Positions 1 through 64,000 of a DNA stretch of 64,000 nt are shown in pieces. The notes beneath the pieces were generated by a model. It saw only the letters and a list, made by a program, of their open reading frames with translations. It did no database searches and was not told the DNA's origin. A program made the translations under genes and the position numbers. Where the stretch lies: contig CACYXE010000012.1 in assembly GCA_902778275.1 (NCBI GenBank), positions 38,362 through 102,361 on the forward strand. The letters are read 5' to 3'. This stretch comes from Oscillospiraceae bacterium. Its GTDB lineage: Bacteria > Bacillota > Clostridia > Oscillospirales > Oscillospiraceae. Positions within the stretch are counted from its first letter, which is position 1. Each line of letters starts with the position of its first letter.

Positions 1-34
1 CAAGAAAAATGTTTCCCGTTTTGCACGGCAAGGC

Positions 35-63
35 TTTCCACTTGGCCCGACATCTGGTATAAT
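35..63 (+). promoter_or_regulatory. SigA-type promoter of mnmG
   Basis: TTTCCA (35-40), a 17-base spacer and a perfect TATAAT (58-63) lie just upstream of mnmG. The -35 is a weak match. An mnmE gene may lie to the left of the window, so this could be an internal promoter. Confidence 0.6.
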
Positions 64-95
64 CATCAAAAGAACACTACAAGATCGGGAGCAGG

Positions 96-1973
96 ATGAA
101 CGTGATTCGGTACGATGCGGGAAAATGCGATATAGCGGTGATCGGCGCCGGCCACGCCGGGATCGAGGCGGCCCTGGCCGCCGCACGCCTGGGGATGGAC
201 ACGGTCTGCTTTACGGTGAATCTGGACAGCGTGGGCAACATGCCCTGCAACCCGGCCATCGGAGGCACCGGCAAGGGCCACCTGGTACGGGAGCTGGACG
301 CCCTGGGCGGCGAAATGGCCAAGGCGGCGGACAAGGCCTGCATCCAGTATCGGATGCTGAACCGGGGTAAGGGCCCGGCGGTGCATTCCCTGCGGGCCCA
401 GGCGGACCGGCGGCGCTACCAGGAGGTCATGAAACAGACTCTGGAGCGGCAGGAGGGCCTGCGCATCAAGCAGGCCGAGGTAGTGGATATCGGCGTGGAG
501 GACGGACAGATCTGTTCGGTCACCACCCATACCGGGGCCACTTATGCCTGCCGGGCGGTGATCATCGCCTCCGGCACCTATCTGGACGGCCGCACCATCG
601 TGGGCGAGGTGCTGCGCTCCTCCGGCCCGGATGGGCTGGCGGCGGCAGTGCCCCTGGCGGCGCGGCTGCGCCAGCTTGGGCTGAGCATGCGCCGTTTCAA
701 GACCGGGACGCCGCCCCGTGTCAACGCCAGGACCGTGGACTTTTCCAAAATGGAGCTGCAGCCGGGAGACGAGGAGCCGGAGGGCTTTTCCTTCTCCACT
801 GCGGAGCCGCCGGAAAATCGGGCGGTCTGTTATCTGACCTATACCAACGAGCGGACCCATGCGATCATCCGTGCCCACCTGGATCGCAGTCCCATCTACG
901 CCGGGGTCATCGAGGGGGTCGGTCCCCGCTACTGCCCCAGCATCGAGACCAAGGTGATGACCTTTTCGGACAAGGCCCGGCACCAGCTGTTCGTGGAGCC
1001 CATGGGACTGAACACCGAGGAGTTGTATATTCAGGGCTTTTCCTCCTCCATGCCGGAGGAGGTGCAGGTGGAGATGCTGCACACCATCCCGGGTCTGGAG
1101 CATGCGGAGATGACCCGCTGCGCTTACGCCATCGAATACGACTGCGTGGATCCCACGGAGCTGCTGCCCACGCTGGAGTGCAAGCAGATCGCCGGGCTCT
1201 ACGGCGCCGGGCAGTTCAACGGCTCCTCCGGCTATGAGGAGGCCGCCGTCCAGGGCTATGTGGCCGGCGTGAATGCGGCGCTGAAGCTGAGAGGGGAGCC
1301 GCCGCTGATCCTGCGGCGCAGCGACGGCTACATCGGCACCCTGATCGACGATCTGGTGACCAAGGGCACCAACGAGCCCTACCGGATGATGACCTCCCGC
1401 AGCGAGTACCGGCTGCTGCACCGGCAGGACAATGCGGACGAGCGGCTCAGCGCCATCGGCTTGCGGGTGGGCCTGGTGAGCCCGGAGCGGCACCGGGCCG
1501 TGCTGGACAAGTACGCCGCCGTGGAAGCGGAGCTGCACCGCCTGGAGAGCTGCCACGTGCCGCCCACAGAGGCGCTCAACGCCATGCTGGCGGAGCGGGG
1601 TACCGCACCGGTAAGCACCGGCGTTTCCCTGGCAGATCTGGTGCGGCGGCCCCAGGTGGGCTACGAGGACACCGCCCGCTTCGACCCGGACCGGCCTGCT
1701 CTGGACCGGATGGTGGCCCGACAGGTGGAGATCCGCCTCAAGTACGAGGGCTATATCAAGCGGCAGCTGAAGCAGGTGGAGGAATTCTCCCGTATGGAGG
1801 AGCGTCCCCTGCCCGCGGACCTGGACTATGACCGGGTGACCGGCCTGCGGCTGGAGGCCCGGGAAAAGCTGAAGAAGATCCGCCCGGCCAGCTTCGGCCA
1901 GGCCAGCCGCATTTCCGGCGTGTCCCCGGCGGATATCTCGGTGCTGATGATCTACATGGAGACGCAGACATGA
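96..1973 (+). CDS. mnmG: tRNA uridine-5-carboxymethylaminomethyl modification protein MnmG (GidA)
   Basis: This 625-aa FAD protein works with the GTPase MnmE to install cmnm5 on the wobble uridine (U34) of certain tRNAs, in the cytosol. The FAD-binding GAGHAG motif is at residues 17-22. It is followed by the MnmG signature [16 protein letters not shown] (about residues 49-64), and the protein ends in the usual helical MnmE/tRNA-binding domain. Length matches the family (about 620-630 aa). The ATG follows GGGAGCAGG. The stop overlaps the start of mnmA by four bases (ATGA), so the two tRNA-U34 modification genes are translationally coupled. Identification is very secure. Confidence 0.98.
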
Positions 1974-2968
1974 AGGCGGTCGTGGGTTTTTCCGGCGGCG
2001 TGGATTCCGCCGTGTCCGCCGCTCTGCTGCGCTCCCGGGGCCTGGAGGTCCACGGCCTGTATCTGGATAACGCCGGGGAGGACGCCCGGCAGGACGCCGT
2101 GCGGACGGCAGAAATCATGGGCATCCCGCTGACGGTACGGGACGTGAAGGCGGAGCTGGAGGAAAAGGTCTGCGCCCCCTTTGCGGCGGCTTATCTGAGA
2201 GGGGAGACGCCCAACCCCTGCATCCTCTGCAACCCCGCCATGAAATTCAAAAATCTGCTGGCGGTGGCGGACGCCCTGGGCGCGGAATTCATCGCCACCG
2301 GGCATTACGCCCGCAGCGAGAATGGCGAGCTGTACAAGGGCCGCCCCAGCAACGACCAGAGCTATATGCTCTGCCGTTTGCAGAGGGAGCAGGTCAAACG
2401 CCTGCTGCTGCCCCTGGGGGAGTACGAGAAAAAACAGGTCCGCGCTCTGGCGGAGGATTTGGCCCTGCCGGTGGCCCACAAGCCGGACAGCATGGAGATC
2501 TGCTTCATCCCGGACAAGGACTATATCGCCTGGCTGGGCCGCCGGGGCGAGCTGCCGCCGGAGGGCGAGCTGCTGTTCCACGGTCAGGTCATCGGGCGGC
2601 ACGCGGGCATCTTCCGCTATACCGTGGGGCAGCGCTGGCCGGGACTTTTGGAGGGACGCAAGATCTACGTCTCCCGCATTGACGCTGCGGCGAACACCGT
2701 GGAGCTGGCTCTGTGGGAGGAGCTGTTCAAGACTGAGGTCACGGCCAGGGACTTCAACTGGCTGATCGACCCGCCCGCGGAGCCCATCCGGGCCAGCGTC
2801 CGGGTGCGGCACACCAAGTGGGAAAACCCGCCCTGCACCGCGTGGGTACAGGACGGGCTGGTACAGATCCGCTGCGACGAGCCGGTGCGGGCCCCCGCCG
2901 CGGGACAATCGGCTGTGCTCTATGACGGGGACCGCCTGCTGGGCGGCGGCTTCATTGTGCAGGCTTAA
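1970..2968 (+). CDS. mnmA: tRNA-specific 2-thiouridylase MnmA
   Basis: MnmA thiolates C2 of wobble U34, completing (c)mnm5s2U together with MnmG/MnmE. The ATP-pyrophosphatase P-loop SGGVDS is at residues 8-13. The two catalytic cysteines appear as C84 in NPCILC and C178 in SMEICFIP. At 332 aa it is somewhat shorter than the common 350-370 aa form, with the shortening mainly at the termini. The sulfur donor (a cysteine desulfurase) is not in the window. A four-base overlap with mnmG indicates one operon. A repeat element begins at its stop codon. Confidence 0.97.
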
Positions 2969-3090
2969 TACGAAAATCCAGGGGAGATCAGACAAATTTT
3001 GCGGCCGGAAATTGCGTCAGGGTTTATTTTGCAAGGATAAGTTCTTCCTTTGCAAAATAAACCCTGACGGCGGCTTGTTTGCGGCAAAGT
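2968..3090. repeat. Intergenic repeat copy A with a long hairpin
   Basis: The first ~47 bases after the mnmA stop (ATACGAAAATCC onward, including AGATCAGACAAA and TTTTGCGGCCGG) resemble the start of the element at 24326. Inside, 3015-3069 forms a nearly perfect hairpin with arms of about 22 bp (CGTCAGGGTTTATTTTGC pairing with its complement) and a loop of about 10 bases. There is no U-tract, so it is not a classic terminator. The right boundary is uncertain because the copy lacks the outer inverted repeat seen in copy B. Confidence 0.55.
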
Positions 3091-3183
3091 GATGCGGGAG
3101 GAACAGCATTCAAAACCGGACCGAAGAGATCCTGCTGCACGAGCCGGCATGCTGCCGAGAGGGCGGCAGCTTGCGCAAGGAGC

Positions 3184-3939
3184 TCACTTCCTCGCCACGA
3201 CGATCGGTTGATAGAAGCCTGTTTCCTCCGGGGCTTTCCACGCGACCTCACGGCAGCCCTTGTCCCGGAGCAGCCGCGTCAGTTCTTCCCGGCGGGTCGC
3301 TCTGTATTCGCAGACAAACTTGCTGATGCGAAGCGTTTCCTCATCCTCAATGATATACTGGGTCAGCCGATAGTTTTCATCCTGCCAATCCCAGGTCTGG
3401 AAGGAAACCCGCTGCCCTTTTTCCGTCTTGTGGATATAGGGCGGCGAATAGGGAGGCTTGCTCGCCAGAAGGCTGTCATAATCCCGGATGCTGGCAACAA
3501 AGATGCCGTCCGCCTTCAACCGGCCGACGATACTTTTGACCGCTGTGCTCAACGCCTGGCCGGTGAGCATATGGGGCAGGGCGTTGTCCATGGCAATCAC
3601 AATGTCAAATCGCTCCGTGAACGTATCTGACAAGGAGCAGAAGTCGGCTCGCGCAAAGCAGATCTGCAGGCCGTTTTTCGCTGCCCGCTGTCTCGCCTCG
3701 GCCAATTCTCCTTCGCTGATATCCGAGGCCGTGACTTCATATCCGAGCGCCGCCAGGCCGAGGGCCTGCGTTCCGATCCCGCAGGCGCAGTCCAGAACGC
3801 GGGCTGTGCGGGCATAACCGCATTCCCGGAAGAGCCTGTCCAGGATCTCCGCCTGCTCCCGTGTCGTCGCCTGCCAATCCTGGAAGAGCTTATCGTATTG
3901 CGCTGCCATACTGTCATAAAAAGTCTGCGTGATATTCAT
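3184..3939 (-). CDS. Class I SAM-dependent methyltransferase, substrate unknown
   Basis: A 251-aa Rossmann-type methyltransferase. The SAM-binding motif I, VLDCACGIGTQALGLA, is near residues 47-62. An acidic motif II (VTASDIS) follows at about residue 72, and the FDIVIAMDNALPHM segment matches motif IV. The family includes glycine/sarcosine-type and UbiE-like methylases, so the substrate cannot be named. The ATG follows GAGGTGACATGAGAAG. It stands alone on the minus strand between mnmA and the lipoproteins. Its codon use and GC look lower than those of the flanking genes, which hints at separate acquisition. Confidence 0.85.
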   Translation of the reverse strand: MNITQTFYDSMAAQYDKLFQDWQATTREQAEILDRLFRECGYARTARVLDCACGIGTQALGLAALGYEVTASDISEGELAEARQRAAKNGLQICFARADFCSLSDTFTERFDIVIAMDNALPHMLTGQALSTAVKSIVGRLKADGIFVASIRDYDSLLASKPPYSPPYIHKTEKGQRVSFQTWDWQDENYRLTQYIIEDEETLRISKFVCEYRATRREELTRLLRDKGCREVAWKAPEETGFYQPIVVARK

Positions 3940-4192
3940 CTTCTCATGTCACCTCAGCATTTGAAAATGGGGAATCGTTTTATGCCCTGTTACTATCTTT
4001 CTGTTATCCGGATCCGCGTATGCGCGCCCGCGTCTCCATAAGCTGTTGCCGCGCTATACGGTTTGACGGCTCCTTTTCAGCTTCCTGTTCTTCCAAAATG
4101 CTTCTATAAGGATTATACTCCTGTCGGAGCGTCTTGTCACGGGCGCGGAAGGCATATATGGCAAAAAAGAACTTAAGTTTTCTTAACCGCGC

Positions 4193-4221
4193 TTGCATAG
4201 GCAAGGGCACAGTGATATAAT
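4193..4221 (+). promoter_or_regulatory. SigA-type promoter for the lipoprotein pair
   Basis: TTGCAT (4193-4198), a 17-base spacer and TATAAT (4216-4221). It lies about 115 bases upstream of the first lipoprotein and probably drives both. The rest of the 3940-4323 gap holds no convincing gene. Confidence 0.75.
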
Positions 4222-4335
4222 TCAAAACCGCTGCGGGGCTTCAAATATGCCGAGAAACCCGGCAGCCATTGACAGAAAAACTCTCATGCCGGCGTTTTTG
4301 CGCACTGCGGCAAGATTAGAACTTTGGAGGACAAT

Positions 4336-5358
4336 ATGAAAAAGACCGTGTTTACGATCGCCGTTATCATGGCGCTCTTGCTTTCCCTGGCCGCCTGCGG
4401 GACCGTCCCGCCAGCTGGAAGCAAAACACCTGCTGCCGAGTCGCAGGACGCGGAGGCCGTCGAGACTCCGGAAGAGAACGACGAGCAAGCAGCGCCTCCC
4501 CAAACGGATGACCAGCAGGCAGAAGCTTCTGAGAGCTCCGAGCCGGCGATTGAAACCGGCAGGCAGGACGGCGAACGCTTCGAAACGGTCATCATGCTGG
4601 AAGGCATGGAGGAGACCGTCCAATACGAGCACGTTGTGAACAAGACTGCCGGATTCGAGATGGACTATGACTATGAGTCCTTTGTGCGGAAAAGCGAAGG
4701 GGACCGTGAGCTGTTTATCTCCGTCTGGGACGATCCCGCCGCTCCCGAGAACTACCTGGAAGTGAGATACGACACAGGCAGCGCCGAGCTGGTCGCTGAC
4801 GCCATCAGCGCGATCCTTTCCCAGGAATTTGACCTCATTCGGGAGACGCGCGAGCTTGCCAGCGCGGGCAGCTGCATCTACATCGAAGCCTCCGAGCTCA
4901 AGGGCACCGGCAGAATGGCGGATGAGCTGCAGGCGGTATATATCATCCCCGCAGGCAACGGCTGTGTTGTTGCCACGGCGCACTTCTCCATTGAGGCCGC
5001 CGAAGGCTTTGGAAGACGCTTCCACTATATGCTGCACACCCTGTCGGTCATCGAAAAGGACGGACCTCGCGAGCTTACGGACGAAGAGGCGCTGTCTGCG
5101 GTCAAGAATTATTGCTTCAGCAGCGATCCGGACTTGGAGAGCATCGTTGACTCCGAAGATTATACGGTTTATTGGGAGATCGTTTCCAGTGACGAAAGCG
5201 AGATCGTAGTCCTGTACCGCTCCTATACGGGTGCGCAGATCCGGTACTACATCGATCGGGTCATGGGTTCCGCCTATGTCACGGAATTCGTCCCCGGAAT
5301 TATGGAAGAGGAACAACCGACATCAGAACGTTTCTTCGCATGGGATCACCTGGACTGA
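4336..5358 (+). CDS. Lipoprotein of unknown function (first of a pair)
   Basis: A 340-aa protein with a lipoprotein signal peptide: KK-charged start, hydrophobic core, and lipobox LAAC placing the lipidated Cys near residue 17. An acidic Ala/Glu/Pro-rich linker (to about residue 75) is followed by two globular parts: a middle domain and a C-terminal domain starting at LTDEEALSAVKNYC that I have seen in clostridial lipoproteins without a known role. The start is ATG 4336 after TTTGGAGG; an upstream in-frame TTG (4324) would overlap the Shine-Dalgarno. Its N-terminal 40 residues resemble those of the next gene, which suggests duplication. Expected on the outer face of the membrane. Confidence 0.8.
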   Translation: MKKTVFTIAVIMALLLSLAACGTVPPAGSKTPAAESQDAEAVETPEENDEQAAPPQTDDQQAEASESSEPAIETGRQDGERFETVIMLEGMEETVQYEHVVNKTAGFEMDYDYESFVRKSEGDRELFISVWDDPAAPENYLEVRYDTGSAELVADAISAILSQEFDLIRETRELASAGSCIYIEASELKGTGRMADELQAVYIIPAGNGCVVATAHFSIEAAEGFGRRFHYMLHTLSVIEKDGPRELTDEEALSAVKNYCFSSDPDLESIVDSEDYTVYWEIVSSDESEIVVLYRSYTGAQIRYYIDRVMGSAYVTEFVPGIMEEEQPTSERFFAWDHLD

Positions 5359-5469
5359 CCGGTCTGTTCTCAGGCAAAGCCAGACTGCGAGCTTTTCGCA
5401 AAAAAGAGGCTCCGGTTTTGACGCCGGCATGCACTGCGTGCGCCTAAACAAAATCAACCGGAGGAAACC

Positions 5470-6363
5470 ATGAAAAAGAAACTGATCACACTTGTTCTTT
5501 CCCTCGCGCTTGTCCTTTCCCTGACCGCCTGCGGAACCGGGCCGTCTGCCGAAAACAAAACGCCTGCCGCCGAACCGCAGGTCACAGAGGCGGTCGAGAT
5601 GCCCCAGGAGGATGGGCAGAACCCGATCATGAATTTTGTCGGCGTCTACAGCACCGAATACAACACGGAGGCGCTGGTCGAGGCCGAGGGCGCGGATGGC
5701 GCGAAGATCACCGTCACCTGGGCGGGCAGCCCCTGGTTCCATACGCAAACGGTCATGAGCGGCCCCTTCGACCCCGAGACCCTCACGATGACCTTTGCCG
5801 ACGCGGTCCTGACGGAGTACACCTACGCCAGCGACGGCAGTGTGGCGGAAGAGAAAGCCAGTGATACCGATGGCAAAGGCCATGCGGTTTTCGACCCGGA
5901 GAACAACAGCTTGACCATTACGGAGGAGTTTGAATCCGGCAACATTGAGACCGTATATGCCTGGGGATCGTCGCCGGACATGAAATATGTAAGCGATCCG
6001 GACCACTATGCCCCCGTTACGGCCATGGACAAGTTCCAGGTCGAGACCGTGGTCGCTTTCAATGTCCGTACCGCTTATCTGGAGCAGAACTGGTATGCGC
6101 TGGCTGACATGATCCGCTATCCCATCACCATCAACGGAACAGAGCTTGTCGATGCCGATGCTTTCCTGGGCTATATGATGGATAAGACCGTGGCCGAAAG
6201 CGACCGCGACGCCATGCTGGAAGAGGATTTTCTGGGCATGTTCGTCAATGGCCAGGGGATCTGCATGGGCAGCGGGCAGATCTGGCTCAATGACCCCAAC
6301 TATATGACGGACGAGGAGCCCACGCTGCAGATCATCGCCATCAGCGGGATCGTTGACAGATAA
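5470..6363 (+). CDS. Lipoprotein of unknown function with NTF2/SnoaL-like C-terminus
   Basis: A 297-aa lipoprotein: MKKK start, hydrophobic core, lipobox LTAC, then a linker (CGTGPSAENKTPAAEP) nearly copied in the preceding protein. The middle section (about residues 60-180) is beta-rich. The last ~110 residues read like an NTF2/SnoaL-like fold, but this is inferred from pattern only. The ATG follows CCGGAGGAAACC. It lies 111 bases downstream of the first lipoprotein with no obvious separate promoter, so co-transcription is likely. A hairpin follows its stop. Confidence 0.8.
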   Translation: MKKKLITLVLSLALVLSLTACGTGPSAENKTPAAEPQVTEAVEMPQEDGQNPIMNFVGVYSTEYNTEALVEAEGADGAKITVTWAGSPWFHTQTVMSGPFDPETLTMTFADAVLTEYTYASDGSVAEEKASDTDGKGHAVFDPENNSLTITEEFESGNIETVYAWGSSPDMKYVSDPDHYAPVTAMDKFQVETVVAFNVRTAYLEQNWYALADMIRYPITINGTELVDADAFLGYMMDKTVAESDRDAMLEEDFLGMFVNGQGICMGSGQIWLNDPNYMTDEEPTLQIIAISGIVDR

Positions 6364-6384
6364 CAAGCAAAAAGAAAAAGAAGC

Positions 6385-6432
6385 ATCCCCGCTTTTGGAA
6401 GCCTGGTATCCAGGGATCCGAAAGCGGGGATT
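6385..6432 (+). terminator. Terminator-like hairpin after the lipoproteins
   Basis: ATCCCCGCTTTTGG pairs with CCGAAAGCGGGGAT around a 20-base loop that can itself pair (CCTGG/CCAGG). It separates the plus-strand lipoproteins from the convergent minus-strand hydrolase. The U-tract is poor. Confidence 0.6.
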
Positions 6433-6502
6433 TGCTGCTCTTTCTACGCCTCTTCAAGTGAAAACATGATGGCCCATCCGAATGAAGGCTCAGCCGCTTT
6501 TC

Positions 6503-7492
6503 TTATATCAGATAATAGCGCGGATGCTCGCCGCTGTCGTCCCGGCGGACGTGCCCCTGCAGGATCAGATGGTCCAGATGGGACAGGGTCTCGCCCAGGG
6601 CGAAGTACTGCTGCCCCGGCGGGAAATCCTCCCAGCTGCGGGCGTGGATGCGCCAGCGCATCTTTCCAGCCAGGTCGTAGGCGGTGAGTCCCGGCTCCTC
6701 GGCCAGGACCTCCATGGTGTTCTGCAGCCGCCGCGCGTGATGCTCCAGCAGCTGCTCCACCCGCTCGTTGACGGAGATCTCCGGCTGCCTGCGGTGTCCG
6801 GGCAGGGCGCGCTGAATGTCAAAGCGGCCCAGGGCGCGCAGGCTGTTCAGATAGTCCCCCAGGGGATCGGCCACATCGATCCAGAAGGTGATGTTGGGGG
6901 AGATATCAAAAAGCACATGATCCCCCAGGAGCATGGTTTTGCTCTCCGGGTCGTAGAGGCACATGTGCCCCGGGGTGTGGCCCGGCGTCAGCACGCATTC
7001 CAGCCCCCGCCCGGCACAGGAGAAGCGGTCGCCGTCGGTAAACTGCACGGCGTCGAAATCTCCGGAGGTGACGGACACCTCACTGTTGGTCCGGCGCATC
7101 CGGTCCATGTGGTCCCAGGGCATCCCCTCGTCGATGGCGTGCTGCCCGGAGCGGGTCCAGCGGACCTGACTGGGCCGGGATATGATGGCATAATCCGCCG
7201 CGCCCATGAGGATGCGGCAGCCCTTGTCCTGCAGATAGCGGGCGTTGCCCGCGTGATCCGAGTGCAGGTGGGTCAGGAACACGTCGGTGTCCTCGGGCTT
7301 TAATCCCAGCCGGGCCATGCCCTCGTCCAGGGCCGCGGTGCACTCCGGCAGGAAGAAGCCGGTGTCAACCAGCAGGTTCCGCTGGCTGCCCTGGCCCTTG
7401 AGCACATAGCAGTTGAGCCATTTCAGCGGGTTGCGGGGCAGGGGGATGGGGAAGCTATACAGGTCTTCGCCCAGTCGGGTGATCTCCATCAT
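6503..7492 (-). CDS. Metallo-beta-lactamase-fold hydrolase
   Basis: A 329-aa MBL-fold protein. The metal-binding motif THLHSDHAGN (HxHxDH) is near residues 94-103. Further ligands are seen in LTPGHTPGHMCLY (His) and LGDHVLFD (Asp), so the dinuclear metal site appears intact. The C-terminal ~90 residues, beginning near LPGHRRQPE, form the helical/winged-helix-like tail common in the glyoxalase II-like/LACTB2-like branch. The substrate is unknown; thioesters or phosphodiesters are typical for the fold. It starts six bases after the trxB stop, so the two genes are co-transcribed. Confidence 0.88.
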   Translation of the reverse strand: MMEITRLGEDLYSFPIPLPRNPLKWLNCYVLKGQGSQRNLLVDTGFFLPECTAALDEGMARLGLKPEDTDVFLTHLHSDHAGNARYLQDKGCRILMGAADYAIISRPSQVRWTRSGQHAIDEGMPWDHMDRMRRTNSEVSVTSGDFDAVQFTDGDRFSCAGRGLECVLTPGHTPGHMCLYDPESKTMLLGDHVLFDISPNITFWIDVADPLGDYLNSLRALGRFDIQRALPGHRRQPEISVNERVEQLLEHHARRLQNTMEVLAEEPGLTAYDLAGKMRWRIHARSWEDFPPGQQYFALGETLSHLDHLILQGHVRRDDSGEHPRYYLI

Positions 7493-7498
7493 GAGGGT

Positions 7499-8404
7499 TC
7501 AGGTCCGATCCAGCCAGCGGCAGGCGGCCAGAGCAGCCACCGCGCCGTCGGCCGCGGCGGTGGTCAGCTGGCGGACCTCCTTGGCCCGGCAGTCTCCGGC
7601 CACAAAGAGGCCGGGTGTGGCGGTGAGGCAGTCCTCCCCGGAGGCGGCGTAGCCCGCGCCGTCCAGCACGAGAAATTCCGCAAAGGCGCCGTTGTCCGGC
7701 TGGTGGCCCACCGCCACAAAGAGGCCGTCTATCTTGAGCTCCCGGCTCTGCCCTTCCTGCTCCACGGTGACGGCGCTGAGGGCGTCCTCACCCAGCAGCT
7801 CTGTGATCCGGGCATTCAGCACGAACTCCACATTTTTCTTTTCCCGCAGGGCGTCCACCAGTTTGGCCTCGCCCCGGAAGCTGTCACGCCGGTGGATCAG
7901 ATAGACCTTGCTGCAGCTCTCGCTGAGCAGCAGCGCGTCCTGCAGGGCGCTGTTGCCGCCGCCGCTGACGGCCACAGGCTTGCCCTTGTAAAAGGCGCCG
8001 TCGCACACGGCGCAGTAGCACACGCCGCTGCCCACCAGCTCCTCCTCCCGGGAAAGCCCCAGCATGCGGGGCCTGGCGCCGGTGGCCAGGATAACGCTGC
8101 GGCCCTGGAAGGAGCCGCCGAACTCGGTCTCGGCGGTGAAGCCGCCGTCCTCCCGACGCAGGGCGGTGACCGCGTCCAGCTCCACCTCGGCGCCCTGCTC
8201 CATGGCCTGCTCCAGCAGCTTGTCGCCCAGCTCATTGCCGCTGATGGACAGGAAGCCCGGGAAATTCTCCACCTTGGGGGACCAGGTGATCTGCCCGCCG
8301 AAAGCGCTCTTTTCGATGACCAGCACGGACTTGCCAGCCCGTCTGGCGTAGGTGGCGGCAGTGAGCCCGGCCGGGCCGCCGCCGATGATGAGGATATCGT
8401 ACAT
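7499..8404 (-). CDS. trxB: Thioredoxin-disulfide reductase
   Basis: A 301-aa flavoprotein that passes electrons from NAD(P)H to a thioredoxin-type partner. The FAD motif GGGPAG is at residues 8-13. The redox-active CAVC (Cys131/Cys134) is followed by DGAFYKG, as in TrxB. The second dinucleotide motif SGGGNSALQDAL is near residue 147, and the C-terminal FAD motif TPGLFVAGDCR is present. Length is near the family norm (300-320 aa). It lies directly downstream of nrdD, whose product carries a C-terminal redoxin domain, so NrdD itself is a plausible electron acceptor. Confidence 0.95.
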   Translation of the reverse strand: MYDILIIGGGPAGLTAATYARRAGKSVLVIEKSAFGGQITWSPKVENFPGFLSISGNELGDKLLEQAMEQGAEVELDAVTALRREDGGFTAETEFGGSFQGRSVILATGARPRMLGLSREEELVGSGVCYCAVCDGAFYKGKPVAVSGGGNSALQDALLLSESCSKVYLIHRRDSFRGEAKLVDALREKKNVEFVLNARITELLGEDALSAVTVEQEGQSRELKIDGLFVAVGHQPDNGAFAEFLVLDGAGYAASGEDCLTATPGLFVAGDCRAKEVRQLTTAAADGAVAALAACRWLDRT

Positions 8405-8425
8405 GGCTGTTTCTCCTTGATAGAC

Positions 8426-8452
8426 GGCAAGCCCGACCTTGTCGGGCTTGCC
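8426..8452 (-). other. Intercistronic hairpin between nrdD and trxB
   Basis: GGCAAGCCCGAC and GTCGGGCTTGCC form a perfect 12-bp stem with a three-base loop. On the minus (coding) strand it is not followed by a U-tract, so it may be a partial terminator or a processing/stabilising hairpin that sets the nrdD:trxB ratio. Confidence 0.6.
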
Positions 8453-8476
8453 GTTTGTTATGCTTGCTTTTGGATC

Positions 8477-10864
8477 TCAGGCCTTGCCGGTCACATAGGC
8501 CTTGATGGCGCCAGCGCCGGCGATCTTCTCAAAGCCGTCGCCCTTGGGGACGATCAGGGTGGGGGCCTGCTTGACACCGTACTTGCCGGCCAGGTCCGCG
8601 TTCTCGTCGGCCATCAGCTTTTCATACTGGAAGCCAGCCTTGTCCATGTAGGAGCAGGCGATGCGGCAGTTGGGGCAGGTGGGCGTGGCGAAGAGGATGG
8701 CGCCCTTCAGGGCCTCCTCAGCGGCCTTCACCATGGGGGCGGGCTCTTTGGCACCGGGCCGGGGGATCTCCACCGGGCCCTGGTGGCTCAGCTTGGAGCG
8801 GGCCACGTTGTACTCCTTGCGCTCCCTGAACTCCTGGGCCTTGCCGTCATTCCAGTTCTGCACCGGGCGATAGTAGCCGGTGATGCGGCTGTAGACCTCG
8901 GCGCTCTTGCCGCAGTGGGGGCACACAAACTGCTCGCCGGTCAGGTAACCGTGGGTGTGGCAGACCGAGTAGGTGGGGGATATGGTGTAGTAGGGCAGCC
9001 GGTAGTTCTCCGCGATCTTCCGCACCAGATTGGCGGCCGCTTCCCAGTCGGGCAGCTTTTCGCCCAGGAAAGCGTGGAACACGGTGCCGGAGGTGTAACG
9101 GGTCTGCAGATCGTCCTGGATGTCCAGGGCGGTGAACACGTCGTCGGTGTAGCTCACCGGCAGGTGAGAGCTGTTGGTGTAGTAGGGGGTGCCGCCGGGC
9201 TCTGCCGCGGTGATGATGTCGGGGAAGTCCTCGGTGTCATGCTTGGCAAAGCGGTAGGCGGTGGACTCGGCCGGGGTGGCCTCCAGGTTGTACAGGTCGC
9301 CGTACTGCTCCTGGTAGTCGCTCAGCCGCTCGCGCATGTGGTCCAGCACCTGCTTGGTGAACGCCTGGCACTTGGGATCGGTCATGTCGGCGCGGATCCA
9401 CTTGGCGTTGAGGCCCGCCTCGTTCATGCCCACCAGGCCGATGGTGGAGAAGTGGTTGCTGAAGCCGCCCAGGTAATGCTTGGTGTAGGGATAGAGACCC
9501 GCGTCCAGCAGCTTGGTGATGACGTCGCGCTTGATCTTCAGGGAGCGGGCGGCCAGGTCCATCAGCTTGTCGAGCCTTGCGTAGAAGTCCGCCTCATCCT
9601 TGGACTGGTAGGCCAGGCGCGGCATGTTCAGGGTGACCACGCCGATGGAGCCGGTGCTCTCGCCGGAGCCGAAGTAGCCGCCGGACTTCTTGCGCAGCTC
9701 GCGCAGGTCCAGACGCAGGCGGCAGCACATGGAGCGCACGTCGGAGGGCTCCATATCGGAGTTGATGTAGTTGGAGAAGTAGGGAGTGCCGTACTTGGCG
9801 GTCATCTCAAAGAGCATCTTGTTGTTCTCGGTGGGAGACCAGTCAAAGTCACGGGTGATGGAGTAGGTGGGGATGGGATACTGGAAGCCGCGGCCGTCCG
9901 CGTCGCCCTCGATCATCACGTCGATGAAGGCCTTGTTGACCATGTCCATCTCCGCCTTGCAGTCGCCGTAGGTGAAGTCCATCTCCTTGCCGCCCACGAT
10001 GGCGGGCAGGTCCTTCAGGTCGGCGGGCACGGTCCAGTCCAGGGTGATGTTGGAAAACGGTGCCTGGGTGCCCCAGCGGGACGGGGTGTTCACGCCGAAG
10101 ACGAAGGACTGGATGCACTGCTTGACTTCCTTGTAGCTGAGATTGTCCACCTTGACGAAGGGGGCCAGATAGGTGTCAAAGGAGGAGAAGGCCTGGGCGC
10201 CGGCCCATTCGTTCTGCATGATGCCCAGGAAGTTCACCATCTGGTTGCAGAGGGTGGACAGGTGTCCGGCGGGGGAGGAATTGATCTTCCCGGGGATGCC
10301 CAGACCCTGCTGGATCAGCTGCTTCAGGCTCCAGCCGGCACAGTAGCCGGTGAGCATGGACAGGTCGTGCAGGTGGATGTCGCAGTTGCGGTGGGCGTCG
10401 CCGATCTCCTGGTCATAGACCTCGCTGAGCCAGTAGTTGGCGGTGATGGCGCCGGAGTTGGACAGGATCAGACCGCCCACGGAATAGGTGACGGTGGAAT
10501 TCTCCTTGACGCGCCAGTCCTCAACGTTCAGGTACTTGTTGACGGTCTCCTTGTAGTCCAGATAGGTGGACTTCATGTTGCGCAGCTTCTCCCGCTGCTT
10601 GCGGTACAGGATATAGGCCTTGGCCACCTGCTCGTAGCCGCCCCGGGACAGGACCGCTTCCACGCTGTCCTGAATGTCCTCCACAGTCACCAGCCCGGCC
10701 TTGATTTTCGGCAGGAAGTCCGCCGAGACCTTCAGGGCCAGAAAGTCGATGACGCTGTCATTGTATTCCGTGTCGGTGGCGTCAAAAGCCTTTTTGATGG
10801 CGTCAGCGATCTTGTTGATGTTGAAGTCTACGACTTTGCCGTCGCGCTTAACTACCTGATACAT
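8477..10864 (-). CDS. nrdD: Anaerobic (class III) ribonucleoside-triphosphate reductase with fused C-terminal redoxin
   Basis: A 795-aa glycyl-radical enzyme that makes dNTPs from NTPs in the absence of oxygen. It has an N-terminal ATP-cone (about 1-95), the barrel with SMCCRLRLD, and a zinc site CHTHG...CPHC (from about 633 to 651). The radical glycine is Gly663 in SRITGYYRP. Unlike E. coli NrdD it continues into a thioredoxin/glutaredoxin-like domain (about 722-795) with CPNC (Cys730/Cys733) and a probable cis-Pro at QAPTLIV. The start is ATG 10864 (MYQVVKRDGK); the longer upstream reading runs into nrdG. Membership of the redoxin-dependent NrdD branch is inferred from this fusion. Confidence 0.95.
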   Translation of the reverse strand: MYQVVKRDGKVVDFNINKIADAIKKAFDATDTEYNDSVIDFLALKVSADFLPKIKAGLVTVEDIQDSVEAVLSRGGYEQVAKAYILYRKQREKLRNMKSTYLDYKETVNKYLNVEDWRVKENSTVTYSVGGLILSNSGAITANYWLSEVYDQEIGDAHRNCDIHLHDLSMLTGYCAGWSLKQLIQQGLGIPGKINSSPAGHLSTLCNQMVNFLGIMQNEWAGAQAFSSFDTYLAPFVKVDNLSYKEVKQCIQSFVFGVNTPSRWGTQAPFSNITLDWTVPADLKDLPAIVGGKEMDFTYGDCKAEMDMVNKAFIDVMIEGDADGRGFQYPIPTYSITRDFDWSPTENNKMLFEMTAKYGTPYFSNYINSDMEPSDVRSMCCRLRLDLRELRKKSGGYFGSGESTGSIGVVTLNMPRLAYQSKDEADFYARLDKLMDLAARSLKIKRDVITKLLDAGLYPYTKHYLGGFSNHFSTIGLVGMNEAGLNAKWIRADMTDPKCQAFTKQVLDHMRERLSDYQEQYGDLYNLEATPAESTAYRFAKHDTEDFPDIITAAEPGGTPYYTNSSHLPVSYTDDVFTALDIQDDLQTRYTSGTVFHAFLGEKLPDWEAAANLVRKIAENYRLPYYTISPTYSVCHTHGYLTGEQFVCPHCGKSAEVYSRITGYYRPVQNWNDGKAQEFRERKEYNVARSKLSHQGPVEIPRPGAKEPAPMVKAAEEALKGAILFATPTCPNCRIACSYMDKAGFQYEKLMADENADLAGKYGVKQAPTLIVPKGDGFEKIAGAGAIKAYVTGKA

Positions 10865-10890
10865 ATCTTTGTCCTCCAGTGTTTCTCTCT

Positions 10891-11592
<702 letters not shown>

Positions 11593-11671
11593 GGCCGCGC
11601 CCCCTTTTCGCAAGATCTTGTTCCGTGCTCTGCCATCATAGCCCCAGATATGGGGAATGTCAAGAGGGAAA

Positions 11672-11687
11672 TCACAAAATATAGAAA
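11672..11687 (-). promoter_or_regulatory. NrdR-box-like site 1
   Basis: On the plus strand TCACAAAATATAGAAA matches 11 of 16 positions of the NrdR box consensus (ACACWATATATWGTGT). It lies 80 bases upstream of nrdG, and a TATATT on the minus strand inside it could serve as -10. It is paired with the better box at 11714. Confidence 0.6.
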
Positions 11688-11713
11688 GTTTAACCGGCCT
11701 GTAACCGGTTTGA

Positions 11714-11729
11714 CCACAAAATATAGTGT
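11714..11729 (-). promoter_or_regulatory. NrdR-box-like site 2
   Basis: CCACAAAATATAGTGT matches 14 of 16 positions of the NrdR box consensus. It starts 42 bases from site 1, close to four helical turns, so both face the same side of the DNA as expected for cooperative NrdR binding. Repression of nrdG-nrdD-trxB is inferred. Confidence 0.75.
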
Positions 11730-11832
11730 CCGATAAAAATTTGTTTCCGACTGATTCCGCCGTGTTTCCCCGCTTTTTTCATCATATTTTTTGGTTATGA
11801 GAAATCCTAATCGTAATTGTATGGTAGGGCGC

Positions 11833-11861
11833 TTGCCGGGATCGGGGACCGGTGCTATAAT
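11833..11861 (+). promoter_or_regulatory. SigA-type promoter of glmS
   Basis: TTGCCG (11833-11838), 17-base spacer, TATAAT (11856-11861). Only about 38 bases separate the expected transcript start from the glmS ATG, so there is no room for a glmS ribozyme. Confidence 0.85.
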
Positions 11862-11905
11862 AAATTCCGTGTTGGTTTACATATTATCGGACGGGGGGAC
11901 CGGCT

Positions 11906-13744
11906 ATGTGCGGTATCGTTGGATTTGTGGGAACGGAGCAGGCGGCGCCCATTCTGCTGGATGGGCTGGAGCGGTTGGAATACCGGGGCTATGACTCGGC
12001 GGGTATCGCGGTGCTGTCGGAGAAAAACGGCCTGCAGGTGCGCAAGTCCAAGGGCCGCCTTAAGGTGCTCAAGGCTTTGGTGGACGGGGGCCGGACCATG
12101 GACGGCGTGCTGGGCGTGGGCCACACCCGCTGGGCCACCCACGGGGAGCCCAACGACATCAACTCTCACCCCCATCTGAGCCAGGACAGCCACATCGCGG
12201 TGGTGCACAACGGCATCATCGAAAACTATATGGAGATCAAGGAGTTCCTGCTGTCGCAGGGCGTGGAATTCCGCTCGGAGACCGACACCGAGGTGGTGGC
12301 CCAGCTGCTGGCCTATTACTACCGGCTCAGCGGGGATCTGATGGGCTCGGTGTACCGGGTGCTCCACCGGATCGAGGGCGCCTATGCCCTGGGCATCCTG
12401 TGCAGCGACCTGCCGGACGCCTTCATCGCCGCCCGCAAGGACGCGCCGCTGCTGCTGGGCTACGGCGAGGGCTGCAACTTCATCGCCTCCGACGTGACGG
12501 CGGTCATCAAGCATACCCGGGACGTGTCCTACATGGAGGACGGCGAGGTGGCGGTGGTCCGGGCCGACGGCATCCAGGTCTATAACGCCATGGGCCAGCC
12601 GGTGGAAAAGACCCACAGCTTCATCGACTGGGACGTGAGCGCCGCGGAGAAGGGCGGCTATGAGCACTTCATGTTCAAGGAGATCATGGAGCAGCCCGAG
12701 GCGGTGCGCAAGACGATCTCTCCCCGGATCAAAGAGGGGCGCATCTGCTTTGAGGAGCTGAAGATGACGCCGGAAGAGATCCGCGAGATCGGGAAGATCT
12801 TCATCGTTGCCTGCGGCTCCTCCTACCACGTGGGCATGGTGGGCAAGTACAACCTGGAGCGGCTGCTGCGCCGCCCGGTGGATATCATGCTGGCCTCGGA
12901 ATTCCGCTATGCGGACCCGCTGGTGGACGAGGACACCCTGGTGATCGTCATCAGTCAGTCCGGCGAGACCCTGGACTCCATGGCCGCCCTGCGGGAGGCC
13001 CGGAAGCTGGGCGCCAGGATCCTGTCCATCGTCAACGTGGTGGGCAGTTCCATTGCCCGGGAGTCGGACGACGTGCTGTACACCTGGGCCGGGCCCGAGA
13101 TCGCCGTGGCCACCACCAAAGCCTACAGCACCCAGCTGATCGTGCTGGATATGCTGGGCATGTACTTTGCCGAGGTGCTTGGCACCATCGACCGGGGCAA
13201 TTACGACGCGATCGTCTCCGAGCTGCAGGCCCTGCCCTACAAGATGGAGGAGGTATTGGAGAACAAGGAGACCATCCAATATCTGGCCTCCCGCTACTTC
13301 AACCACGACTCCGTGTTCTATATCGGCCGTAACCTGGACTTCGCCCTGGGGCTGGAGAGCAGCCTGAAGCTGAAGGAGATCTCCTACGTCCACTCGGAGG
13401 CCTATGCCTCCGGCGAGCTGAAGCACGGCACCATCTCCCTGATCGAGGACGGGACCCTGGTGGTGGCCCTGGGCACCTATGTGCCCCTGTTCGACAAGGC
13501 CATGTCCAACATCGTGGAGGTCAAGGCCCGGGGCGCGGACATCGTGGCTCTGACCACCGACAGCAAAAAGGAGGAAATGAGGAAGACGGTGGAGAACGTG
13601 CTCACTGTGCCGGACACCCATATCATCCTGGAGCCCTCCCTGGGCATCATCCCCATGCAGCTGTTCGCCTACTATGTGGCCCTGCAGCGGGGCTGCGACA
13701 TCGACAAGCCCCGGAACCTGGCCAAGTCCGTCACCGTGGAGTGA
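11906..13744 (+). CDS. glmS: Glutamine--fructose-6-phosphate aminotransferase (isomerizing)
   Basis: A 612-aa enzyme making glucosamine-6-phosphate from fructose-6-phosphate and glutamine, the entry to peptidoglycan amino sugars. The mature N-terminal Cys (MCGIVGFVG, Cys2) is the glutaminase nucleophile, and LEYRGYDSAGIA follows as in all GlmS. Two SIS domains occupy the C-terminal half: ACGSSYHVGM near residue 306 and ISQSGETLDS near residue 350. The C-terminus ends KPRNLAKSVTVE, the sugar-binding tail. The ATG follows ACGGGGGGACCGGCT. It is monocistronic, with its own promoter and a shared terminator. Confidence 0.98.
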   Translation: MCGIVGFVGTEQAAPILLDGLERLEYRGYDSAGIAVLSEKNGLQVRKSKGRLKVLKALVDGGRTMDGVLGVGHTRWATHGEPNDINSHPHLSQDSHIAVVHNGIIENYMEIKEFLLSQGVEFRSETDTEVVAQLLAYYYRLSGDLMGSVYRVLHRIEGAYALGILCSDLPDAFIAARKDAPLLLGYGEGCNFIASDVTAVIKHTRDVSYMEDGEVAVVRADGIQVYNAMGQPVEKTHSFIDWDVSAAEKGGYEHFMFKEIMEQPEAVRKTISPRIKEGRICFEELKMTPEEIREIGKIFIVACGSSYHVGMVGKYNLERLLRRPVDIMLASEFRYADPLVDEDTLVIVISQSGETLDSMAALREARKLGARILSIVNVVGSSIARESDDVLYTWAGPEIAVATTKAYSTQLIVLDMLGMYFAEVLGTIDRGNYDAIVSELQALPYKMEEVLENKETIQYLASRYFNHDSVFYIGRNLDFALGLESSLKLKEISYVHSEAYASGELKHGTISLIEDGTLVVALGTYVPLFDKAMSNIVEVKARGADIVALTTDSKKEEMRKTVENVLTVPDTHIILEPSLGIIPMQLFAYYVALQRGCDIDKPRNLAKSVTVE

Positions 13745-13756
13745 TCGTAAAAATAA

Positions 13757-13797
13757 GAAAGACCTTGGAGCTTTTGCTCCAAGGTCTTTCTTTTCTT
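13757..13797. terminator. Bidirectional terminator between glmS and the NhaC-family gene
   Basis: GAAAGACCTTGGAGC pairs with GCTCCAAGGTCTTTC around TTTT. It has a T-rich tract on the plus side and an A-rich tract that serves as U-tract on the minus side, so it can end both convergent genes. Confidence 0.9.
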
Positions 13798-13805
13798 TGA
13801 AAGGA

Positions 13806-15332
13806 TCAGGCTGCGCTCTTCTTGCCGTCGATCTTGCCGATGACGAAGATGGCGCAGACGGTGAGCACCGCGCCGATGATCAGGGTGATCACAGCGTTCT
13901 GGATGAAGCCCGCGAAGATGTAGGTCACGAAGCTGACACCCGCCACGGTCATGGCGTAGGGCAGCTGGGTGGACACGTGCTGCACATGGTTCATCTGCGC
14001 GCCGGCAGAGGCCATGATGGTGGTATCGGAGATGGGGGAGCAGTGGTCGCCGCAGACAGCGCCGGCCAGGCACGCGGAGATGCCGATGATAAGCAGGGGG
14101 CTGTCAGCCGGGAAGATGGCCACAACGATGGGGATCAGGATGCCGAAGGTGCCCCAGGAGGTACCGGTGGCAAAGGCCAGCACCACAGCCACGATGAAGA
14201 TGACGGCGGGCAGCATGCTGAACAGACTGGCCGCGGCGCCTTCCATCATGCCGTGCACGAAGTCGGCGGCGCCCAGCGCGGAGGTCATGGTCTTCAGGGA
14301 GGTGGCCAGAACCAGGATCAGGATGGGGGGAACCATGGCAACGAAGCCCTGGGGGATGCACTCCGCCATTTCCTTGAACTTCAGGGTGCGGCGGCAGAGG
14401 AAGTAGATGAAGGAGAAGACCAGCGCGATCAGACCGCCCCAGGGGAGAGCGATGTAGGCGTCGGTGTTGCCGAAGGCGGCGATCAGGTCGCCGGCACAGT
14501 CGGTGCCGCCCCAGGCGTCCACACCGTAGTAGCCGCCCACGTAGAGCATACCGAAGAACACGGCCACGACCAGGACCACGACGGGCAGCACCAGGTCGAT
14601 GATCCTGCCGCGGGGGTTGCCCGCCTCGGTGTCGTCGCCCGGGTTGGCGCCCAGGTCACCGTTGAGCAGGGCGTTGGCCTCGGCCAGCTTCATGGGGCCG
14701 TAGTCCACCTTCATGACGACCAAGGCGATAATGAACACCAGGGTCAGCAGGGAGTACAGGTTGTAGGGGATGGCGCGGATGAACAGCTGGATACCGGTGA
14801 TGCCGGTGCCCAGATCGTCAGCCACGCTGGAGACGGCGGCCGCCCAGGAGGAGATCGGGGCGATCATGCAGATGGGGGCGGCGGTGGCGTCGATGAGGAA
14901 AGCCAACTTCGCCCGGGAGATCTTGTGCCGGTCGGTGACGGGGCGCATGACCGAACCCACGGTCAGGCAGTTGAAATAGTCGTCGATGAAGATCAGCACG
15001 CCCAGGATGAAGGTGGCGATCTGCGCGCCTACACGGGTCTTGATATGGGTCTCGGCCCAGCGGCCGAAGGCCGCGCTGCCGCCGGACTTGTTGACCATGG
15101 CCACCAGGATGCCCAGAATGACCAGGAAGCACAGGTTGCCGGCCAGATCTGCAACGGACACGGACAGACCGTCCACAACGATCATGTCCAGAGTGCCGAT
15201 CAGGTTGAAGCCTGTGGCGAAGAGAGCGCCGATCAGAACACCGGCGAACAGGGAGGTGTAGACCTCCTTGGTGATGAGCGCCAGCACGATGGCCAGCAGC
15301 GGGGGAACCAGAGCCCAAAAAGTACCGTACAT
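13806..15332 (-). CDS. NhaC-family transporter, probable lysine transporter under a lysine riboswitch
   Basis: A 508-aa polytopic membrane protein with about 11-12 hydrophobic segments. Family features include IFIDDYFNCLTVG (about residue 115), PISSWAAAVSS, and the C-terminal GDHCSPISDTTIMAS motif typical of NhaC-type exchangers. By homology alone it would be called a Na+/H+ antiporter. However, the 5' leader is a lysine-riboswitch aptamer followed by an intrinsic terminator. LYS-element-controlled NhaC-family proteins have been described as candidate lysine transporters (LysW), so lysine uptake is the better inference. The ATG follows CTGGAGGTAGTCCATT. Confidence 0.88.
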   Translation of the reverse strand: MYGTFWALVPPLLAIVLALITKEVYTSLFAGVLIGALFATGFNLIGTLDMIVVDGLSVSVADLAGNLCFLVILGILVAMVNKSGGSAAFGRWAETHIKTRVGAQIATFILGVLIFIDDYFNCLTVGSVMRPVTDRHKISRAKLAFLIDATAAPICMIAPISSWAAAVSSVADDLGTGITGIQLFIRAIPYNLYSLLTLVFIIALVVMKVDYGPMKLAEANALLNGDLGANPGDDTEAGNPRGRIIDLVLPVVVLVVAVFFGMLYVGGYYGVDAWGGTDCAGDLIAAFGNTDAYIALPWGGLIALVFSFIYFLCRRTLKFKEMAECIPQGFVAMVPPILILVLATSLKTMTSALGAADFVHGMMEGAAASLFSMLPAVIFIVAVVLAFATGTSWGTFGILIPIVVAIFPADSPLLIIGISACLAGAVCGDHCSPISDTTIMASAGAQMNHVQHVSTQLPYAMTVAGVSFVTYIFAGFIQNAVITLIIGAVLTVCAIFVIGKIDGKKSAA

Positions 15333-15350
15333 AATGGACTACCTCCAGAT

Positions 15351-15385
15351 AAAAAGATTGTGAACAGCGCAATCACTGTCCACAA
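15351..15385 (-). terminator. Riboswitch-controlled intrinsic terminator
   Basis: On the minus strand TTGTGGACAGTG pairs with CGCTGTTCACAA (12 bp, one G-T pair, loop ATTG), followed directly by TCTTTTT. The GACAG in the left arm can instead pair with the CTGTC that forms the 3' side of aptamer P1, giving an antiterminator when lysine is absent. Confidence 0.85.
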
Positions 15386-15405
15386 CACAAAATAAAAGCG
15401 ATGCT

Positions 15406-15568
15406 ACGACAGCTCTCCGCATTTCTGCGACAGTCCGGCGGATCTTCTCCGACGGCCCAGGCACACCCGGCCGGGAACCGGATGCCCTTCGGCGATGACC
15501 CCTTTCACTGCCGCCCGCGTTCCCGCGCGTACGGCGGCGGCTACTGATGGACACCGCGCCTCTATCAT
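15406..15568 (-). promoter_or_regulatory. Lysine riboswitch aptamer (LYS element)
   Basis: Read on the minus strand, the leader has the conserved L-box blocks in order: ATGATAG (P1, 15568-15562) then AGAGGCGCG, CATCAGTAG, GTGAAAGGGG, CATCGCCGAAGG, GGGTGTGCCTGGG and GGAGAGCTGTCGT. The last ends in CTGTCGT (15412-15406), which closes P1 with ATGATAG. The ~163-nt size is normal for the class. With the promoter upstream and the terminator downstream it forms a complete OFF switch for the NhaC-family gene. Confidence 0.9.
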
Positions 15569-15588
15569 GCTCTGTTCAATTTGGGTCT

Positions 15589-15616
15589 ATTATATCCTTT
15601 ACCCGGGAAAAGTCAA
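15589..15616 (-). promoter_or_regulatory. Promoter of the lysine-riboswitch transcript
   Basis: TTGACT (15616-15611), 16-base spacer, TATAAT (15594-15589) on the minus strand. The predicted start is about 15 bases before the P1 stem. The remaining gap to 15993 shows two hairpins (15721-15747 and around 15780-15800) but no gene. Confidence 0.8.
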
Positions 15617-15993
15617 CAGAAAAAATGACGGATTTGGAAGAATGCCGGGGTTTTACGCATTTGATACAGGAACCTCCCGGCAAACCCGCCGTTTTTTGTG
15701 CGGAATTGCTGCAATAAAAAGCGCGGACCGAACGATGCCGGTCCGCTAAACAGGGTTGTGGGATAAAGATATGAGCCGGGTTTCTCTCCCGAGAAACCAA
15801 TTGGATAAGCTGTGACTATAAGATAACGCGCCGGCGGCCATTTGTAAAGAGCGAAGGAACACTAGTTTTGTCGAAGGGCAAAATTTATTTTTGCGCCGCA
15901 TGTATAGTTTTCCCCTGCCGGGCAAAAACTATGGCTGACAATTCCTGCGCGGCCGCTTGCGGCTGTGCAAAAAACACGAGAGGAGAATCGCTT

Positions 15994-16203
15994 GTGATCA
16001 TGGATCGTATCGCTCTGGTGCTGGCCATTATCGGCGGGCTGAACTGGGGCTGTGTCGGACTGTTTCGCTTTGACGTGGTCGCCTGGCTGTTCGGCGGGCA
16101 GACCGCCACCGTCAGCCGTGTGATCTACACGCTGGTGGGCCTCGCGGCGATCTGGTGCATCTCGCTGCTGTTTCGCAGCGACGCCGTCACCGACGAGGGA
16201 TAA
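15994..16203 (+). CDS. DUF378 family small membrane protein
   Basis: A 69-aa protein with two hydrophobic segments (LALVLAIIGGLNWGCVGLF type, then VIYTLVGLAAIWCISLLF). The IGGLNWGCVGLF motif is diagnostic of DUF378. The function is unknown; it is expected in the cytoplasmic membrane. The start is taken as GTG 15994, seven to nine bases after GAGGAGAA; the ATG two codons later (16000) is possible. It is monocistronic with a strong terminator. Confidence 0.85.
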   Translation: MIMDRIALVLAIIGGLNWGCVGLFRFDVVAWLFGGQTATVSRVIYTLVGLAAIWCISLLFRSDAVTDEG

Positions 16204-16207
16204 AGGA

Positions 16208-16240
16208 AAGGGAGAGAAGCTTTGGCTTCTCTCCCTTTTT
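16208..16240 (+). terminator. Terminator of the DUF378 gene
   Basis: AAGGGAGAGAAGC / GCTTCTCTCCCTT stem with TTTG loop and a T-tract. It may also serve the convergent gene ending at 16253. Confidence 0.9.
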
Positions 16241-16252
16241 GCCGGTCACGGA

Positions 16253-18823
16253 TCACAGCACGCCCAGGAAGCAGTCCTGGCTGCTCAGCTCCGAAAACAG
16301 GATGCCGCCGTCATGGCCCAGGTCATAGACCCGGATGACACCCTCCAGACTCTCGTCCCCGGTCAGCTCTCTGTAGCGGTCGGGGAACTGATCAAATTTG
16401 GCCTCGTCAAAAACGCAGTCCCGCTCCTCCGGGTACACGGCGGCATAGTGGATGCCCGCCTCCACCAGGTCCTGGAAGAAGTGGCTGCCGTAGGACAGTT
16501 CCGGCCGCAGCCCGTGGGAGGCGTAGGCCAGTTCGCACATGCACACATAGTAGTTGATCTCCGCGAAGCTGACGGGCACGCCCAGACTGGGCGTGGTGGT
16601 GCCCCAGCGGCCGGGCCCCAGCAGGATGGCGCCCTGATCCCGCAGCAGCCGGTTGAGCTCGCCCACCTTGCGGGCCACGGTGTACTTGCGCTGCTCCGGC
16701 AGATCCAGATAGGGCTCCACCTTCACGAACACCACATAGCGCACCGGCACGGCGGCGTTGCCGCCCATGAAGTTGCCGTGGATGCGGAAGAGGAAATCCC
16801 GCACCTTGGGCATGACCCCCGCCTGGCCCAGACCCTGGGTCTGGATGGTGCGGCACTGGAGGAGGTTTACCCGGTAATCTCCGTCGGGGCTGAAGTTGCA
16901 GGCGTATTCCACGTCCACCGGATACTTATATTTCTCTGCCACGGTGGCCATGATGTCGGTCATCACCTTGGCGAAATCCGTCCTGCGCAGGAGCTTGGAA
17001 AAGCTGAGGATATCCGGAACCGGTTCCCGGATGCCCAGCTCCCGGAAATAGGCGGCGGTGTAGCTGTCCGGCTCCATGAAGAGTCCCGCGTCGGTGTGCA
17101 GATCCCTCTTGGACAGGGACACCGCCGGGACGGTTTCAAAGCGGTTGGTCTTCAGGTTGATCACGTCCACGTTGTGCTGAGAGTACTTGTACTCGTCTCC
17201 GTGGGCCACCATAGGCGGCGCCGTGGGGGCGTTGAGCTGGATGAAGCGGGCGTAGTCGTCCGCCTCCCGGTCCACGGCCCGGGTGCCCATGCCGAAGACC
17301 AGACGCAGCATACCCTTATTGTCCGCCCCGGCATCGGGGCCGTTCACATAGAGATTCCGGGAGTGGCCCACGCCGGCCACATGGGGGTAGTAGTAATCCC
17401 CGTGACAGTCGCCGCTGACGCGCATCACCAGCAGGGCCATCTGCTCGTCCCGGTCCAGCAGGTGCCGGTCGGCCCGGTAGCGGATGGCCTCGGGACTTTC
17501 GGTGCTGGCGTAGACCCTGCGCACCGCGTCCTCAAAGGCCTGGTAGCGCTCCTCCAGAGAGCCCTGGTTGGGGCAGAACACGCTCTCGTATTTTCCGGCG
17601 AAGGCGTTGCCGATGCCGTCCTCCAGCAGGGAACTGGAGCGGACGATGATGGGAGACTGGCCGAAGTATTCCAGCATGGAGATGAACTGATCCTTGATGC
17701 TGGGCATGAAGCTGCCGCTGAGCAGGCGCTCGCGCAGCTCCGGTGCCAGGCGGATATAGTCCTCCGGCTCGATCATCTTGGTGCGCAGCTCCCAGATGTT
17801 GCTCTGCACCGCGTAGGTGTAGAACACGTCCGCACCGATAAAGTAGGAGTCGTGGGGCTCGATGCGCCGGGCGTACAGCTCCGGGTCCGTGTCCCGGATG
17901 ATGTTGCGGGCCAGCAGCATACCCACGGCCTTGCCGCCGATGCAGCCGGTGCCGATCTCCCGCTTTTTGATCTCCATCAGGTCCTGCACGGAGAAGTACC
18001 GGCGGCACAGCTCCAGACGTTCCGGCTCGTTGCCCAGCAGGCAGCGCATGATGTTCTCCTTCAGCGCCGCGCCGTCCGGATCCGTGGGCTCCTCGTGCCC
18101 GGCCTGGACCGAGTCGAACATGCTGTCCCAGCAGTCCCGGCGCTCGCCGGTCTGGGTGAAAATGTCGAAGATGGAGTAGGTGTCCGAGCTGGAGGTGATG
18201 ATGCGCCAGCTGCCGCCGGTGATCTTCAGGGGGAAGTACATGGTCTCGGTATGGCGGCCCTGGGCCTTTACCGGGTGGATGTAGGTGCTGCCGCCCAGGG
18301 TGCGGATGTTCAGCAGCACGGAGGTGGCCCGCCGGATGCGGGAGATGGTCTCGTAAATGTGCCGCTCGTATTTCAGCGCCACATAGCAGATGGCCCGGCG
18401 CTCCTGGATGAAGTCCGCCGTCAGACAGAAGAAGTTGCAGACCATCAGGTCGGAAAACCAGTACTTCTGCAGCTCGGACAGGCAGTCGAACAGAAAGAAG
18501 GTGTCCTCCGGCTCGCCGCTGATGATCCGATGGACCTGCACGGCAAAGGTCTCAAAGCCCACGGAGGGATCCAGGGTGACCATCTTGATGTTCACGCCGC
18601 GCTTTTCCAGGGTCTCCGTGGGGATCAGCTCTTCATGGTCGCCGAAGCGCAGATAGACCATGCGCCGCCCGGTGAGGGCCTCATCCACCACGAACTGGGT
18701 AGCCACGTATACATAGTCGCCGATGTTCTCGATCTGCCAGGTGACGGTGTCGCCCCGGCGCAAATCGTCCAGGGTCTTGTCCAGACCCTCAATGCCGGTG
18801 CTGATGCGGATCTCGTCTCCCAT
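16253..18823 (-). CDS. KaiC-like domain fused to PEP/pyruvate-binding (PPDK N-terminal) ATP-grasp domain
   Basis: An 856-aa protein of unknown role. Residues 1-250 resemble a KaiC/RecA-like module (TGIEGLDKTLDDLRRGD, then RRMVYLRFGDHEELI), but the Walker A P-loop is replaced by QIENIGDY. Residues about 290-650 form the ATP-grasp domain shared by PEP synthase and pyruvate phosphate dikinase (IVRSSSLLEDGIGNAFAGKY; ending at QCRTIQ). The C-terminal ~200 residues include LLGPGRWGTTTPSLGVPV, seen in PEP-synthase-like proteins. The swivelling phospho-His domain and PEP-binding domain are absent, so it is not a complete PPDK. It is the last gene of a four-gene minus-strand cluster and starts 15 bases after the DUF1294 stop. 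Confidence 0.8.
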   Translation of the reverse strand: MGDEIRISTGIEGLDKTLDDLRRGDTVTWQIENIGDYVYVATQFVVDEALTGRRMVYLRFGDHEELIPTETLEKRGVNIKMVTLDPSVGFETFAVQVHRIISGEPEDTFFLFDCLSELQKYWFSDLMVCNFFCLTADFIQERRAICYVALKYERHIYETISRIRRATSVLLNIRTLGGSTYIHPVKAQGRHTETMYFPLKITGGSWRIITSSSDTYSIFDIFTQTGERRDCWDSMFDSVQAGHEEPTDPDGAALKENIMRCLLGNEPERLELCRRYFSVQDLMEIKKREIGTGCIGGKAVGMLLARNIIRDTDPELYARRIEPHDSYFIGADVFYTYAVQSNIWELRTKMIEPEDYIRLAPELRERLLSGSFMPSIKDQFISMLEYFGQSPIIVRSSSLLEDGIGNAFAGKYESVFCPNQGSLEERYQAFEDAVRRVYASTESPEAIRYRADRHLLDRDEQMALLVMRVSGDCHGDYYYPHVAGVGHSRNLYVNGPDAGADNKGMLRLVFGMGTRAVDREADDYARFIQLNAPTAPPMVAHGDEYKYSQHNVDVINLKTNRFETVPAVSLSKRDLHTDAGLFMEPDSYTAAYFRELGIREPVPDILSFSKLLRRTDFAKVMTDIMATVAEKYKYPVDVEYACNFSPDGDYRVNLLQCRTIQTQGLGQAGVMPKVRDFLFRIHGNFMGGNAAVPVRYVVFVKVEPYLDLPEQRKYTVARKVGELNRLLRDQGAILLGPGRWGTTTPSLGVPVSFAEINYYVCMCELAYASHGLRPELSYGSHFFQDLVEAGIHYAAVYPEERDCVFDEAKFDQFPDRYRELTGDESLEGVIRVYDLGHDGGILFSELSSQDCFLGVL

Positions 18824-20180
18824 AGGAACGCCTCCTTTTTAATTGATGATCAGATAGGCAAAAAACGCCAGCTGCAGCAGGCTCAGCAGGGGCAAGCCCA
18901 GCCGGAAGCTCCGGTGCTTCGTCTTGTGGCGAAGCAGCAGCATCCCCAGCCAGCCGCCCAGGGCGCCGCCCAGTGCGGCCATGAGGAAGAGCCGCGCCTC
19001 CGGCGTCCGGCGGAGCTTGCGCCGGGCCCGGTGCTTGTCCCCGGCCATGGCGGCAAAGAGCACCGCACTCATCAGCAGCAGCCAGGCGGCCAGCAGCAGG
19101 GCGGGCGGTCGTGCCCTCGTGCTTGACAAGATACCCCCGGGAGGTCTCCTCCACCACCTTGACCCGATCGCCCGCTTTCAAAGGCAGGACGTAGTCTGTG
19201 GAATCGTTGCAGTCGGTGAATTCACTGTCGGAGAACAGGTACCTGGTCAGGATATCCATCTCATAGCCGGTGCGCACGTGGCGGCAGCGGGAGAACTCCT
19301 CGCCCCGGCGCAGCACCTGGACCCGGCTGTCGCCCCAGCGGATGTAATAGGAGCGGGGGCCGGCATGCTGCTCCTGGAGGACTGTGCGCACCGGGAAGGG
19401 GTCGTAGGCCACGAACTGGAACTGCTCGCTGTTCTTGTCGGGGATGATCAGGCAGTTGAGCTGCCCGTCGTCCTTGAGCACGCAGCCACCGTCGATGCTG
19501 ATGAGCTTGCGCCCCCGGTCGATGATGGGATTGGCGCAGACCTTGCCCTGCCCGTAAAGCACCACCGGGTAGTGGCCCACGATCAGCCAGCGGTCAAAGC
19601 GCCAGCCCAGGTCCCGGAACCGATCCCAGCGGTACAGCTCTACGTCCTTATGCTGCCGCAGGGGGATATCCGGGCGCATGCCCGCGTGGGCGAAGACAAA
19701 GTTTTCCGTTTCTATGGCATGGGGCAGATCGGCCAAAAAGGCCCACTCCTCCGGGTAGGCCCGGAAGAGCTCCTGCTTGACGTCGGTGAAGCTCTCCAGC
19801 TCGAAGGGGTCGATCCCGGCTCCATTGCACATATCCCAGATCAGGCCGCATTTGCGCCAGAGTACGTAGCGCAGCACGAACTCGTCCCGGCTCTCGTCCC
19901 AGTCGGGTCGGAACAGGTTGGACCAGTTGTCGCAGTTGCCGCAGACCGCGTGAGTGTTGCCCTGCCTGCACAGCTCCATGACGATGTGCAGCATCCGCAG
20001 GCTCTCTTTGCCCTTTTCCAGAAAGTCCCCGTCGATGATCAGCTCGTCCCTGGGGGAGAAGCCCGCCATGCGCAGCACGCCCTCAAAGTAGGGGACGTTG
20101 CCGTGAATGTCAGACACCACCAGGATCCGCCGCCCCGGCTCCAGGCGCAGGGCCCGGATCTTCGCAGGATGATCAGCCAC
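18789..20180 (-). CDS. Metallophosphoesterase with C-terminal SH3-like domain; 3' end abnormal
   Basis: A calcineurin-like phosphoesterase of 463 codons as read. Metal-binding motifs occur in order: SDIHGN (about 23), IDGDFLEKG (about 49), CGNCDNW, FAHAG and VGHYPVV. A bacterial SH3-like segment (LKAGDRVKVVEETSRGYLVKHEG) ends near residue 355 (about 19115). Beyond that the frame has no stop. It runs through the whole DUF1294 gene in another frame as low-complexity Arg/Ala/Pro sequence and into the start of the next gene. The normal protein probably ends soon after 19115, so a deletion or frameshift at this point is suspected. The start overlaps the previous gene's stop by eight bases. Confidence 0.72.
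   Translation of the reverse strand: MADHPAKIRALRLEPGRRILVVSDIHGNVPYFEGVLRMAGFSPRDELIIDGDFLEKGKESLRMLHIVMELCRQGNTHAVCGNCDNWSNLFRPDWDESRDEFVLRYVLWRKCGLIWDMCNGAGIDPFELESFTDVKQELFRAYPEEWAFLADLPHAIETENFVFAHAGMRPDIPLRQHKDVELYRWDRFRDLGWRFDRWLIVGHYPVVLYGQGKVCANPIIDRGRKLISIDGGCVLKDDGQLNCLIIPDKNSEQFQFVAYDPFPVRTVLQEQHAGPRSYYIRWGDSRVQVLRRGEEFSRCRHVRTGYEMDILTRYLFSDSEFTDCNDSTDYVLPLKAGDRVKVVEETSRGYLVKHEGTTARPAAGRLAAADECGALCRHGRGQAPGPAQAPPDAGGAALPHGRTGRRPGRLAGDAAASPQDEAPELPAGLAPAEPAAAGVFCLSDHQLKRRRSYGRRDPHQHRH
18839..19129 (-). CDS. DUF1294 family small membrane protein
   Basis: A 96-aa protein with about three hydrophobic segments and the family signature: AGDKHRARRKLRRTPEARLF, then LGGALGGWLGMLLLRHKTKH. 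The function is unknown. The N-terminus is unclear. The only upstream start in frame is TTG 19129, with no Shine-Dalgarno, and the first ~8 residues are embedded in the metallophosphoesterase's SH3 region. This supports the idea that sequence between the two genes has been lost. The core (from about residue 10) is confidently a DUF1294 protein. Confidence 0.75.
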   Translation of the reverse strand: MSSTRARPPALLLAAWLLLMSAVLFAAMAGDKHRARRKLRRTPEARLFLMAALGGALGGWLGMLLLRHKTKHRSFRLGLPLLSLLQLAFFAYLIIN

Positions 20181-21297
20181 GGCCCGGTCCCTCCAGAGAT
20201 TTTTCCATCAGCAGGAGCTTTCCCAGGCTGCCGTTTTCATAGCTCAGCTGCCGGAAGCCCTCCTTCCGATAGAAGGCCAGAGCGGAAGCGTTCTCCTCCG
20301 CCGCATGCAGGCGCAGAGATCTGCGGCCCAGGCGCCGGAAGTGGAAGATGGCCCGGGCAAGGGCCTGGGGGCCGTAGCCCTGATAGCGGTATTCCGGGCA
20401 CAGGTACAGCAGGCTTACCCAGCCGTAGCCGGCATGGCCGCCCCGCAGGGTGTCCAGATCCACCAGGCCCACCGGCGCTTCCCCCAGGTAGAGGCGAAGC
20501 ACCGCCTGGCTGTCTGCCTCCAGATGCCGCTTGGCGGCCTCAAAGTAGCTGTTCGGCGCAAAGCCCGTCAGATCGCCGTGGGCGCTGCGCCAGGCGTCGG
20601 CATAGCAGTCTATGTAATAGTCCCGATCCTTCCCCGGGTCCAGAGGCTCGTCCCGCAGGTCCCCATGCTTGTTCCAGACAGATTCGCCCAGGGCGTCCAG
20701 GTGGGCGTGGTCGTCTATGGATTCCAGCGTGAAGCGGCCGTCCTCCCAGCGCAGGCGGGTGATGGAGCCGTTGCGCACGATGGGCAGTTCGGGATCCCGC
20801 AGGGGGATGCCGGTGATCCGGGACAGGAGGCAGCGGATGGTGACTCCGTGGCTGACCACGGCCACGGTCTGGCCCGGGTGGCTCCGGGCAATGTCCTCCA
20901 GAGCGGCCAGGGCCCGCCGCCCCACCTGGGCGTAGGTCTCGCCGCCTTCAATGGAAAATTTGTCCTGGTCGTGCATGAAGGCGTAGGCCAGCTCCGGCTC
21001 GTCATGGATCACGTTCCCGAAAAACAAGGTCTCCCAGCGGCCCACATGGATCTCCCGCAGCTGGTCCGTGGTGCGCAGGGGTAGATCGTGATAGCGGGTC
21101 ACGGCGGAAGCGGTCATCCGTGTGCGGTACAGGTCGCTGGCGTAGACCGCGTCAATCTTCTCACCGCGCAGCCGCTTAGCCAAGGCGTCGATCTGCTGCA
21201 GACCCAGGTCCGTCACGTTTCCGTCCCAGTGGCCCTGCATCATCCGATACCGATTGCCCTCGGCCTGTACGTGCCGAATGAGATAAATTTCCGTCAT
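20173..21297 (-). CDS. Histidine phosphatase-GNAT acetyltransferase fusion
   Basis: A 374-aa two-domain protein. Residues 1-200 are a histidine phosphatase (phosphoglycerate mutase-like) domain with LIRHVQAEGN at residue 5, ASDLYRTRMTA and the second catalytic His in VVSHGVTIRCLL. Residues about 215-374 are a GNAT N-acetyltransferase domain (LYLCPEYRYQGYGPQALARA, then AEENASALAFYRKEGF). Substrates are unknown. The start is ATG 21297 after TCGGAGGCGGACTT; longer readings lack a Shine-Dalgarno. It is the first gene of the cluster with the metallophosphoesterase, DUF1294 and KaiC/PPDK-like proteins. Confidence 0.88.
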   Translation of the reverse strand: MTEIYLIRHVQAEGNRYRMMQGHWDGNVTDLGLQQIDALAKRLRGEKIDAVYASDLYRTRMTASAVTRYHDLPLRTTDQLREIHVGRWETLFFGNVIHDEPELAYAFMHDQDKFSIEGGETYAQVGRRALAALEDIARSHPGQTVAVVSHGVTIRCLLSRITGIPLRDPELPIVRNGSITRLRWEDGRFTLESIDDHAHLDALGESVWNKHGDLRDEPLDPGKDRDYYIDCYADAWRSAHGDLTGFAPNSYFEAAKRHLEADSQAVLRLYLGEAPVGLVDLDTLRGGHAGYGWVSLLYLCPEYRYQGYGPQALARAIFHFRRLGRRSLRLHAAEENASALAFYRKEGFRQLSYENGSLGKLLLMEKSLEGPGRG

Positions 21298-21451
21298 AAG
21301 TCCGCCTCCGAATCTTGACCATACGCCGCGAATACAGTATAATATATAAGCAAAAATGTATCTTGCGCAAAATGTTGAGATCGGATTCATTATATCCTCA
21401 AATGCGGCAAGTTACAAGTCTTTCGTGGCAGGCGGAAGCGGGAGGAACGCG

Positions 21452-22066
21452 ATGATCCGTGCGGCGGCGCTGGCCTCGGGCGATGGGGCTTTGCTCCAGG
21501 CGATTCTGGATTCCATGTATTTCAATGAGATACCCGACTTCGAGCTGGTGGCGGTGATCTGCCCCCAGCGGGATTGTTATGCCATGAAGCGCGCCCTCAA
21601 CGCCGGGGTCCCCGCCTATGTGGTGGACCCGGAGCTGTTTCCCACCATGACCAGCCACAGCATGGCGGTGGCCAACAAGCTCAAGGACATGGACATCGAC
21701 CTGGTGATCCTGGCGGGCTATGACCTGACCCTGGGCGTGATCCCTTACCAGTTCCGCAACCGCATCATCGGCACCTATCCCGCCCTGTACCCCGCCTTTG
21801 AGGACATGGAGGGGGACCTGTGCCGGGCCGTGCTGGAGCGGGGCATCAAGGTCACCGGCGCCACGGCCTACTTTGCCGATGGGGACGGCCGCGTGGGCGG
21901 CATCATCTCCCAGAAGGCCCTGGAGGTCCTGCCGGAGGACGATCCGGAGAGCCTGCGCCAGCGGGTACTGGAGGAGTGCGAGTGGAAGCTGCTCAGCGAA
22001 GCGGTGGCCCTCTACTGCGGCGGCAAGCTGACGGTCCACGGCAGCCGGGTCCTGGTCCGGGCCTAA
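21452..22066 (+). CDS. PurN-like formyltransferase-fold protein with altered active site
   Basis: A 204-aa protein with the overall order of glycinamide ribonucleotide formyltransferase: SGDGALLQAI near residue 9, VILAGYDLTL near residue 86, and GIISQKALEV near residue 151. Residues essential in E. coli PurN are changed. The Asn/His of NIHPSLLP become Gly/Tyr in GTYPALYP, and the HFV.DELDGG loop reads YFADGDGRVGG. The phosphate-loop Asn residues are also changed. It is therefore unlikely to be a working GART; another substrate or a regulatory role is possible. The ATG follows GGGAGGAACGCG. It is divergent from the phosphatase cluster, and no other purine gene is adjacent. Confidence 0.78.
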   Translation: MIRAAALASGDGALLQAILDSMYFNEIPDFELVAVICPQRDCYAMKRALNAGVPAYVVDPELFPTMTSHSMAVANKLKDMDIDLVILAGYDLTLGVIPYQFRNRIIGTYPALYPAFEDMEGDLCRAVLERGIKVTGATAYFADGDGRVGGIISQKALEVLPEDDPESLRQRVLEECEWKLLSEAVALYCGGKLTVHGSRVLVRA

Positions 22067-22090
22067 GACAAGAGATAGGAAAAAACATGG

Positions 22091-22118
22091 GCGTGCCCGA
22101 GCGGGCACGCCTTTTTTC
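22091..22118 (+). terminator. Terminator between the PurN-like gene and lysC
   Basis: GGCGTGCCC / GGGCACGCC stem, loop GAGC, followed by TTTTTT. Confidence 0.92.
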
Positions 22119-22125
22119 TGCGTTA

Positions 22126-23097
22126 TTATTCCTGCGTTTCCATCACCGCGTCGTGGATCAGGACCAGCGCCTCTTCCAGTTGCGCGTGGGCGACCTTTAA
22201 CGACACGCAGCCGGCTTCCGCGCCCCCCGGCAGAGCCGGGACGCCGCTGCGCTCCAACAGATACCGGAGCAGAGGCTGGGCCTCCGGGCTCACGGCCTTT
22301 CCCACCAAGGTCACGGTGCTCTGTTCCCGATCCCGGGTGACCCCGGCAAAGTCCGGCCTGCGCTCCGCCGGGAGCGCGGCGACTTTTGTGCCCGGCGCCG
22401 CCCGGAAGGCGGGCAGCAGCCAGAGCTCCACCTGGTTCACCATGGCCAGGCGCACCGACTCCGGGTGCAGCACCTGTGAGCCGGCGCGGGCCAGGGCCAG
22501 CATATCGCGAAAGTCGATCTCCGGCAGTCGCCTTGCCCGGGGGACCAGGCGGGGGTCGGCCGTGTAAATGCCGTCAACGTCTGTGTAGATCTCGCAGCGC
22601 CCGGCGCCCAGACCCGCGGCCAGAGCCGCCGCCGTGGTGTCCGAGCCGCCCCGGCCCAGGGTGGTGATATCCCCCCTGGGGGACAGGCCCTGGAAACCGG
22701 CTACCACCGGGATCACCCCGGCATCCAGCGCGCTATGCAGCCGCTCCGGCACCAGGAGCCGGAGCCGGGCGGCGCCGTGCTCCCCGTCGGTGCAGACGCC
22801 CGCCTGCCAGCCGGTATAGGAGCGGGCCGGGGCGCCCAGGCTCTCCAGCATCATCGCCATCAGGGCGGCGGACCGCTGTTCCCCGGTGGAGAGCAGCGCG
22901 TCCAGTTCTCTTTGGTTCGGCTTTGGCGCGATCTGCCGCGCCATGTCCAGCAGCTCATCGGTGGAATCGCCTGCGGCGGAGACCACTGCGACGACGCTGT
23001 GCCCCCTGCGCCGGGCCTCCAGGACAATGGAGGCGGCCCGGCGCAGCTTTTCCAGATCGGCGAGGGAGCTGCCGCCGAATTTTTGCACGATCGTCAT
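22126..23097 (-). CDS. lysC: Aspartate kinase, short form
   Basis: A 323-aa aspartokinase, which phosphorylates aspartate as the first step to lysine, threonine, methionine and diaminopimelate. The KFGGSSLAD motif is at residues 6-14. TLGRGGSDTTAAALA lies near residue 147, and YTDVDGIYTADPRLVP is the nucleotide-binding segment. Typical monofunctional enzymes have about 400 aa and two ACT domains. Here only about 75 residues follow the kinase domain, and they look like a single ACT unit (ending VAHAQLEEALVLIHDAV). Feedback control may therefore be altered. The ATG 23097 follows GGGAGGAGCAAG. It stands alone; no lysine riboswitch is seen at this gene. Confidence 0.93.
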   Translation of the reverse strand: MTIVQKFGGSSLADLEKLRRAASIVLEARRRGHSVVAVVSAAGDSTDELLDMARQIAPKPNQRELDALLSTGEQRSAALMAMMLESLGAPARSYTGWQAGVCTDGEHGAARLRLLVPERLHSALDAGVIPVVAGFQGLSPRGDITTLGRGGSDTTAAALAAGLGAGRCEIYTDVDGIYTADPRLVPRARRLPEIDFRDMLALARAGSQVLHPESVRLAMVNQVELWLLPAFRAAPGTKVAALPAERRPDFAGVTRDREQSTVTLVGKAVSPEAQPLLRYLLERSGVPALPGGAEAGCVSLKVAHAQLEEALVLIHDAVMETQE

Positions 23098-23207
23098 GCT
23101 TGCTCCTCCCATTCGGCGCGGCGCACCGCCGCGCCCGGTGCCGCGAAAAACGCGGCTACTATATTATAGGAAGATGGCAAGTCTCCGGTGAATAAAAACG
23201 GGGGCTT

Positions 23208-24323
23208 TTGGCAAAAAATCTGATAGTACATGGGAGAGGGGAGGCGGCCGCACTGCAGCAGCGAGCGATACAATGTCTGACAGTCCTGCTGTACGGCGGC
23301 GCGGCGGTGGGCGCAGCCTGGCTGACGGCCCGATTCCTGCTGCCCTGGGCGGCGCCTTTCCTGGTGGCGCTGGCCCTGGCGGCGCTGCTGGAAGGGCCGG
23401 TGTGCTTTCTCATCCGGCATGGCTGGCCCCGCAGCGCCGCGGCCGGGCTGCTGAGCATCCTGCTGCTGGGGCTGCTGTTGTGGGCGGCGGGCGCCCTGGC
23501 TGGGCGGGGCATCGCCGCGGTGACGGGCTTTGCCCGTCAGACCCCGGCCCTGATGAACAGCCTCGGCCAGGGACTGGAGCGGATGGAGCAGCGCATGCTC
23601 ACCGTCATTGACCAGTCCCCGGAGGGCGTGTCGGACTATCTGCGTACCGCCATGGAGGCGGTGGGCGACGCCATCTATGACCTGCCGGCGCTGCTGTCCC
23701 AGTGGGCGCTGGATCTGCTGGGCCGGGCGGCCCAGAGCAGCGGCGACGTGCTGCTGTTCGCGGTGACCGCGGGGATCGGCACCTACTTCCTCTCGGCCTC
23801 TTTTCCCCGGACGCTGGCCTTCCTCCGGGCCCAACTGCCGGACAGCTGGGTACAGCGCGCGGCGGAGATGGGCCCGGATCTGAAGGGCAGCTTCGGGGCG
23901 CTGCTGCGCGCCCAGCTGATCCTGATGACCATGACCTTTTTTGAACTGCTGCTGGCCTTCCTGCTGCTGCGCATCCCCCGGGCGGCAGGCATCGCGGCGC
24001 TTACCGCCCTGGTGGACGCCCTGCCGGTGTTCGGCACCGGGACCGTGCTGCTGCCCTGGGCGGCCTGCTGCCTGCTGCTGGAGGATCTGGGCCGGGGCCT
24101 GGGACTGCTCATCTGCTGGGCCATGGTGAATCTGGTGCGCACCAGCGCCCAGGCCAAGCTCCTGGGGGACCAGATCGGTCTGGACCCGCTGGCCTCCCTG
24201 ATCGCCATCTACGTGGGCTGGCGGGTGTGGAGCGTGTGGGGAATGCTGCTGTTCCCGGTGCTGCTGGTGACCCTGCGCCAGCTCAACGACAAGGGCGTGC
24301 TGCACCTGTGGAAAAGCGCATAA
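23208..24323 (+). CDS. AI-2E-family/YtvI-like permease
   Basis: A protein of up to 371 aa with about eight hydrophobic segments. The arrangement matches the AI-2E/PerM/YtvI family: two N-terminal membrane segments, a soluble region (about 100-170), then a C-terminal membrane bundle. The conserved C-terminal segments include LVDALPVFGTGTVLLPWA and QAKLLGDQIGLDPLASL. The closest relatives in spore formers are YtvI sporulation membrane proteins; transport function is unproven. The start is uncertain. The longest reading begins at TTG 23208, while a CTG at 23253 sits ten bases after GGGGAGG. A repeat element follows directly. Confidence 0.82.
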   Translation: MAKNLIVHGRGEAAALQQRAIQCLTVLLYGGAAVGAAWLTARFLLPWAAPFLVALALAALLEGPVCFLIRHGWPRSAAAGLLSILLLGLLLWAAGALAGRGIAAVTGFARQTPALMNSLGQGLERMEQRMLTVIDQSPEGVSDYLRTAMEAVGDAIYDLPALLSQWALDLLGRAAQSSGDVLLFAVTAGIGTYFLSASFPRTLAFLRAQLPDSWVQRAAEMGPDLKGSFGALLRAQLILMTMTFFELLLAFLLLRIPRAAGIAALTALVDALPVFGTGTVLLPWAACCLLLEDLGRGLGLLICWAMVNLVRTSAQAKLLGDQIGLDPLASLIAIYVGWRVWSVWGMLLFPVLLVTLRQLNDKGVLHLWKSA

Positions 24324-24325
24324 TG

Positions 24326-24488
24326 ATACGAAAACCGAATAGAAATCAGACAATCTTTGCGGCTGGATTTGCGCCAACCTTCGTTGCTTCCCTTGCAAAT
24401 ATATCTCCATTATTCACTGCGGAAAGCGCCTCGTCTGACACAAATCCATCTCGCAAATCTTTGTCTTCATCTTATTTGGTTTTCGTAT
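24326..24488. repeat. Intergenic repeat copy B, MITE-like element with terminal inverted repeats
   Basis: The 163-bp segment begins ATACGAAAACC and ends GGTTTTCGTAT, a perfect 11-bp terminal inverted repeat. The symmetry extends to about 36 bp on each side at roughly 75 percent (for example AGACAA against its complement TTGTCT). Its left part resembles copy A after mnmA. It has no coding capacity and a lower GC than its neighbours. It could be a miniature mobile element or a long foldback RNA at the 3' end of the permease mRNA. Confidence 0.65.
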
Positions 24489-24537
24489 AAGACGCCGGCG
24501 GAGCCATGACAGCTCCGCCGGCGTCTGTATGCGGGAT

Positions 24538-24978
24538 TCACTTGAGCATCTTGTACAGCAGCTGATACAACTGCGCGGCTTCCTCCGGGGCAAGGCCCGT
24601 GCACTGGGCCATCTTGTAGGGGACCGCCAGGGCCTGCTCCTTCAGCGCCTCGCCCTCCCGGGTCAGGCTGACGATCAGGCTGCGCTCATCCTCCGCGGAC
24701 CGCTGCCGGTGGATCAGCCCCTTGGCCTCCATCTTCTTGAGCAGGGGGGTCAGGGTGCCGGAATCCAGAAACAGGGCGTTGCCCAGCTCCTTGACGGTGA
24801 CGGCCTTTTTCTCCCACAGCACCATCATGGCGATGTACTGGGTGTAGGTCAGGTCGATCTCGTCCAGATAGGGCTTGTACTGCTTGATGATCTCCCGGGA
24901 GCAGGCATAAAGCGGGAAACACAGCTGGTTTTCCAGCTTCAGCGCATCATATTTTGTCGCGTCTTCTATCTTGTCCAT
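24538..24978 (-). CDS. ohrR: OhrR-type MarR-family peroxide sensor
   Basis: A 146-aa winged-helix repressor closely resembling B. subtilis OhrR. KLENQLCFPLYACSREI carries the single reactive Cys (Cys20), equivalent to the organic-hydroperoxide-sensing cysteine. LDSGTLTPLLKKMEAKGLI is the recognition helix and RSAEDERS the wing. Oxidation of the Cys would release DNA. The start is ATG 24978 after GGAGATACC; a longer reading (24993) lacks spacing. No ohr peroxidase gene is next to it, so its target is unknown. It follows the 69-aa membrane protein by 26 bases and may be in that operon. Confidence 0.88.
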   Translation of the reverse strand: MDKIEDATKYDALKLENQLCFPLYACSREIIKQYKPYLDEIDLTYTQYIAMMVLWEKKAVTVKELGNALFLDSGTLTPLLKKMEAKGLIHRQRSAEDERSLIVSLTREGEALKEQALAVPYKMAQCTGLAPEEAAQLYQLLYKMLK

Positions 24979-25004
24979 AACCGGTATCTCCATCCGGGTC
25001 CATC

Positions 25005-25214
25005 TCAGGCGACAGGGGCCTGGATGGCATCTGTGATTGCTTCGAATACATCGCCGGCATATTCGTAATAGACTGCCGGATGGTAGCGGTCATCCATGAC
25101 TTCCAGGATACGGGGCATGTCGCCGCCGGTCATCAGACCGACGCCCACGCAGACAGCGCCCAAAAGGATCGCCACCAGGACGATCACCAAAATGACTCTC
25201 CAACCTTTTTTCAT
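25005..25214 (-). CDS. Small single-pass membrane protein
   Basis: A 69-aa protein with an MKKGWR charged start, one hydrophobic segment (about residues 7-28) and a short outward tail rich in Tyr and acidic residues. No family is recognised. The start overlaps the stop of the upstream DUF1700-like gene by four bases (ATGA), so the two are translationally coupled and probably act together at the membrane. Confidence 0.7.
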   Translation of the reverse strand: MKKGWRVILVIVLVAILLGAVCVGVGLMTGGDMPRILEVMDDRYHPAVYYEYAGDVFEAITDAIQAPVA

Positions 25215-26404
25215 GCCGCAACCTCCTTATAGCACCATTTGGCGCCCAGAGATACGACCCCGCGGATCAGGCCCACGATCGCGCCGCCGATGAACCAGAT
25301 AAAGATCCACAGGAACAGCAGGCCCAAAGCCAGAATGATCAGCGCGGCGCCCAGGACAATCAGGATATCCGCCAACACGGGGAAGCCGCTGAACGCCGTG
25401 ACGAAGAAGGCCGCACCAGCGGCGATGGCGCTGACAGCCAGAGCCAGGAAGAACAGTGTGGGGATCAAAAGAACGCAGATCAGGGCCAGCGTAATGGGGA
25501 TCGCCAGGATGATATACAGGATCAACAGCAGGGGCCTTGCCTTGCGCACAGTCGCTGTGGGGACAGACTGCACGAAGGCATCTTCTTCCTCGTCTGCCTC
25601 GTCGTTCAGCTCGAACGTCTTGTCCGAAAGGGCTTCCTCCTCATCCAAAGCATCTTCTTCCTCCGCTTCCGGGGAGAGGGGATCGTCCTCAATGGAAAAG
25701 TCCGCCAGGAAGTCATCCAGCGCGTCCTTGTCCACGGGAGCTTCCTCCGCCTCGCCCTCGTCGTCATCCGGGACGAACAGGGGCGCCGCGGCTGCCGCGG
25801 CTGCCGGGATCGCAGCTGCCGCAGCTTCGGGAGCGCCTGCAGCTTCCACATCGTCCTCGGGCGCTTCCGCGTCCGCAGACGCTTCCGGCTCCGGGACAGA
25901 GGCTTCGGCCTCTTCGGTCACGGCCGGTTCTTCCGGCTTGACGGCTTCTTCGCCGTTCACGCCCAGGCCATCCTCTGCTTCTACAGGGGCCTCTTCGGCG
26001 TCCTCGTCGGGCTGCGCGTCCGCGTCCTCTTCCAGGAACGCGTCTTCTTCAAACAGGGAGAACTGATCCTCCATGGGCGCGGAACCGACAGACCGGTCGG
26101 GCACCGCTTCCTCGTAGACCTTATGGATCGCCAGGATAAAGTCCGGCGTGGTCTCATCCTCGACACGCTCCCCGGTCTCCTCGCGGCTCTGCGCCTCCAC
26201 CTGGAGCTTGCGCATCTTGGCGTTGTAGGCGCGGGCTACGATCACGGCCTGACGGGTGGGAGAGACCAGCGCCTGCAGCAGCGCCTGCTCATCCTCCGTG
26301 TCTTCAAACATCTTGACGTACATGGCAAGAGCGGTCTGCCGGTCCTCTTCATACATGAAGGTCAGCAGCTTGCCAAGCTCCGCAAGAAATTTCTGCTTGT
26401 TAAT
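25211..26404 (-). CDS. DUF1700/HAAS-like membrane protein with acidic linker; probable AUU start
   Basis: About 397 aa. The first ~60 residues (NKQKFLAELGKLL onward) resemble the helical HAAS domain of DUF1700 proteins. Residues about 100-290 form a long Glu/Asp/Ala-rich low-complexity linker, and the last ~110 residues contain three to four membrane segments ending GLIRGVVSLGAKWCYKEVAA. There is no ATG near the start. The promoter at 26443-26471 places the transcript start near 26436, ruling out the upstream TTG (26434). GGAGG (26417-26413) is eight bases from ATT 26404, which aligns with the usual first Met. A GTG at 26413 would overlap the Shine-Dalgarno. The function is unknown. Confidence 0.75.
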   Translation of the reverse strand: MNKQKFLAELGKLLTFMYEEDRQTALAMYVKMFEDTEDEQALLQALVSPTRQAVIVARAYNAKMRKLQVEAQSREETGERVEDETTPDFILAIHKVYEEAVPDRSVGSAPMEDQFSLFEEDAFLEEDADAQPDEDAEEAPVEAEDGLGVNGEEAVKPEEPAVTEEAEASVPEPEASADAEAPEDDVEAAGAPEAAAAAIPAAAAAAAPLFVPDDDEGEAEEAPVDKDALDDFLADFSIEDDPLSPEAEEEDALDEEEALSDKTFELNDEADEEEDAFVQSVPTATVRKARPLLLILYIILAIPITLALICVLLIPTLFFLALAVSAIAAGAAFFVTAFSGFPVLADILIVLGAALIILALGLLFLWIFIWFIGGAIVGLIRGVVSLGAKWCYKEVAA

Positions 26405-26442
26405 AGTGTTCACCTCCGATTGTAAAAGGTACAATCATCGAC

Positions 26443-26471
26443 ATTATAGCGGCTGCGGGGCCACAGGTCAA
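26443..26471 (-). promoter_or_regulatory. SigA-type promoter of the DUF1700-like operon
   Basis: TTGACC (26471-26466), 17-base spacer, TATAAT (26448-26443) on the minus strand, a near-consensus match. It is divergent from the proS promoter. Confidence 0.88.
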
Positions 26472-26513
26472 GAAAAATCGTTGCATTTTGTAGCTTTTGG
26501 CAGGTGCCAAGTA

Positions 26514-26542
26514 TTGACAAGGCCAGATGGGGACGGTAGAAT
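26514..26542 (+). promoter_or_regulatory. SigA-type promoter of proS
   Basis: TTGACA (26514-26519), 17-base spacer, TAGAAT (26537-26542). The ~75-base leader contains a GC hairpin (GCCGCGC/GCGCGGC); no T-box motif was seen. Confidence 0.88.
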
Positions 26543-26622
26543 ATTAGACCGTGAGCCGCGCGGGATGCGCGGCCATATACTACGGCGGGGCAAGGGCCCT
26601 GGCGATATGAGAGGTATTGAAA

Positions 26623-28059
26623 ATGGCAAAAGACAAAAAGGTAGAACAGATCACCGATATGGAGGTGGACTTCGCCCAGTGGTTCACAGACGTGTGCACC
26701 AAGGCGGAGCTGGTGGATTATTCCGGCGTGAAGGGCTGCTTCATCCTGCGCCCCTACGGCTACGCCATCTGGGAGAACATCCAGCAGGTGCTGGACGGCA
26801 TGTTCAAGCGTGACGGCCACGAGAACGTGTCCATGCCCATGCTGATCCCCGAGAGCCTCCTGCAGAAGGAAAAGGATCATGTGGAGGGCTTTGCCCCCGA
26901 GTGCGCCTGGGTCACCGTGGGCGGCAGCGAGGAGCTGCCCGAGCGGCTGTGCATCCGTCCCACCTCCGAGACGCTTTTCTGCGACCACTGGAGCCACGTG
27001 GTCCACTCCTGGCGGGATCTGCCCATGCTGTATAACCAGTGGTGCTCCGTGCTCCGCTGGGAGAAGACCACCCGCCCCTTCCTGCGGGGCCGTGAGTTTT
27101 TGTGGCAGGAGGGCCATACCCTCCACGCCACCGAGGAGGAGGCCCGCAAGGAGACCCTGCAGCAGCTGGAGGTCTACGCGGACCTGTGCGAGAACTATCT
27201 GGCCATGCCGGTCATCCGGGGCAACAAGACCGAGAAGGAAAAGTTCGCCGGCGCGGTGAACACCTACACCATCGAGTGCATGATGCATGACCACAAGGCC
27301 CTGCAGTCCGGCACCAGCCACTTCTTCGGCGACGGCTTTGCCCGGCAGTTCGACATCACCTTCACCGACAAGGACAACAAGCAGAAGTATCCCTTCCAGA
27401 CCTCCTGGGGCCTGTCCACCCGCACTATCGGCGGCATCATCATGACCCACGGCGACAACAACGGCCTGGTCCTGCCCCCGCGCATTGCGCCGGTGCAGGT
27501 GGTGGTGGTCCCGGTGGCCCAGCACAAGGAGGGCGTCATCGAGAAGGCAACGGCCCTGTATGAGGCCATCAAGGCCGCGGGTATCCGCTGCCGGATCGAC
27601 GTGAGCGACAACAGCCTGGGCTGGAAGTGCGCCCAGTACGAGATGAAGGGCGTGCCCCTGCGCGTGGAGCTGGGGCCCAAGGACATCGAAAAGGGCGTGT
27701 GCATGGCAGTGCGCCGCGACAACGGCGAGAAGATACCCGTGGCGCTGGACCAGGCGGTGGAGCTTCTGCCCGGCCTGCTGGACCAGGTGCAGCAGGGCCT
27801 CTTCGACAAGGCCAAGAAAAACCTGGACGAGCACATCTTCGCCGCCTCCTCCATCGAAGAGGCCAAAAAGCTGCAGGCCGAGCACGGCGGCTTTATCAAG
27901 ACCATGTGGTGCGGTGAGCTGGATTGCGAGCTGGCCATGAAGGAGCAGGCGGGCATGTCCTCCCGCTGCATCCCCTTCGAGCAGGAGAAGCTGGGAGAGA
28001 CCTGTGCCTGCTGCGGAAAGCCCGCCAAGCACATGATCTACTGGGGCATTGCGTACTGA
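26623..28059 (+). CDS. proS: Prolyl-tRNA synthetase, archaeal/eukaryotic-type
   Basis: A 478-aa class II aminoacyl-tRNA synthetase. Motif 2 region FLRGREFLWQEGHTLHAT and motif 3 region GLSTRTIGGIIMTHGD are clear. The C-terminal anticodon-binding domain is followed by the extra zinc-binding-type C-terminal domain ending in KHMIYWGIAY with CACCGK. The absence of the large editing insertion between motifs 2 and 3 marks it as the shorter archaeal-type ProRS common in Clostridia. The ATG 26623 follows GAGAGGTATTGAAA. It is followed after one base by a HAD hydrolase gene. Confidence 0.97.
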   Translation: MAKDKKVEQITDMEVDFAQWFTDVCTKAELVDYSGVKGCFILRPYGYAIWENIQQVLDGMFKRDGHENVSMPMLIPESLLQKEKDHVEGFAPECAWVTVGGSEELPERLCIRPTSETLFCDHWSHVVHSWRDLPMLYNQWCSVLRWEKTTRPFLRGREFLWQEGHTLHATEEEARKETLQQLEVYADLCENYLAMPVIRGNKTEKEKFAGAVNTYTIECMMHDHKALQSGTSHFFGDGFARQFDITFTDKDNKQKYPFQTSWGLSTRTIGGIIMTHGDNNGLVLPPRIAPVQVVVVPVAQHKEGVIEKATALYEAIKAAGIRCRIDVSDNSLGWKCAQYEMKGVPLRVELGPKDIEKGVCMAVRRDNGEKIPVALDQAVELLPGLLDQVQQGLFDKAKKNLDEHIFAASSIEEAKKLQAEHGGFIKTMWCGELDCELAMKEQAGMSSRCIPFEQEKLGETCACCGKPAKHMIYWGIAY

Positions 28060-28060
28060 T

Positions 28061-28726
28061 ATGCGCCCCTGCAGAGCTGTCATCTTTGATCTGGACGGCG
28101 TGCTCCTGGATTCGGAGCGGGTGGCCATGGGCCGCTGGAAGCAGGTGGGCGAGACTCTGGGCCTGGACGGCATCGAGCAGGTCTACATGCGCTGTATCGG
28201 CACCACGCCTGCCCGGACCCGGGAAATCATGGACGAGGCCTATGGGCCCGACTTTTCCCTGGAGGATTTCTATACCCTGCTGCGCGTCCGCTTTCAGCGG
28301 GGCGAGGCCCAGATGCCGGTGAAAGCCGGCTCCCGGGAGATCCTGGAGGCGCTGAAGGCCGCGGGGCTCAGCCTGGCGGTGGCCTCCTCCTCGCCGGAGG
28401 AGTACGTGCGGCGGGAGCTTTCCGGCGCGGGACTGCTGGACTACTTCGACCACGTGGTCACCGGCGACATGGTGACGCACAGCAAGCCCCACCCGGAGAT
28501 CTTCCTAAAGGCCGGGGCCCTCAGCGGCGCGGCGCCGTCGGAGATCTGGGTGATCGAGGATTCCTACAACGGGATCCGCGCGGCCCACGCCGCCGGGATG
28601 CGGCCGCTTATGATCCCGGACCTGATCCCGCCTGACGAGGAAATGCGCCGGAAGGCAGAAGTGATCCTGCCGGACCTGTTCTCCGCCCGGGACTATCTCC
28701 TGGCTCTGACCGATACAGATGAATAA
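28061..28726 (+). CDS. HAD-family hydrolase, beta-phosphoglucomutase-like
   Basis: A 221-aa HAD phosphatase or phosphomutase. Motif I FDLDGVLLDSE has the nucleophile Asp near residue 11. Motif II appears as VASSSP, motif III Lys in HSKPHPEIF, and motif IV as VIEDSYNGIRAAHAAGM. The C1-type helical cap (residues about 18-85) fits the beta-PGM/phosphoglycolate phosphatase subgroup, but the substrate cannot be told. Its ATG is one base past the proS stop, so it is co-transcribed with proS. A bidirectional terminator follows. Confidence 0.92.
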   Translation: MRPCRAVIFDLDGVLLDSERVAMGRWKQVGETLGLDGIEQVYMRCIGTTPARTREIMDEAYGPDFSLEDFYTLLRVRFQRGEAQMPVKAGSREILEALKAAGLSLAVASSSPEEYVRRELSGAGLLDYFDHVVTGDMVTHSKPHPEIFLKAGALSGAAPSEIWVIEDSYNGIRAAHAAGMRPLMIPDLIPPDEEMRRKAEVILPDLFSARDYLLALTDTDE

Positions 28727-28731
28727 AAAGC

Positions 28732-28769
28732 AAAAGGCCGACACGGAATCAAAACCGTGTCGGCCTTTT
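28732..28769. terminator. Bidirectional terminator between the HAD gene and gltD
   Basis: AAAAGGCCGACACGG / CCGTGTCGGCCTTTT, perfect 15-bp stem, eight-base loop. The A and T flanks provide a U-tract on either strand. Confidence 0.92.
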
Positions 28770-28779
28770 GCCGTATAAA

Positions 28780-30171
28780 TCAGATCAGGTTTGTGTAGCC
28801 CATCAAGTAGCGGTCCACCTCGATGGCCGCCGCCCGGCCCTCCGCGATGGCGTGGACCACCAGGGACTGGCCCCGGTGCATGTCCCCGGCGGTGAAGATG
28901 TGGGGCACATTGGTGCGATAATGGCCCACCTCGGTGACGACGGTGTTTTTCCGCTCCACCCCGAAGGCCTCGCACACGTCCGCCCGGCAGCCGGCAAAGC
29001 CGGTGGCGCCGATCAGCAGCTGGCAGGGGAGCTGCTCGCCGCTCTTGGTGACGATGGCCTGCAGCTGGCCGGCCTCGTCCGCCTGCAGGGAGGCCACGCT
29101 CTGCCGGAAGACCCGCGGGTCCTGTCCGAAGAGAGCCTCGGCCTCCTCCTGGGCGTAGTCCTGGGGCAGCTTCCCGGCGCTGTCAACATAGTCCTCCCGG
29201 CCCCGGCGGACCAGCTGGATCACGCTGCGGCAGCCCTGGCGGATGGCGGTGGCCACGCAGTCGGTGGCAGTGTTGCCGGTGCCGATGACGATCACGTCCC
29301 GGCCCGCGGCGCCGGGCAGCTCCGATTCGATGCCAAACTGCTGCCGGTCCACCGCCGCGTGCAGGTAGTCCATGGCGTAGCAGACGCCCTGGACCCCCGC
29401 GGCGTCTACGCCGATATCCCGGGGCTGCTCCGCGCCGCAGCAGAGTACCACGGCGTCAAACTCCCGGCTGAGCCGCCGGGCGATAGCCGGGTCGGCGGCG
29501 TCCAGGCCGGTCACAAAGGTGACGCCCTCGTCGGTCATCAGGTCGATGCGCCGCTGTACGGCGGTCTTGGGCAGCTTCATGTTGGGGATGCCGTAGGTCA
29601 GGATCCCGCCGGGACGCTGGTGCTTTTCGATGACGGTTACGCTGTGGCCCCGGTGGTTGAGCTGATCGGCCACCGCGAGCCCTGCAGGGCCGGAGCCGAC
29701 CACCACCACGTTCTTCCCGGACACGTTTTTGGTGAAACGCGGCTTCATCATGCCGTTTGCAAAGGCATATTCGATGATGCTGCGCTCGTTGTCGTGCACG
29801 GTGATAGGCGCGTCGTAGAGCCCGCAGGTGCAGGCCTGCTCACAGAAGGCGGGACAGACCCGCCCAGTGAATTCGGGGAAGTTGTTGGTTTTCAGCAGCC
29901 GGGCCAGGGCGTGGCCGTAGTTGCCGTCCATGAGCATATCGTTCCACTCGGGGATCAGGTTGTGCAGGGGGCAGCCCAATTGTTTGCCCTCGAACTGCAC
30001 GCCCGCCTGGCAGAAGGGGACGCCGCAGTTCATGCAGCGGGCGCCCTGCTCCAGTCGCTGCTGGCCCTCCACGGGGATGTAGAGATCCTCCCAGTCCCCG
30101 ATGCGCTCCAGGACGGGGCGGCGTTGATTGGCGCAGCGCGCGTATTCCAGAAATCCTGTGGGTTTTCCCAT
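28780..30171 (-). CDS. gltD: Glutamate synthase small subunit
   Basis: A 463-aa flavoprotein that delivers electrons from NAD(P)H to GltB. The N-terminal cysteines of the [4Fe-4S] ligands are seen in CMNCGVPFC (about residue 47) and in CPAFCEQACTCG (about 100). The FAD motif VVGSGPAGLAVADQL is near 157. The second dinucleotide motif VIGTGNTATDCVA is near 296. Length is typical. It lies 15 bases downstream of gltB in one operon, together forming GOGAT for ammonia assimilation with glutamine synthetase (not in the window). Confidence 0.97.
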   Translation of the reverse strand: MGKPTGFLEYARCANQRRPVLERIGDWEDLYIPVEGQQRLEQGARCMNCGVPFCQAGVQFEGKQLGCPLHNLIPEWNDMLMDGNYGHALARLLKTNNFPEFTGRVCPAFCEQACTCGLYDAPITVHDNERSIIEYAFANGMMKPRFTKNVSGKNVVVVGSGPAGLAVADQLNHRGHSVTVIEKHQRPGGILTYGIPNMKLPKTAVQRRIDLMTDEGVTFVTGLDAADPAIARRLSREFDAVVLCCGAEQPRDIGVDAAGVQGVCYAMDYLHAAVDRQQFGIESELPGAAGRDVIVIGTGNTATDCVATAIRQGCRSVIQLVRRGREDYVDSAGKLPQDYAQEEAEALFGQDPRVFRQSVASLQADEAGQLQAIVTKSGEQLPCQLLIGATGFAGCRADVCEAFGVERKNTVVTEVGHYRTNVPHIFTAGDMHRGQSLVVHAIAEGRAAAIEVDRYLMGYTNLI

Positions 30172-30186
30172 AGCCGTACCCTCCTG

Positions 30187-34725
<4,539 letters not shown>

Positions 34726-34787
34726 AGGGGCCTCCTTGTTCCGATAGGGGAAGGCAAGAATCTTCGCTGCGATGCCGGGTCAGATGC

Positions 34788-34824
34788 ACAAAGGACCGCC
34801 TGCGGGATGCAGGAGGTCCTTTGT
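34788..34824 (-). promoter_or_regulatory. Hairpin in the gltB 5' leader
   Basis: ACAAAGGACC and GGTCCTTTGT are perfect 10-bp arms, extended by an inner CCTGC/GCAGG stem with a four-base loop; one mismatch separates the two stems. It begins about 20 bases after the predicted transcript start and 60 bases before the gltB start. There is no U-tract on the minus strand, so its role (protein site, stability or attenuation) is open. Confidence 0.6.
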
Positions 34825-34850
34825 ACGAGCCCGAACAAACAACTTAAGGC

Positions 34851-34880
34851 ATTTTAACACAGCAAATGGCTGAATTGCAA
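34851..34880 (-). promoter_or_regulatory. SigA-type promoter of gltBD
   Basis: TTGCAA (34880-34875), 18-base spacer, TAAAAT (34856-34851) on the minus strand. Confidence 0.75.
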
Positions 34881-34960
34881 TGTACCCATCATACCGAAAA
34901 CATGACAGTTATGATTTGCTTTGCGTATGGTAAGCGCGAAAGACGGACGCTGTCCGTATG

Positions 34961-34992
34961 AAAAAACGGAACGGGAAGGCTCCCGTTCCGTT
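34961..34992 (-). terminator. Terminator of the heat-shock operon
   Basis: On the minus strand AACGGAACGGGA pairs with TCCCGTTCCGTT, followed by TTTT. It lies about 30 bases after the dnaJ stop. Confidence 0.9.
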
Positions 34993-35023
34993 CTCCTGAA
35001 AACGAAAAACTAAAATTTGAAAA

Positions 35024-36157
35024 CTATTTCTTCTTTTTGCCGAAGATGCTGCCCTTGCCGCCGCTGTCCTGCTCGCCCATGGAGGCGGCGAATTGCCGCA
35101 GCAGCTCCTTCTGGTTGGCGTTCAGGTTCCTGGGTACGACCACCTTCACGGAAACGAACTGGTCGCCGCGGCCGCTGCCCCGCAGATAGGGGATGCCCCG
35201 GCCCCGCATGCGGAACACCGCGCCGGGCTGAGTGCCTTCGGGGATGGTCAGCTTGACCTTGCCGTCCAGGGTGGGGACCTCCACCTCCGCGCCCAGGGTG
35301 GCCTGGGCATAGCTGATCTCCTGCTCCATGATGACGGAAGTCCCGTCGCGCTCAAAGACAGCGTGGGGGCGCACGATCACAGAGATGAGAAGATCGCCGG
35401 GAGAACCGCCGTTGACACCGGTGTCGCCGTAGCCTGCCCGGGAGATGGTCTGCCCGTCGTCGATGCCGGCGGGGATCTTCACGGTCATCTTGTGCTGGCG
35501 GCGGATCCTGCCCATGCCCCGGCAGGTCTTGCAGGGCTGGTGGATGATCTTGCCGGTGCCCCTGCACTTGGAGCAGGGACCGGTGGACTGAGCCATGCCG
35601 AAGGGCGTGCGGGAAGTGGTGCGTACGGTGCCGCTGCCCTTGCAGTCCGGGCAGACCTCCGGCGTGGTACCGGGGGCGCAGCCGCTGCCGCTGCAATCCG
35701 GGCACTGCTCCACCCGGGGAGCGGTGACTTCCTTCTCGCAGCCGAAAGCGGCCTCCTCGAAGCTTATGTTTACGCTGGTGCGGACGTTCTCACCCCGGCG
35801 GGGCGCGTTGGGATTGCGGGTCTGGCCGCCAAAGCCGCCGAAACCGCCAAAGCTGCCGAAGAGATCCCCAAAGATATCGCCCAGATCGCCGAAACCGTCG
35901 AAGCCTGCGCCGCCGTAGCCCGCATTGGGATCGAAGGCCGCGTGACCGAACTGATCGTACTTTTTGCGTTTTTCCTCGTCGGACAGCACCTCATAGGCCT
36001 CGTTGGCCTCCTTGAAGCGCTCCTCGCACTCCTTGTCACCGGGGTGCAGGTCCGGGTGGTTGGCTTTGGTGATCTTCCGGTATGCCTTTTTGATCTCATC
36101 CGCCGTGGCGCCCTTGCTTACGCCGAGCACCTCGTAGTAATCTCGTTTATCTGCCAT
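35024..36157 (-). CDS. dnaJ: Chaperone protein DnaJ
   Basis: A 377-aa Hsp40 co-chaperone that stimulates DnaK's ATPase. The J-domain (1-70) contains HPD in [12 protein letters not shown] Gly/Phe-rich segment follows (about 75-115). The zinc domain has four CxxCxGxG repeats: [24 protein letters not shown] and CKTCRGMG. The C-terminal substrate-binding domains end in [10 protein letters not shown]. Length is normal. It is the last gene of hrcA-grpE-dnaK-dnaJ, 106 bases after dnaK with a hairpin between. Confidence 0.98.
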
Positions 36158-36188
36158 AGGTTTTCTCCCATCCTGTTGGAATGCGCGT

Positions 36189-36220
36189 CATTGAGCTGAG
36201 GCCCAAGCCTCAGCTCAATG
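36189..36220 (-). other. Hairpin between dnaK and dnaJ
   Basis: CATTGAGCTGAGGC / GCCTCAGCTCAATG, a perfect 14-bp stem with loop CCAA (TTGG on the coding strand). No U-tract follows on the minus strand. It may tune the dnaK:dnaJ ratio by partial termination or mRNA processing. Confidence 0.75.
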
Positions 36221-36263
36221 ATGTAAGGATAAAGTGTGAGAGGGAAAGAATTGGTTGATTCGC

Positions 36264-38108
<1,845 letters not shown>

Positions 38109-38176
38109 TGTTTGTTCCTCCTGTATTCTGAAAATATTTTTTATACAACTTTATATCACTAAAAGCGCCTGGCGCT

Positions 38177-38800
38177 TCAGTTTGCTACTTTGACCATGGC
38201 GAAGCGGATCACCTTGTCGCCCAGCTTGAAGCCCTTTTGGAAGACCTCCACGATCTCGTTTTCGCCCTTTTCCTCGTCGTCCACGTGCATGACCGCGTTG
38301 TGGAGCTCGGGGTCGAATTTTTCGCCCAGGCACTCGATGGCGGTGACGCCCAGCTTCTCCAGCGTGGATTCAAACTGGGTCATGATCATCTCCACGCCCT
38401 TGCGGTAGGCCTCGTCCTCGGTGCCCTGCCGGAGCGCACGCTCCAGATTGTCGTAAACGGGCAGAAACTTCTGCACGGTATCGGCCTTGATATCGCCGTA
38501 CAGCCCGTCTTTTTCCTTCTGGCTGCGGCGGCGGAAGTTGTCGTACTCGGCGCAGATGCGCAGATACTTGTCGTTGAGCACCGCGTTTTCATCCTCCAGC
38601 GCGGCGAGCTTTTCCTCGTCCTTTTTCTTGGCGGCCTTCTTCTCCTCCCGGCGGGATTTCTTGTCGGCCTTGGGGGCCTCCTGGCTCTCTGCCGTTTCGG
38701 GGGCTGCCGCCTCCTCGCTGACCGCTTCTGCCTCGGCTGGAGCCTCTTCCAAAATCTCGTTCTTGGCCTCGGGGGCGGTCTCTTTCTTATCTGTGCTCAT
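38177..38800 (-). CDS. grpE: Nucleotide exchange factor GrpE
   Basis: A 207-aa DnaK exchange factor. The N-terminal ~60 residues are a disordered Glu/Ala-rich stretch, followed by the long dimerising coiled coil (KKDEEKLAALEDENAVLNDK; LRICAEYDNFRRRSQKEKD). The C-terminal beta domain has EKFDPELHNAVMHVDDE and ends NEIVEVFQKGFKLGDKVIRFAMVKVAN-like as in the family. The start is ATG 38800, eight bases after GGGAGA; an ATG at 38809 is too close to it. It overlaps the 3' end of hrcA by 14 bases. Confidence 0.96.
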   Translation of the reverse strand: MSTDKKETAPEAKNEILEEAPAEAEAVSEEAAAPETAESQEAPKADKKSRREEKKAAKKKDEEKLAALEDENAVLNDKYLRICAEYDNFRRRSQKEKDGLYGDIKADTVQKFLPVYDNLERALRQGTEDEAYRKGVEMIMTQFESTLEKLGVTAIECLGEKFDPELHNAVMHVDDEEKGENEIVEVFQKGFKLGDKVIRFAMVKVAN

Positions 38801-39878
38801 TCGGGTCATCTCCCTTGATGATTAGTTTGTTGTGCATCCCCTCCGGCGGCGCGCTGCCGCTGCTCAAACGGCGGGACAGGCCGGCGGCCAGGAAGCTCAG
38901 CTTGGCGGCCACCGCGGAATAATCCATCCGGGTGGGACCCACCACGCCGATCAGGCCCCGGGTGTTGTCGCCCGCGTCATAACTGGCGACGATCACGCTG
39001 GAGTCCTTCAGCTCCTCGGCCACGTTCTCCGGGCCGATCAGCACACGGACTTCGCCGCTGCTCTCCAGCCCCTCGGCGGGGGGGAGGATGTAGCCGCCGC
39101 CGGACAGATAGCTCATCAGCCGATGGGCCTTGTCCGGGTCCCGGAACTCCGGCTGGTTCAGCAGCCGGTTTTCACCGGACACATAGGCGGTGGGAGTGCT
39201 GGCCTCGGTCAGCGTCTCGATGACAAAGGCGGCGATAACGGAGGTCAGGCCCATGGTGTCGTCCGCGGCACGCTCGGTGCTGTTGATCAGCAGCGGGGTG
39301 ATCTGGTTCTCCTCAATGCCGGTAAAGCCGGAATTGAACAGAGAGGACAGGCGCTGCACCATGCTTTGGTCCACGGAGACCGGCAGATGCACCAGCTTGC
39401 TTTTAGCCACGCTGCTGCTGAGCGTCAGCACGATGATGAAGGTGTTGGCGTCCACATAGATCAGATCGAAGCGCCGGACTGTGACCGCGCTCCGGGCCGT
39501 CAGCGCCAGGGCGGGGTAATCGGTCAGCTGGGAAGCCAGACGGCTCACGTCGCTGATGGTGGTGTCCAGCTCCTGCAGCTTCTGGTTCAGACGGCGGTTC
39601 ATCTCCTCCGTCTCCTCCAGGGACAGCTTCTGCTTTTCCATCAGCTCGTTGACGTACATCCGGTAGCCCATGGGGGTAGGCACGCGTCCGGCGGAGGTGT
39701 GGGGCTGCTCCAGATAGCCCATGGCCACCAGCTCCGCCAGTTCGTTGCGGATGGTGGCGGAGGAGCAGTTCAGACAGCCGCTCTGGGCGATGGCCTTGCT
39801 GCCCACCGGCTCGGCGGTGCGGATGTACTCATCCACCACGGCGGCCAGTATTTTCTTTTTCCGTTCGCTGATCGCCAT
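38787..39878 (-). CDS. hrcA: Heat-inducible transcription repressor HrcA
   Basis: A 363-aa repressor of class I heat-shock genes. The N-terminal winged helix (SERKKKILAAVVDEYI, SSATIRNELAELVAMGYL) is followed by the family motif HTSAGRVPTPMGYRMYV near residue 58. The C-terminal GAF-like part includes LIGPENVAEELKDSSVIVAS and GLIGVVGPTRMDYS. It binds CIRCE, and activity is normally maintained by GroEL. It is the first gene of the operon and thus autoregulated. Length is typical. Confidence 0.97.
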   Translation of the reverse strand: MAISERKKKILAAVVDEYIRTAEPVGSKAIAQSGCLNCSSATIRNELAELVAMGYLEQPHTSAGRVPTPMGYRMYVNELMEKQKLSLEETEEMNRRLNQKLQELDTTISDVSRLASQLTDYPALALTARSAVTVRRFDLIYVDANTFIIVLTLSSSVAKSKLVHLPVSVDQSMVQRLSSLFNSGFTGIEENQITPLLINSTERAADDTMGLTSVIAAFVIETLTEASTPTAYVSGENRLLNQPEFRDPDKAHRLMSYLSGGGYILPPAEGLESSGEVRVLIGPENVAEELKDSSVIVASYDAGDNTRGLIGVVGPTRMDYSAVAAKLSFLAAGLSRRLSSGSAPPEGMHNKLIIKGDDPNEHR

Positions 39879-39890
39879 GATACGCTCCCG

Positions 39891-39899
39891 TTAGCACTC
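39891..39899 (-). promoter_or_regulatory. Extra CIRCE half-site
   Basis: TTAGCACTC (plus strand) is an exact CIRCE half-site lying 14 bases beyond the complete operator, next to the hrcA Shine-Dalgarno. The significance is unknown. Confidence 0.55.
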
Positions 39900-39913
39900 A
39901 ACGCGCCAGACTG

Positions 39914-39940
39914 TTGGCACTCTCAACTTCCGAGTGCTAA
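39914..39940 (-). promoter_or_regulatory. CIRCE operator (HrcA-binding site)
   Basis: TTGGCACTC, a nine-base spacer, then GAGTGCTAA: one mismatch from the consensus TTAGCACTC-N9-GAGTGCTAA. It overlaps the -10 of the hrcA promoter, so HrcA binding would block RNA polymerase. Confidence 0.95.
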
Positions 39941-39967
39941 TATATCACCGGCGGTGGTCTTTGTCAA
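39939..39967 (-). promoter_or_regulatory. SigA promoter of hrcA-grpE-dnaK-dnaJ
   Basis: TTGACA (39967-39962), 17-base spacer, TATATT (39944-39939) on the minus strand. The -10 runs into the CIRCE. Confidence 0.92.
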
Positions 39968-40055
39968 TAGTTTCGGCGCCTGCGCTTGTGAAAATTCACA
40001 GTTTGTACACGAAAGATTTTATACAAATTATTTGCGAAAAGAACTGTGATTACCG

Positions 40056-40084
40056 TTTACAAATCAAAAATTTTGAAGTAAAAT
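40056..40084 (+). promoter_or_regulatory. SigA-type promoter of the MarR gene
   Basis: TTTACA (40056-40061), 17-base spacer, TAAAAT (40079-40084). Confidence 0.75.
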
Positions 40085-40120
40085 GTTTTCGGTAAGAGAG
40101 ACCGTTGAGGGGGCGATACC

Positions 40121-40555
40121 ATGCTCGAAAAGAGCTTTGTCGAGGTATATGATAAGTTCAAGCTGCAGTTTTACCGCAAGGTCTTTGAACTGGTGCGGGA
40201 GCGGGACGGGTCCCTGTCCGCAATGGAGGGCTTTTCTCTGGAAGTGATCAAGATGCTGGACCAGCCCACGGTGGGGGAGTTCGCGGATTTCCTGAACATC
40301 TCCCAGTCCAACGCCACTTACAAGGTCAACAGCCTGATCAAGAAGGGCTATCTGGAGCGGCAGAACTCCCAGACCGACCGGCGGGAATATCATCTGGTGC
40401 TGTCGGAGAAGTTCTACAACTATATGAGCCTGCTCTCCTCTTATGAGATGACAGTGATCCAGCGCATGAAGGAGCGCTTCAGCGAGGAGGACATCGCCAA
40501 GTTCGACGAGATGCTGCAGATCATGAGCGACGAGCTCATGCCGGAAAACAAATAA
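40121..40555 (+). CDS. MarR-family transcriptional regulator
   Basis: A 144-aa winged-helix protein. The helix-turn-helix is in TVGEFADFLNISQSNATYKV (about 50-70), followed by LIKKGYLERQNSQTDRREYHL, the wing with the DRR motif typical of MarR. N- and C-terminal helices form the dimer interface. It has no cysteine, so redox sensing is unlikely. The ATG follows GAGGGGGCGATACC. The ligand and target are unknown. It faces the MFS transporter gene convergently, which could be a target but is not in the classic divergent arrangement. Confidence 0.88.
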   Translation: MLEKSFVEVYDKFKLQFYRKVFELVRERDGSLSAMEGFSLEVIKMLDQPTVGEFADFLNISQSNATYKVNSLIKKGYLERQNSQTDRREYHLVLSEKFYNYMSLLSSYEMTVIQRMKERFSEEDIAKFDEMLQIMSDELMPENK

Positions 40556-40572
40556 AATGCTGAAAGGCAGAA

Positions 40573-40605
40573 GGAACCCCGCGGTCGTACCGGCCGCGGG
40601 GTTCC
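40573..40605. terminator. Bidirectional terminator between the MarR gene and MFS gene
   Basis: GGAACCCCGCGG / CCGCGGGGTTCC, perfect 12-bp stem, nine-base loop. U-tract is modest on both sides. Confidence 0.8.
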
Positions 40606-40626
40606 TGTCGTATAGAAAGATTCGCC

Positions 40627-41961
40627 TCAGTCGTCCATGTCCTCAAAGACCTCCAGACCGCGCTTGGGCTCCACCTTGGCGTCGCCGTGGCGGACAAAGA
40701 GCATGGTCACGAAGCTGCAGGCCACAAAGAAGGCCGCGTAGGGGAACAGGGTCTTGTAGCTCACATGGCGCAGCAGGGTGCCCGCCAGGATGGGCGTGAC
40801 CACCTGGGCCGCCATGGAGGCGGTGTAGTAGTAGCCGGTGAACTTGCCCACGTCGGAGCCCTTGCACATCTCAACCACCATGGGCAGGGAGTTGACGTTG
40901 ATGGAGGCCCAGGCCAGACCCACCAGGGCGAAGACGATAAACATCACCACGTTGATGGAGGAGAAGGTGGTGGTCAGCACAAAGCCCAGCAGGAAACAGA
41001 CCGCCAGCAGCACTACGCCGAAGAGGATGGTCTTCCTGCGGCCGATCTTCGAGGCCAAGGCGCCCACGGGGATGTAGGAGATGATGGCCCCGGCGGTGGC
41101 AATCAGCAGACAGGTGGACGCGCCGCCAAGGCTCTGGCCCATGACCACGCTCACATAGGTGGTGAACCAGGTGGTGACGCCGTTATAGCCCATGAACCAG
41201 AGGGCGATAGAGGCCAGCAGGAAGCCCAGGGAGCGCTTGACCTCCACGGGCAGCACCTCGTTGCCGGAGCCGTCGTCCTCGGCCAGATCCCATTCCGGGT
41301 GCCGGGCCTCCAACGCCCGGTTTTCCGCCGCCAGCTTGGGCTCCTTGATGGTCAGGTACAGGAGAACGATGGCCACAAACATGATGGCAGCCACAACGAA
41401 GAACAGCGGCTGGTAGTTCACATGGCTCAGCCCCCGGACCTTGGCGTTGGGGTACATGACGGCGGCCACCGCCAGATAGATGAGGCCGCCCACGGCGCCC
41501 ATCAGGTTGATGATGGCGTTGCCCTTGGAGCGCAGGGGCTTGGGGGTCACGTCCGGCATCAGCGCCACGGCGGGGGAGCGATAGGTGCCCATGGCGATCA
41601 GCAGCAGGCCCAGCACCACCACGAAGGAGACCAGCTTGAAGGGGGAGGGAGCGGCGGCATAGCCGTTGTCCAAGATGGGCAGAATGTTCAGCAGGATGAT
41701 GGCGCAGCCGGTGCCGAAGAGGATGAAGGGCATGCGCTTGCCGATCCGCGTTTCGGTCTTATCGGAGAGACTGCCGAAAAGGGGCAGCAGGAACAGGGCC
41801 AGCACGTTGTCCGCCGCCATGATGGCGCCGGAAATAGTCTCGTTCAGATGAAAGGTGTTGGTCAGGATCAAGGGGACTATGCTGTCGTACATCTGCCAAA
41901 AGGCGCAGATGGAGAGGAAAGCAAGACCCACCAGAACGGTGCGTTTGTTGTTGAGCTTCAT
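40627..41961 (-). CDS. MFS transporter (sugar/SLC45-like branch)
   Basis: A 444-aa major facilitator with 12 hydrophobic segments. The MFS loop motif between helices 2 and 3 reads FGSLSDKTETRIGKRMPF, the variant seen in SLC45/GPH-like sugar transporters. Position 8-9 has the counterpart PVGALASKIGRRKTIL. A charged cytoplasmic loop (about residues 215-250) splits the two six-helix halves. The substrate cannot be predicted beyond a likely sugar or small solute. The start is ATG 41961, nine bases after GGAG. Confidence 0.85.
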   Translation of the reverse strand: MKLNNKRTVLVGLAFLSICAFWQMYDSIVPLILTNTFHLNETISGAIMAADNVLALFLLPLFGSLSDKTETRIGKRMPFILFGTGCAIILLNILPILDNGYAAAPSPFKLVSFVVVLGLLLIAMGTYRSPAVALMPDVTPKPLRSKGNAIINLMGAVGGLIYLAVAAVMYPNAKVRGLSHVNYQPLFFVVAAIMFVAIVLLYLTIKEPKLAAENRALEARHPEWDLAEDDGSGNEVLPVEVKRSLGFLLASIALWFMGYNGVTTWFTTYVSVVMGQSLGGASTCLLIATAGAIISYIPVGALASKIGRRKTILFGVVLLAVCFLLGFVLTTTFSSINVVMFIVFALVGLAWASINVNSLPMVVEMCKGSDVGKFTGYYYTASMAAQVVTPILAGTLLRHVSYKTLFPYAAFFVACSFVTMLFVRHGDAKVEPKRGLEVFEDMDD

Positions 41962-42000
41962 GGCGTGCATCTCCTATACCATTACTGACTTGCTAATAGC

Positions 42001-42029
42001 ATTCTACAGGATTTTCACAGATTGCACAA
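42001..42029 (-). promoter_or_regulatory. Promoter of the MFS gene
   Basis: TTGTGC (42029-42024), 17-base spacer, TAGAAT (42006-42001) on the minus strand. Confidence 0.75.
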
Positions 42030-42037
42030 GCTGTAAA

Positions 42038-42067
42038 TTGACGGAATGACCGGAGGCGTGCTACAAT
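42038..42067 (+). promoter_or_regulatory. Promoter of the glycerophosphodiesterase gene
   Basis: TTGACG (42038-42043), 18-base spacer, TACAAT (42062-42067), divergent from and adjacent to the MFS promoter. Confidence 0.75.
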
Positions 42068-42144
42068 ATACATCCAATAGGATGATATCGGATCTTACAG
42101 GTGAAGTGACTTACAAGCGCTGGCTTGCCTCGGAGGATATCGAG

Positions 42145-42969
42145 ATGGAAAAGAAAACGATGAAAACACTGCTGCTGGGCGCGGCGGCACTGGCGGCGCC
42201 CCTGTATCTGATCGCGCCGGGCTCCGCCTCCAAGCGGCAGAAGGCGCCCTTTCTGGGGCGCAATTTTGCCCACCGGGGCCTGCATGCCCGGGACAAGTCC
42301 GTGCCGGAGAATTCGTTGGAGGCCTTTCGTCTGGCCGCACGGGCGGGCTACGGCATGGAGCTGGACGTGCAGCTGAGCCGGGATGGGCAGGTGGTGGTCT
42401 TCCATGACGACACCTTGAACCGGGTCTGCGGCGTGGACGCCAGGGTGGATGAGCTGAGCTATGCGGAGCTGAGCCAGCTGAAGCTCTGCGGCACCGAGTA
42501 CGGCATCCCCCTGTTTTCCGACGTGCTGGCTGTGGTCCGGGGCCGGGGCCCGCTGATCGTGGAGCTGAAAAACGGCAGGCGCAACCGGGAACTATGCGAG
42601 AAGACCTACGCCCTGCTGGAGGACTACCGGGGCGATGTGTGCATCGAGAGCTTCAATCCTTTCATTGTGGCCTGGTTCCGCCTCCACGCCAGGGATCTGG
42701 TGCGGGGCCAGCTGGCCATGCGGCCGACGGAATACCGCAAGGAGGGCTACGGCGGCGTCAAGGGCTTCCTGCTGGGGCATACGCTGCTGAACGTGATCGC
42801 CCGGCCCCAGTTCATCGCCTACAAGATCGGTCTGCGGCCGCCGCTGGTGCGCCTGGCCGAGTGGATGGGGGCTATGAAGTTCGACTGGACCTCCCACGAG
42901 CCCCGCAACGAGAGGGGCCGCGACGCGGTGATCTTCGAGTTCTATAAGCCGAAGCTGAAGTTCAAGTGA
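42145..42969 (+). CDS. Glycerophosphodiester phosphodiesterase family protein
   Basis: A 274-aa GDPD-family enzyme with an N-terminal hydrophobic segment (LLLGAAALAAPLYLIAPG) that may anchor it in the membrane. The catalytic HRG is in FAHRGLHARDKSVPENSLEAF, followed by MELDVQLSRDGQVVVFHDDTLNRV, which supplies the metal-binding Glu/Asp and the second His. LIVELKN provides a further Glu. It hydrolyses glycerophosphodiesters from lipid or teichoic acid turnover to glycerol-3-phosphate. The ATG 42145 follows CGGAGGATATCGAG; longer readings are unsupported. It is monocistronic. Confidence 0.9.
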   Translation: MEKKTMKTLLLGAAALAAPLYLIAPGSASKRQKAPFLGRNFAHRGLHARDKSVPENSLEAFRLAARAGYGMELDVQLSRDGQVVVFHDDTLNRVCGVDARVDELSYAELSQLKLCGTEYGIPLFSDVLAVVRGRGPLIVELKNGRRNRELCEKTYALLEDYRGDVCIESFNPFIVAWFRLHARDLVRGQLAMRPTEYRKEGYGGVKGFLLGHTLLNVIARPQFIAYKIGLRPPLVRLAEWMGAMKFDWTSHEPRNERGRDAVIFEFYKPKLKFK

Positions 42970-42995
42970 GTTTTCAGTTTTCGGGAGATAACGCA

Positions 42996-43027
42996 AGACC
43001 GCCCGGAGCATTCGCTCCGGGCGGTCT
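42996..43027. terminator. Bidirectional terminator between the GDPD and AAA+ genes
   Basis: AGACCGCCCGGAGC / GCTCCGGGCGGTCT with loop ATTC, perfect 14-bp stem; U-tract is weak. Confidence 0.85.
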
Positions 43028-43041
43028 GCTGCTTGATGCAC

Positions 43042-44514
43042 TTATTCCTTTTCTACCGCTTCTTCCGGAGCGGGAGCGTCCTCATCTTCCCCGGGATCCT
43101 CCAGATCCTCCGGCAGCACGGCCATCAGATCCTCCTTGCTGGGATCCTCCATGGCGGCCACCCGGTTGGACTGGCGCACGATCATATCCTCAAAGCAATT
43201 GCGCACGTCGCGGCCGTTGCCGAAGTTGTCGCTGCGCTCCTCATAGAGCTGGGTGAAGAAAGCCACGGCGGCCTTCTCGGCCTCCTCAGTCAGCACGTAG
43301 CCGTTCTTCTTGCACTGGGAGCGGAAGATGGCCATCAGCTGCTCGCCGTTGTAGTCGGGGAAGAAGAAGTACTTGTTGAAGCGGGATTCCAGGCCCGGGT
43401 TGGAGGACAGGAACTGCTCCATGGGTCCGGTGTAGCCCGCCACGATGACAATCAGATCGTCCCGGTGATCCTCCATGGCCTTCAGGATGGTCTCGATGGC
43501 CTCCCGCCCGAAGTCGTTTTCGCCGCCGGAGGACAGGGAGTAGGCCTCGTCGATGAACAGCACGCCGCCCATGGCGGACTTGATGACCTCCTGGGTCTTC
43601 AGCGCGGTCTGGCCCACATAGCCGGCCACCAGGCCAGAACGGTCCACCTCCACCAGCTGACCCTTGCTCAGCACGCCGATGGCGGCGTACAGGCCGCTCA
43701 TCAGCCGGGCCACGGTGGTCTTGCCGGTGCCGGGGTTGCCCATGAACACCAGGTGCAGGGACATGGGGGGCACGGGCAGATCGTGGGCTTCCCGCAGCTT
43801 GCGGACCTTCACCAGGTTCATCAGGTTCTTGATATCCTTCTTGACCTCTTCCAGACCCACCAGGTCTTCCAGCTGATCCATCAGCTCGTCAAAGCTGGGC
43901 TTCTCGGCTTCGGCCGCAGCGGCGCTTTCTTCTTCCTTTTTCTTTTCGCCGCCGCCGGAGGTTTGCACCTGGGGCTTGTGCTTGTCCTGGAAGCTGGGCT
44001 CCCCGCTGGTGACAAAGTCCAGGGGGTTCAGGCCGTCCCGGGTCTTTCGCACGCCGGTGGTGTCGCAGATGGCGGTGAGCCGGTCGGTACACTCGGTGAT
44101 GTACTCCGCCTCGGAATAGGTCACGTCATCGTCCACCGCGGCCAGATACAGCAGGATGTTGGTCAGCATGCGGATGAAGGTGCGGGAGGTCTCGCTGCCA
44201 CGCCTGGCGTCGCTCTCGGCCAGGTTCCAGAAGAACACCGGCGGCAGGAACACGTCCTCCTCGCAGGCGGCGCTGGTCAGATTCCACAGCAGCCACTTGG
44301 GCTGGGACTGGCTGCGGGAGTAGATCTGATTGGCCATTTCCACATGGCGCTCGTTGATGTTGCCCGCCCGGCTCCACAGGCCCAGGGCGCACTTGGTCAT
44401 GAAGGAGTCCAGCTCCGGGGCCAGGGCGGCGCTGCCGATGCGGTAAAAGGCGTCGGTGTTGGCAATGTATATCTTATGAAATTCCTCCGGGGAACGATTC
44501 CAGGTGGTAGGCAT
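43042..44514 (-). CDS. AAA+ ATPase of the CbbX/SpoVK type
   Basis: A 490-aa protein. The N-terminal ~170 residues are a helical domain of unknown type that includes a YLAAVDDDVTYSEAEYI stretch reminiscent of TerB-like helices. A Lys/Glu/Ala-rich linker (about 185-210) precedes the AAA+ domain: LVGLEEVKKDIKNLMNLV, Walker A GNPGTGKTT, Walker B GGVLFIDEAYSL, sensor VIVAGY and arginine finger in NPGLESRFNKY. This is the CbbX/SpoVK branch, usually protein remodellers. The C-terminus is acidic. The start is ATG 44514, nine bases after AGGAG. It has its own strong promoter. Confidence 0.88.
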   Translation of the reverse strand: MPTTWNRSPEEFHKIYIANTDAFYRIGSAALAPELDSFMTKCALGLWSRAGNINERHVEMANQIYSRSQSQPKWLLWNLTSAACEEDVFLPPVFFWNLAESDARRGSETSRTFIRMLTNILLYLAAVDDDVTYSEAEYITECTDRLTAICDTTGVRKTRDGLNPLDFVTSGEPSFQDKHKPQVQTSGGGEKKKEEESAAAAEAEKPSFDELMDQLEDLVGLEEVKKDIKNLMNLVKVRKLREAHDLPVPPMSLHLVFMGNPGTGKTTVARLMSGLYAAIGVLSKGQLVEVDRSGLVAGYVGQTALKTQEVIKSAMGGVLFIDEAYSLSSGGENDFGREAIETILKAMEDHRDDLIVIVAGYTGPMEQFLSSNPGLESRFNKYFFFPDYNGEQLMAIFRSQCKKNGYVLTEEAEKAAVAFFTQLYEERSDNFGNGRDVRNCFEDMIVRQSNRVAAMEDPSKEDLMAVLPEDLEDPGEDEDAPAPEEAVEKE

Positions 44515-44559
44515 GGCTTCCATCTCCTGTTTTTGTAGTGTTGAAAATGATCGCTTACC

Positions 44560-44588
44560 ATTATAATGATGTCGTTTCCTTCCGTCAA
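44560..44588 (-). promoter_or_regulatory. SigA promoter of the AAA+ gene
   Basis: TTGACG (44588-44583), 17-base spacer, TATAAT (44565-44560) on the minus strand. Near consensus. Confidence 0.88.
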
Positions 44589-44591
44589 GAC

Positions 44592-44621
44592 AAAAGGTCG
44601 TATCCGGCGGACACGACCTTT
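44592..44621 (-). terminator. Terminator after the 57-aa ORF
   Basis: On the minus strand AAAGGTCGTGTCCG pairs with CGGATACGACCTTTT, one mismatch, ending in TTTT. It separates the small ORF from the AAA+ promoter. Confidence 0.8.
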
Positions 44622-44626
44622 CCCGT

Positions 44627-44800
44627 TTACAGGCCCCGGCGGGGGCAGGGCGGGCGGCAGCAGCGAGCCCGGCGGGGCATGAGGGGCAGCCCGGCCTTTT
44701 CCGCCAGACCCTTTGCGGACCGGGCGCCGGAGACCCGGGCCCAGACCGCGTCGAAATGCCGCAGCTGCCGGGCCGCCTCCTTCTCCGAAAACTTTTCCAT
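44627..44800 (-). CDS. Small 57-aa protein with basic Cys-rich tail
   Basis: An ORF with an excellent Shine-Dalgarno (GGAGGAGGTGG, about six bases before ATG 44800) and its own terminator six bases past the stop. The N-terminal 35 residues (EKFSEKEAARQLRHFDAVWA onward) look like a folded helical hairpin with a conserved-looking HFDAVWARVSGA. The C-terminal third is basic and Cys/Pro-rich (RARCCRPPCPRRG), possibly a metal- or nucleic-acid-binding tail. No named family is recognised. It lies upstream of the AAA+ gene on the same strand and divergent from rsmE. Confidence 0.65.
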   Translation of the reverse strand: MEKFSEKEAARQLRHFDAVWARVSGARSAKGLAEKAGLPLMPRRARCCRPPCPRRGL

Positions 44801-44929
44801 TTTTCCACCTCCTCCCCTTGCTCCAGCCTATTCGCGCTCTTGCATTGCGGTGCAAAGTGTGCGATAATCGTTTTAACGGCGGACGGCGTCCGCCGGAACC
44901 CGGTAATACAGAACAGGATGGGATCGACT

Positions 44930-45661
44930 ATGGCGAGATTTTTCATTGCGGGCGCCAACTACAAGGGCGGCACCGCCATCATCCGCGGCCGTGACGCGGA
45001 GCATGTGCAGGTGCTGCGGCTCCGGCCCGGCGAGGATGTGGTCATCTGCGACGGCCAGGGGACCGACTATAAATGCAGACTGGTGAAGGCCGACAGGGAA
45101 GAGGCGGAGGCCGAGGTGCTGGAGGTTGTCCGCTGCCCGGCGGAGCCCAGCGTGAAGGTCACGGTGCTCTGCGGCCTGCCCAAGGGCGACCGGACGGATT
45201 ACATCATCCAGAAATCCGTGGAGGCCGGCGCCAATGAGATCCTGTTTTTCAACGCCAGGCGCTGCGTGGCCCGGCCGGATGAGCCGGAGAAGAAGCTGGG
45301 GCGCTGGCAGCGGATCGCCGAGGAGGCGGCCAAGCAGTCCGGCCGGGGCATCATCCCCCAGGTGGGCTGGGCCGGCGAGTTCGTGGACGTGCTGAACCTG
45401 GCCATCCACAGGGACCTGGCCCTGTTCATGTACGAGACCGGAGAGCGGGAGTCGCTCAACCAGGTGCTGGAGGCCAACAAGCAGATCGAGACCGCGGCCA
45501 TCATCACCGGACCCGAGGGGGGCTTCGAGCAGTTCGAGGCGGACCTGGCGCGGGTCTCCGGCCTGCACGTCTGCTCCATGGGCGAGCGGATCCTCCGCTG
45601 CGAAACGGCGCCGGTGGTGGCGCTGACGGCGCTGATGTACGCCACCGGGAACCTGGCGTAA
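44930..45661 (+). CDS. rsmE: 16S rRNA m3U1498 methyltransferase RsmE
   Basis: A 243-aa SPOUT-class methyltransferase that methylates N3 of U1498 in 16S rRNA. The N-terminal PUA-like domain has DAEHVQVLRLRPGEDVVICDG. The knotted C-terminal SAM domain shows the family sequence AEEAAKQSGRGIIPQV, IITGPEGGFEQFE and MGERILRCETAPVVAL. Length is typical. The ATG 44930 follows ACAGGATGGGATCGACT, a moderate site; longer readings have no start signal. Confidence 0.95.
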   Translation: MARFFIAGANYKGGTAIIRGRDAEHVQVLRLRPGEDVVICDGQGTDYKCRLVKADREEAEAEVLEVVRCPAEPSVKVTVLCGLPKGDRTDYIIQKSVEAGANEILFFNARRCVARPDEPEKKLGRWQRIAEEAAKQSGRGIIPQVGWAGEFVDVLNLAIHRDLALFMYETGERESLNQVLEANKQIETAAIITGPEGGFEQFEADLARVSGLHVCSMGERILRCETAPVVALTALMYATGNLA

Positions 45662-45734
45662 ATATGCACAAAGGCACGGGCCTGCGGCCCGTGCTTTTTT
45701 CTTGAAAAAAGCGGAAAAATCCCGCAAAAACCCC

Positions 45735-45763
45735 TTGCAATCGACGGGAGATTCTGGTATTAT
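45735..45763 (+). promoter_or_regulatory. SigA promoter of rpsB
   Basis: TTGCAA (45735-45740), 17-base spacer, TATTAT (45758-45763). The leader of about 110 bases could hold the S2 autoregulatory structure, but I cannot confirm it. Confidence 0.8.
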
Positions 45764-45880
45764 ATCAAAGCATTTCGCACGGACGTGGACTTTCCCCATG
45801 TGGCCTGCTGACAGAAAGGCTTGGAAGAAAGGCGGAAGCGTCCGGAGGAATAAAACAAATATAAAACTGGAGGAAATCAA

Positions 45881-46615
45881 ATGTCTGTCGTATCCATGAA
45901 GCAGCTGCTGGAAGCCGGCGTCCATTTCGGACACCAGACCCGCCGCTGGAACCCCAAGATGGCCGAGTATATCTACTGCGAGCGCAACGGCATCTACATC
46001 ATCGACCTGCAGAAGACCGTGAAGAAGATGGGCGAGGCCTATGACTTTGTCCGTGACCTGGCCGCCAACGGTCAGTCCCTGCTCTTCGTCGGCACCAAGA
46101 AGCAGGCCACCGACGCCATCCGCGAGGAAGCCTCCCGCGTTGGCATGTACTTTGTGAACGCCCGCTGGCTGGGCGGCATGCTCACCAACTTCAAGACCAT
46201 GCGCACCCGCGTGGATCGTCTGGCCCAGCTGAAGAAGATGCAGGAAGACGGCACCTTCGATATGCTGCCCAAGAAGGAAGTCATGAAGCACCTGAGCGAG
46301 ATGGAGAAGCTGGAGAAGTACCTGGGCGGCGTCAAGGACATGAAGAAGCTCCCCGGCGCTCTGTTCGTGGTCGACCCCCGCAAGGAGCACAACGCCATTG
46401 CCGAGGCCCGCAAGCTGCACATCCCCATCGTCGCCATCGTCGACACCAACTGCGATCCCGATGAGATCGACTATGTGATCCCCGCCAACGATGACGCCAT
46501 CCGCGCCATCCGCCTGATCGCCTCCACCATGGCCAACGCCGTGCAGGAAGGCCGCCAGGGTGCGGACGCCGAGGTCGAGGAAGCCCCCGCCGAGGCTGTC
46601 GAGGCTGCTGAATAA
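45881..46615 (+). CDS. rpsB: 30S ribosomal protein S2
   Basis: A 244-aa S2 protein. The N-terminus [20 protein letters not shown] and [21 protein letters not shown] are unmistakable. [12 protein letters not shown] and [28 protein letters not shown] complete the family signature. An acidic Ala/Glu-rich tail (about 230-244) is common in Clostridia. The ATG follows ACTGGAGGAAATCAA. It is followed by tsf after a hairpin, the usual rpsB-tsf operon. Confidence 0.99.
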
Positions 46616-46631
46616 GAAAGCATAAGAAGGA

Positions 46632-46654
46632 TTAGGGGCGCCTCGCGCCCCTAA
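46632..46654 (+). other. Hairpin between rpsB and tsf
   Basis: TTAGGGGCGC / GCGCCCCTAA, perfect 10-bp stem with CTC loop, then TTTC. A partial terminator that would lower tsf relative to rpsB, as described for this operon in other bacteria. Confidence 0.75.
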
Positions 46655-46685
46655 TTTCAGATGTATTACAGGAGGAGAAAATACA

Positions 46686-47612
46686 ATGGCTTTTACCGCT
46701 CAGGATGTTAAGACTCTGCGTGAGATGACCAACGTCGGCATGATGGACTGCAAGAAAGCCCTGACCGAGACCGACGGTGATATGGACAAGGCAGTCGAGT
46801 GGCTGCGTGAGAAGGGCCTGGCCAAGGCCGCCAAGAAGGCCGGCCGCATCGCCGCCGAAGGCATGGCCTATGCGGAAGTTTGCCCCAAGTGCGGCGTGGG
46901 CGCCGTGGTTGAGGTCAACTGCGAGACCGACTTCTGCGCCAAGAGCGAGGCGTTCGTCCAGTTCGTGAAGGATATCTGCCACGTGGTGATCAAGGACGCT
47001 CCCGCCGACGTGGACGCGCTGATGCAGTGCAAGTACCCCGGCTCCGAGCTGACTGTCGCCGAGACCCTGCCCGAGAAGGTCATGGTCATCGGTGAGAACC
47101 TGCAGATCCGCCGCTTCGTCCGTTTTGCCGACAAGACCAATGTGGCCTATGTCCACGCCGGCGGCAAGATCGGTGTTCTGGTGAACCTGGCCGTGGAAGG
47201 CGACATCGACGCCACCGAGATCGGCAAGGACGTCGCCATGCAGATCGCGGCTCTGAACCCCCGTTTCTGGGACAAGTCCCTGGTGACCGAGGAAGTCCTG
47301 GCCGAGGAGAAGAAGGTTGCCCTGGCCCTGATGGATCAGGATCCCAAGATGGCCGCCAAGCCCCAGCAGGTCAAGGAAAAGATCGTGCTCGGCAAGCTCA
47401 ACAAGTTCTACGAGGAGAACTGCCTGCTGCAGCAGGAGTTTGTCAAGGACAATTCCCTGACCGTCGAGAAGTATATCGCCAGCGCCGCCAAGGCTCTGGG
47501 CGGCTCCGTGAAGTTTGTGGACGCTGTCCGCTTCATGAAGGGCGAGGGCATCGAGAAAAAGCAGGAGGACTTCGCCGCCGAGGTCGCCGCTCAGATGAAC
47601 ATGAGCAAGTAA
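46686..47612 (+). CDS. tsf: Elongation factor Ts
   Basis: A 308-aa EF-Ts, the guanine exchange factor for EF-Tu. The N-terminal UBA-like domain reads VKTLREMTNVGMMDCKKAL, with TDGDMDKAVEWLREKGLAKA. The core NCETDF motif is present in VVEVNCETDFCAKSEAF. The two dimerisation subdomains and C-terminal module follow. The segment before NCETDF carries a CPKC pair (about residues 65-68) that I do not see in common EF-Ts sequences. The ATG follows AGGAGGAGAAAATACA. Confidence 0.98.
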   Translation: MAFTAQDVKTLREMTNVGMMDCKKALTETDGDMDKAVEWLREKGLAKAAKKAGRIAAEGMAYAEVCPKCGVGAVVEVNCETDFCAKSEAFVQFVKDICHVVIKDAPADVDALMQCKYPGSELTVAETLPEKVMVIGENLQIRRFVRFADKTNVAYVHAGGKIGVLVNLAVEGDIDATEIGKDVAMQIAALNPRFWDKSLVTEEVLAEEKKVALALMDQDPKMAAKPQQVKEKIVLGKLNKFYEENCLLQQEFVKDNSLTVEKYIASAAKALGGSVKFVDAVRFMKGEGIEKKQEDFAAEVAAQMNMSK

Positions 47613-47630
47613 TTCCCGCTGAAACATCCA

Positions 47631-47662
47631 AAACACCCGCGTGGCAGCACGCGGGTGTTTTT
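47631..47662 (+). terminator. Terminator of rpsB-tsf
   Basis: AAACACCCGCGTG / CACGCGGGTGTTT, 13-bp perfect stem, loop GCAG, ending in TTTTT. Confidence 0.95.
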
Positions 47663-47677
47663 CGCAGGAGGGCCGAT

Positions 47678-48157
47678 ATGGACTATGTAAAAGAACTGCG
47701 CGCGCTGGTGGGCCACCGGCGGCTGATCCTCTGCGGCAGTTCAGTGGTGATCCGAAACGAAAAAGGGGAGCTGCTGCTGCAGCAGCGGGTCTATCCGGAG
47801 GGGCGCTGGTGTTTCCCCGGCGGACTGATGGAGCTGGGAGAATCCACGGAGGACACCGCCCGGCGGGAGGTCTTCGAGGAGACAGCGCTGACTGTGGGGG
47901 CTCTGGAACTGATCGGCGTCTATTCCGGGCCGGACTCTTTGTGCCGGGCCGCCAACGGGGACGAGTGGTACGTGGTCAACGTCTCTTACACGACGAACGA
48001 GTACAGCGGGGAGCTGAAGATCAACGACGGCGAGTCCGCGGCCCTGCGCTGGTTCCGGATCGAGGAGATCCCGGAGACCCTGGTGGCCACGCACAAAAAG
48101 ATCCTGGCAGACTATCTTCGCATGATGCAGAAGAAAAGTTCACAGAATATTCATTGA
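47678..48157 (+). CDS. NUDIX hydrolase
   Basis: A 159-aa NUDIX protein. The Nudix box GGLMELGESTEDTARREVFEET supplies the REXXEE metal-binding helix near residues 47-68. The N-terminal strand ILCGSSVVIRNEKGELLLQQ is typical. The C-terminal part (RWFRIEEIPETLVATHKKIL) fits the MutT/ADP-ribose-pyrophosphatase-like group. The substrate is unknown. The ATG follows AGGAGGGCCGAT. Its stop codon TGA overlaps the TTGACA of the next promoter. Confidence 0.92.
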   Translation: MDYVKELRALVGHRRLILCGSSVVIRNEKGELLLQQRVYPEGRWCFPGGLMELGESTEDTARREVFEETALTVGALELIGVYSGPDSLCRAANGDEWYVVNVSYTTNEYSGELKINDGESAALRWFRIEEIPETLVATHKKILADYLRMMQKKSSQNIH

Positions 48158-48182
48158 CAAAAGGGAAGACCAGGTGTAGAAT
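48154..48182 (+). promoter_or_regulatory. Consensus SigA promoter of a non-coding transcript
   Basis: TTGACA (48154-48159), 17-base spacer, TAGAAT (48177-48182). It overlaps the end of the NUDIX gene and is followed by about 280 bases with no good ORF. Confidence 0.9.
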
Positions 48183-48188
48183 ACACGG

Positions 48189-48470
48189 CACTGGAGATGG
48201 GCGGCATCCCATCGGTGTGATCGGCACCATAACCCGCAGAGCATGACCAATTTACTTGCGGGCCTCCCGGCGGCTTGGTAGCCGGGTGTTGAGCGGGCAA
48301 CAACAGTCACCTCCACTCACCTACATAGGACTGATAACCGATCCGGGACCATAAGCCGGAAGCGCGGTATGATCCGCCGCTTCGCTTATGTGTGTCCATT
48401 GGCAATCCGCTTTTGATGAATTTCATAGGGAATGCTGAAAGCCTCTTCCAAAGAAGAGGCTTTCTTTTTT
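48189..48470 (+). ncRNA. Candidate structured non-coding RNA, class not identified
   Basis: Between a near-perfect promoter and a strong terminator lies about 280 bases without a credible ORF. It can fold into a series of short GC stems: 48196-48213 (GATGGG/CCCATC), 48214-48228 (GGTG/CACC), 48233-48262 (CCCGCA/TGCGGG), 48266-48286 (CCCGGC/GCCGGG), 48288-48301 (GTTG/CAAC), 48304-48333 (CAGTC/GACTG) and 48364-48377 (GCGG/CCGC). It lacks the SRP RNA loop, the RNase P and tmRNA signatures, and any riboswitch motif I know. A raiA-type or 6S-type RNA cannot be excluded by eye. The next ORF starts well beyond the terminator, so a cis-regulatory role is less likely than a free RNA. Confidence 0.65.
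48437..48470 (+). terminator. Terminator of the non-coding transcript
   Basis: GAAAGCCTCTTC / GAAGAGGCTTTC with loop CAAA, followed by TTTTTT. A canonical intrinsic terminator. Confidence 0.95.
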
Positions 48471-48554
48471 GGCGCGCCGCTGCCGGTCAACTGAGTAAAG
48501 CCGCAGCTGTCTGTGCGCCCTTTTCGCGCCGCTGCGAAGGACGGAAAAACGCTG

Positions 48555-48584
48555 TTGACAGCTGCGGCGGCACACACGTATACT
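48555..48584 (+). promoter_or_regulatory. SigA-type promoter upstream of the 102-aa ORF
   Basis: TTGACA (48555-48560), 18-base spacer, TATACT (48579-48584). Confidence 0.75.
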
Positions 48585-48680
48585 ATGGGCATAGGTGAGG
48601 TCTTTGCCGGGGTGATCCTTGGGCGGCGGGACAAGGCGGCAGAGCAGAGGCATTCCCGCGAAAGTCGATTTACAGAGCGT

Positions 48681-48989
48681 ATGAGTTTGTTTCTTGCGGG
48701 CCAGCTTTTCGCGGTCGGGTCTCTTGCTGTATATCTGCTGTATCTGGTTTATTACTATACGGTGCCCATGTGCTGCTTCAAGCTCATCCTGTACAGGGCT
48801 ATCCGGAGAAAGCTGTGCCTCGGCCTTGAGACCGGAGACGGAAAGATCACGGTACGGTATCTGAAGGACGGGCGGGAGCAGCGCTATACCAAGCGGATAG
48901 ACGAGGAGGTCCCCAACCGCTTCGCTTCCTTCGCGGCCTGCCGCACCCTGCGGTCCATCCTCTTAGACATTGAAAAGGGCGCGGTCTGA
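48681..48989 (+). CDS. Hypothetical membrane-anchored protein
   Basis: 102 aa from ATG 48681. A single hydrophobic segment (LFAVGSLAVYLLYLVYYYTV) is followed by a basic stretch and a short soluble domain (LCLGLETGDGKITVRYLKDG) with possible beta strands. No family is recognised. Because the predicted transcript starts near 48591, initiation could also be at GTG 48612 in the same frame; neither start has a strong Shine-Dalgarno. The frame stays open further upstream past the promoter, which is not biologically relevant. Moderate confidence that this is a gene. Confidence 0.5.
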   Translation: MSLFLAGQLFAVGSLAVYLLYLVYYYTVPMCCFKLILYRAIRRKLCLGLETGDGKITVRYLKDGREQRYTKRIDEEVPNRFASFAACRTLRSILLDIEKGAV

Positions 48990-49072
48990 CAGACAGGGGA
49001 TCTTTTTGCGTGATTGTTCGTCAAATCATTCGGAGCGATAAGGATCGGAATTCGGATATGAGGAGGCAGGAT

Positions 49073-49183
49073 ATGAACTTCAAAAAGAATCTGTTGATAT
49101 CCCTTGCGCTGACCGCGGCGACGATGCTCATAGGGCTTGCCAGCGTAGCCGGAGCGGACAGGCGCCGCGGGACGGGAACATAA
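49073..49183 (+). CDS. Small 36-aa signal-peptide-like protein
   Basis: MNFKKNLLISLALTAATMLI begins a charged-then-hydrophobic sequence resembling a secretion signal, ending near AGA with a short basic tail (DRRRGTGT). The ATG has a strong Shine-Dalgarno (AGGAGGCAGG), and a good terminator follows six bases after the stop. If cleaved after AGA, only about eight residues would remain, so it may act as a membrane micropeptide or be the remnant of a larger secreted protein. No family is known. Confidence 0.5.
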   Translation: MNFKKNLLISLALTAATMLIGLASVAGADRRRGTGT

Positions 49184-49188
49184 AAGAG

Positions 49189-49219
49189 AAAGACCGGATC
49201 CGATGGGATCCGGTCTTTT
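49189..49219. terminator. Terminator after the 36-aa ORF
   Basis: AAAGACCGGATCC / GGATCCGGTCTTT, perfect 13-bp stem with GATG loop and T-tract. It may serve the convergent gene as well. Confidence 0.92.
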
Positions 49220-49256
49220 CCTTCTCATGTATGGCCCTTGCGGGGGTGTCTTGGGA

Positions 49257-50630
49257 TCAATAGACCGAGGTGGCCAGGAAACCGCCCACGGAATCCGGCG
49301 CCTCCACCACGGTGATCCGCAGCTCGGTGCGGGGGGCCTCATAGGTCCAGTACTCGGCATACTCGACGATGTCCGAGGAGATGACGATATCATAGCTGCC
49401 GTCGCCGTTGTCGTAGGCACCCTCCAGGGTGATGTTGCTGAGCTCCGTGTGATAGGTGTTGACCCAGATCCTGTCCATGAGGGCCAGGTCCATGCGGGTC
49501 TGCAGATCGGAGCCCGGGGACACGTACTGCATCAGGGTGGGGTAGAAGTAGTCGGCGCCCTTGGTACCGAAGTAGCCGTAGAAAGCGGACGCAAAATCGC
49601 AGGCGTAGACATACATGCGCGCGCTGGTCTCGGGATCGCAGGTCCCCACATACTCCTTCACCTCACCCAGCGGGTTTTCGGGCAGGACGATCTGCTCGGG
49701 AACACCCTCGGGCTTCACATAGGAGTCGGTCATGGCGTGGACCAGCCAGGCGTCCGGCAGGTTCCGGGTACCGCCCGCCTGGTTGGAGGAGCGGTTCACG
49801 GCATTGCCGGCATAGTACATGGCTGTGGAGTTGCCGCCGTCCATGTTGGAGGCATTGACGCAGCCAAACTTGTCGGCCATGATGTCGATGCAGTCGGCAA
49901 AGGTCACGCCGATGCTGTAGCCCTGGCGGCCGTCGATGGCGACCATGACAATGGCGCCGTCCTCACGCTGGCCGATGGCGGTACGGGAACCGATGCCGGT
50001 TTCCATGTTGGCAGGATCCTTTTTCTGGCCGTTCTGGACCAGGATCGGGCCGAAGGCCACCGAATCGCGGATGCCCAGAACGTCGCATACTTCGTGGTCG
50101 TAATAGCCGACGACCATCTTGTTGTCATTGTTGATGCCGGCGATCAAGCCGGTATCAATGACGGTGTAATCCAAGCCCCGGCTGTAGGTGACGCCCTCGG
50201 GAGGCCAGCCGCCGCCGGTGCCGCCGGAGTCGATAAAGCCGCCCGCATTGATGCCGGCCACCGCGTCGTACTGCTCGGCCATGACGTCCAGGGTCAGACC
50301 GTAGCCGCCCCAGCCGGTTTGCTCGGTCATGGCGGTACCCACGAACACGCGGCTGGGATCCAGCACGATCAGCGCGTAGACGGTAGCGCCCTTGTAGTGG
50401 AACTTGTAGTTGATGATGCCGTCGCCGTCGTCATCGGTGAGCAGCTCGCCCACGATGGGCTCAGGCGTGGGTTCCGGTGTAGGCTCGGGCGTAGGGGCGG
50501 GCGTAGGCGCCGCGGTGGGCGCCGGCGTCTCGGAAGCGGCTGCGCTCTTGCCGCCGCAGGCGCAGAGACTCAGCACCATCGCGGCGACCAGCAGCAGCGT
50601 CAGTCCATTGCGGATCGTTTTTTTCGTCAT
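49257..50630 (-). CDS. Phosphodiester glycosidase family lipoprotein
   Basis: A 457-aa exported lipoprotein. The signal peptide has lipobox-like LCAC near residue 25, followed by a Pro/Thr-rich spacer (PAPTPEPTPEPTPEP). The domain from about 75 to 310 matches the NAGPA/DUF2233 phosphodiester glycosidase fold: AVAGINAGGFIDSGG, then the Gly-rich SRTAIGQREDGAIVMVAIDGR, and CVNASNMDGGNSTAMYY, which holds the conserved Asp-Gly-Gly. The C-terminal ~120 residues form a separate domain. The substrate is unknown; relatives cleave sugar-phosphodiester links. Expected on the outer membrane face. Confidence 0.88.
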   Translation of the reverse strand: MTKKTIRNGLTLLLVAAMVLSLCACGGKSAAASETPAPTAAPTPAPTPEPTPEPTPEPIVGELLTDDDGDGIINYKFHYKGATVYALIVLDPSRVFVGTAMTEQTGWGGYGLTLDVMAEQYDAVAGINAGGFIDSGGTGGGWPPEGVTYSRGLDYTVIDTGLIAGINNDNKMVVGYYDHEVCDVLGIRDSVAFGPILVQNGQKKDPANMETGIGSRTAIGQREDGAIVMVAIDGRQGYSIGVTFADCIDIMADKFGCVNASNMDGGNSTAMYYAGNAVNRSSNQAGGTRNLPDAWLVHAMTDSYVKPEGVPEQIVLPENPLGEVKEYVGTCDPETSARMYVYACDFASAFYGYFGTKGADYFYPTLMQYVSPGSDLQTRMDLALMDRIWVNTYHTELSNITLEGAYDNGDGSYDIVISSDIVEYAEYWTYEAPRTELRITVVEAPDSVGGFLATSVY

Positions 50631-50866
50631 ATCATTATACCCTTCTTGTTAAATGTTCACGCACGGGCAAATCTACTATAAAAAAAGAAATAAGTCAAGC
50701 CCGATTGCGTAAACAAAGTCTGAACATGCAGGGCAGAGCCGCTGAAAATGCCGGGAGGACGGGGCAAAACGCGAAATTGCATCTTTCTTTTTGCGGTTCT
50801 TTCCTGTAAAATACCAATAAGAAGATCGGGCTGCCGGGCTCGGATCCTGCGGCGGGAGGGCGTTCC

Positions 50867-52024
50867 ATGAAAGAACTGCTATTCGGCGACCCTTTGCAGA
50901 AAGAGGAGAAGAAGGTCGAGTATCTGGAACTGATCTACGACCTGATCTTCGTCTATATCATCGGGCGCAACAACTCTCTGCTGCACCATGTGGAGAACGG
51001 CTTTGTCAGCGGTACGACCTTCTGGGTCTACATCCTGTGCAGCCTGGCGATCATCCAGATCTGGAACTTCTCCACTTTCTATATCAACAAGCACGGCCGC
51101 AACAGCCTGCGGGATCACATCGCCCTGCTCCTGAACATGTACCTGCTCTACTACATCGGAGAGGGGACCCGCCTCCACTGGGAGAGCTTTCAGAACCAGT
51201 ACCATCTGGCCTGGGCGCTGATCCTGCTGAACATCGGCACCCAGTATGCCATCGAGCTGCGCAACCACAAGGACCGGCCGGTGGAGCAGCGGTCCATCCA
51301 CCGTATGATGATCGTCCTGTACGGGGAGGCGCTGCTGGTCCTGGCCGCCATCCCCATCTATAATCGGACCGGCGCGGCCATGGCTGCGATCCCCATCCTC
51401 TACGGCCTCGTCATGACCTTCCTTTTCTCCGATGCCACCAAGGCCGAGCTGGTGGATTTCCCTCATCTCAGCGAGCGGGCCATGCTGTATGTGGTCTTCA
51501 CCTTCGGCGAGATGATCATCACCATCGCCTCCTACTTCGAGGGTGACTTCAGCCTCAACACCGTGTACTTTTCCGCCATGTGCTTTCTGATCGTGGTGGC
51601 TCTGTTCCTGTGCTATGAGCTGCTGTACGACCACATCATCGACCGGGAAAAGAAAACCACCGGTATCGGCTATATGATCATCCACATTTTTCTGATCTTC
51701 GGCATGAACAGCATGACCGCATCTTTGGAGTTCATGCAGGATGAAGCGGTTGCCCTCTGGCCCAAGACGCTGTTCTTGCTCGCCTCCTTCCTGCTGTATT
51801 TCTTCTGCCTGTTTGCCCTGCAGATCTACGCCAGGGAGGACCGGGGCATTTCCCGGAAGACGGTGCTGCCCCTCCTGTTGGTGAGCCTGGTTTTCGTGGT
51901 GCTGATGCTGCTGCTGCGGGAGAACATGCGGCTGAACATCCTGGTCTCGGTGCTGTACGCGGCGGGCATCTGCCTGTGGATCTACCGTTTCAGCCGGGAG
52001 AAGGACGCCAGCCAGCGAGAATGA
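50867..52024 (+). CDS. LtrA-like (low temperature requirement A) membrane protein
   Basis: A 385-aa polytopic protein with about ten hydrophobic segments. The N-terminal VEYLELIYDLIFVYIIGR matches the VELFFDLVFV signature of the LtrA family, and VFTFGEMIITIASYFEG corresponds to the second conserved GE-containing motif. The molecular function of LtrA is not established. The ATG follows GGCGGGAGGGCGTTCC. The DUF362 gene follows after 46 bases, so they may be co-transcribed. Confidence 0.8.
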   Translation: MKELLFGDPLQKEEKKVEYLELIYDLIFVYIIGRNNSLLHHVENGFVSGTTFWVYILCSLAIIQIWNFSTFYINKHGRNSLRDHIALLLNMYLLYYIGEGTRLHWESFQNQYHLAWALILLNIGTQYAIELRNHKDRPVEQRSIHRMMIVLYGEALLVLAAIPIYNRTGAAMAAIPILYGLVMTFLFSDATKAELVDFPHLSERAMLYVVFTFGEMIITIASYFEGDFSLNTVYFSAMCFLIVVALFLCYELLYDHIIDREKKTTGIGYMIIHIFLIFGMNSMTASLEFMQDEAVALWPKTLFLLASFLLYFFCLFALQIYAREDRGISRKTVLPLLLVSLVFVVLMLLLRENMRLNILVSVLYAAGICLWIYRFSREKDASQRE

Positions 52025-52070
52025 ATCAAACAGCAAACAATAAAATTATATTATAAATGGAGGAAAACAC

Positions 52071-53105
52071 ATGAGCAGCAGACCCATTGCCGGCAAGGAC
52101 GGCAACAAGTATATCCCCTTTGAAGCGCGTACAGGCGAGAGCTCCGTGGTGTTCTTCACCCGCGACCTGTCCGAGGAAGGACTGAAGAAGATCTATGACA
52201 AGGTCAGCTCTGTGCTGACCGGGAAGATCGCCGTCAAGCTGCACACCGGCGAGGCCGAGGGGCCCAACATCATTCCCCGCCCCTGGGTGAAGGAGCTGAT
52301 CGAGAAGCGCCTCCCGGAGGCGACGATCATCGAGACCAACACCTACTACGAGGGCAGCCGCTACACCACCGAGGAGCATCGGAAGACCCTGGCCATCAAC
52401 GGCTGGACCTTCTGCCCGGTGGATATCACGGACGCCGAGGGCGTGGTCACGCTGCCGGTCAAAGGCGGGAAGTGGTTTGAGGAGATGCACGTGGGCAAGA
52501 GTATGCTGGAGTATGATTCCCTTCTGGTGCTGACCCATTTCAAGGGACACACCATGGGCGGCTTCGGCGGCAGCAACAAGAACATCGGTATCGGCTGCGC
52601 CGACGGCCGCGTGGGCAAGAAGGAGATCCACACCTACCCCGACGGCGATATGTGGAGTATCGCCGAGGAGGAGCTGATGGAGCGCATCTCCGAGAGCACC
52701 AAGGCCACCATCGACTTCTTCGCGCCGCATGTCTGCTACATCAACACCATGCGCAACATGTCTGTGGACTGCGACTGCGCCGGACCTGAGGCGGCGCCGG
52801 TGGTGACCCCGGATGTGGGCATCCTGGCCTCCCTGGATATCCTGGCCGTGGACAATGCCTGCATTGACCTGATCTACAATCTCCCCGGCGGCGGTGGAAA
52901 AGCCATGGTGAAGCGGGTGGAGAGCCGCCACGGTCTCCGCCAGCTGAGCTATATGAAGGAGCTGGGCATGGGCAACGACCGCTATACCCTCATCGACCTG
53001 GACAACGGCGACGCGGTCATCACCGCCGCGGAGGCCGTCAAGGACGTGGATCCAGAGTGGAAGCCGGACCGCTACAACACCTTCTGGGGCCGCAACCACC
53101 ACTGA
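52071..53105 (+). CDS. DUF362 domain-containing protein
   Basis: A 344-aa protein of the DUF362 type. KIAVKLHTGEAEGPNIIPRP, TNTYYEGSRYTTEEHRK and LTHFKGHTMGGFGGSNKNIG are characteristic segments. Unlike many DUF362 proteins it carries no C-terminal 2x[4Fe-4S] ferredoxin domain, only scattered Cys (CDCAGPEAAP). The function is unknown. The ATG follows AATGGAGGAAAACAC. A terminator follows. Confidence 0.88.
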   Translation: MSSRPIAGKDGNKYIPFEARTGESSVVFFTRDLSEEGLKKIYDKVSSVLTGKIAVKLHTGEAEGPNIIPRPWVKELIEKRLPEATIIETNTYYEGSRYTTEEHRKTLAINGWTFCPVDITDAEGVVTLPVKGGKWFEEMHVGKSMLEYDSLLVLTHFKGHTMGGFGGSNKNIGIGCADGRVGKKEIHTYPDGDMWSIAEEELMERISESTKATIDFFAPHVCYINTMRNMSVDCDCAGPEAAPVVTPDVGILASLDILAVDNACIDLIYNLPGGGGKAMVKRVESRHGLRQLSYMKELGMGNDRYTLIDLDNGDAVITAAEAVKDVDPEWKPDRYNTFWGRNHH

Positions 53106-53145
53106 TAGGGGCAGAAGGACAGATTTATAATCCGATCACGAATAA

Positions 53146-53174
53146 GCGGCAGGCCATCGGGCCTGCCGCGTTTT
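53146..53174 (+). terminator. Terminator of the DUF362 gene
   Basis: GCGGCAGGCC / GGCCTGCCGC with ATCG loop, then GTTTT. Confidence 0.9.
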
Positions 53175-53201
53175 CACGCAAAGGCTTTGGCAAAATACCA
53201 A

Positions 53202-53230
53202 TTGAAAACAACCGAAATCCGTGCTATGCT
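53202..53230 (+). promoter_or_regulatory. SigA-type promoter of the nitroreductase gene
   Basis: TTGAAA (53202-53207), 17-base spacer, TATGCT (53225-53230). Confidence 0.78.
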
Positions 53231-53261
53231 TAGATCATGACAATGACAGGAGGTTCTGATC

Positions 53262-53774
53262 ATGGAATTCAAACAGCTTGTTAAGGCGCGTTATTCCTGC
53301 AAAAAGTACAGTGACCGCCCGCTGGAGCAGGAAAAGCTGGACGCCATTTTGGAGGCGGGACGGCTGGCACCCACCGCCAAAAACCTGCAGGAGCAGCACG
53401 TCTATGTGCTCCGCTCTCCCGAGGCGCTTGCCAAGGTGGACGCGGTCACGCCCTGCCGCTACGGCGCGGGTACGGTCCTGGCCGTGGCCTTTGACCGGAC
53501 CAATGTATTCACCTATCCCGGCGAAAAGCGGGACTCCGGCGTGGAGGACGCCACCATCGTGGCCACCCATATGATCCTGGCCGCGGCCAACGAGGGGGTG
53601 GACAGCTGCTGGGTGAACAAGTTTGATCCCGATGAACTGGCCAAGGCTCTGGGCCTGCCGGAGCAGGAGGATATCCTGATGCTGATGGACTTGGGCTATG
53701 CCGCCGAGGGGGTCGGCCCGCTGCCCAACCACGACAAGCGCAAGGACCTGGCCGAGACGGTCTCTTATCTGTGA
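53262..53774 (+). CDS. Nitroreductase family FMN protein
   Basis: A 170-aa flavin oxidoreductase. The N-terminal LVKARYSCKKYSDRPLEQEK is the usual RRSxRxF-type FMN-binding start, followed by AILEAGRLAPTAKNLQEQHVYV. ATHMILAAANEGVDSCWVN and LMDLGYAAEGVGPLPNHDKRKDL complete the family pattern. The physiological substrate is not predictable. The ATG follows CAGGAGGTTCTGATC. A 42-aa membrane protein gene follows 40 bases later in the same transcript. Confidence 0.93.
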   Translation: MEFKQLVKARYSCKKYSDRPLEQEKLDAILEAGRLAPTAKNLQEQHVYVLRSPEALAKVDAVTPCRYGAGTVLAVAFDRTNVFTYPGEKRDSGVEDATIVATHMILAAANEGVDSCWVNKFDPDELAKALGLPEQEDILMLMDLGYAAEGVGPLPNHDKRKDLAETVSYL

Positions 53775-53814
53775 CCGCCCGGGCGGGAAGCGGCACAGCG
53801 AAAGGAGCTGCGGC

Positions 53815-53943
53815 ATGAATATGGAATACCAACAGGTCAAGGAGCGGGTGGAAAGGGAAGACAAGGCCCTGAAACGGATCGTGGTGGAGACGGGTGTCGG
53901 CATGCTGGCGGCCCTGCTGCTGACGATTTTTCTGATCCGCTGA
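53815..53943 (+). CDS. Small 42-aa membrane protein
   Basis: MNMEYQQVKERVEREDKALK begins an amphipathic charged helix, followed by a single hydrophobic segment (VGMLAALLLTIFLI) ending in Arg. It has a strong Shine-Dalgarno (AAAGGAGCTGCGGC), and a terminator lies 18 bases after the stop. It is co-transcribed with the nitroreductase. No family is recognised. Confidence 0.65.
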   Translation: MNMEYQQVKERVEREDKALKRIVVETGVGMLAALLLTIFLIR

Positions 53944-53960
53944 GAACAGCATACAGCAAC

Positions 53961-53997
53961 AGGAGCCCGGCGCAAAACGCGCCGGGCTCCTCTTTTT
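53961..53997. terminator. Terminator between the 42-aa gene and the radical SAM gene
   Basis: AGGAGCCCGGCGC / GCGCCGGGCTCCT with AAAAC loop, followed by CTTTTT. Confidence 0.93.
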
Positions 53998-54003
53998 GTT
54001 CTT

Positions 54004-54867
54004 TTAAAACAGGCTCAGCTGCTCCTCCCACCGGGGCAGCCGGGCGATGTAGCGGAAGCATTCCTCCGGATCGTGGAGGATGCCGTGAGCCTCGCAGGTC
54101 TCATGAAACAGCGCCATCAGCGCTGCGCTGTGCTCGCTGCGTACGTTGTAGGCGCTACCGTACCGCCGGCGGTAATGCTGGGACAGGCCGGGGAAGTGCC
54201 GGTCCAGCGCCCGGTAATAGTACTCCCGGCAGCCGTCCCGCAGGGTCATGCCCATGTCGAAACAGACGATGCCCTTCACCCCGGCGTCCACGCACCAGTC
54301 CAGGATCGTGCGCACATTCTTCTCCGTATCCGTCAGCTCCGGCAGGATGGGCGTCATCCATACCACAGTGGGGACGCCCCGGGCCTGGAAGGCCTTGAGC
54401 ACCTCATAGCGGCGGCTCGAGGTGCAGACCCTGGGCTCCAGGATGCGGCTGAGCTTGTCGTCGGCCACGGTCAGCGTCATCTGCAGCACGGCCTTGGCCT
54501 TGTCGTGGATGGCGGCAAACAGCTCCAGATCCCGCAGCACCAGGTCGGACTTGGTGATCACCGTGGCGCCGAAGCCGTAGCGCTCGATCAGCTCCAGGCA
54601 GCGGCGGGTCAGCAGCAGCTCCCGCTCGCAGGGCTGGTAGGGGTCGGCCATGGAGCCGGAGCCCACCACGAACTTCTTCCGCCGACTGCGGAGGATCTGC
54701 TCCAGCAGTTCCGGCGCGTTTTCCTTTACCTCAATATCCTCAAAGGGGTGGGTGAAGCGGTAGCAGGTGCTGCGGGAGTCGCAGTAAACGCAGCCGTGGG
54801 CGCAGCCCCGGTACACGTTCATGCCGTTCCACCTGGTCAGTATGGATTTCGCCTGTACCGTATGCAC
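54004..54867 (-). CDS. SPL-family radical SAM protein
   Basis: A 287-aa radical SAM enzyme of the spore photoproduct lyase-like/Rv2578c-like family. The cluster motif CAHGCVYC is at about residues 22-29. FVVGSGSMADPYQPCERELLLTR-type sequence and TKSDLVLRDLELF follow. Members are widespread in anaerobes, and most have no proven reaction. It lacks the features needed to call it true SplB. The ATG follows GGGGGCGGAACGGTGC. It has its own promoter. Confidence 0.85.
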   Translation of the reverse strand: MHTVQAKSILTRWNGMNVYRGCAHGCVYCDSRSTCYRFTHPFEDIEVKENAPELLEQILRSRRKKFVVGSGSMADPYQPCERELLLTRRCLELIERYGFGATVITKSDLVLRDLELFAAIHDKAKAVLQMTLTVADDKLSRILEPRVCTSSRRYEVLKAFQARGVPTVVWMTPILPELTDTEKNVRTILDWCVDAGVKGIVCFDMGMTLRDGCREYYYRALDRHFPGLSQHYRRRYGSAYNVRSEHSAALMALFHETCEAHGILHDPEECFRYIARLPRWEEQLSLF

Positions 54868-54899
54868 CGTTCCGCCCCCTTTGTTTGTCCTTGCCCTTT

Positions 54900-54928
54900 A
54901 GTATAGCAGGCTTTGGACACAGTCGCAA
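54900..54928 (-). promoter_or_regulatory. SigA promoter of the radical SAM gene
   Basis: TTGCGA (54928-54923), 17-base spacer, TATACT (54905-54900) on the minus strand. Confidence 0.82.
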
Positions 54929-55014
54929 TACGCGGATCAAACGGTATAAAGCCGGGGCATGGAAACCGGGCGGGTCTCCGAAAAGCAAGCGGCGGAGCGA
55001 ACTTACGGCAGCAC

Positions 55015-55043
55015 TTGAACCATGGGCATTTTTGGGATAAAAT
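55015..55043 (+). promoter_or_regulatory. SigA promoter of the DUF5058 operon
   Basis: TTGAAC (55015-55020), 17-base spacer, TAAAAT (55038-55043). Confidence 0.8.
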
Positions 55044-55115
55044 GGTCTCGCCGCGTGTGTGATCCCGCGGCATCCCGAAAACGGAATGCAGATCACCCCG
55101 AAGGAGGTTTTGCGT

Positions 55116-55871
55116 ATGTCCCTTCTCGCACAGCTCAACGCGCCCTTTATGTACCTGCTCTGCGGCGGCATCATCCTGTTCGTCGCCCTGGTCTGTGTCT
55201 TCTTTATGATCCGGGCCTACCGGGCGGGCAAGGCGATGGGCATCGACACTACGAAGATGAAGCGGGTCATCACCGCCAGCGCCACCTTTACACTGCTGCC
55301 CAGCATCGGCATCCTGCTGGGGGTCATCGCCCTGTCCGGCAGTTTGGGGACCCCCTGGCCCTGGCTGCGCCTGTCGGTGATCGGCGCGCTGCACTATGAG
55401 ACCCAGGTGGCCGAGGCCGCCGCAGAAGCGGTGGGGCTCCAGTCCCTGTCCGCCTCGCTGATGACGCCCACGGCCTTCTCCACCATCTGCCTGCTGATGA
55501 GCGTGTGTATCATGTGGGGCATGGTCTTCTCCGTGTTTTTCAACAAGCGCTATCTGCGCCGTCTGGGCGCCGGGAGCAAGAGCGGCAAGCCCGGCGGCGG
55601 CTTCGGCGACCGGGCCATGACGGCCATGTTCATCGGCCTGATCTGCGCTTACATGGGCAGCTACATCGGCGGCTTCGTGTCCGGCAACGGCCTGTTCCGC
55701 TGCGCCGGCTCCTGGATCCCCCTGGGCGTGGTGGCGGTGGCCTGCCTGAGCATGGCGGGCTTCATGTGGCTGTATGAAAAGAAAAACGCCGTCTGGGTGG
55801 AGAGCTTCTCCATCGCGGGCAGCATGATCCTGGCCATGGCCGCGGCAGTGGGCCTGAGCGCCCTGGCCTGA
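55116..55871 (+). CDS. DUF5058 family membrane protein
   Basis: A 251-aa polytopic protein with about six to seven hydrophobic segments. FTLLPSIGILLGVIALSGSL and GALHYETQVAEAAAEAVGL resemble the DUF5058 family as I recall it. The function is unknown. The ATG 55116 follows AAGGAGGTTTTGCGT, a perfect Shine-Dalgarno; longer readings are not credible. It is followed 16 bases later by a second membrane protein and then an M20 peptidase in one operon, which suggests a two-part permease feeding or serving the hydrolase. Confidence 0.8.
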   Translation: MSLLAQLNAPFMYLLCGGIILFVALVCVFFMIRAYRAGKAMGIDTTKMKRVITASATFTLLPSIGILLGVIALSGSLGTPWPWLRLSVIGALHYETQVAEAAAEAVGLQSLSASLMTPTAFSTICLLMSVCIMWGMVFSVFFNKRYLRRLGAGSKSGKPGGGFGDRAMTAMFIGLICAYMGSYIGGFVSGNGLFRCAGSWIPLGVVAVACLSMAGFMWLYEKKNAVWVESFSIAGSMILAMAAAVGLSALA

Positions 55872-55887
55872 GAGAGGGGGAGCAAAG

Positions 55888-56571
55888 ATGTACGAAGATA
55901 AGAACAAGCTGTTTGAACAGTACAATCGGGGCACTCACCGCTATGGCCGCGTCGCCTGTGTGCTGACCCTGGTCATGCTCCTGTCCGCACCCTTTCTGAT
56001 CGGGCGCTATCTGGGCGCCATGCCGGACCTGGCCGCTTTCGGCAAGGGCTTTCTGGCCATCGGTCTGGTGTGGCTGGTCAGCTGCGTGGCCGAGTATCTG
56101 GTCTATACCCCCATGCTGGGGGCCGGCGGCGGCTACCTGGCCTTCATCACCGGCAATCTCATCAATATGAAGATCCCCTGCGCGGTCAACGCCCGGGACA
56201 TCGTGGGCGTCAAGGCGGGCACGCCGGAGAACGAGATCATCTCCACCCTGTCCATCGCCACCTCCTCCCTGGTGACCATCCTGGTCCTGGCCCTGGGCGT
56301 GATGCTGCTGATTCCGCTGCAGCCCATCCTCCAGTCCCCGGTGCTGCAGCCCGCCTTCGACAATGTGGTGCCCGCCCTGTTCGGCGCCATGGCCTACAAG
56401 TACTTCCGCCGGAACCTGGATATCGCGGTGATCCCCTTCGTGCTTATGAGCCTGCTGTTCATCCTGGTGCCCTCGCTGACCTCGTCCACCAGCTTCATGA
56501 TCCTGCCCAGCGGCGGCATCGCCATTTTGATCGCCTGGCTGCAGTATAAGAAGAAAGCCGGTGCCGCATGA
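55888..56571 (+). CDS. Polytopic membrane protein, partner of DUF5058
   Basis: A 227-aa protein with about five to six hydrophobic segments. A conserved-looking central part includes LGAGGGYLAFITGNLINMKI and CAVNARDIVGVKAGTPENEI, a motif set I associate with proteins encoded beside DUF5058. The loop with its charged residues could line a transport path, but this is a guess. The ATG follows GAGAGGGGGAGCAAAG. The stop overlaps the start of the M20 gene by four bases (ATGA). Confidence 0.78.
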   Translation: MYEDKNKLFEQYNRGTHRYGRVACVLTLVMLLSAPFLIGRYLGAMPDLAAFGKGFLAIGLVWLVSCVAEYLVYTPMLGAGGGYLAFITGNLINMKIPCAVNARDIVGVKAGTPENEIISTLSIATSSLVTILVLALGVMLLIPLQPILQSPVLQPAFDNVVPALFGAMAYKYFRRNLDIAVIPFVLMSLLFILVPSLTSSTSFMILPSGGIAILIAWLQYKKKAGAA

Positions 56572-58013
56572 TCGTCCTGTACATCCTTCTGGGTCTGCTG
56601 GCCCTGTTGCTGCTGCTGTTGCTGATCGCCCTGGTCCGGACCCTTCTGACGCCGGCCAGACGCTCCACTTATGTGCCGGCACCCGACCCGGAGCGGGCGG
56701 AGCGCTACGCGCGGACCCTCTCCCGCATGGTGGCCTGTGAGACCGTGTCCGACCCGGAGGATCCCCAGCTGGACAAATTCCTGGGTTTCCACCGGCTGTT
56801 GGAGGAGCTCTTCCCCCTGGTACACGAGAAGCTGGAGAAGACGGAGATCGACGGTAACCTGCTCTTTTTCTGGAAGGGGGAGAGCCGCGACAAGTCCATC
56901 GTCCTCATGAGCCACCAGGACGTGGTGCCCGCGGAAGGGGAGTGGCTGCACGGCCCCTTCTCCGGCGATATCGCCGAGGGCAAAGTCTGGGGCCGCGGCG
57001 CCTCCGACACTAAGTGCTCCGTCTTTGCCTTTTTCCAGGCGGTGGAGGAGCTGCTGGCGGCGGGCTATGTGCCGCCCCAGGATGTGTATCTGTCCTCCTC
57101 CTGTACGGAGGAGTTTGCCGGGCCCGGCTGCCCCAAGCTGGTGGCGGAGCTGAAGCGCCGGGGCGTAAAGCCCTTCCTGGTCTGCGACGAGGGCGGCGGC
57201 ATCATCACCGATCCCATCGCCGGGATCAAGGGCAATTTCGCCATGATGGGCGTCTTTGAAAAGGGCAAGGCGGACGTGAAGTTCACCGCCCGCTCCAACG
57301 GCGGCCATGCCAGCGCACCCCCGGCCCACACGCCCATCGCGCGGCTGGCGGCTTTTGAACACAGCGTGGAGACCCGCAATCCCTTCAAGGTCGGCTTCGA
57401 GCCGGAGGTGGCGGCCATGTTCAAAGGCCTCGCCCCCTATGCCAGCTTCGGCATGCGGCTGCTGTTCGGGAACCTTTGGCTCTTTAAGCCGCTGCTGCTG
57501 AAGGTCATGCCCTCCATCTCCAGCCAGGGCGCCGCCATGCTGCGTACCACCATCGCTTTTACCATGCAGTCCGGCTCCGACGCCTGCAACGTGATGCCCC
57601 AGGAGGCGGCGGTCTGGGCCAACATGCGTTTCATCCCCCACCAGGGCATGGACGAGAGCCTGCGCATCATCGAGGATCTGGCCCAAAAGCACGATATCGA
57701 GACCCAGGTAATCCTGGCCAGCGACTACACCCGGGCGGTGGATATCCACGGCCCCGCCTGGCAGCGGGCCGTGCGGGTGGTGGAGAAGACCTTCCCCGGT
57801 CTGCCTGCCTGCCCCTATGTGATGACCGGCGCCACCGACGCCCGCTGCTACCAGGAGATCTGCGACACCTGCATCCGCTTCGCCCCGGTGGTCTACGGGC
57901 CGGAGCAGATGCAGGGCATGCACGGGCTCAACGAAAACATCGAATACGCCTGCCTGCCGGGCGCGGTGGATTTCTACAAAAACCTCATCGACGCCGCCCG
58001 GGAGGAAGTCTGA
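56568..58013 (+). CDS. Membrane-anchored M20 family metallopeptidase (PM20D1-like)
   Basis: A 481-aa zinc hydrolase. Residues 3-25 form an N-terminal membrane anchor. Zinc ligands and catalytic residues are visible: MSHQDVVPA (His, Asp), GRGASDTKCSV (bridging Asp), SCTEEFAGPG (catalytic Glu pair), DEGGGI and MHGLNENI (C-terminal His). The dimerisation domain lies at about 230-380. The overall form resembles PM20D1/carboxypeptidase S, enzymes acting on N-acyl amino acids or dipeptides. Translationally coupled to the upstream membrane protein; the three genes form one operon closed by a terminator. Confidence 0.9.
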   Translation: MIVLYILLGLLALLLLLLLIALVRTLLTPARRSTYVPAPDPERAERYARTLSRMVACETVSDPEDPQLDKFLGFHRLLEELFPLVHEKLEKTEIDGNLLFFWKGESRDKSIVLMSHQDVVPAEGEWLHGPFSGDIAEGKVWGRGASDTKCSVFAFFQAVEELLAAGYVPPQDVYLSSSCTEEFAGPGCPKLVAELKRRGVKPFLVCDEGGGIITDPIAGIKGNFAMMGVFEKGKADVKFTARSNGGHASAPPAHTPIARLAAFEHSVETRNPFKVGFEPEVAAMFKGLAPYASFGMRLLFGNLWLFKPLLLKVMPSISSQGAAMLRTTIAFTMQSGSDACNVMPQEAAVWANMRFIPHQGMDESLRIIEDLAQKHDIETQVILASDYTRAVDIHGPAWQRAVRVVEKTFPGLPACPYVMTGATDARCYQEICDTCIRFAPVVYGPEQMQGMHGLNENIEYACLPGAVDFYKNLIDAAREEV

Positions 58014-58033
58014 TCTGCCGATTATACAAACAG

Positions 58034-58072
58034 GAAGCATCCCCGAAACCGTATGTGTCTCGGGGATGCTTC
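58034..58072. terminator. Terminator after the M20 operon
   Basis: GAAGCATCCCCGA / TCGGGGATGCTTC, perfect stem around an 11-13-base loop, then TTGTTTTT. Confidence 0.9.
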
Positions 58073-58119
58073 TTGTTTTTGTATAGGGAAGTGAGTTTTA
58101 TCCAGTCTGAACAACAAAG

Positions 58120-59310
58120 TCATTTCCGGGTTTTGCGGAACATGAAGGCCCGGGCGGCCTGGATGCCGATCTTATAGGGCAGGGGACGCAGCGCCCGGTC
58201 CGCTTCCTGCAGCTTTTCCCGGATGGGGATGCTCTGGGGACAGTGCTGCTCGCATTTGCCGCAGCGGATACACTGGGAGGCGAAGGCCGGCTCTTTGGTC
58301 AGTCCCACAGTCTGGGCGAACTGGAAGCGGCCCTGGCTTTTGGACTCGGTGTACATGGTGTTGTAGCAGCGGAAAATGCCGGGGATGTCCACACCTTTGG
58401 GACAGGGCATGCAGTAGCGGCAGCCGGTGCAGCCGACCTTCTCCTTTTCCCGTATTGCTTTTTTGACAGCCTCCAGGGTGTCAAAGTCCTCCGCTGTGAA
58501 AGCGCCCGCCCCGGCGTCGGAGGCCGTGCGGCAGTTGGCTTCCACCATCTCCAGAGAGTTCATGCCGGACAGCACCACTGTGACTTCCGGCTGATTGTAC
58601 AGCCAGCGCAGGCCCCATTCAGCCGGCTCCCAGTTGTGACCGCTGGCTTTCATGGCCTTCCTGGCCTGCTCGGGGAGCATGTTTACCAGCTTCCCGCCCC
58701 GGAGAGGTTCCATGATCATCACAGGGATGCCCTTTGCCGCTGCGGCGCGGAGACCGTCCCGTCCGGCCTGGGCCACCTCGTCCAGATAGTTATACTGGAT
58801 CTGACAGAAGTCCCAGTCGTAGTCGTTGAGGATCTTCAGAAAGTTGTTCGTGTTTCCGTGATAGGAGAAGCCGATGCTGCGAATGGCGCCGGAGCGCTTC
58901 TTTTCGGCGATCCAGTCCAGAATGCCCACGTTTTTGAGCTTTTCCCACATGGCCACGTCGGTCAGATGATGCATGAGGTAATAGTCTATATAGTCGGTGC
59001 GCAGCCGGCTCAGTTCCTCTGCAAAATAGCGGTCCAGCTGTGCCCGGCTGCCGATCAGATACTGGGGCAGCTTGGTGGCGATATGGACCTTGTCACGCAG
59101 CTGATTGCGCTCAAAGATCTCGCCGATGGCGGCCTCGCTGCCGGAATAGACATAGGCGGTGTCAAAGTAATTCACACCGGCACGATAGGCGGCCAGCAGT
59201 TCCTGCTCTGCCTTGGCCACGTCAATCCCGCCGCCCTTTTTGGTAAAGCGCATACAGCCAAAGCCCAGGATGCTCAGATCATTTCCGTTTCGATCTTTTC
59301 TGTACTGCAT
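58120..59310 (-). CDS. Aldo/keto reductase with C-terminal ferredoxin domain
   Basis: A 396-aa protein. The TIM-barrel AKR domain (1-280) has FGCMRF at the start, NYFDTAYVYSGSE with the catalytic Tyr, and MHHLTD. The C-terminal domain (about 300-396) carries two cluster motifs: CTGCRYCMPCPKGV and CIRCGKCEQHCPQSI, the 4Fe-4S-binding type. This is the anaerobe-specific AKR group that may use ferredoxin rather than NADPH; the substrate is unknown. The start is ATG 59310 after ACAGGAGTGGATCACCC. It is monocistronic. Confidence 0.92.
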   Translation of the reverse strand: MQYRKDRNGNDLSILGFGCMRFTKKGGGIDVAKAEQELLAAYRAGVNYFDTAYVYSGSEAAIGEIFERNQLRDKVHIATKLPQYLIGSRAQLDRYFAEELSRLRTDYIDYYLMHHLTDVAMWEKLKNVGILDWIAEKKRSGAIRSIGFSYHGNTNNFLKILNDYDWDFCQIQYNYLDEVAQAGRDGLRAAAAKGIPVMIMEPLRGGKLVNMLPEQARKAMKASGHNWEPAEWGLRWLYNQPEVTVVLSGMNSLEMVEANCRTASDAGAGAFTAEDFDTLEAVKKAIREKEKVGCTGCRYCMPCPKGVDIPGIFRCYNTMYTESKSQGRFQFAQTVGLTKEPAFASQCIRCGKCEQHCPQSIPIREKLQEADRALRPLPYKIGIQAARAFMFRKTRK

Positions 59311-59443
59311 GGGTGATCCACTCCTGTCGGTCAAAGTGATCTTATTGTACCGGACAGCACTGCCGCGGTCAAGCGATGCGGGATACAAGACGAAAAGCAG
59401 GAGTACGGGCTGTTTTGCCCCGTACTCCTGCTTGCAGGAGAGC

Positions 59444-61807
59444 TTATTTCCACTTCCATTCGGAGACTTCCGGCAGATCCTCGCCGTATTTGGCGATATA
59501 CTGCTTGTGCTCCACCAGCTTGTCCTTCATCTGCTGGATCAGATAGGCGCCCCGGTTGCCCAGCTGGGGCAGGTTGTACACCGCCGCCATGACCAGGTTG
59601 AAGCGGTCCAGCTTGTTGAGCACGCGCATGTCGAAGGGCGTGGTGATGGTGCCCTCCTCGATGTAGCCGCGCACGTGCAGGTTCTTGTTGACCCGCTTGT
59701 AGGTCAGCTCGTGGATCAGGCTGGGATAGCCGTGGAAGGCGAAGAGAATGGGCTTGTCCCTGGTGAACAGCAGATCGTACTCCTGGTCGCTCATGCCGTG
59801 GGGATGCTGGGTGTCCGCCTGCAGGCGCATCAGGTCCACCACGTTGACGACCCGGATCTTCAGCTCCGGGAAGGCGTCCCGCAGGATGGTGACCGCCGCC
59901 AGGGTCTCCAGCGTAGGCGTGTCGCCGCAGCAGGCCATGACGATGTCCGGCTCCTCACCCTCGTCGGTGCTGGCCCACTGCCAGATGCCGATGCCCTGGG
60001 TGCAGTGCTTCACCGCCTGTTCCATGGTCAGCCACTGGGGGCGGGGATGCTTGGAAGCCACGATACAGTTTACATAATTCCTGCTGCGGATGCAGTGATC
60101 GAAGCAGCTCAGCAGGCAGTTGGCGTCGGGAGGCAGGTACAAACGCACCACGTCGGCCTTCTTGTTGACCATGTGATCCAAGAAGCCCGGGTCCTGGTGG
60201 GTGAAGCCGTTGTGGTCCTGCTGCCAGACGTTGGAGGCCAGCACGTAGTTGAGGGATGAGATCTTGGCCCGCCAGGGCAGCTGGTTGCAGACCTTCAGCC
60301 ATTTGGCGTGCTGGGAGAACATGGAGTCCACGATGCGGATGAAGGCCTCATAGCTGTTGAAGAAGCCGTGGCGGCCGGTGAGCAGGTAGCCCTCCAGCAT
60401 GCCCTGGCACACATGCTCGGACAGCATGGAGTCCATGACCCGACCGTTCTCATCCAGGTGGTCGTCATAGTCGTACACGTCGCCGTTCCAGGCCCGGTCC
60501 GTGACCTCGAACACCGGGGTCAGCCGGTTGGAGGTGGTCTCGTCGGGGCCGAAGGAACGGAAGTTGCGCGCGTCCCCGTTGAGCTTGTAGATATCCCGCA
60601 CGAATTTGCCCAGCTCCGCCATGTCCTGGGCCTCCACCGCGCCGGGGAAGGGGACCTGTACCCCGTAATCCCGGAAGTCCGGCATGCGCAGATCCCGCAT
60701 CAGCTGGCCGCCGTTGGCGTGGGGGTTGGCGCCCATGCGGCTCTTGCCCTTGGGCGGCAACTCCCGCAGCTCCGAAACCGGCACGCCGTTGGCGTCGAAC
60801 AGTTCCTCGGGCTTATAGCTCTTCAGCCAGTTCTCGATCTGGCGGATATGCTCGGCGGAGTCCGGCTGGATGGGCACCTGGTGGGCGCGCCAGTAGCCCT
60901 CCACCCTTGCCCCGTCCACAAAGTCCGGGCCGGTCCAGCCCTTGGGCGTGCGCAGCACGATCATAGGCCAGCGGGGGCGATCCTTGCAGCCCCCTTCCCG
61001 GGCGGCCTGCTGGAACTTCAAAATGCTCTCGATGCATTCGTCCAGAGTGTCGGCCATCTTCCGGTGCATCTGGGCCGGGTCGTCGCCCTCCACGAAATAG
61101 GGCTGCCAGCCGCAGCCCACAAAGAAGCTCTCCAGCTCCTCGTGGGGGATGCGGGCCAGGACGGTGGGGTTGGCGATCTTGTAGCCGTTCAGGTGCAAAA
61201 TGGGCAGCACCGCGCCGTCGGTCTCGGCGGAGAGGAATTTGTTCAGCTGCCAGGAGGTGGCCAGGGGTCCGGTCTCGGCCTCGCCGTCGCCCACCACGGT
61301 GGCGGCGATCAGCGTGGGGTTGTCCGTGACGGCACCGAAGGCATGGGCCAGGGAGTAGCCCAGTTCGCCGCCCTCATTGATGGAGCCCGGGGTCTCCGGC
61401 GCCACGTGGCTGGGGATGCCGCCGGGGAAGGAGAAGCGCTTGAAGAGCCGCTGCATGCCCTCCCGGTCCTGGCTGATGTCCGGATAGACCTCCTGATAGC
61501 TGCCGTCCAGCCAGTCCTGGGCCACCATGGCGTTGCCGCCGTGGCCGGGGCCGGACAGATAGATCATATCCAGGTCGAATTCCTTGATGACCCGGTTCAG
61601 GTGGGTATAGATGAAGTTCTGGCCCGGGCAGGTGCCCCAGTGGCCGACGATCTTTTTCTTGATGTGTTCAGAGCTCAGGGGCTTTTCCAGCAGGGGATTG
61701 TCCAGCAGATACAGCTGGCAGGCGGTGAGATAGTTGGCCGCGCGCCAGTACTTGTCCATCAGCTGGAGTTCCGCGTCCGTGGCGGGGCTGCGGGTGAGTT
61801 TTGACAT
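59444..61807 (-). CDS. Phosphoketolase (xylulose-5-phosphate/fructose-6-phosphate)
   Basis: A 787-aa thiamine-diphosphate enzyme that splits xylulose-5-P (and often fructose-6-P) with phosphate to acetyl-phosphate plus glyceraldehyde-3-P or erythrose-4-P. Conserved segments are [35 protein letters not shown], and the ThDP-binding [17 protein letters not shown]. The C-terminal half includes [12 protein letters not shown] and [11 protein letters not shown]. Length matches the family. The presence of both X5P and F6P activity cannot be decided by eye. The ATG follows CAAGGAGGTACCGCCT. It is monocistronic. Confidence 0.96.
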
Positions 61808-61833
61808 AGGCGGTACCTCCTTGTGTTTTTCTT

Positions 61834-61862
61834 ATTTTATCCCAGCCATGCCCCGGAGGCAA
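61834..61862 (-). promoter_or_regulatory. SigA promoter of the phosphoketolase gene
   Basis: TTGCCT (61862-61857), 17-base spacer, TAAAAT (61839-61834) on the minus strand. Confidence 0.82.
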
Positions 61863-61933
61863 GGCGTTTTTTCCTTTCTGCCGGGGAAAAAGCCGTCTTT
61901 CAGCCATGTGCCCGAAACCGGGGAGATCTGCCC

Positions 61934-61962
61934 TTGCAAAAGGGAAGAAAATTGTGTACTAT
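61934..61962 (+). promoter_or_regulatory. SigA promoter of the aminotransferase gene
   Basis: TTGCAA (61934-61939), 17-base spacer, TACTAT (61957-61962). Divergent from the phosphoketolase promoter. Confidence 0.82.
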
Positions 61963-62013
61963 GCTATACAGAGAAAGAACACTTTGCTTAGTATGCCAAG
62001 AGAGGAGATTCCT

Positions 62014-63210
62014 ATGCCAGAATTTGCGAAACGTATGGAGTATATGGCCGGCTCCGCCGAGATCATCCGGGGCCTGTTCTCCGCCATGGGCGACCCGGAG
62101 ACCATCTCCTTCGGCGGAGGCGCGCCCGCCTCGGACGCGCTGCCGGTGGAGGAAGTGCGGCAGATCGCCTCGGAGGTGCTCGCCCGGGAGCAGCGGGGCG
62201 TGGAGGCGCTGCAGTACGGCCCGGTGCAGGGCGTGCGCCAGCTGCGGCAGATCGTGGCGGAAAAGCTGCTGGCGCCCAAGGGCGTCATGGCGGACCCGGA
62301 CGATATCCTCATCGTCAACGGCGGCTTGGAGACCATGAACCTGCTGTGCCAGGTGTTCATCGATCCGGGAGACGTGATCCTTTGCGAGTCGCCCACCTTC
62401 GTCCACTGCGTGGAGATCTTCGAGATGTTCCAGGCAAAATGCGTCGGCTGCGCCTGCGACGAGCAGGGCCTGGTGATGGAGGACGTGGAGGCCAAGATCC
62501 AACAGTACCGCCCCAAGATGGTCTACGTGATCCCCACCTTCCAGAATCCCACGGGCAAGACCCTGCCGGCGGACCGGCGGGAAAAGCTGGCGGAGCTGGG
62601 AAGCCGGTACGACGTGCTGATCCTGGAGGACGATCCCTACCGGGACCTGCGCTACAGCGGGCAGGAGCTCAAGCCCATCAAGGCCTATGACAAGACCGGC
62701 CACACGGTGCTGGCCAACAGCTTCTCCAAGATTTTCTCCCCGGGCAGCCGCCTGGGCTATGTGTACGCGGACCGAAAAATCCTGGAAAAGCTGATGGACG
62801 CCAAGACGGCCACCAACTCGCACACCTCCATGATCCCCCAGATCCTGTGCGCGGAGTTCTTCGCGCGGGGTTTATACGAGGAGCATCTGAAAAAGGCCTG
62901 CGCCATCCACAAGGAGCGGCGGGACGCCATGATGGCCGCCCTGGAAAAGTACATGCCGGAAGGCACCAGATGGGTCTTCCCCGACGGCGGCCTGTTCAGC
63001 TGGGTGGAGCTGCCCGGCGGTATCGACACCACCGAACTTCTCAAGGAGGCCGCAGCTGCCAAGGTGGCCTATGTGGCCGGGGCGGGCTTCTTCGTGGGCG
63101 GCACCGGCGAAGGCAGGAACTGCATGCGCGTCAGTTACGGCAACGTGACCCCGGAGAAGATCGACGAGGGCATGCGCCGCCTGGGCGCGCTGATCCGCTC
63201 CAAGCTGTAA
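62014..63210 (+). CDS. PLP-dependent aminotransferase, class I/II (2-aminoadipate/MocR-like branch)
   Basis: A 398-aa fold-type I aminotransferase. The N-terminal AEIIRGLFSAMGDPETISFG and QYGPVQGVRQLRQIVAE match the LysN/aromatic-type branch that resembles the MocR catalytic domain, without a DNA-binding domain. The PLP lysine is in NSFSKIFSPGSRLGY near residue 237. YVIPTFQNPTGKTLP and EDDPYRDLRY give the cofactor-contacting Asn and Asp/Tyr. The substrate is not certain; 2-aminoadipate, aromatic or branched-chain amino acids are possible. The ATG 62014 follows AGAGGAGATTCCT. Confidence 0.92.
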   Translation: MPEFAKRMEYMAGSAEIIRGLFSAMGDPETISFGGGAPASDALPVEEVRQIASEVLAREQRGVEALQYGPVQGVRQLRQIVAEKLLAPKGVMADPDDILIVNGGLETMNLLCQVFIDPGDVILCESPTFVHCVEIFEMFQAKCVGCACDEQGLVMEDVEAKIQQYRPKMVYVIPTFQNPTGKTLPADRREKLAELGSRYDVLILEDDPYRDLRYSGQELKPIKAYDKTGHTVLANSFSKIFSPGSRLGYVYADRKILEKLMDAKTATNSHTSMIPQILCAEFFARGLYEEHLKKACAIHKERRDAMMAALEKYMPEGTRWVFPDGGLFSWVELPGGIDTTELLKEAAAAKVAYVAGAGFFVGGTGEGRNCMRVSYGNVTPEKIDEGMRRLGALIRSKL

Positions 63211-63227
63211 AAAACCGATATACGCAC

Positions 63228-63269
63228 AGAGAGAGGCCTCCGCGGCGCACATGTCGCGGAGGCCTCTCT
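63228..63269. terminator. Bidirectional terminator between the aminotransferase gene and birA
   Basis: AGAGAGGCCTCCGCG / CGCGGAGGCCTCTCT, perfect 15-bp stem around an ~11-base loop. Confidence 0.88.
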
Positions 63270-63274
63270 GTCTG

Positions 63275-64000
63275 TTATGTGTGCAAATATTGCCGGAGGC
63301 TGACCTCACCGGCGTTGATCCGGTGGATGCTGCCGTCCTCGTAACGAACGCGCAGGGCGTAGTCCCGTTCCAGGTCCAGCACCGTGGCGGGAACGGCGTC
63401 CTTCCCGGGGGACAGGAGAAGCACCGGCTGCCCCAGGACCAGGGAGCGCTTTTTGTATTCGACAAAACAGGTCTCGTCGTCTCCCTGCTCGTACAGATCC
63501 ATCAGCCCGTCCAGCACCGCCGCCGCCAGACGGCAGCGCAGCTCCGGCGGCCGGGCCTGGGGGAAGACAGCCCCCGCTGTGTCCCGCAACTCCTCCGGGA
63601 AGTCCGCCGCAGGCAGCCGGGTGTTGATGCCGATGCCTACGATCACATAGCGCATCTGGCCGCTCTCACAGTCGATGGAGGCTTCGGAGAGGATGCCGCA
63701 GACCTTCCGTCCATCGATCAGGATATCGTTGACCCATTTGATCTGTGTCTCCCGGCCGGACAGCGCCTCAATGGCCTGAGCCGCGGCCACGGCGGCGCAG
63801 GCGGTGAGGCGGGTGGCCTCCGCGGCGCTGCGCTCCGGCCGCAGCAGCAGACTCATATACACGCCGGTGTCCGCCGGGGAATAGAAGCTGCGGCCCATAC
63901 GGCCGCGGCCCGCCGTCTGTTCCCCGGCGATCAGGGCCAGCCCCTCGGCAGCCCCCTGGTTGGCCAGGTCCTTCAGGACCGTGTTGGTGGAGCTGATGCT
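63275..64000 (-). CDS. birA: Biotin--[acetyl-CoA-carboxylase] ligase, partial (5' end outside the window)
   Basis: The visible 241 codons begin SISSTNTVLKDLANQG and contain the ligase signature AGEQTAGRGRMGRSFYSP, which binds biotinyl-AMP. YMSLLLRP, IKWVNDILIDGRKVCGIL (catalytic Lys) and VIVGIGINTRL follow, with a C-terminal SH3-like domain ending LRQYLHT. The enzyme attaches biotin to acetyl-CoA carboxylase and similar proteins. The start, and whether an N-terminal DNA-binding domain exists, lie beyond the right edge. The frame is open to base 64000. Confidence 0.95.
   Translation of the reverse strand, partial: SISSTNTVLKDLANQGAAEGLALIAGEQTAGRGRMGRSFYSPADTGVYMSLLLRPERSAAEATRLTACAAVAAAQAIEALSGRETQIKWVNDILIDGRKVCGILSEASIDCESGQMRYVIVGIGINTRLPAADFPEELRDTAGAVFPQARPPELRCRLAAAVLDGLMDLYEQGDDETCFVEYKKRSLVLGQPVLLLSPGKDAVPATVLDLERDYALRVRYEDGSIHRINAGEVSLRQYLHT

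Follow-up and report, generated by a model that had tools for sequence, protein, structure and literature searches.

A family of stand-alone structured RNAs with two covarying pseudoknots and separate long and short genes

What kind of RNA might be encoded by a stretch of about 280 bases that lies between a promoter and a terminator of its own and holds no convincing gene? The question arose in the window, the 64,000-nucleotide stretch of DNA from an Oscillospiraceae gut bacterium analysed here, where a reading made from the sequence alone had proposed an unassigned structured RNA forming a separate transcription unit. The signals on which this proposal relied were borne out. The promoter (TTGACA-17-TAGAAT) is near-consensus, with 11 of 12 matches, and the spacing from its -10 box places the expected transcript start at about 48189-48191; the intrinsic terminator consists of 12 pairs with a 4-nt loop and six T. 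The upstream NUDIX ORF (E=2.1e-26 in Pfam) ends, as claimed, with its stop codon TGA within the -35 box, and the sequence supports a transcription unit separate from that gene. The 287-nt stretch 48186-48472 folds with -113.4 kcal/mol (z = -3.28), a stability that none of 200 shuffles equalled. The count of 'seven or eight' stems made by eye was about right, since there are eight hairpins (P1-P8) and the terminator; two additional long-range pairings are absent from the plain fold.

The RNA does not appear to conceal a gene, in agreement with the earlier claim: no conserved ORF was found in the window's RNA or its relatives. The ATG closest to the 5' end sits directly on GGAG, and its frame is not the same in the long and short forms described below, whose P1 loops differ by a 1-nt indel (alignment A3). 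No sense frame is open throughout the window's RNA or the relatives L014, L269, L277 and L029, and antisense frames of 71-191 codons are open over these four relatives. Beyond the terminator, another promoter follows (TTGACA-18-TATACT, 48555-48584), and between the two we noticed by eye an inverted repeat (GCCGCAGCTGTC / GACAGCTGCGGC, 48502-48570). Its second arm reaches into the -35 box of that promoter, so that the repeat might be an operator. A short ORF further on (49073-49183, forward strand, part of the ORF 49010-49183) contains a membrane-like segment (MNFKKNLLISLALTAATMLIGLASVAG...) and may encode a small membrane protein.

Comparison with Rfam 15 supported the view that the RNA does not belong to a recognised class. 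At the gathering score the window gave nothing at the locus, and only a lysine riboswitch elsewhere (15402-15572, reverse strand, 86.8 bits). At E<=10, positions 48120-48520 gave ten sub-threshold matches, each of them in the 3' part or covering the terminator; BTnc231 came highest, with 26 bits against a cut-off of 80.4. Eleven relatives searched at E<=1 yielded none at gathering score and two sub-threshold matches, and four diverged copies (L269, L270, L277 and L029) searched at E<=5 yielded none and 14, respectively. Near the RNAs, the sub-threshold matches were to anti-hemB and ar14, both covering the 3' part of L270, and to Thr_leader, close to the L269 terminator but on the opposite strand; a DUF3800-I RNA match at L029 (405-521, reverse strand, 32.4 bits against a cut-off of 44.2) lies outside the RNA.

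Two classes had been named as possible identities, raiA and 6S, and both are excluded by these searches. The raiA model (RF03072) gave no match at E<=10 in 48120-48520 and no match over its cut-off in any of 60 genomes, with weak matches at E<=10 in seven; 14 control genomes also stayed below the cut-off, so that this search had no positive control. Neither a raiA nor a comFC gene, one of which adjoins raiA RNA in most genomes, occurs among the 20 relatives' neighbours and six window proteins scanned, which are part of all neighbours. The 6S model (RF00013) likewise gave no match at the locus at E<=10, and a separate 6S RNA is encoded in the same genome (G000:C40:1491-1693), as it is over cut-off in 31 of 41 genomes of the genus, own genome included.

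We then looked for relatives; all genome counts that follow include the window's own genome, except for the DNA search around L029. A DNA search of 60 genomes gave matches in 12, one of which (G038, L012) matches the terminator alone, and the own genome holds a second copy (G000:C1). The exact P1-P2 motif occurs in 38 of 102 genomes of the genus, in 52 copies, against no match for the reversed control. It is missing from the other 64, many of them incomplete, and diverged copies such as L269 and L270, which the covariance model found, escape it. In 40 genomes of the genus this model accepted 19 copies in 14 genomes at E<=2.2e-12 and reached 23 genomes at E<=1; 17 rows were weaker than the accepted 19, and six of these (L271-L276) were inspected. 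Allowing two mismatches extended the motif to 75 of 102 genomes, and the three extra matches inspected (L211, L235 and L236) resemble coding sequence; a recurrent one, CCCATCTGGGCCATCGGCACC, resembles one conserved gene, and the others were judged from their letters.

Outside the genus, real members are few. Four of 150 genomes passed the family scan, with real matches confined to the genus. In the order, the covariance scan gave matches in six of 295 genomes at E<=0.01 and the motif scan in five of 394 (reversed control, one match), of which we judged only those in G000 and G352 real and dropped three from their letters alone. The sole convincing order-scan match besides the own genome is L029, a member in another family, for which no DNA relatives were found in 58 further genomes. 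The class scan (four of 391 genomes) gave two convincing copies, L277 and L278, from another order. Among 80 loci listed from named records, at least 16 are real copies as judged by model score; the locus that ranks next has E 0.0049. Among the matches listed, the titles of records with real copies name Oscillospiraceae, Ruminococcaceae, Eubacteriales, Clostridiales and Clostridia, and it is on these titles that the class name Clostridia for the family rests; four titles name sheep, water buffalo or roe deer samples.

The window copy has no match in phage or plasmid records. Viral contigs gave six motif matches, none convincing by model: four fail to reach E 10, L252 (E 0.0012) covers only P1-P2 within open frames, and another is weak (E 0.053). 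We also rejected the weak model matches L025, L028, L030-L032, L271-L276 and L279, which lie inside long open frames, and, by eye, L026, a match of 35 nt only. Absences in the model searches are soft, because no more than 7-77 candidates in each genome were scored with the covariance models.

The transcription signals recur in the relatives. For 56 copies (52 distinct cores and L280-L283, with L280 and L281 nearly identical) we found a promoter-like site ending 10-13 nt upstream of P1 in 53, compared with 10 of 214 random positions; the three without one are L200/L029, L280 and L281. Counted from the end of the -10 box, 28 copies have P1 at a distance of 10 nt, 20 copies at 13 nt and five at 11-12 nt. 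Terminator-like sites accompany 54 of 56 copies, a weak test given 89 of 214 random positions. An upstream element, TTYACA..RTTC.TTGACA, was considered as an rRNA-type signal and rejected, the own genome having only the window copy and one site with two mismatches.

The relatives share a core made of hairpins P1 and P2 and two pseudoknots. PK1 joins the loop of P2 to the core's 3' side, and PK2 joins the loop of P5 to an upstream strand that lies between P2 and P3. The parts of the window's RNA are collected in the table.

Table. Features of the window's RNA and its upstream neighbour (positions in the window)
Feature	Position	Strand	Basis
NUDIX gene, upstream neighbour outside the RNA	47678..48157	+	Pfam PF00293, ORF list
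Promoter	48154..48182	+	sequence match; similar spacing in 53/56 copies
ncRNA, long form, ~280 nt including terminator	48191..48470	+	homology, covariation; start from -10 spacing
P1 hairpin GATGGG/CCCATC, loop CGGCAT	48196..48213	+	invariant in 47 cores
P2 hairpin GGTG/CACC, loop carries PK1 5' strand	48214..48228	+	
PK1 5' strand GATCGG, pairs with 48338-48343	48219..48224	+	5/6 pairs with both-side changes
PK1 3' strand CCGATC	48338..48343	+	covariation
PK2 5' strand CCCGC, pairs with GCGGG 48293-48297	48233..48237	+	3/5 pairs with both-side changes
P3 hairpin GCATG/CTTGC	48241..48259	+	1/5 pairs with both-side changes
P4 hairpin CCGGC/GCCGG, loop GGCTTGGTA	48267..48285	+	4/5 pairs with both-side changes
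P5 hairpin GTTG/CAAC, loop carries PK2 3' strand 48293-48297	48288..48301	+	2/4 pairs with both-side changes
P6 hairpin CAGTC/GACTG, variable	48304..48333	+	stem score against shuffles
P7 hairpin, long form only	48346..48397	+	two-hairpin fold in 17/17 long copies folded
P8 hairpin, long form only	48401..48436	+	same fold test as P7
Intrinsic terminator 48437-48464 and T run	48437..48470	+	sequence

The covariation test proposed in the sequence-only reading, carried out here with shuffles rather than R-scape, was positive. Across 51 distinct cores, 14 of the 25 pairs tested (P3, P4 and P6 left out) changed on both sides, compared with 2.9 +/- 1.0 in shuffles (maximum 7); four diverged copies were aligned and L006 was put in register by hand. 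The same cores gave 40 both-side cells against 6.0 +/- 2.4 in shuffles, with 11 of 1274 cells unpaired. Alignment A3, which holds 47 of 52 distinct cores and omits L200/L029 as too distant, L183 and L168 as truncated, and L110 and L143 for an insertion, was 98.2% paired over 1645 cells and gave 41 both-side cells, whereas shuffles gave 7.9 +/- 2.6 and slid controls never more than 14; none of 500 shuffles attained any of five measures. These shuffle controls ignore relatedness, and most copies come from one genus.

P1 and P2 are invariant across the 47 cores, most of which were collected through a motif within P1-P2. In the motif-independent copies L269 and L270, P1 varies and stays paired (GAGGGG/CCCCTT and GCGGGA/TCCCGC) and P2 becomes GATG/CATC, still paired; with these two copies added, three of six P1 pairs and one of four P2 pairs show changes on both sides. 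PK1 is replaced wholesale with pairing kept, from GATCGG/CCGATC in the window to TGTCGG/CCGACA in L269, and in the distant copies L029 (GACCGG/CCGGTC) and L277 (AACTGA/TCAGTT) its strands are again complementary. PK2 reads CCCG/CGGG, CCTG/CAGG (c28 and c31) or TCCG/CGGA, its fifth pair being unpaired in 10 of 51 cores, and RNAalifold predicts it unaided in place of P5. L029 and L277 each carry two P4-P5 modules; the inner pairing of L029 is now CAGG/CCTG, and its TCCG pairs with the CGGA of the last loop. P3 has a U-U mismatch in the long form and is absent from L270, and P6 reaches a mean best-stem score of 10.5 in the 47 cores, compared with 8.28 +/- 0.35 in mononucleotide shuffles.

The family comprises two paralogues, a short form of about 190 nt and a long form of about 265-285 nt to which the window's RNA belongs. 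In a tree of the A3 cores, the long (17) and short (30) copies split into separate groups with a support of 0.87. Among the 38 motif-positive genomes of the genus, 12 have both forms, 19 the short only and seven the long only, with the form assigned from the P1 loop (for G009, from its 3' domain). In every one of the 17 long copies that we folded, the P7-P8 extension formed the same two hairpins (mean z -2.87; z below -2 in 12 copies). One genome (G034, L136) has a long and a short copy in tandem about 450 bases apart, possibly the footprint of a duplication. The long form can apparently decay: in two long copies of G498 (L168 and L183) the promoter, P1-P4 and the terminator remain but P5, P6 and the 3' strand of PK1 are gone, and in those of G488 (L110) and G487 (L143) about 65 bases have been inserted after P2, ahead of the 5' strand of PK2.

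The surroundings of these genes vary. The suggested position downstream of rpsB-tsf-NUDIX has a partial counterpart in one other copy only, L002/G011, which has tsf upstream and an ORF between tsf and the RNA. No gene family goes with every copy; flanking ORFs of the most widespread cluster occur at 18 of 52 copies, and a Pfam scan of 20 relatives' neighbours placed 17 in varied housekeeping families and left three without a match. A downstream gene was called in 52 of 56 copies, 31 on the same strand and 21 on the opposite, convergent strand; these calls come from a rough codon-based score for which the window served as training sequence, a naive ORF caller having been misled by antisense ORFs. 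No constant class of downstream same-strand gene, such as a riboswitch or cis-acting leader would have, emerged from these 52 copies, and because 21 of the 52 called genes lie on the opposite strand, a common cis-regulated gene is not likely. With neighbours this varied and so many downstream genes convergent, the RNA therefore probably acts in trans. Among the short copies a few groups with local synteny can be told apart (alpha-amylase-like, DJ-1/PfpI and others), and gene order shared in this way within a subgroup points to vertical inheritance.

At the level of comparative analysis, the family is established by its sequence, its covarying structure and its gene layout. As to what the window's RNA does, we favour, with moderate confidence, a new stand-alone structured RNA that probably acts in trans through a protein-bound fold. 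It would be transcribed constitutively from its own housekeeping-type promoter and ended by its own terminator; PK1 and PK2 would hold the core together; and through its compact fold the RNA may regulate while bound to protein, in the manner of raiA/ModT or 6S. We consider it less likely to be a plain antisense RNA or the leader of an adjacent gene. We infer action through a bound protein from conservation that lies in helices and knots and not in an open seed, as in raiA/ModT. The two paralogues may share one core partner and differ via P7-P8. A broader and less likely possibility is an orphan class of knotted RNAs, present in at least two orders, with a core housekeeping role as ribonucleoprotein or catalyst, for example in growth transitions as raiA/ModT; no raiA was over cut-off in the 60 genomes sampled, and the P4-P5 pseudoknot module is doubled in the distant members L029 and L277.

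A base-pairing sRNA is a possible alternative to which we give only modest weight. Here the core would protect the RNA while a loop, either the P1 loop CGKCA or the C-rich P6 loop of the long form (CCTCCACTCACC), pairs with mRNAs. The separate promoter and terminator signals would suit such an RNA, and several long-copy P6 loops hold CCACTC or TCCACTCAC, which by eye could pair with purine-rich ribosome-binding sites. However, the C-rich loop is absent from the short form and several long copies, and conservation is strongest for letters within helices and pseudoknots, not for an exposed seed. We regard as doubtful a free-standing ligand sensor, in which PK1 closes a pocket just before the terminator and the ligand tunes RNA length or partner. 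Knotted cores are typical of aptamers, and by eye the PK1 3' strand lies about 4-8 nt upstream of the terminator stem in the short copies read; yet PK1 and the terminator share no letters in the copies read, the long form interposes P7-P8, and the lack of a constant downstream gene, with its 21 convergent cases, counts against this sensor as well.

A ribozyme, self-cleaving or other, is improbable. Several ribozymes have a compact core, two pseudoknots and A-rich linkers, a likeness that counts in its favour, but no ribozyme family appeared among the window's Rfam matches at E<=10, and there would be little 5' sequence to process because P1 begins 10-13 nt past the -10 box in 53 of 56 copies. 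Patchy distribution and copies at different places would fit an RNA that serves a mobile element or a defence system as guide or cofactor (omega/re-RNA, tracrRNA, reverse-transcriptase ncRNA). This reading is nonetheless very improbable: none of the 17 Pfam-assigned genes among the 20 neighbours scanned (three unmatched) encodes a nuclease, transposase or reverse transcriptase, the phage, plasmid and viral searches gave nothing convincing, and subgroup synteny suggests vertical inheritance. Hardly credible is a diverged raiA/ModT or 6S RNA, despite similar size, stand-alone genes and, for raiA, the two pseudoknots and long and short isoforms described in PMC11706538, given the absent raiA matches, the differing pseudoknot layout and the separate 6S gene.

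The family was not found in Rfam 15 or in the open library of papers searched, supplements aside. What our analysis contributes is an RNA family whose architecture is defined, whose gene occurs as a duplicated pair and which has distant members. Stand-alone structured RNAs of comparable complexity are rare among those known from bacteria, and for this one there are now pairings that can be tested. The novelty applies to the RNA family; its mode of action may turn out to be a known one.

Among named systems, OLE, ROOL and GOLLD are likewise orphan, highly structured bacterial RNAs; they are much larger, and the RNA described here has no Rfam match. One of these ornate RNAs is named for its rumen origin (PMC12286853). 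With 6S (RF00013) our RNA shares the character of a stand-alone, housekeeping-type RNA. Paralogous 6S pairs are known in Firmicutes, and 6S itself is a rod with a central bubble, whereas the present RNA is a row of hairpins with two pseudoknots, has no match to the 6S model and coexists with a true 6S encoded elsewhere. A further likeness is to raiA/ModT (RF03072), also stand-alone, of similar size, in Clostridia, and with two pseudoknots and long and short versions; in-cell probing suggests that it binds protein (PMC11706538). In the cryo-EM study of raiA, the P3 loop (pk-1) and J4-1c (pk-2) both pair with the P5-P6 junction and the P1 stem ends in a three-way junction (PMC11751092). In contrast, each long-range strand in our family has its own partner, a different connectivity that the raiA covariance model does not match, P1 is a local hairpin, and the long and short versions, isoforms in raiA, are here separate genes.
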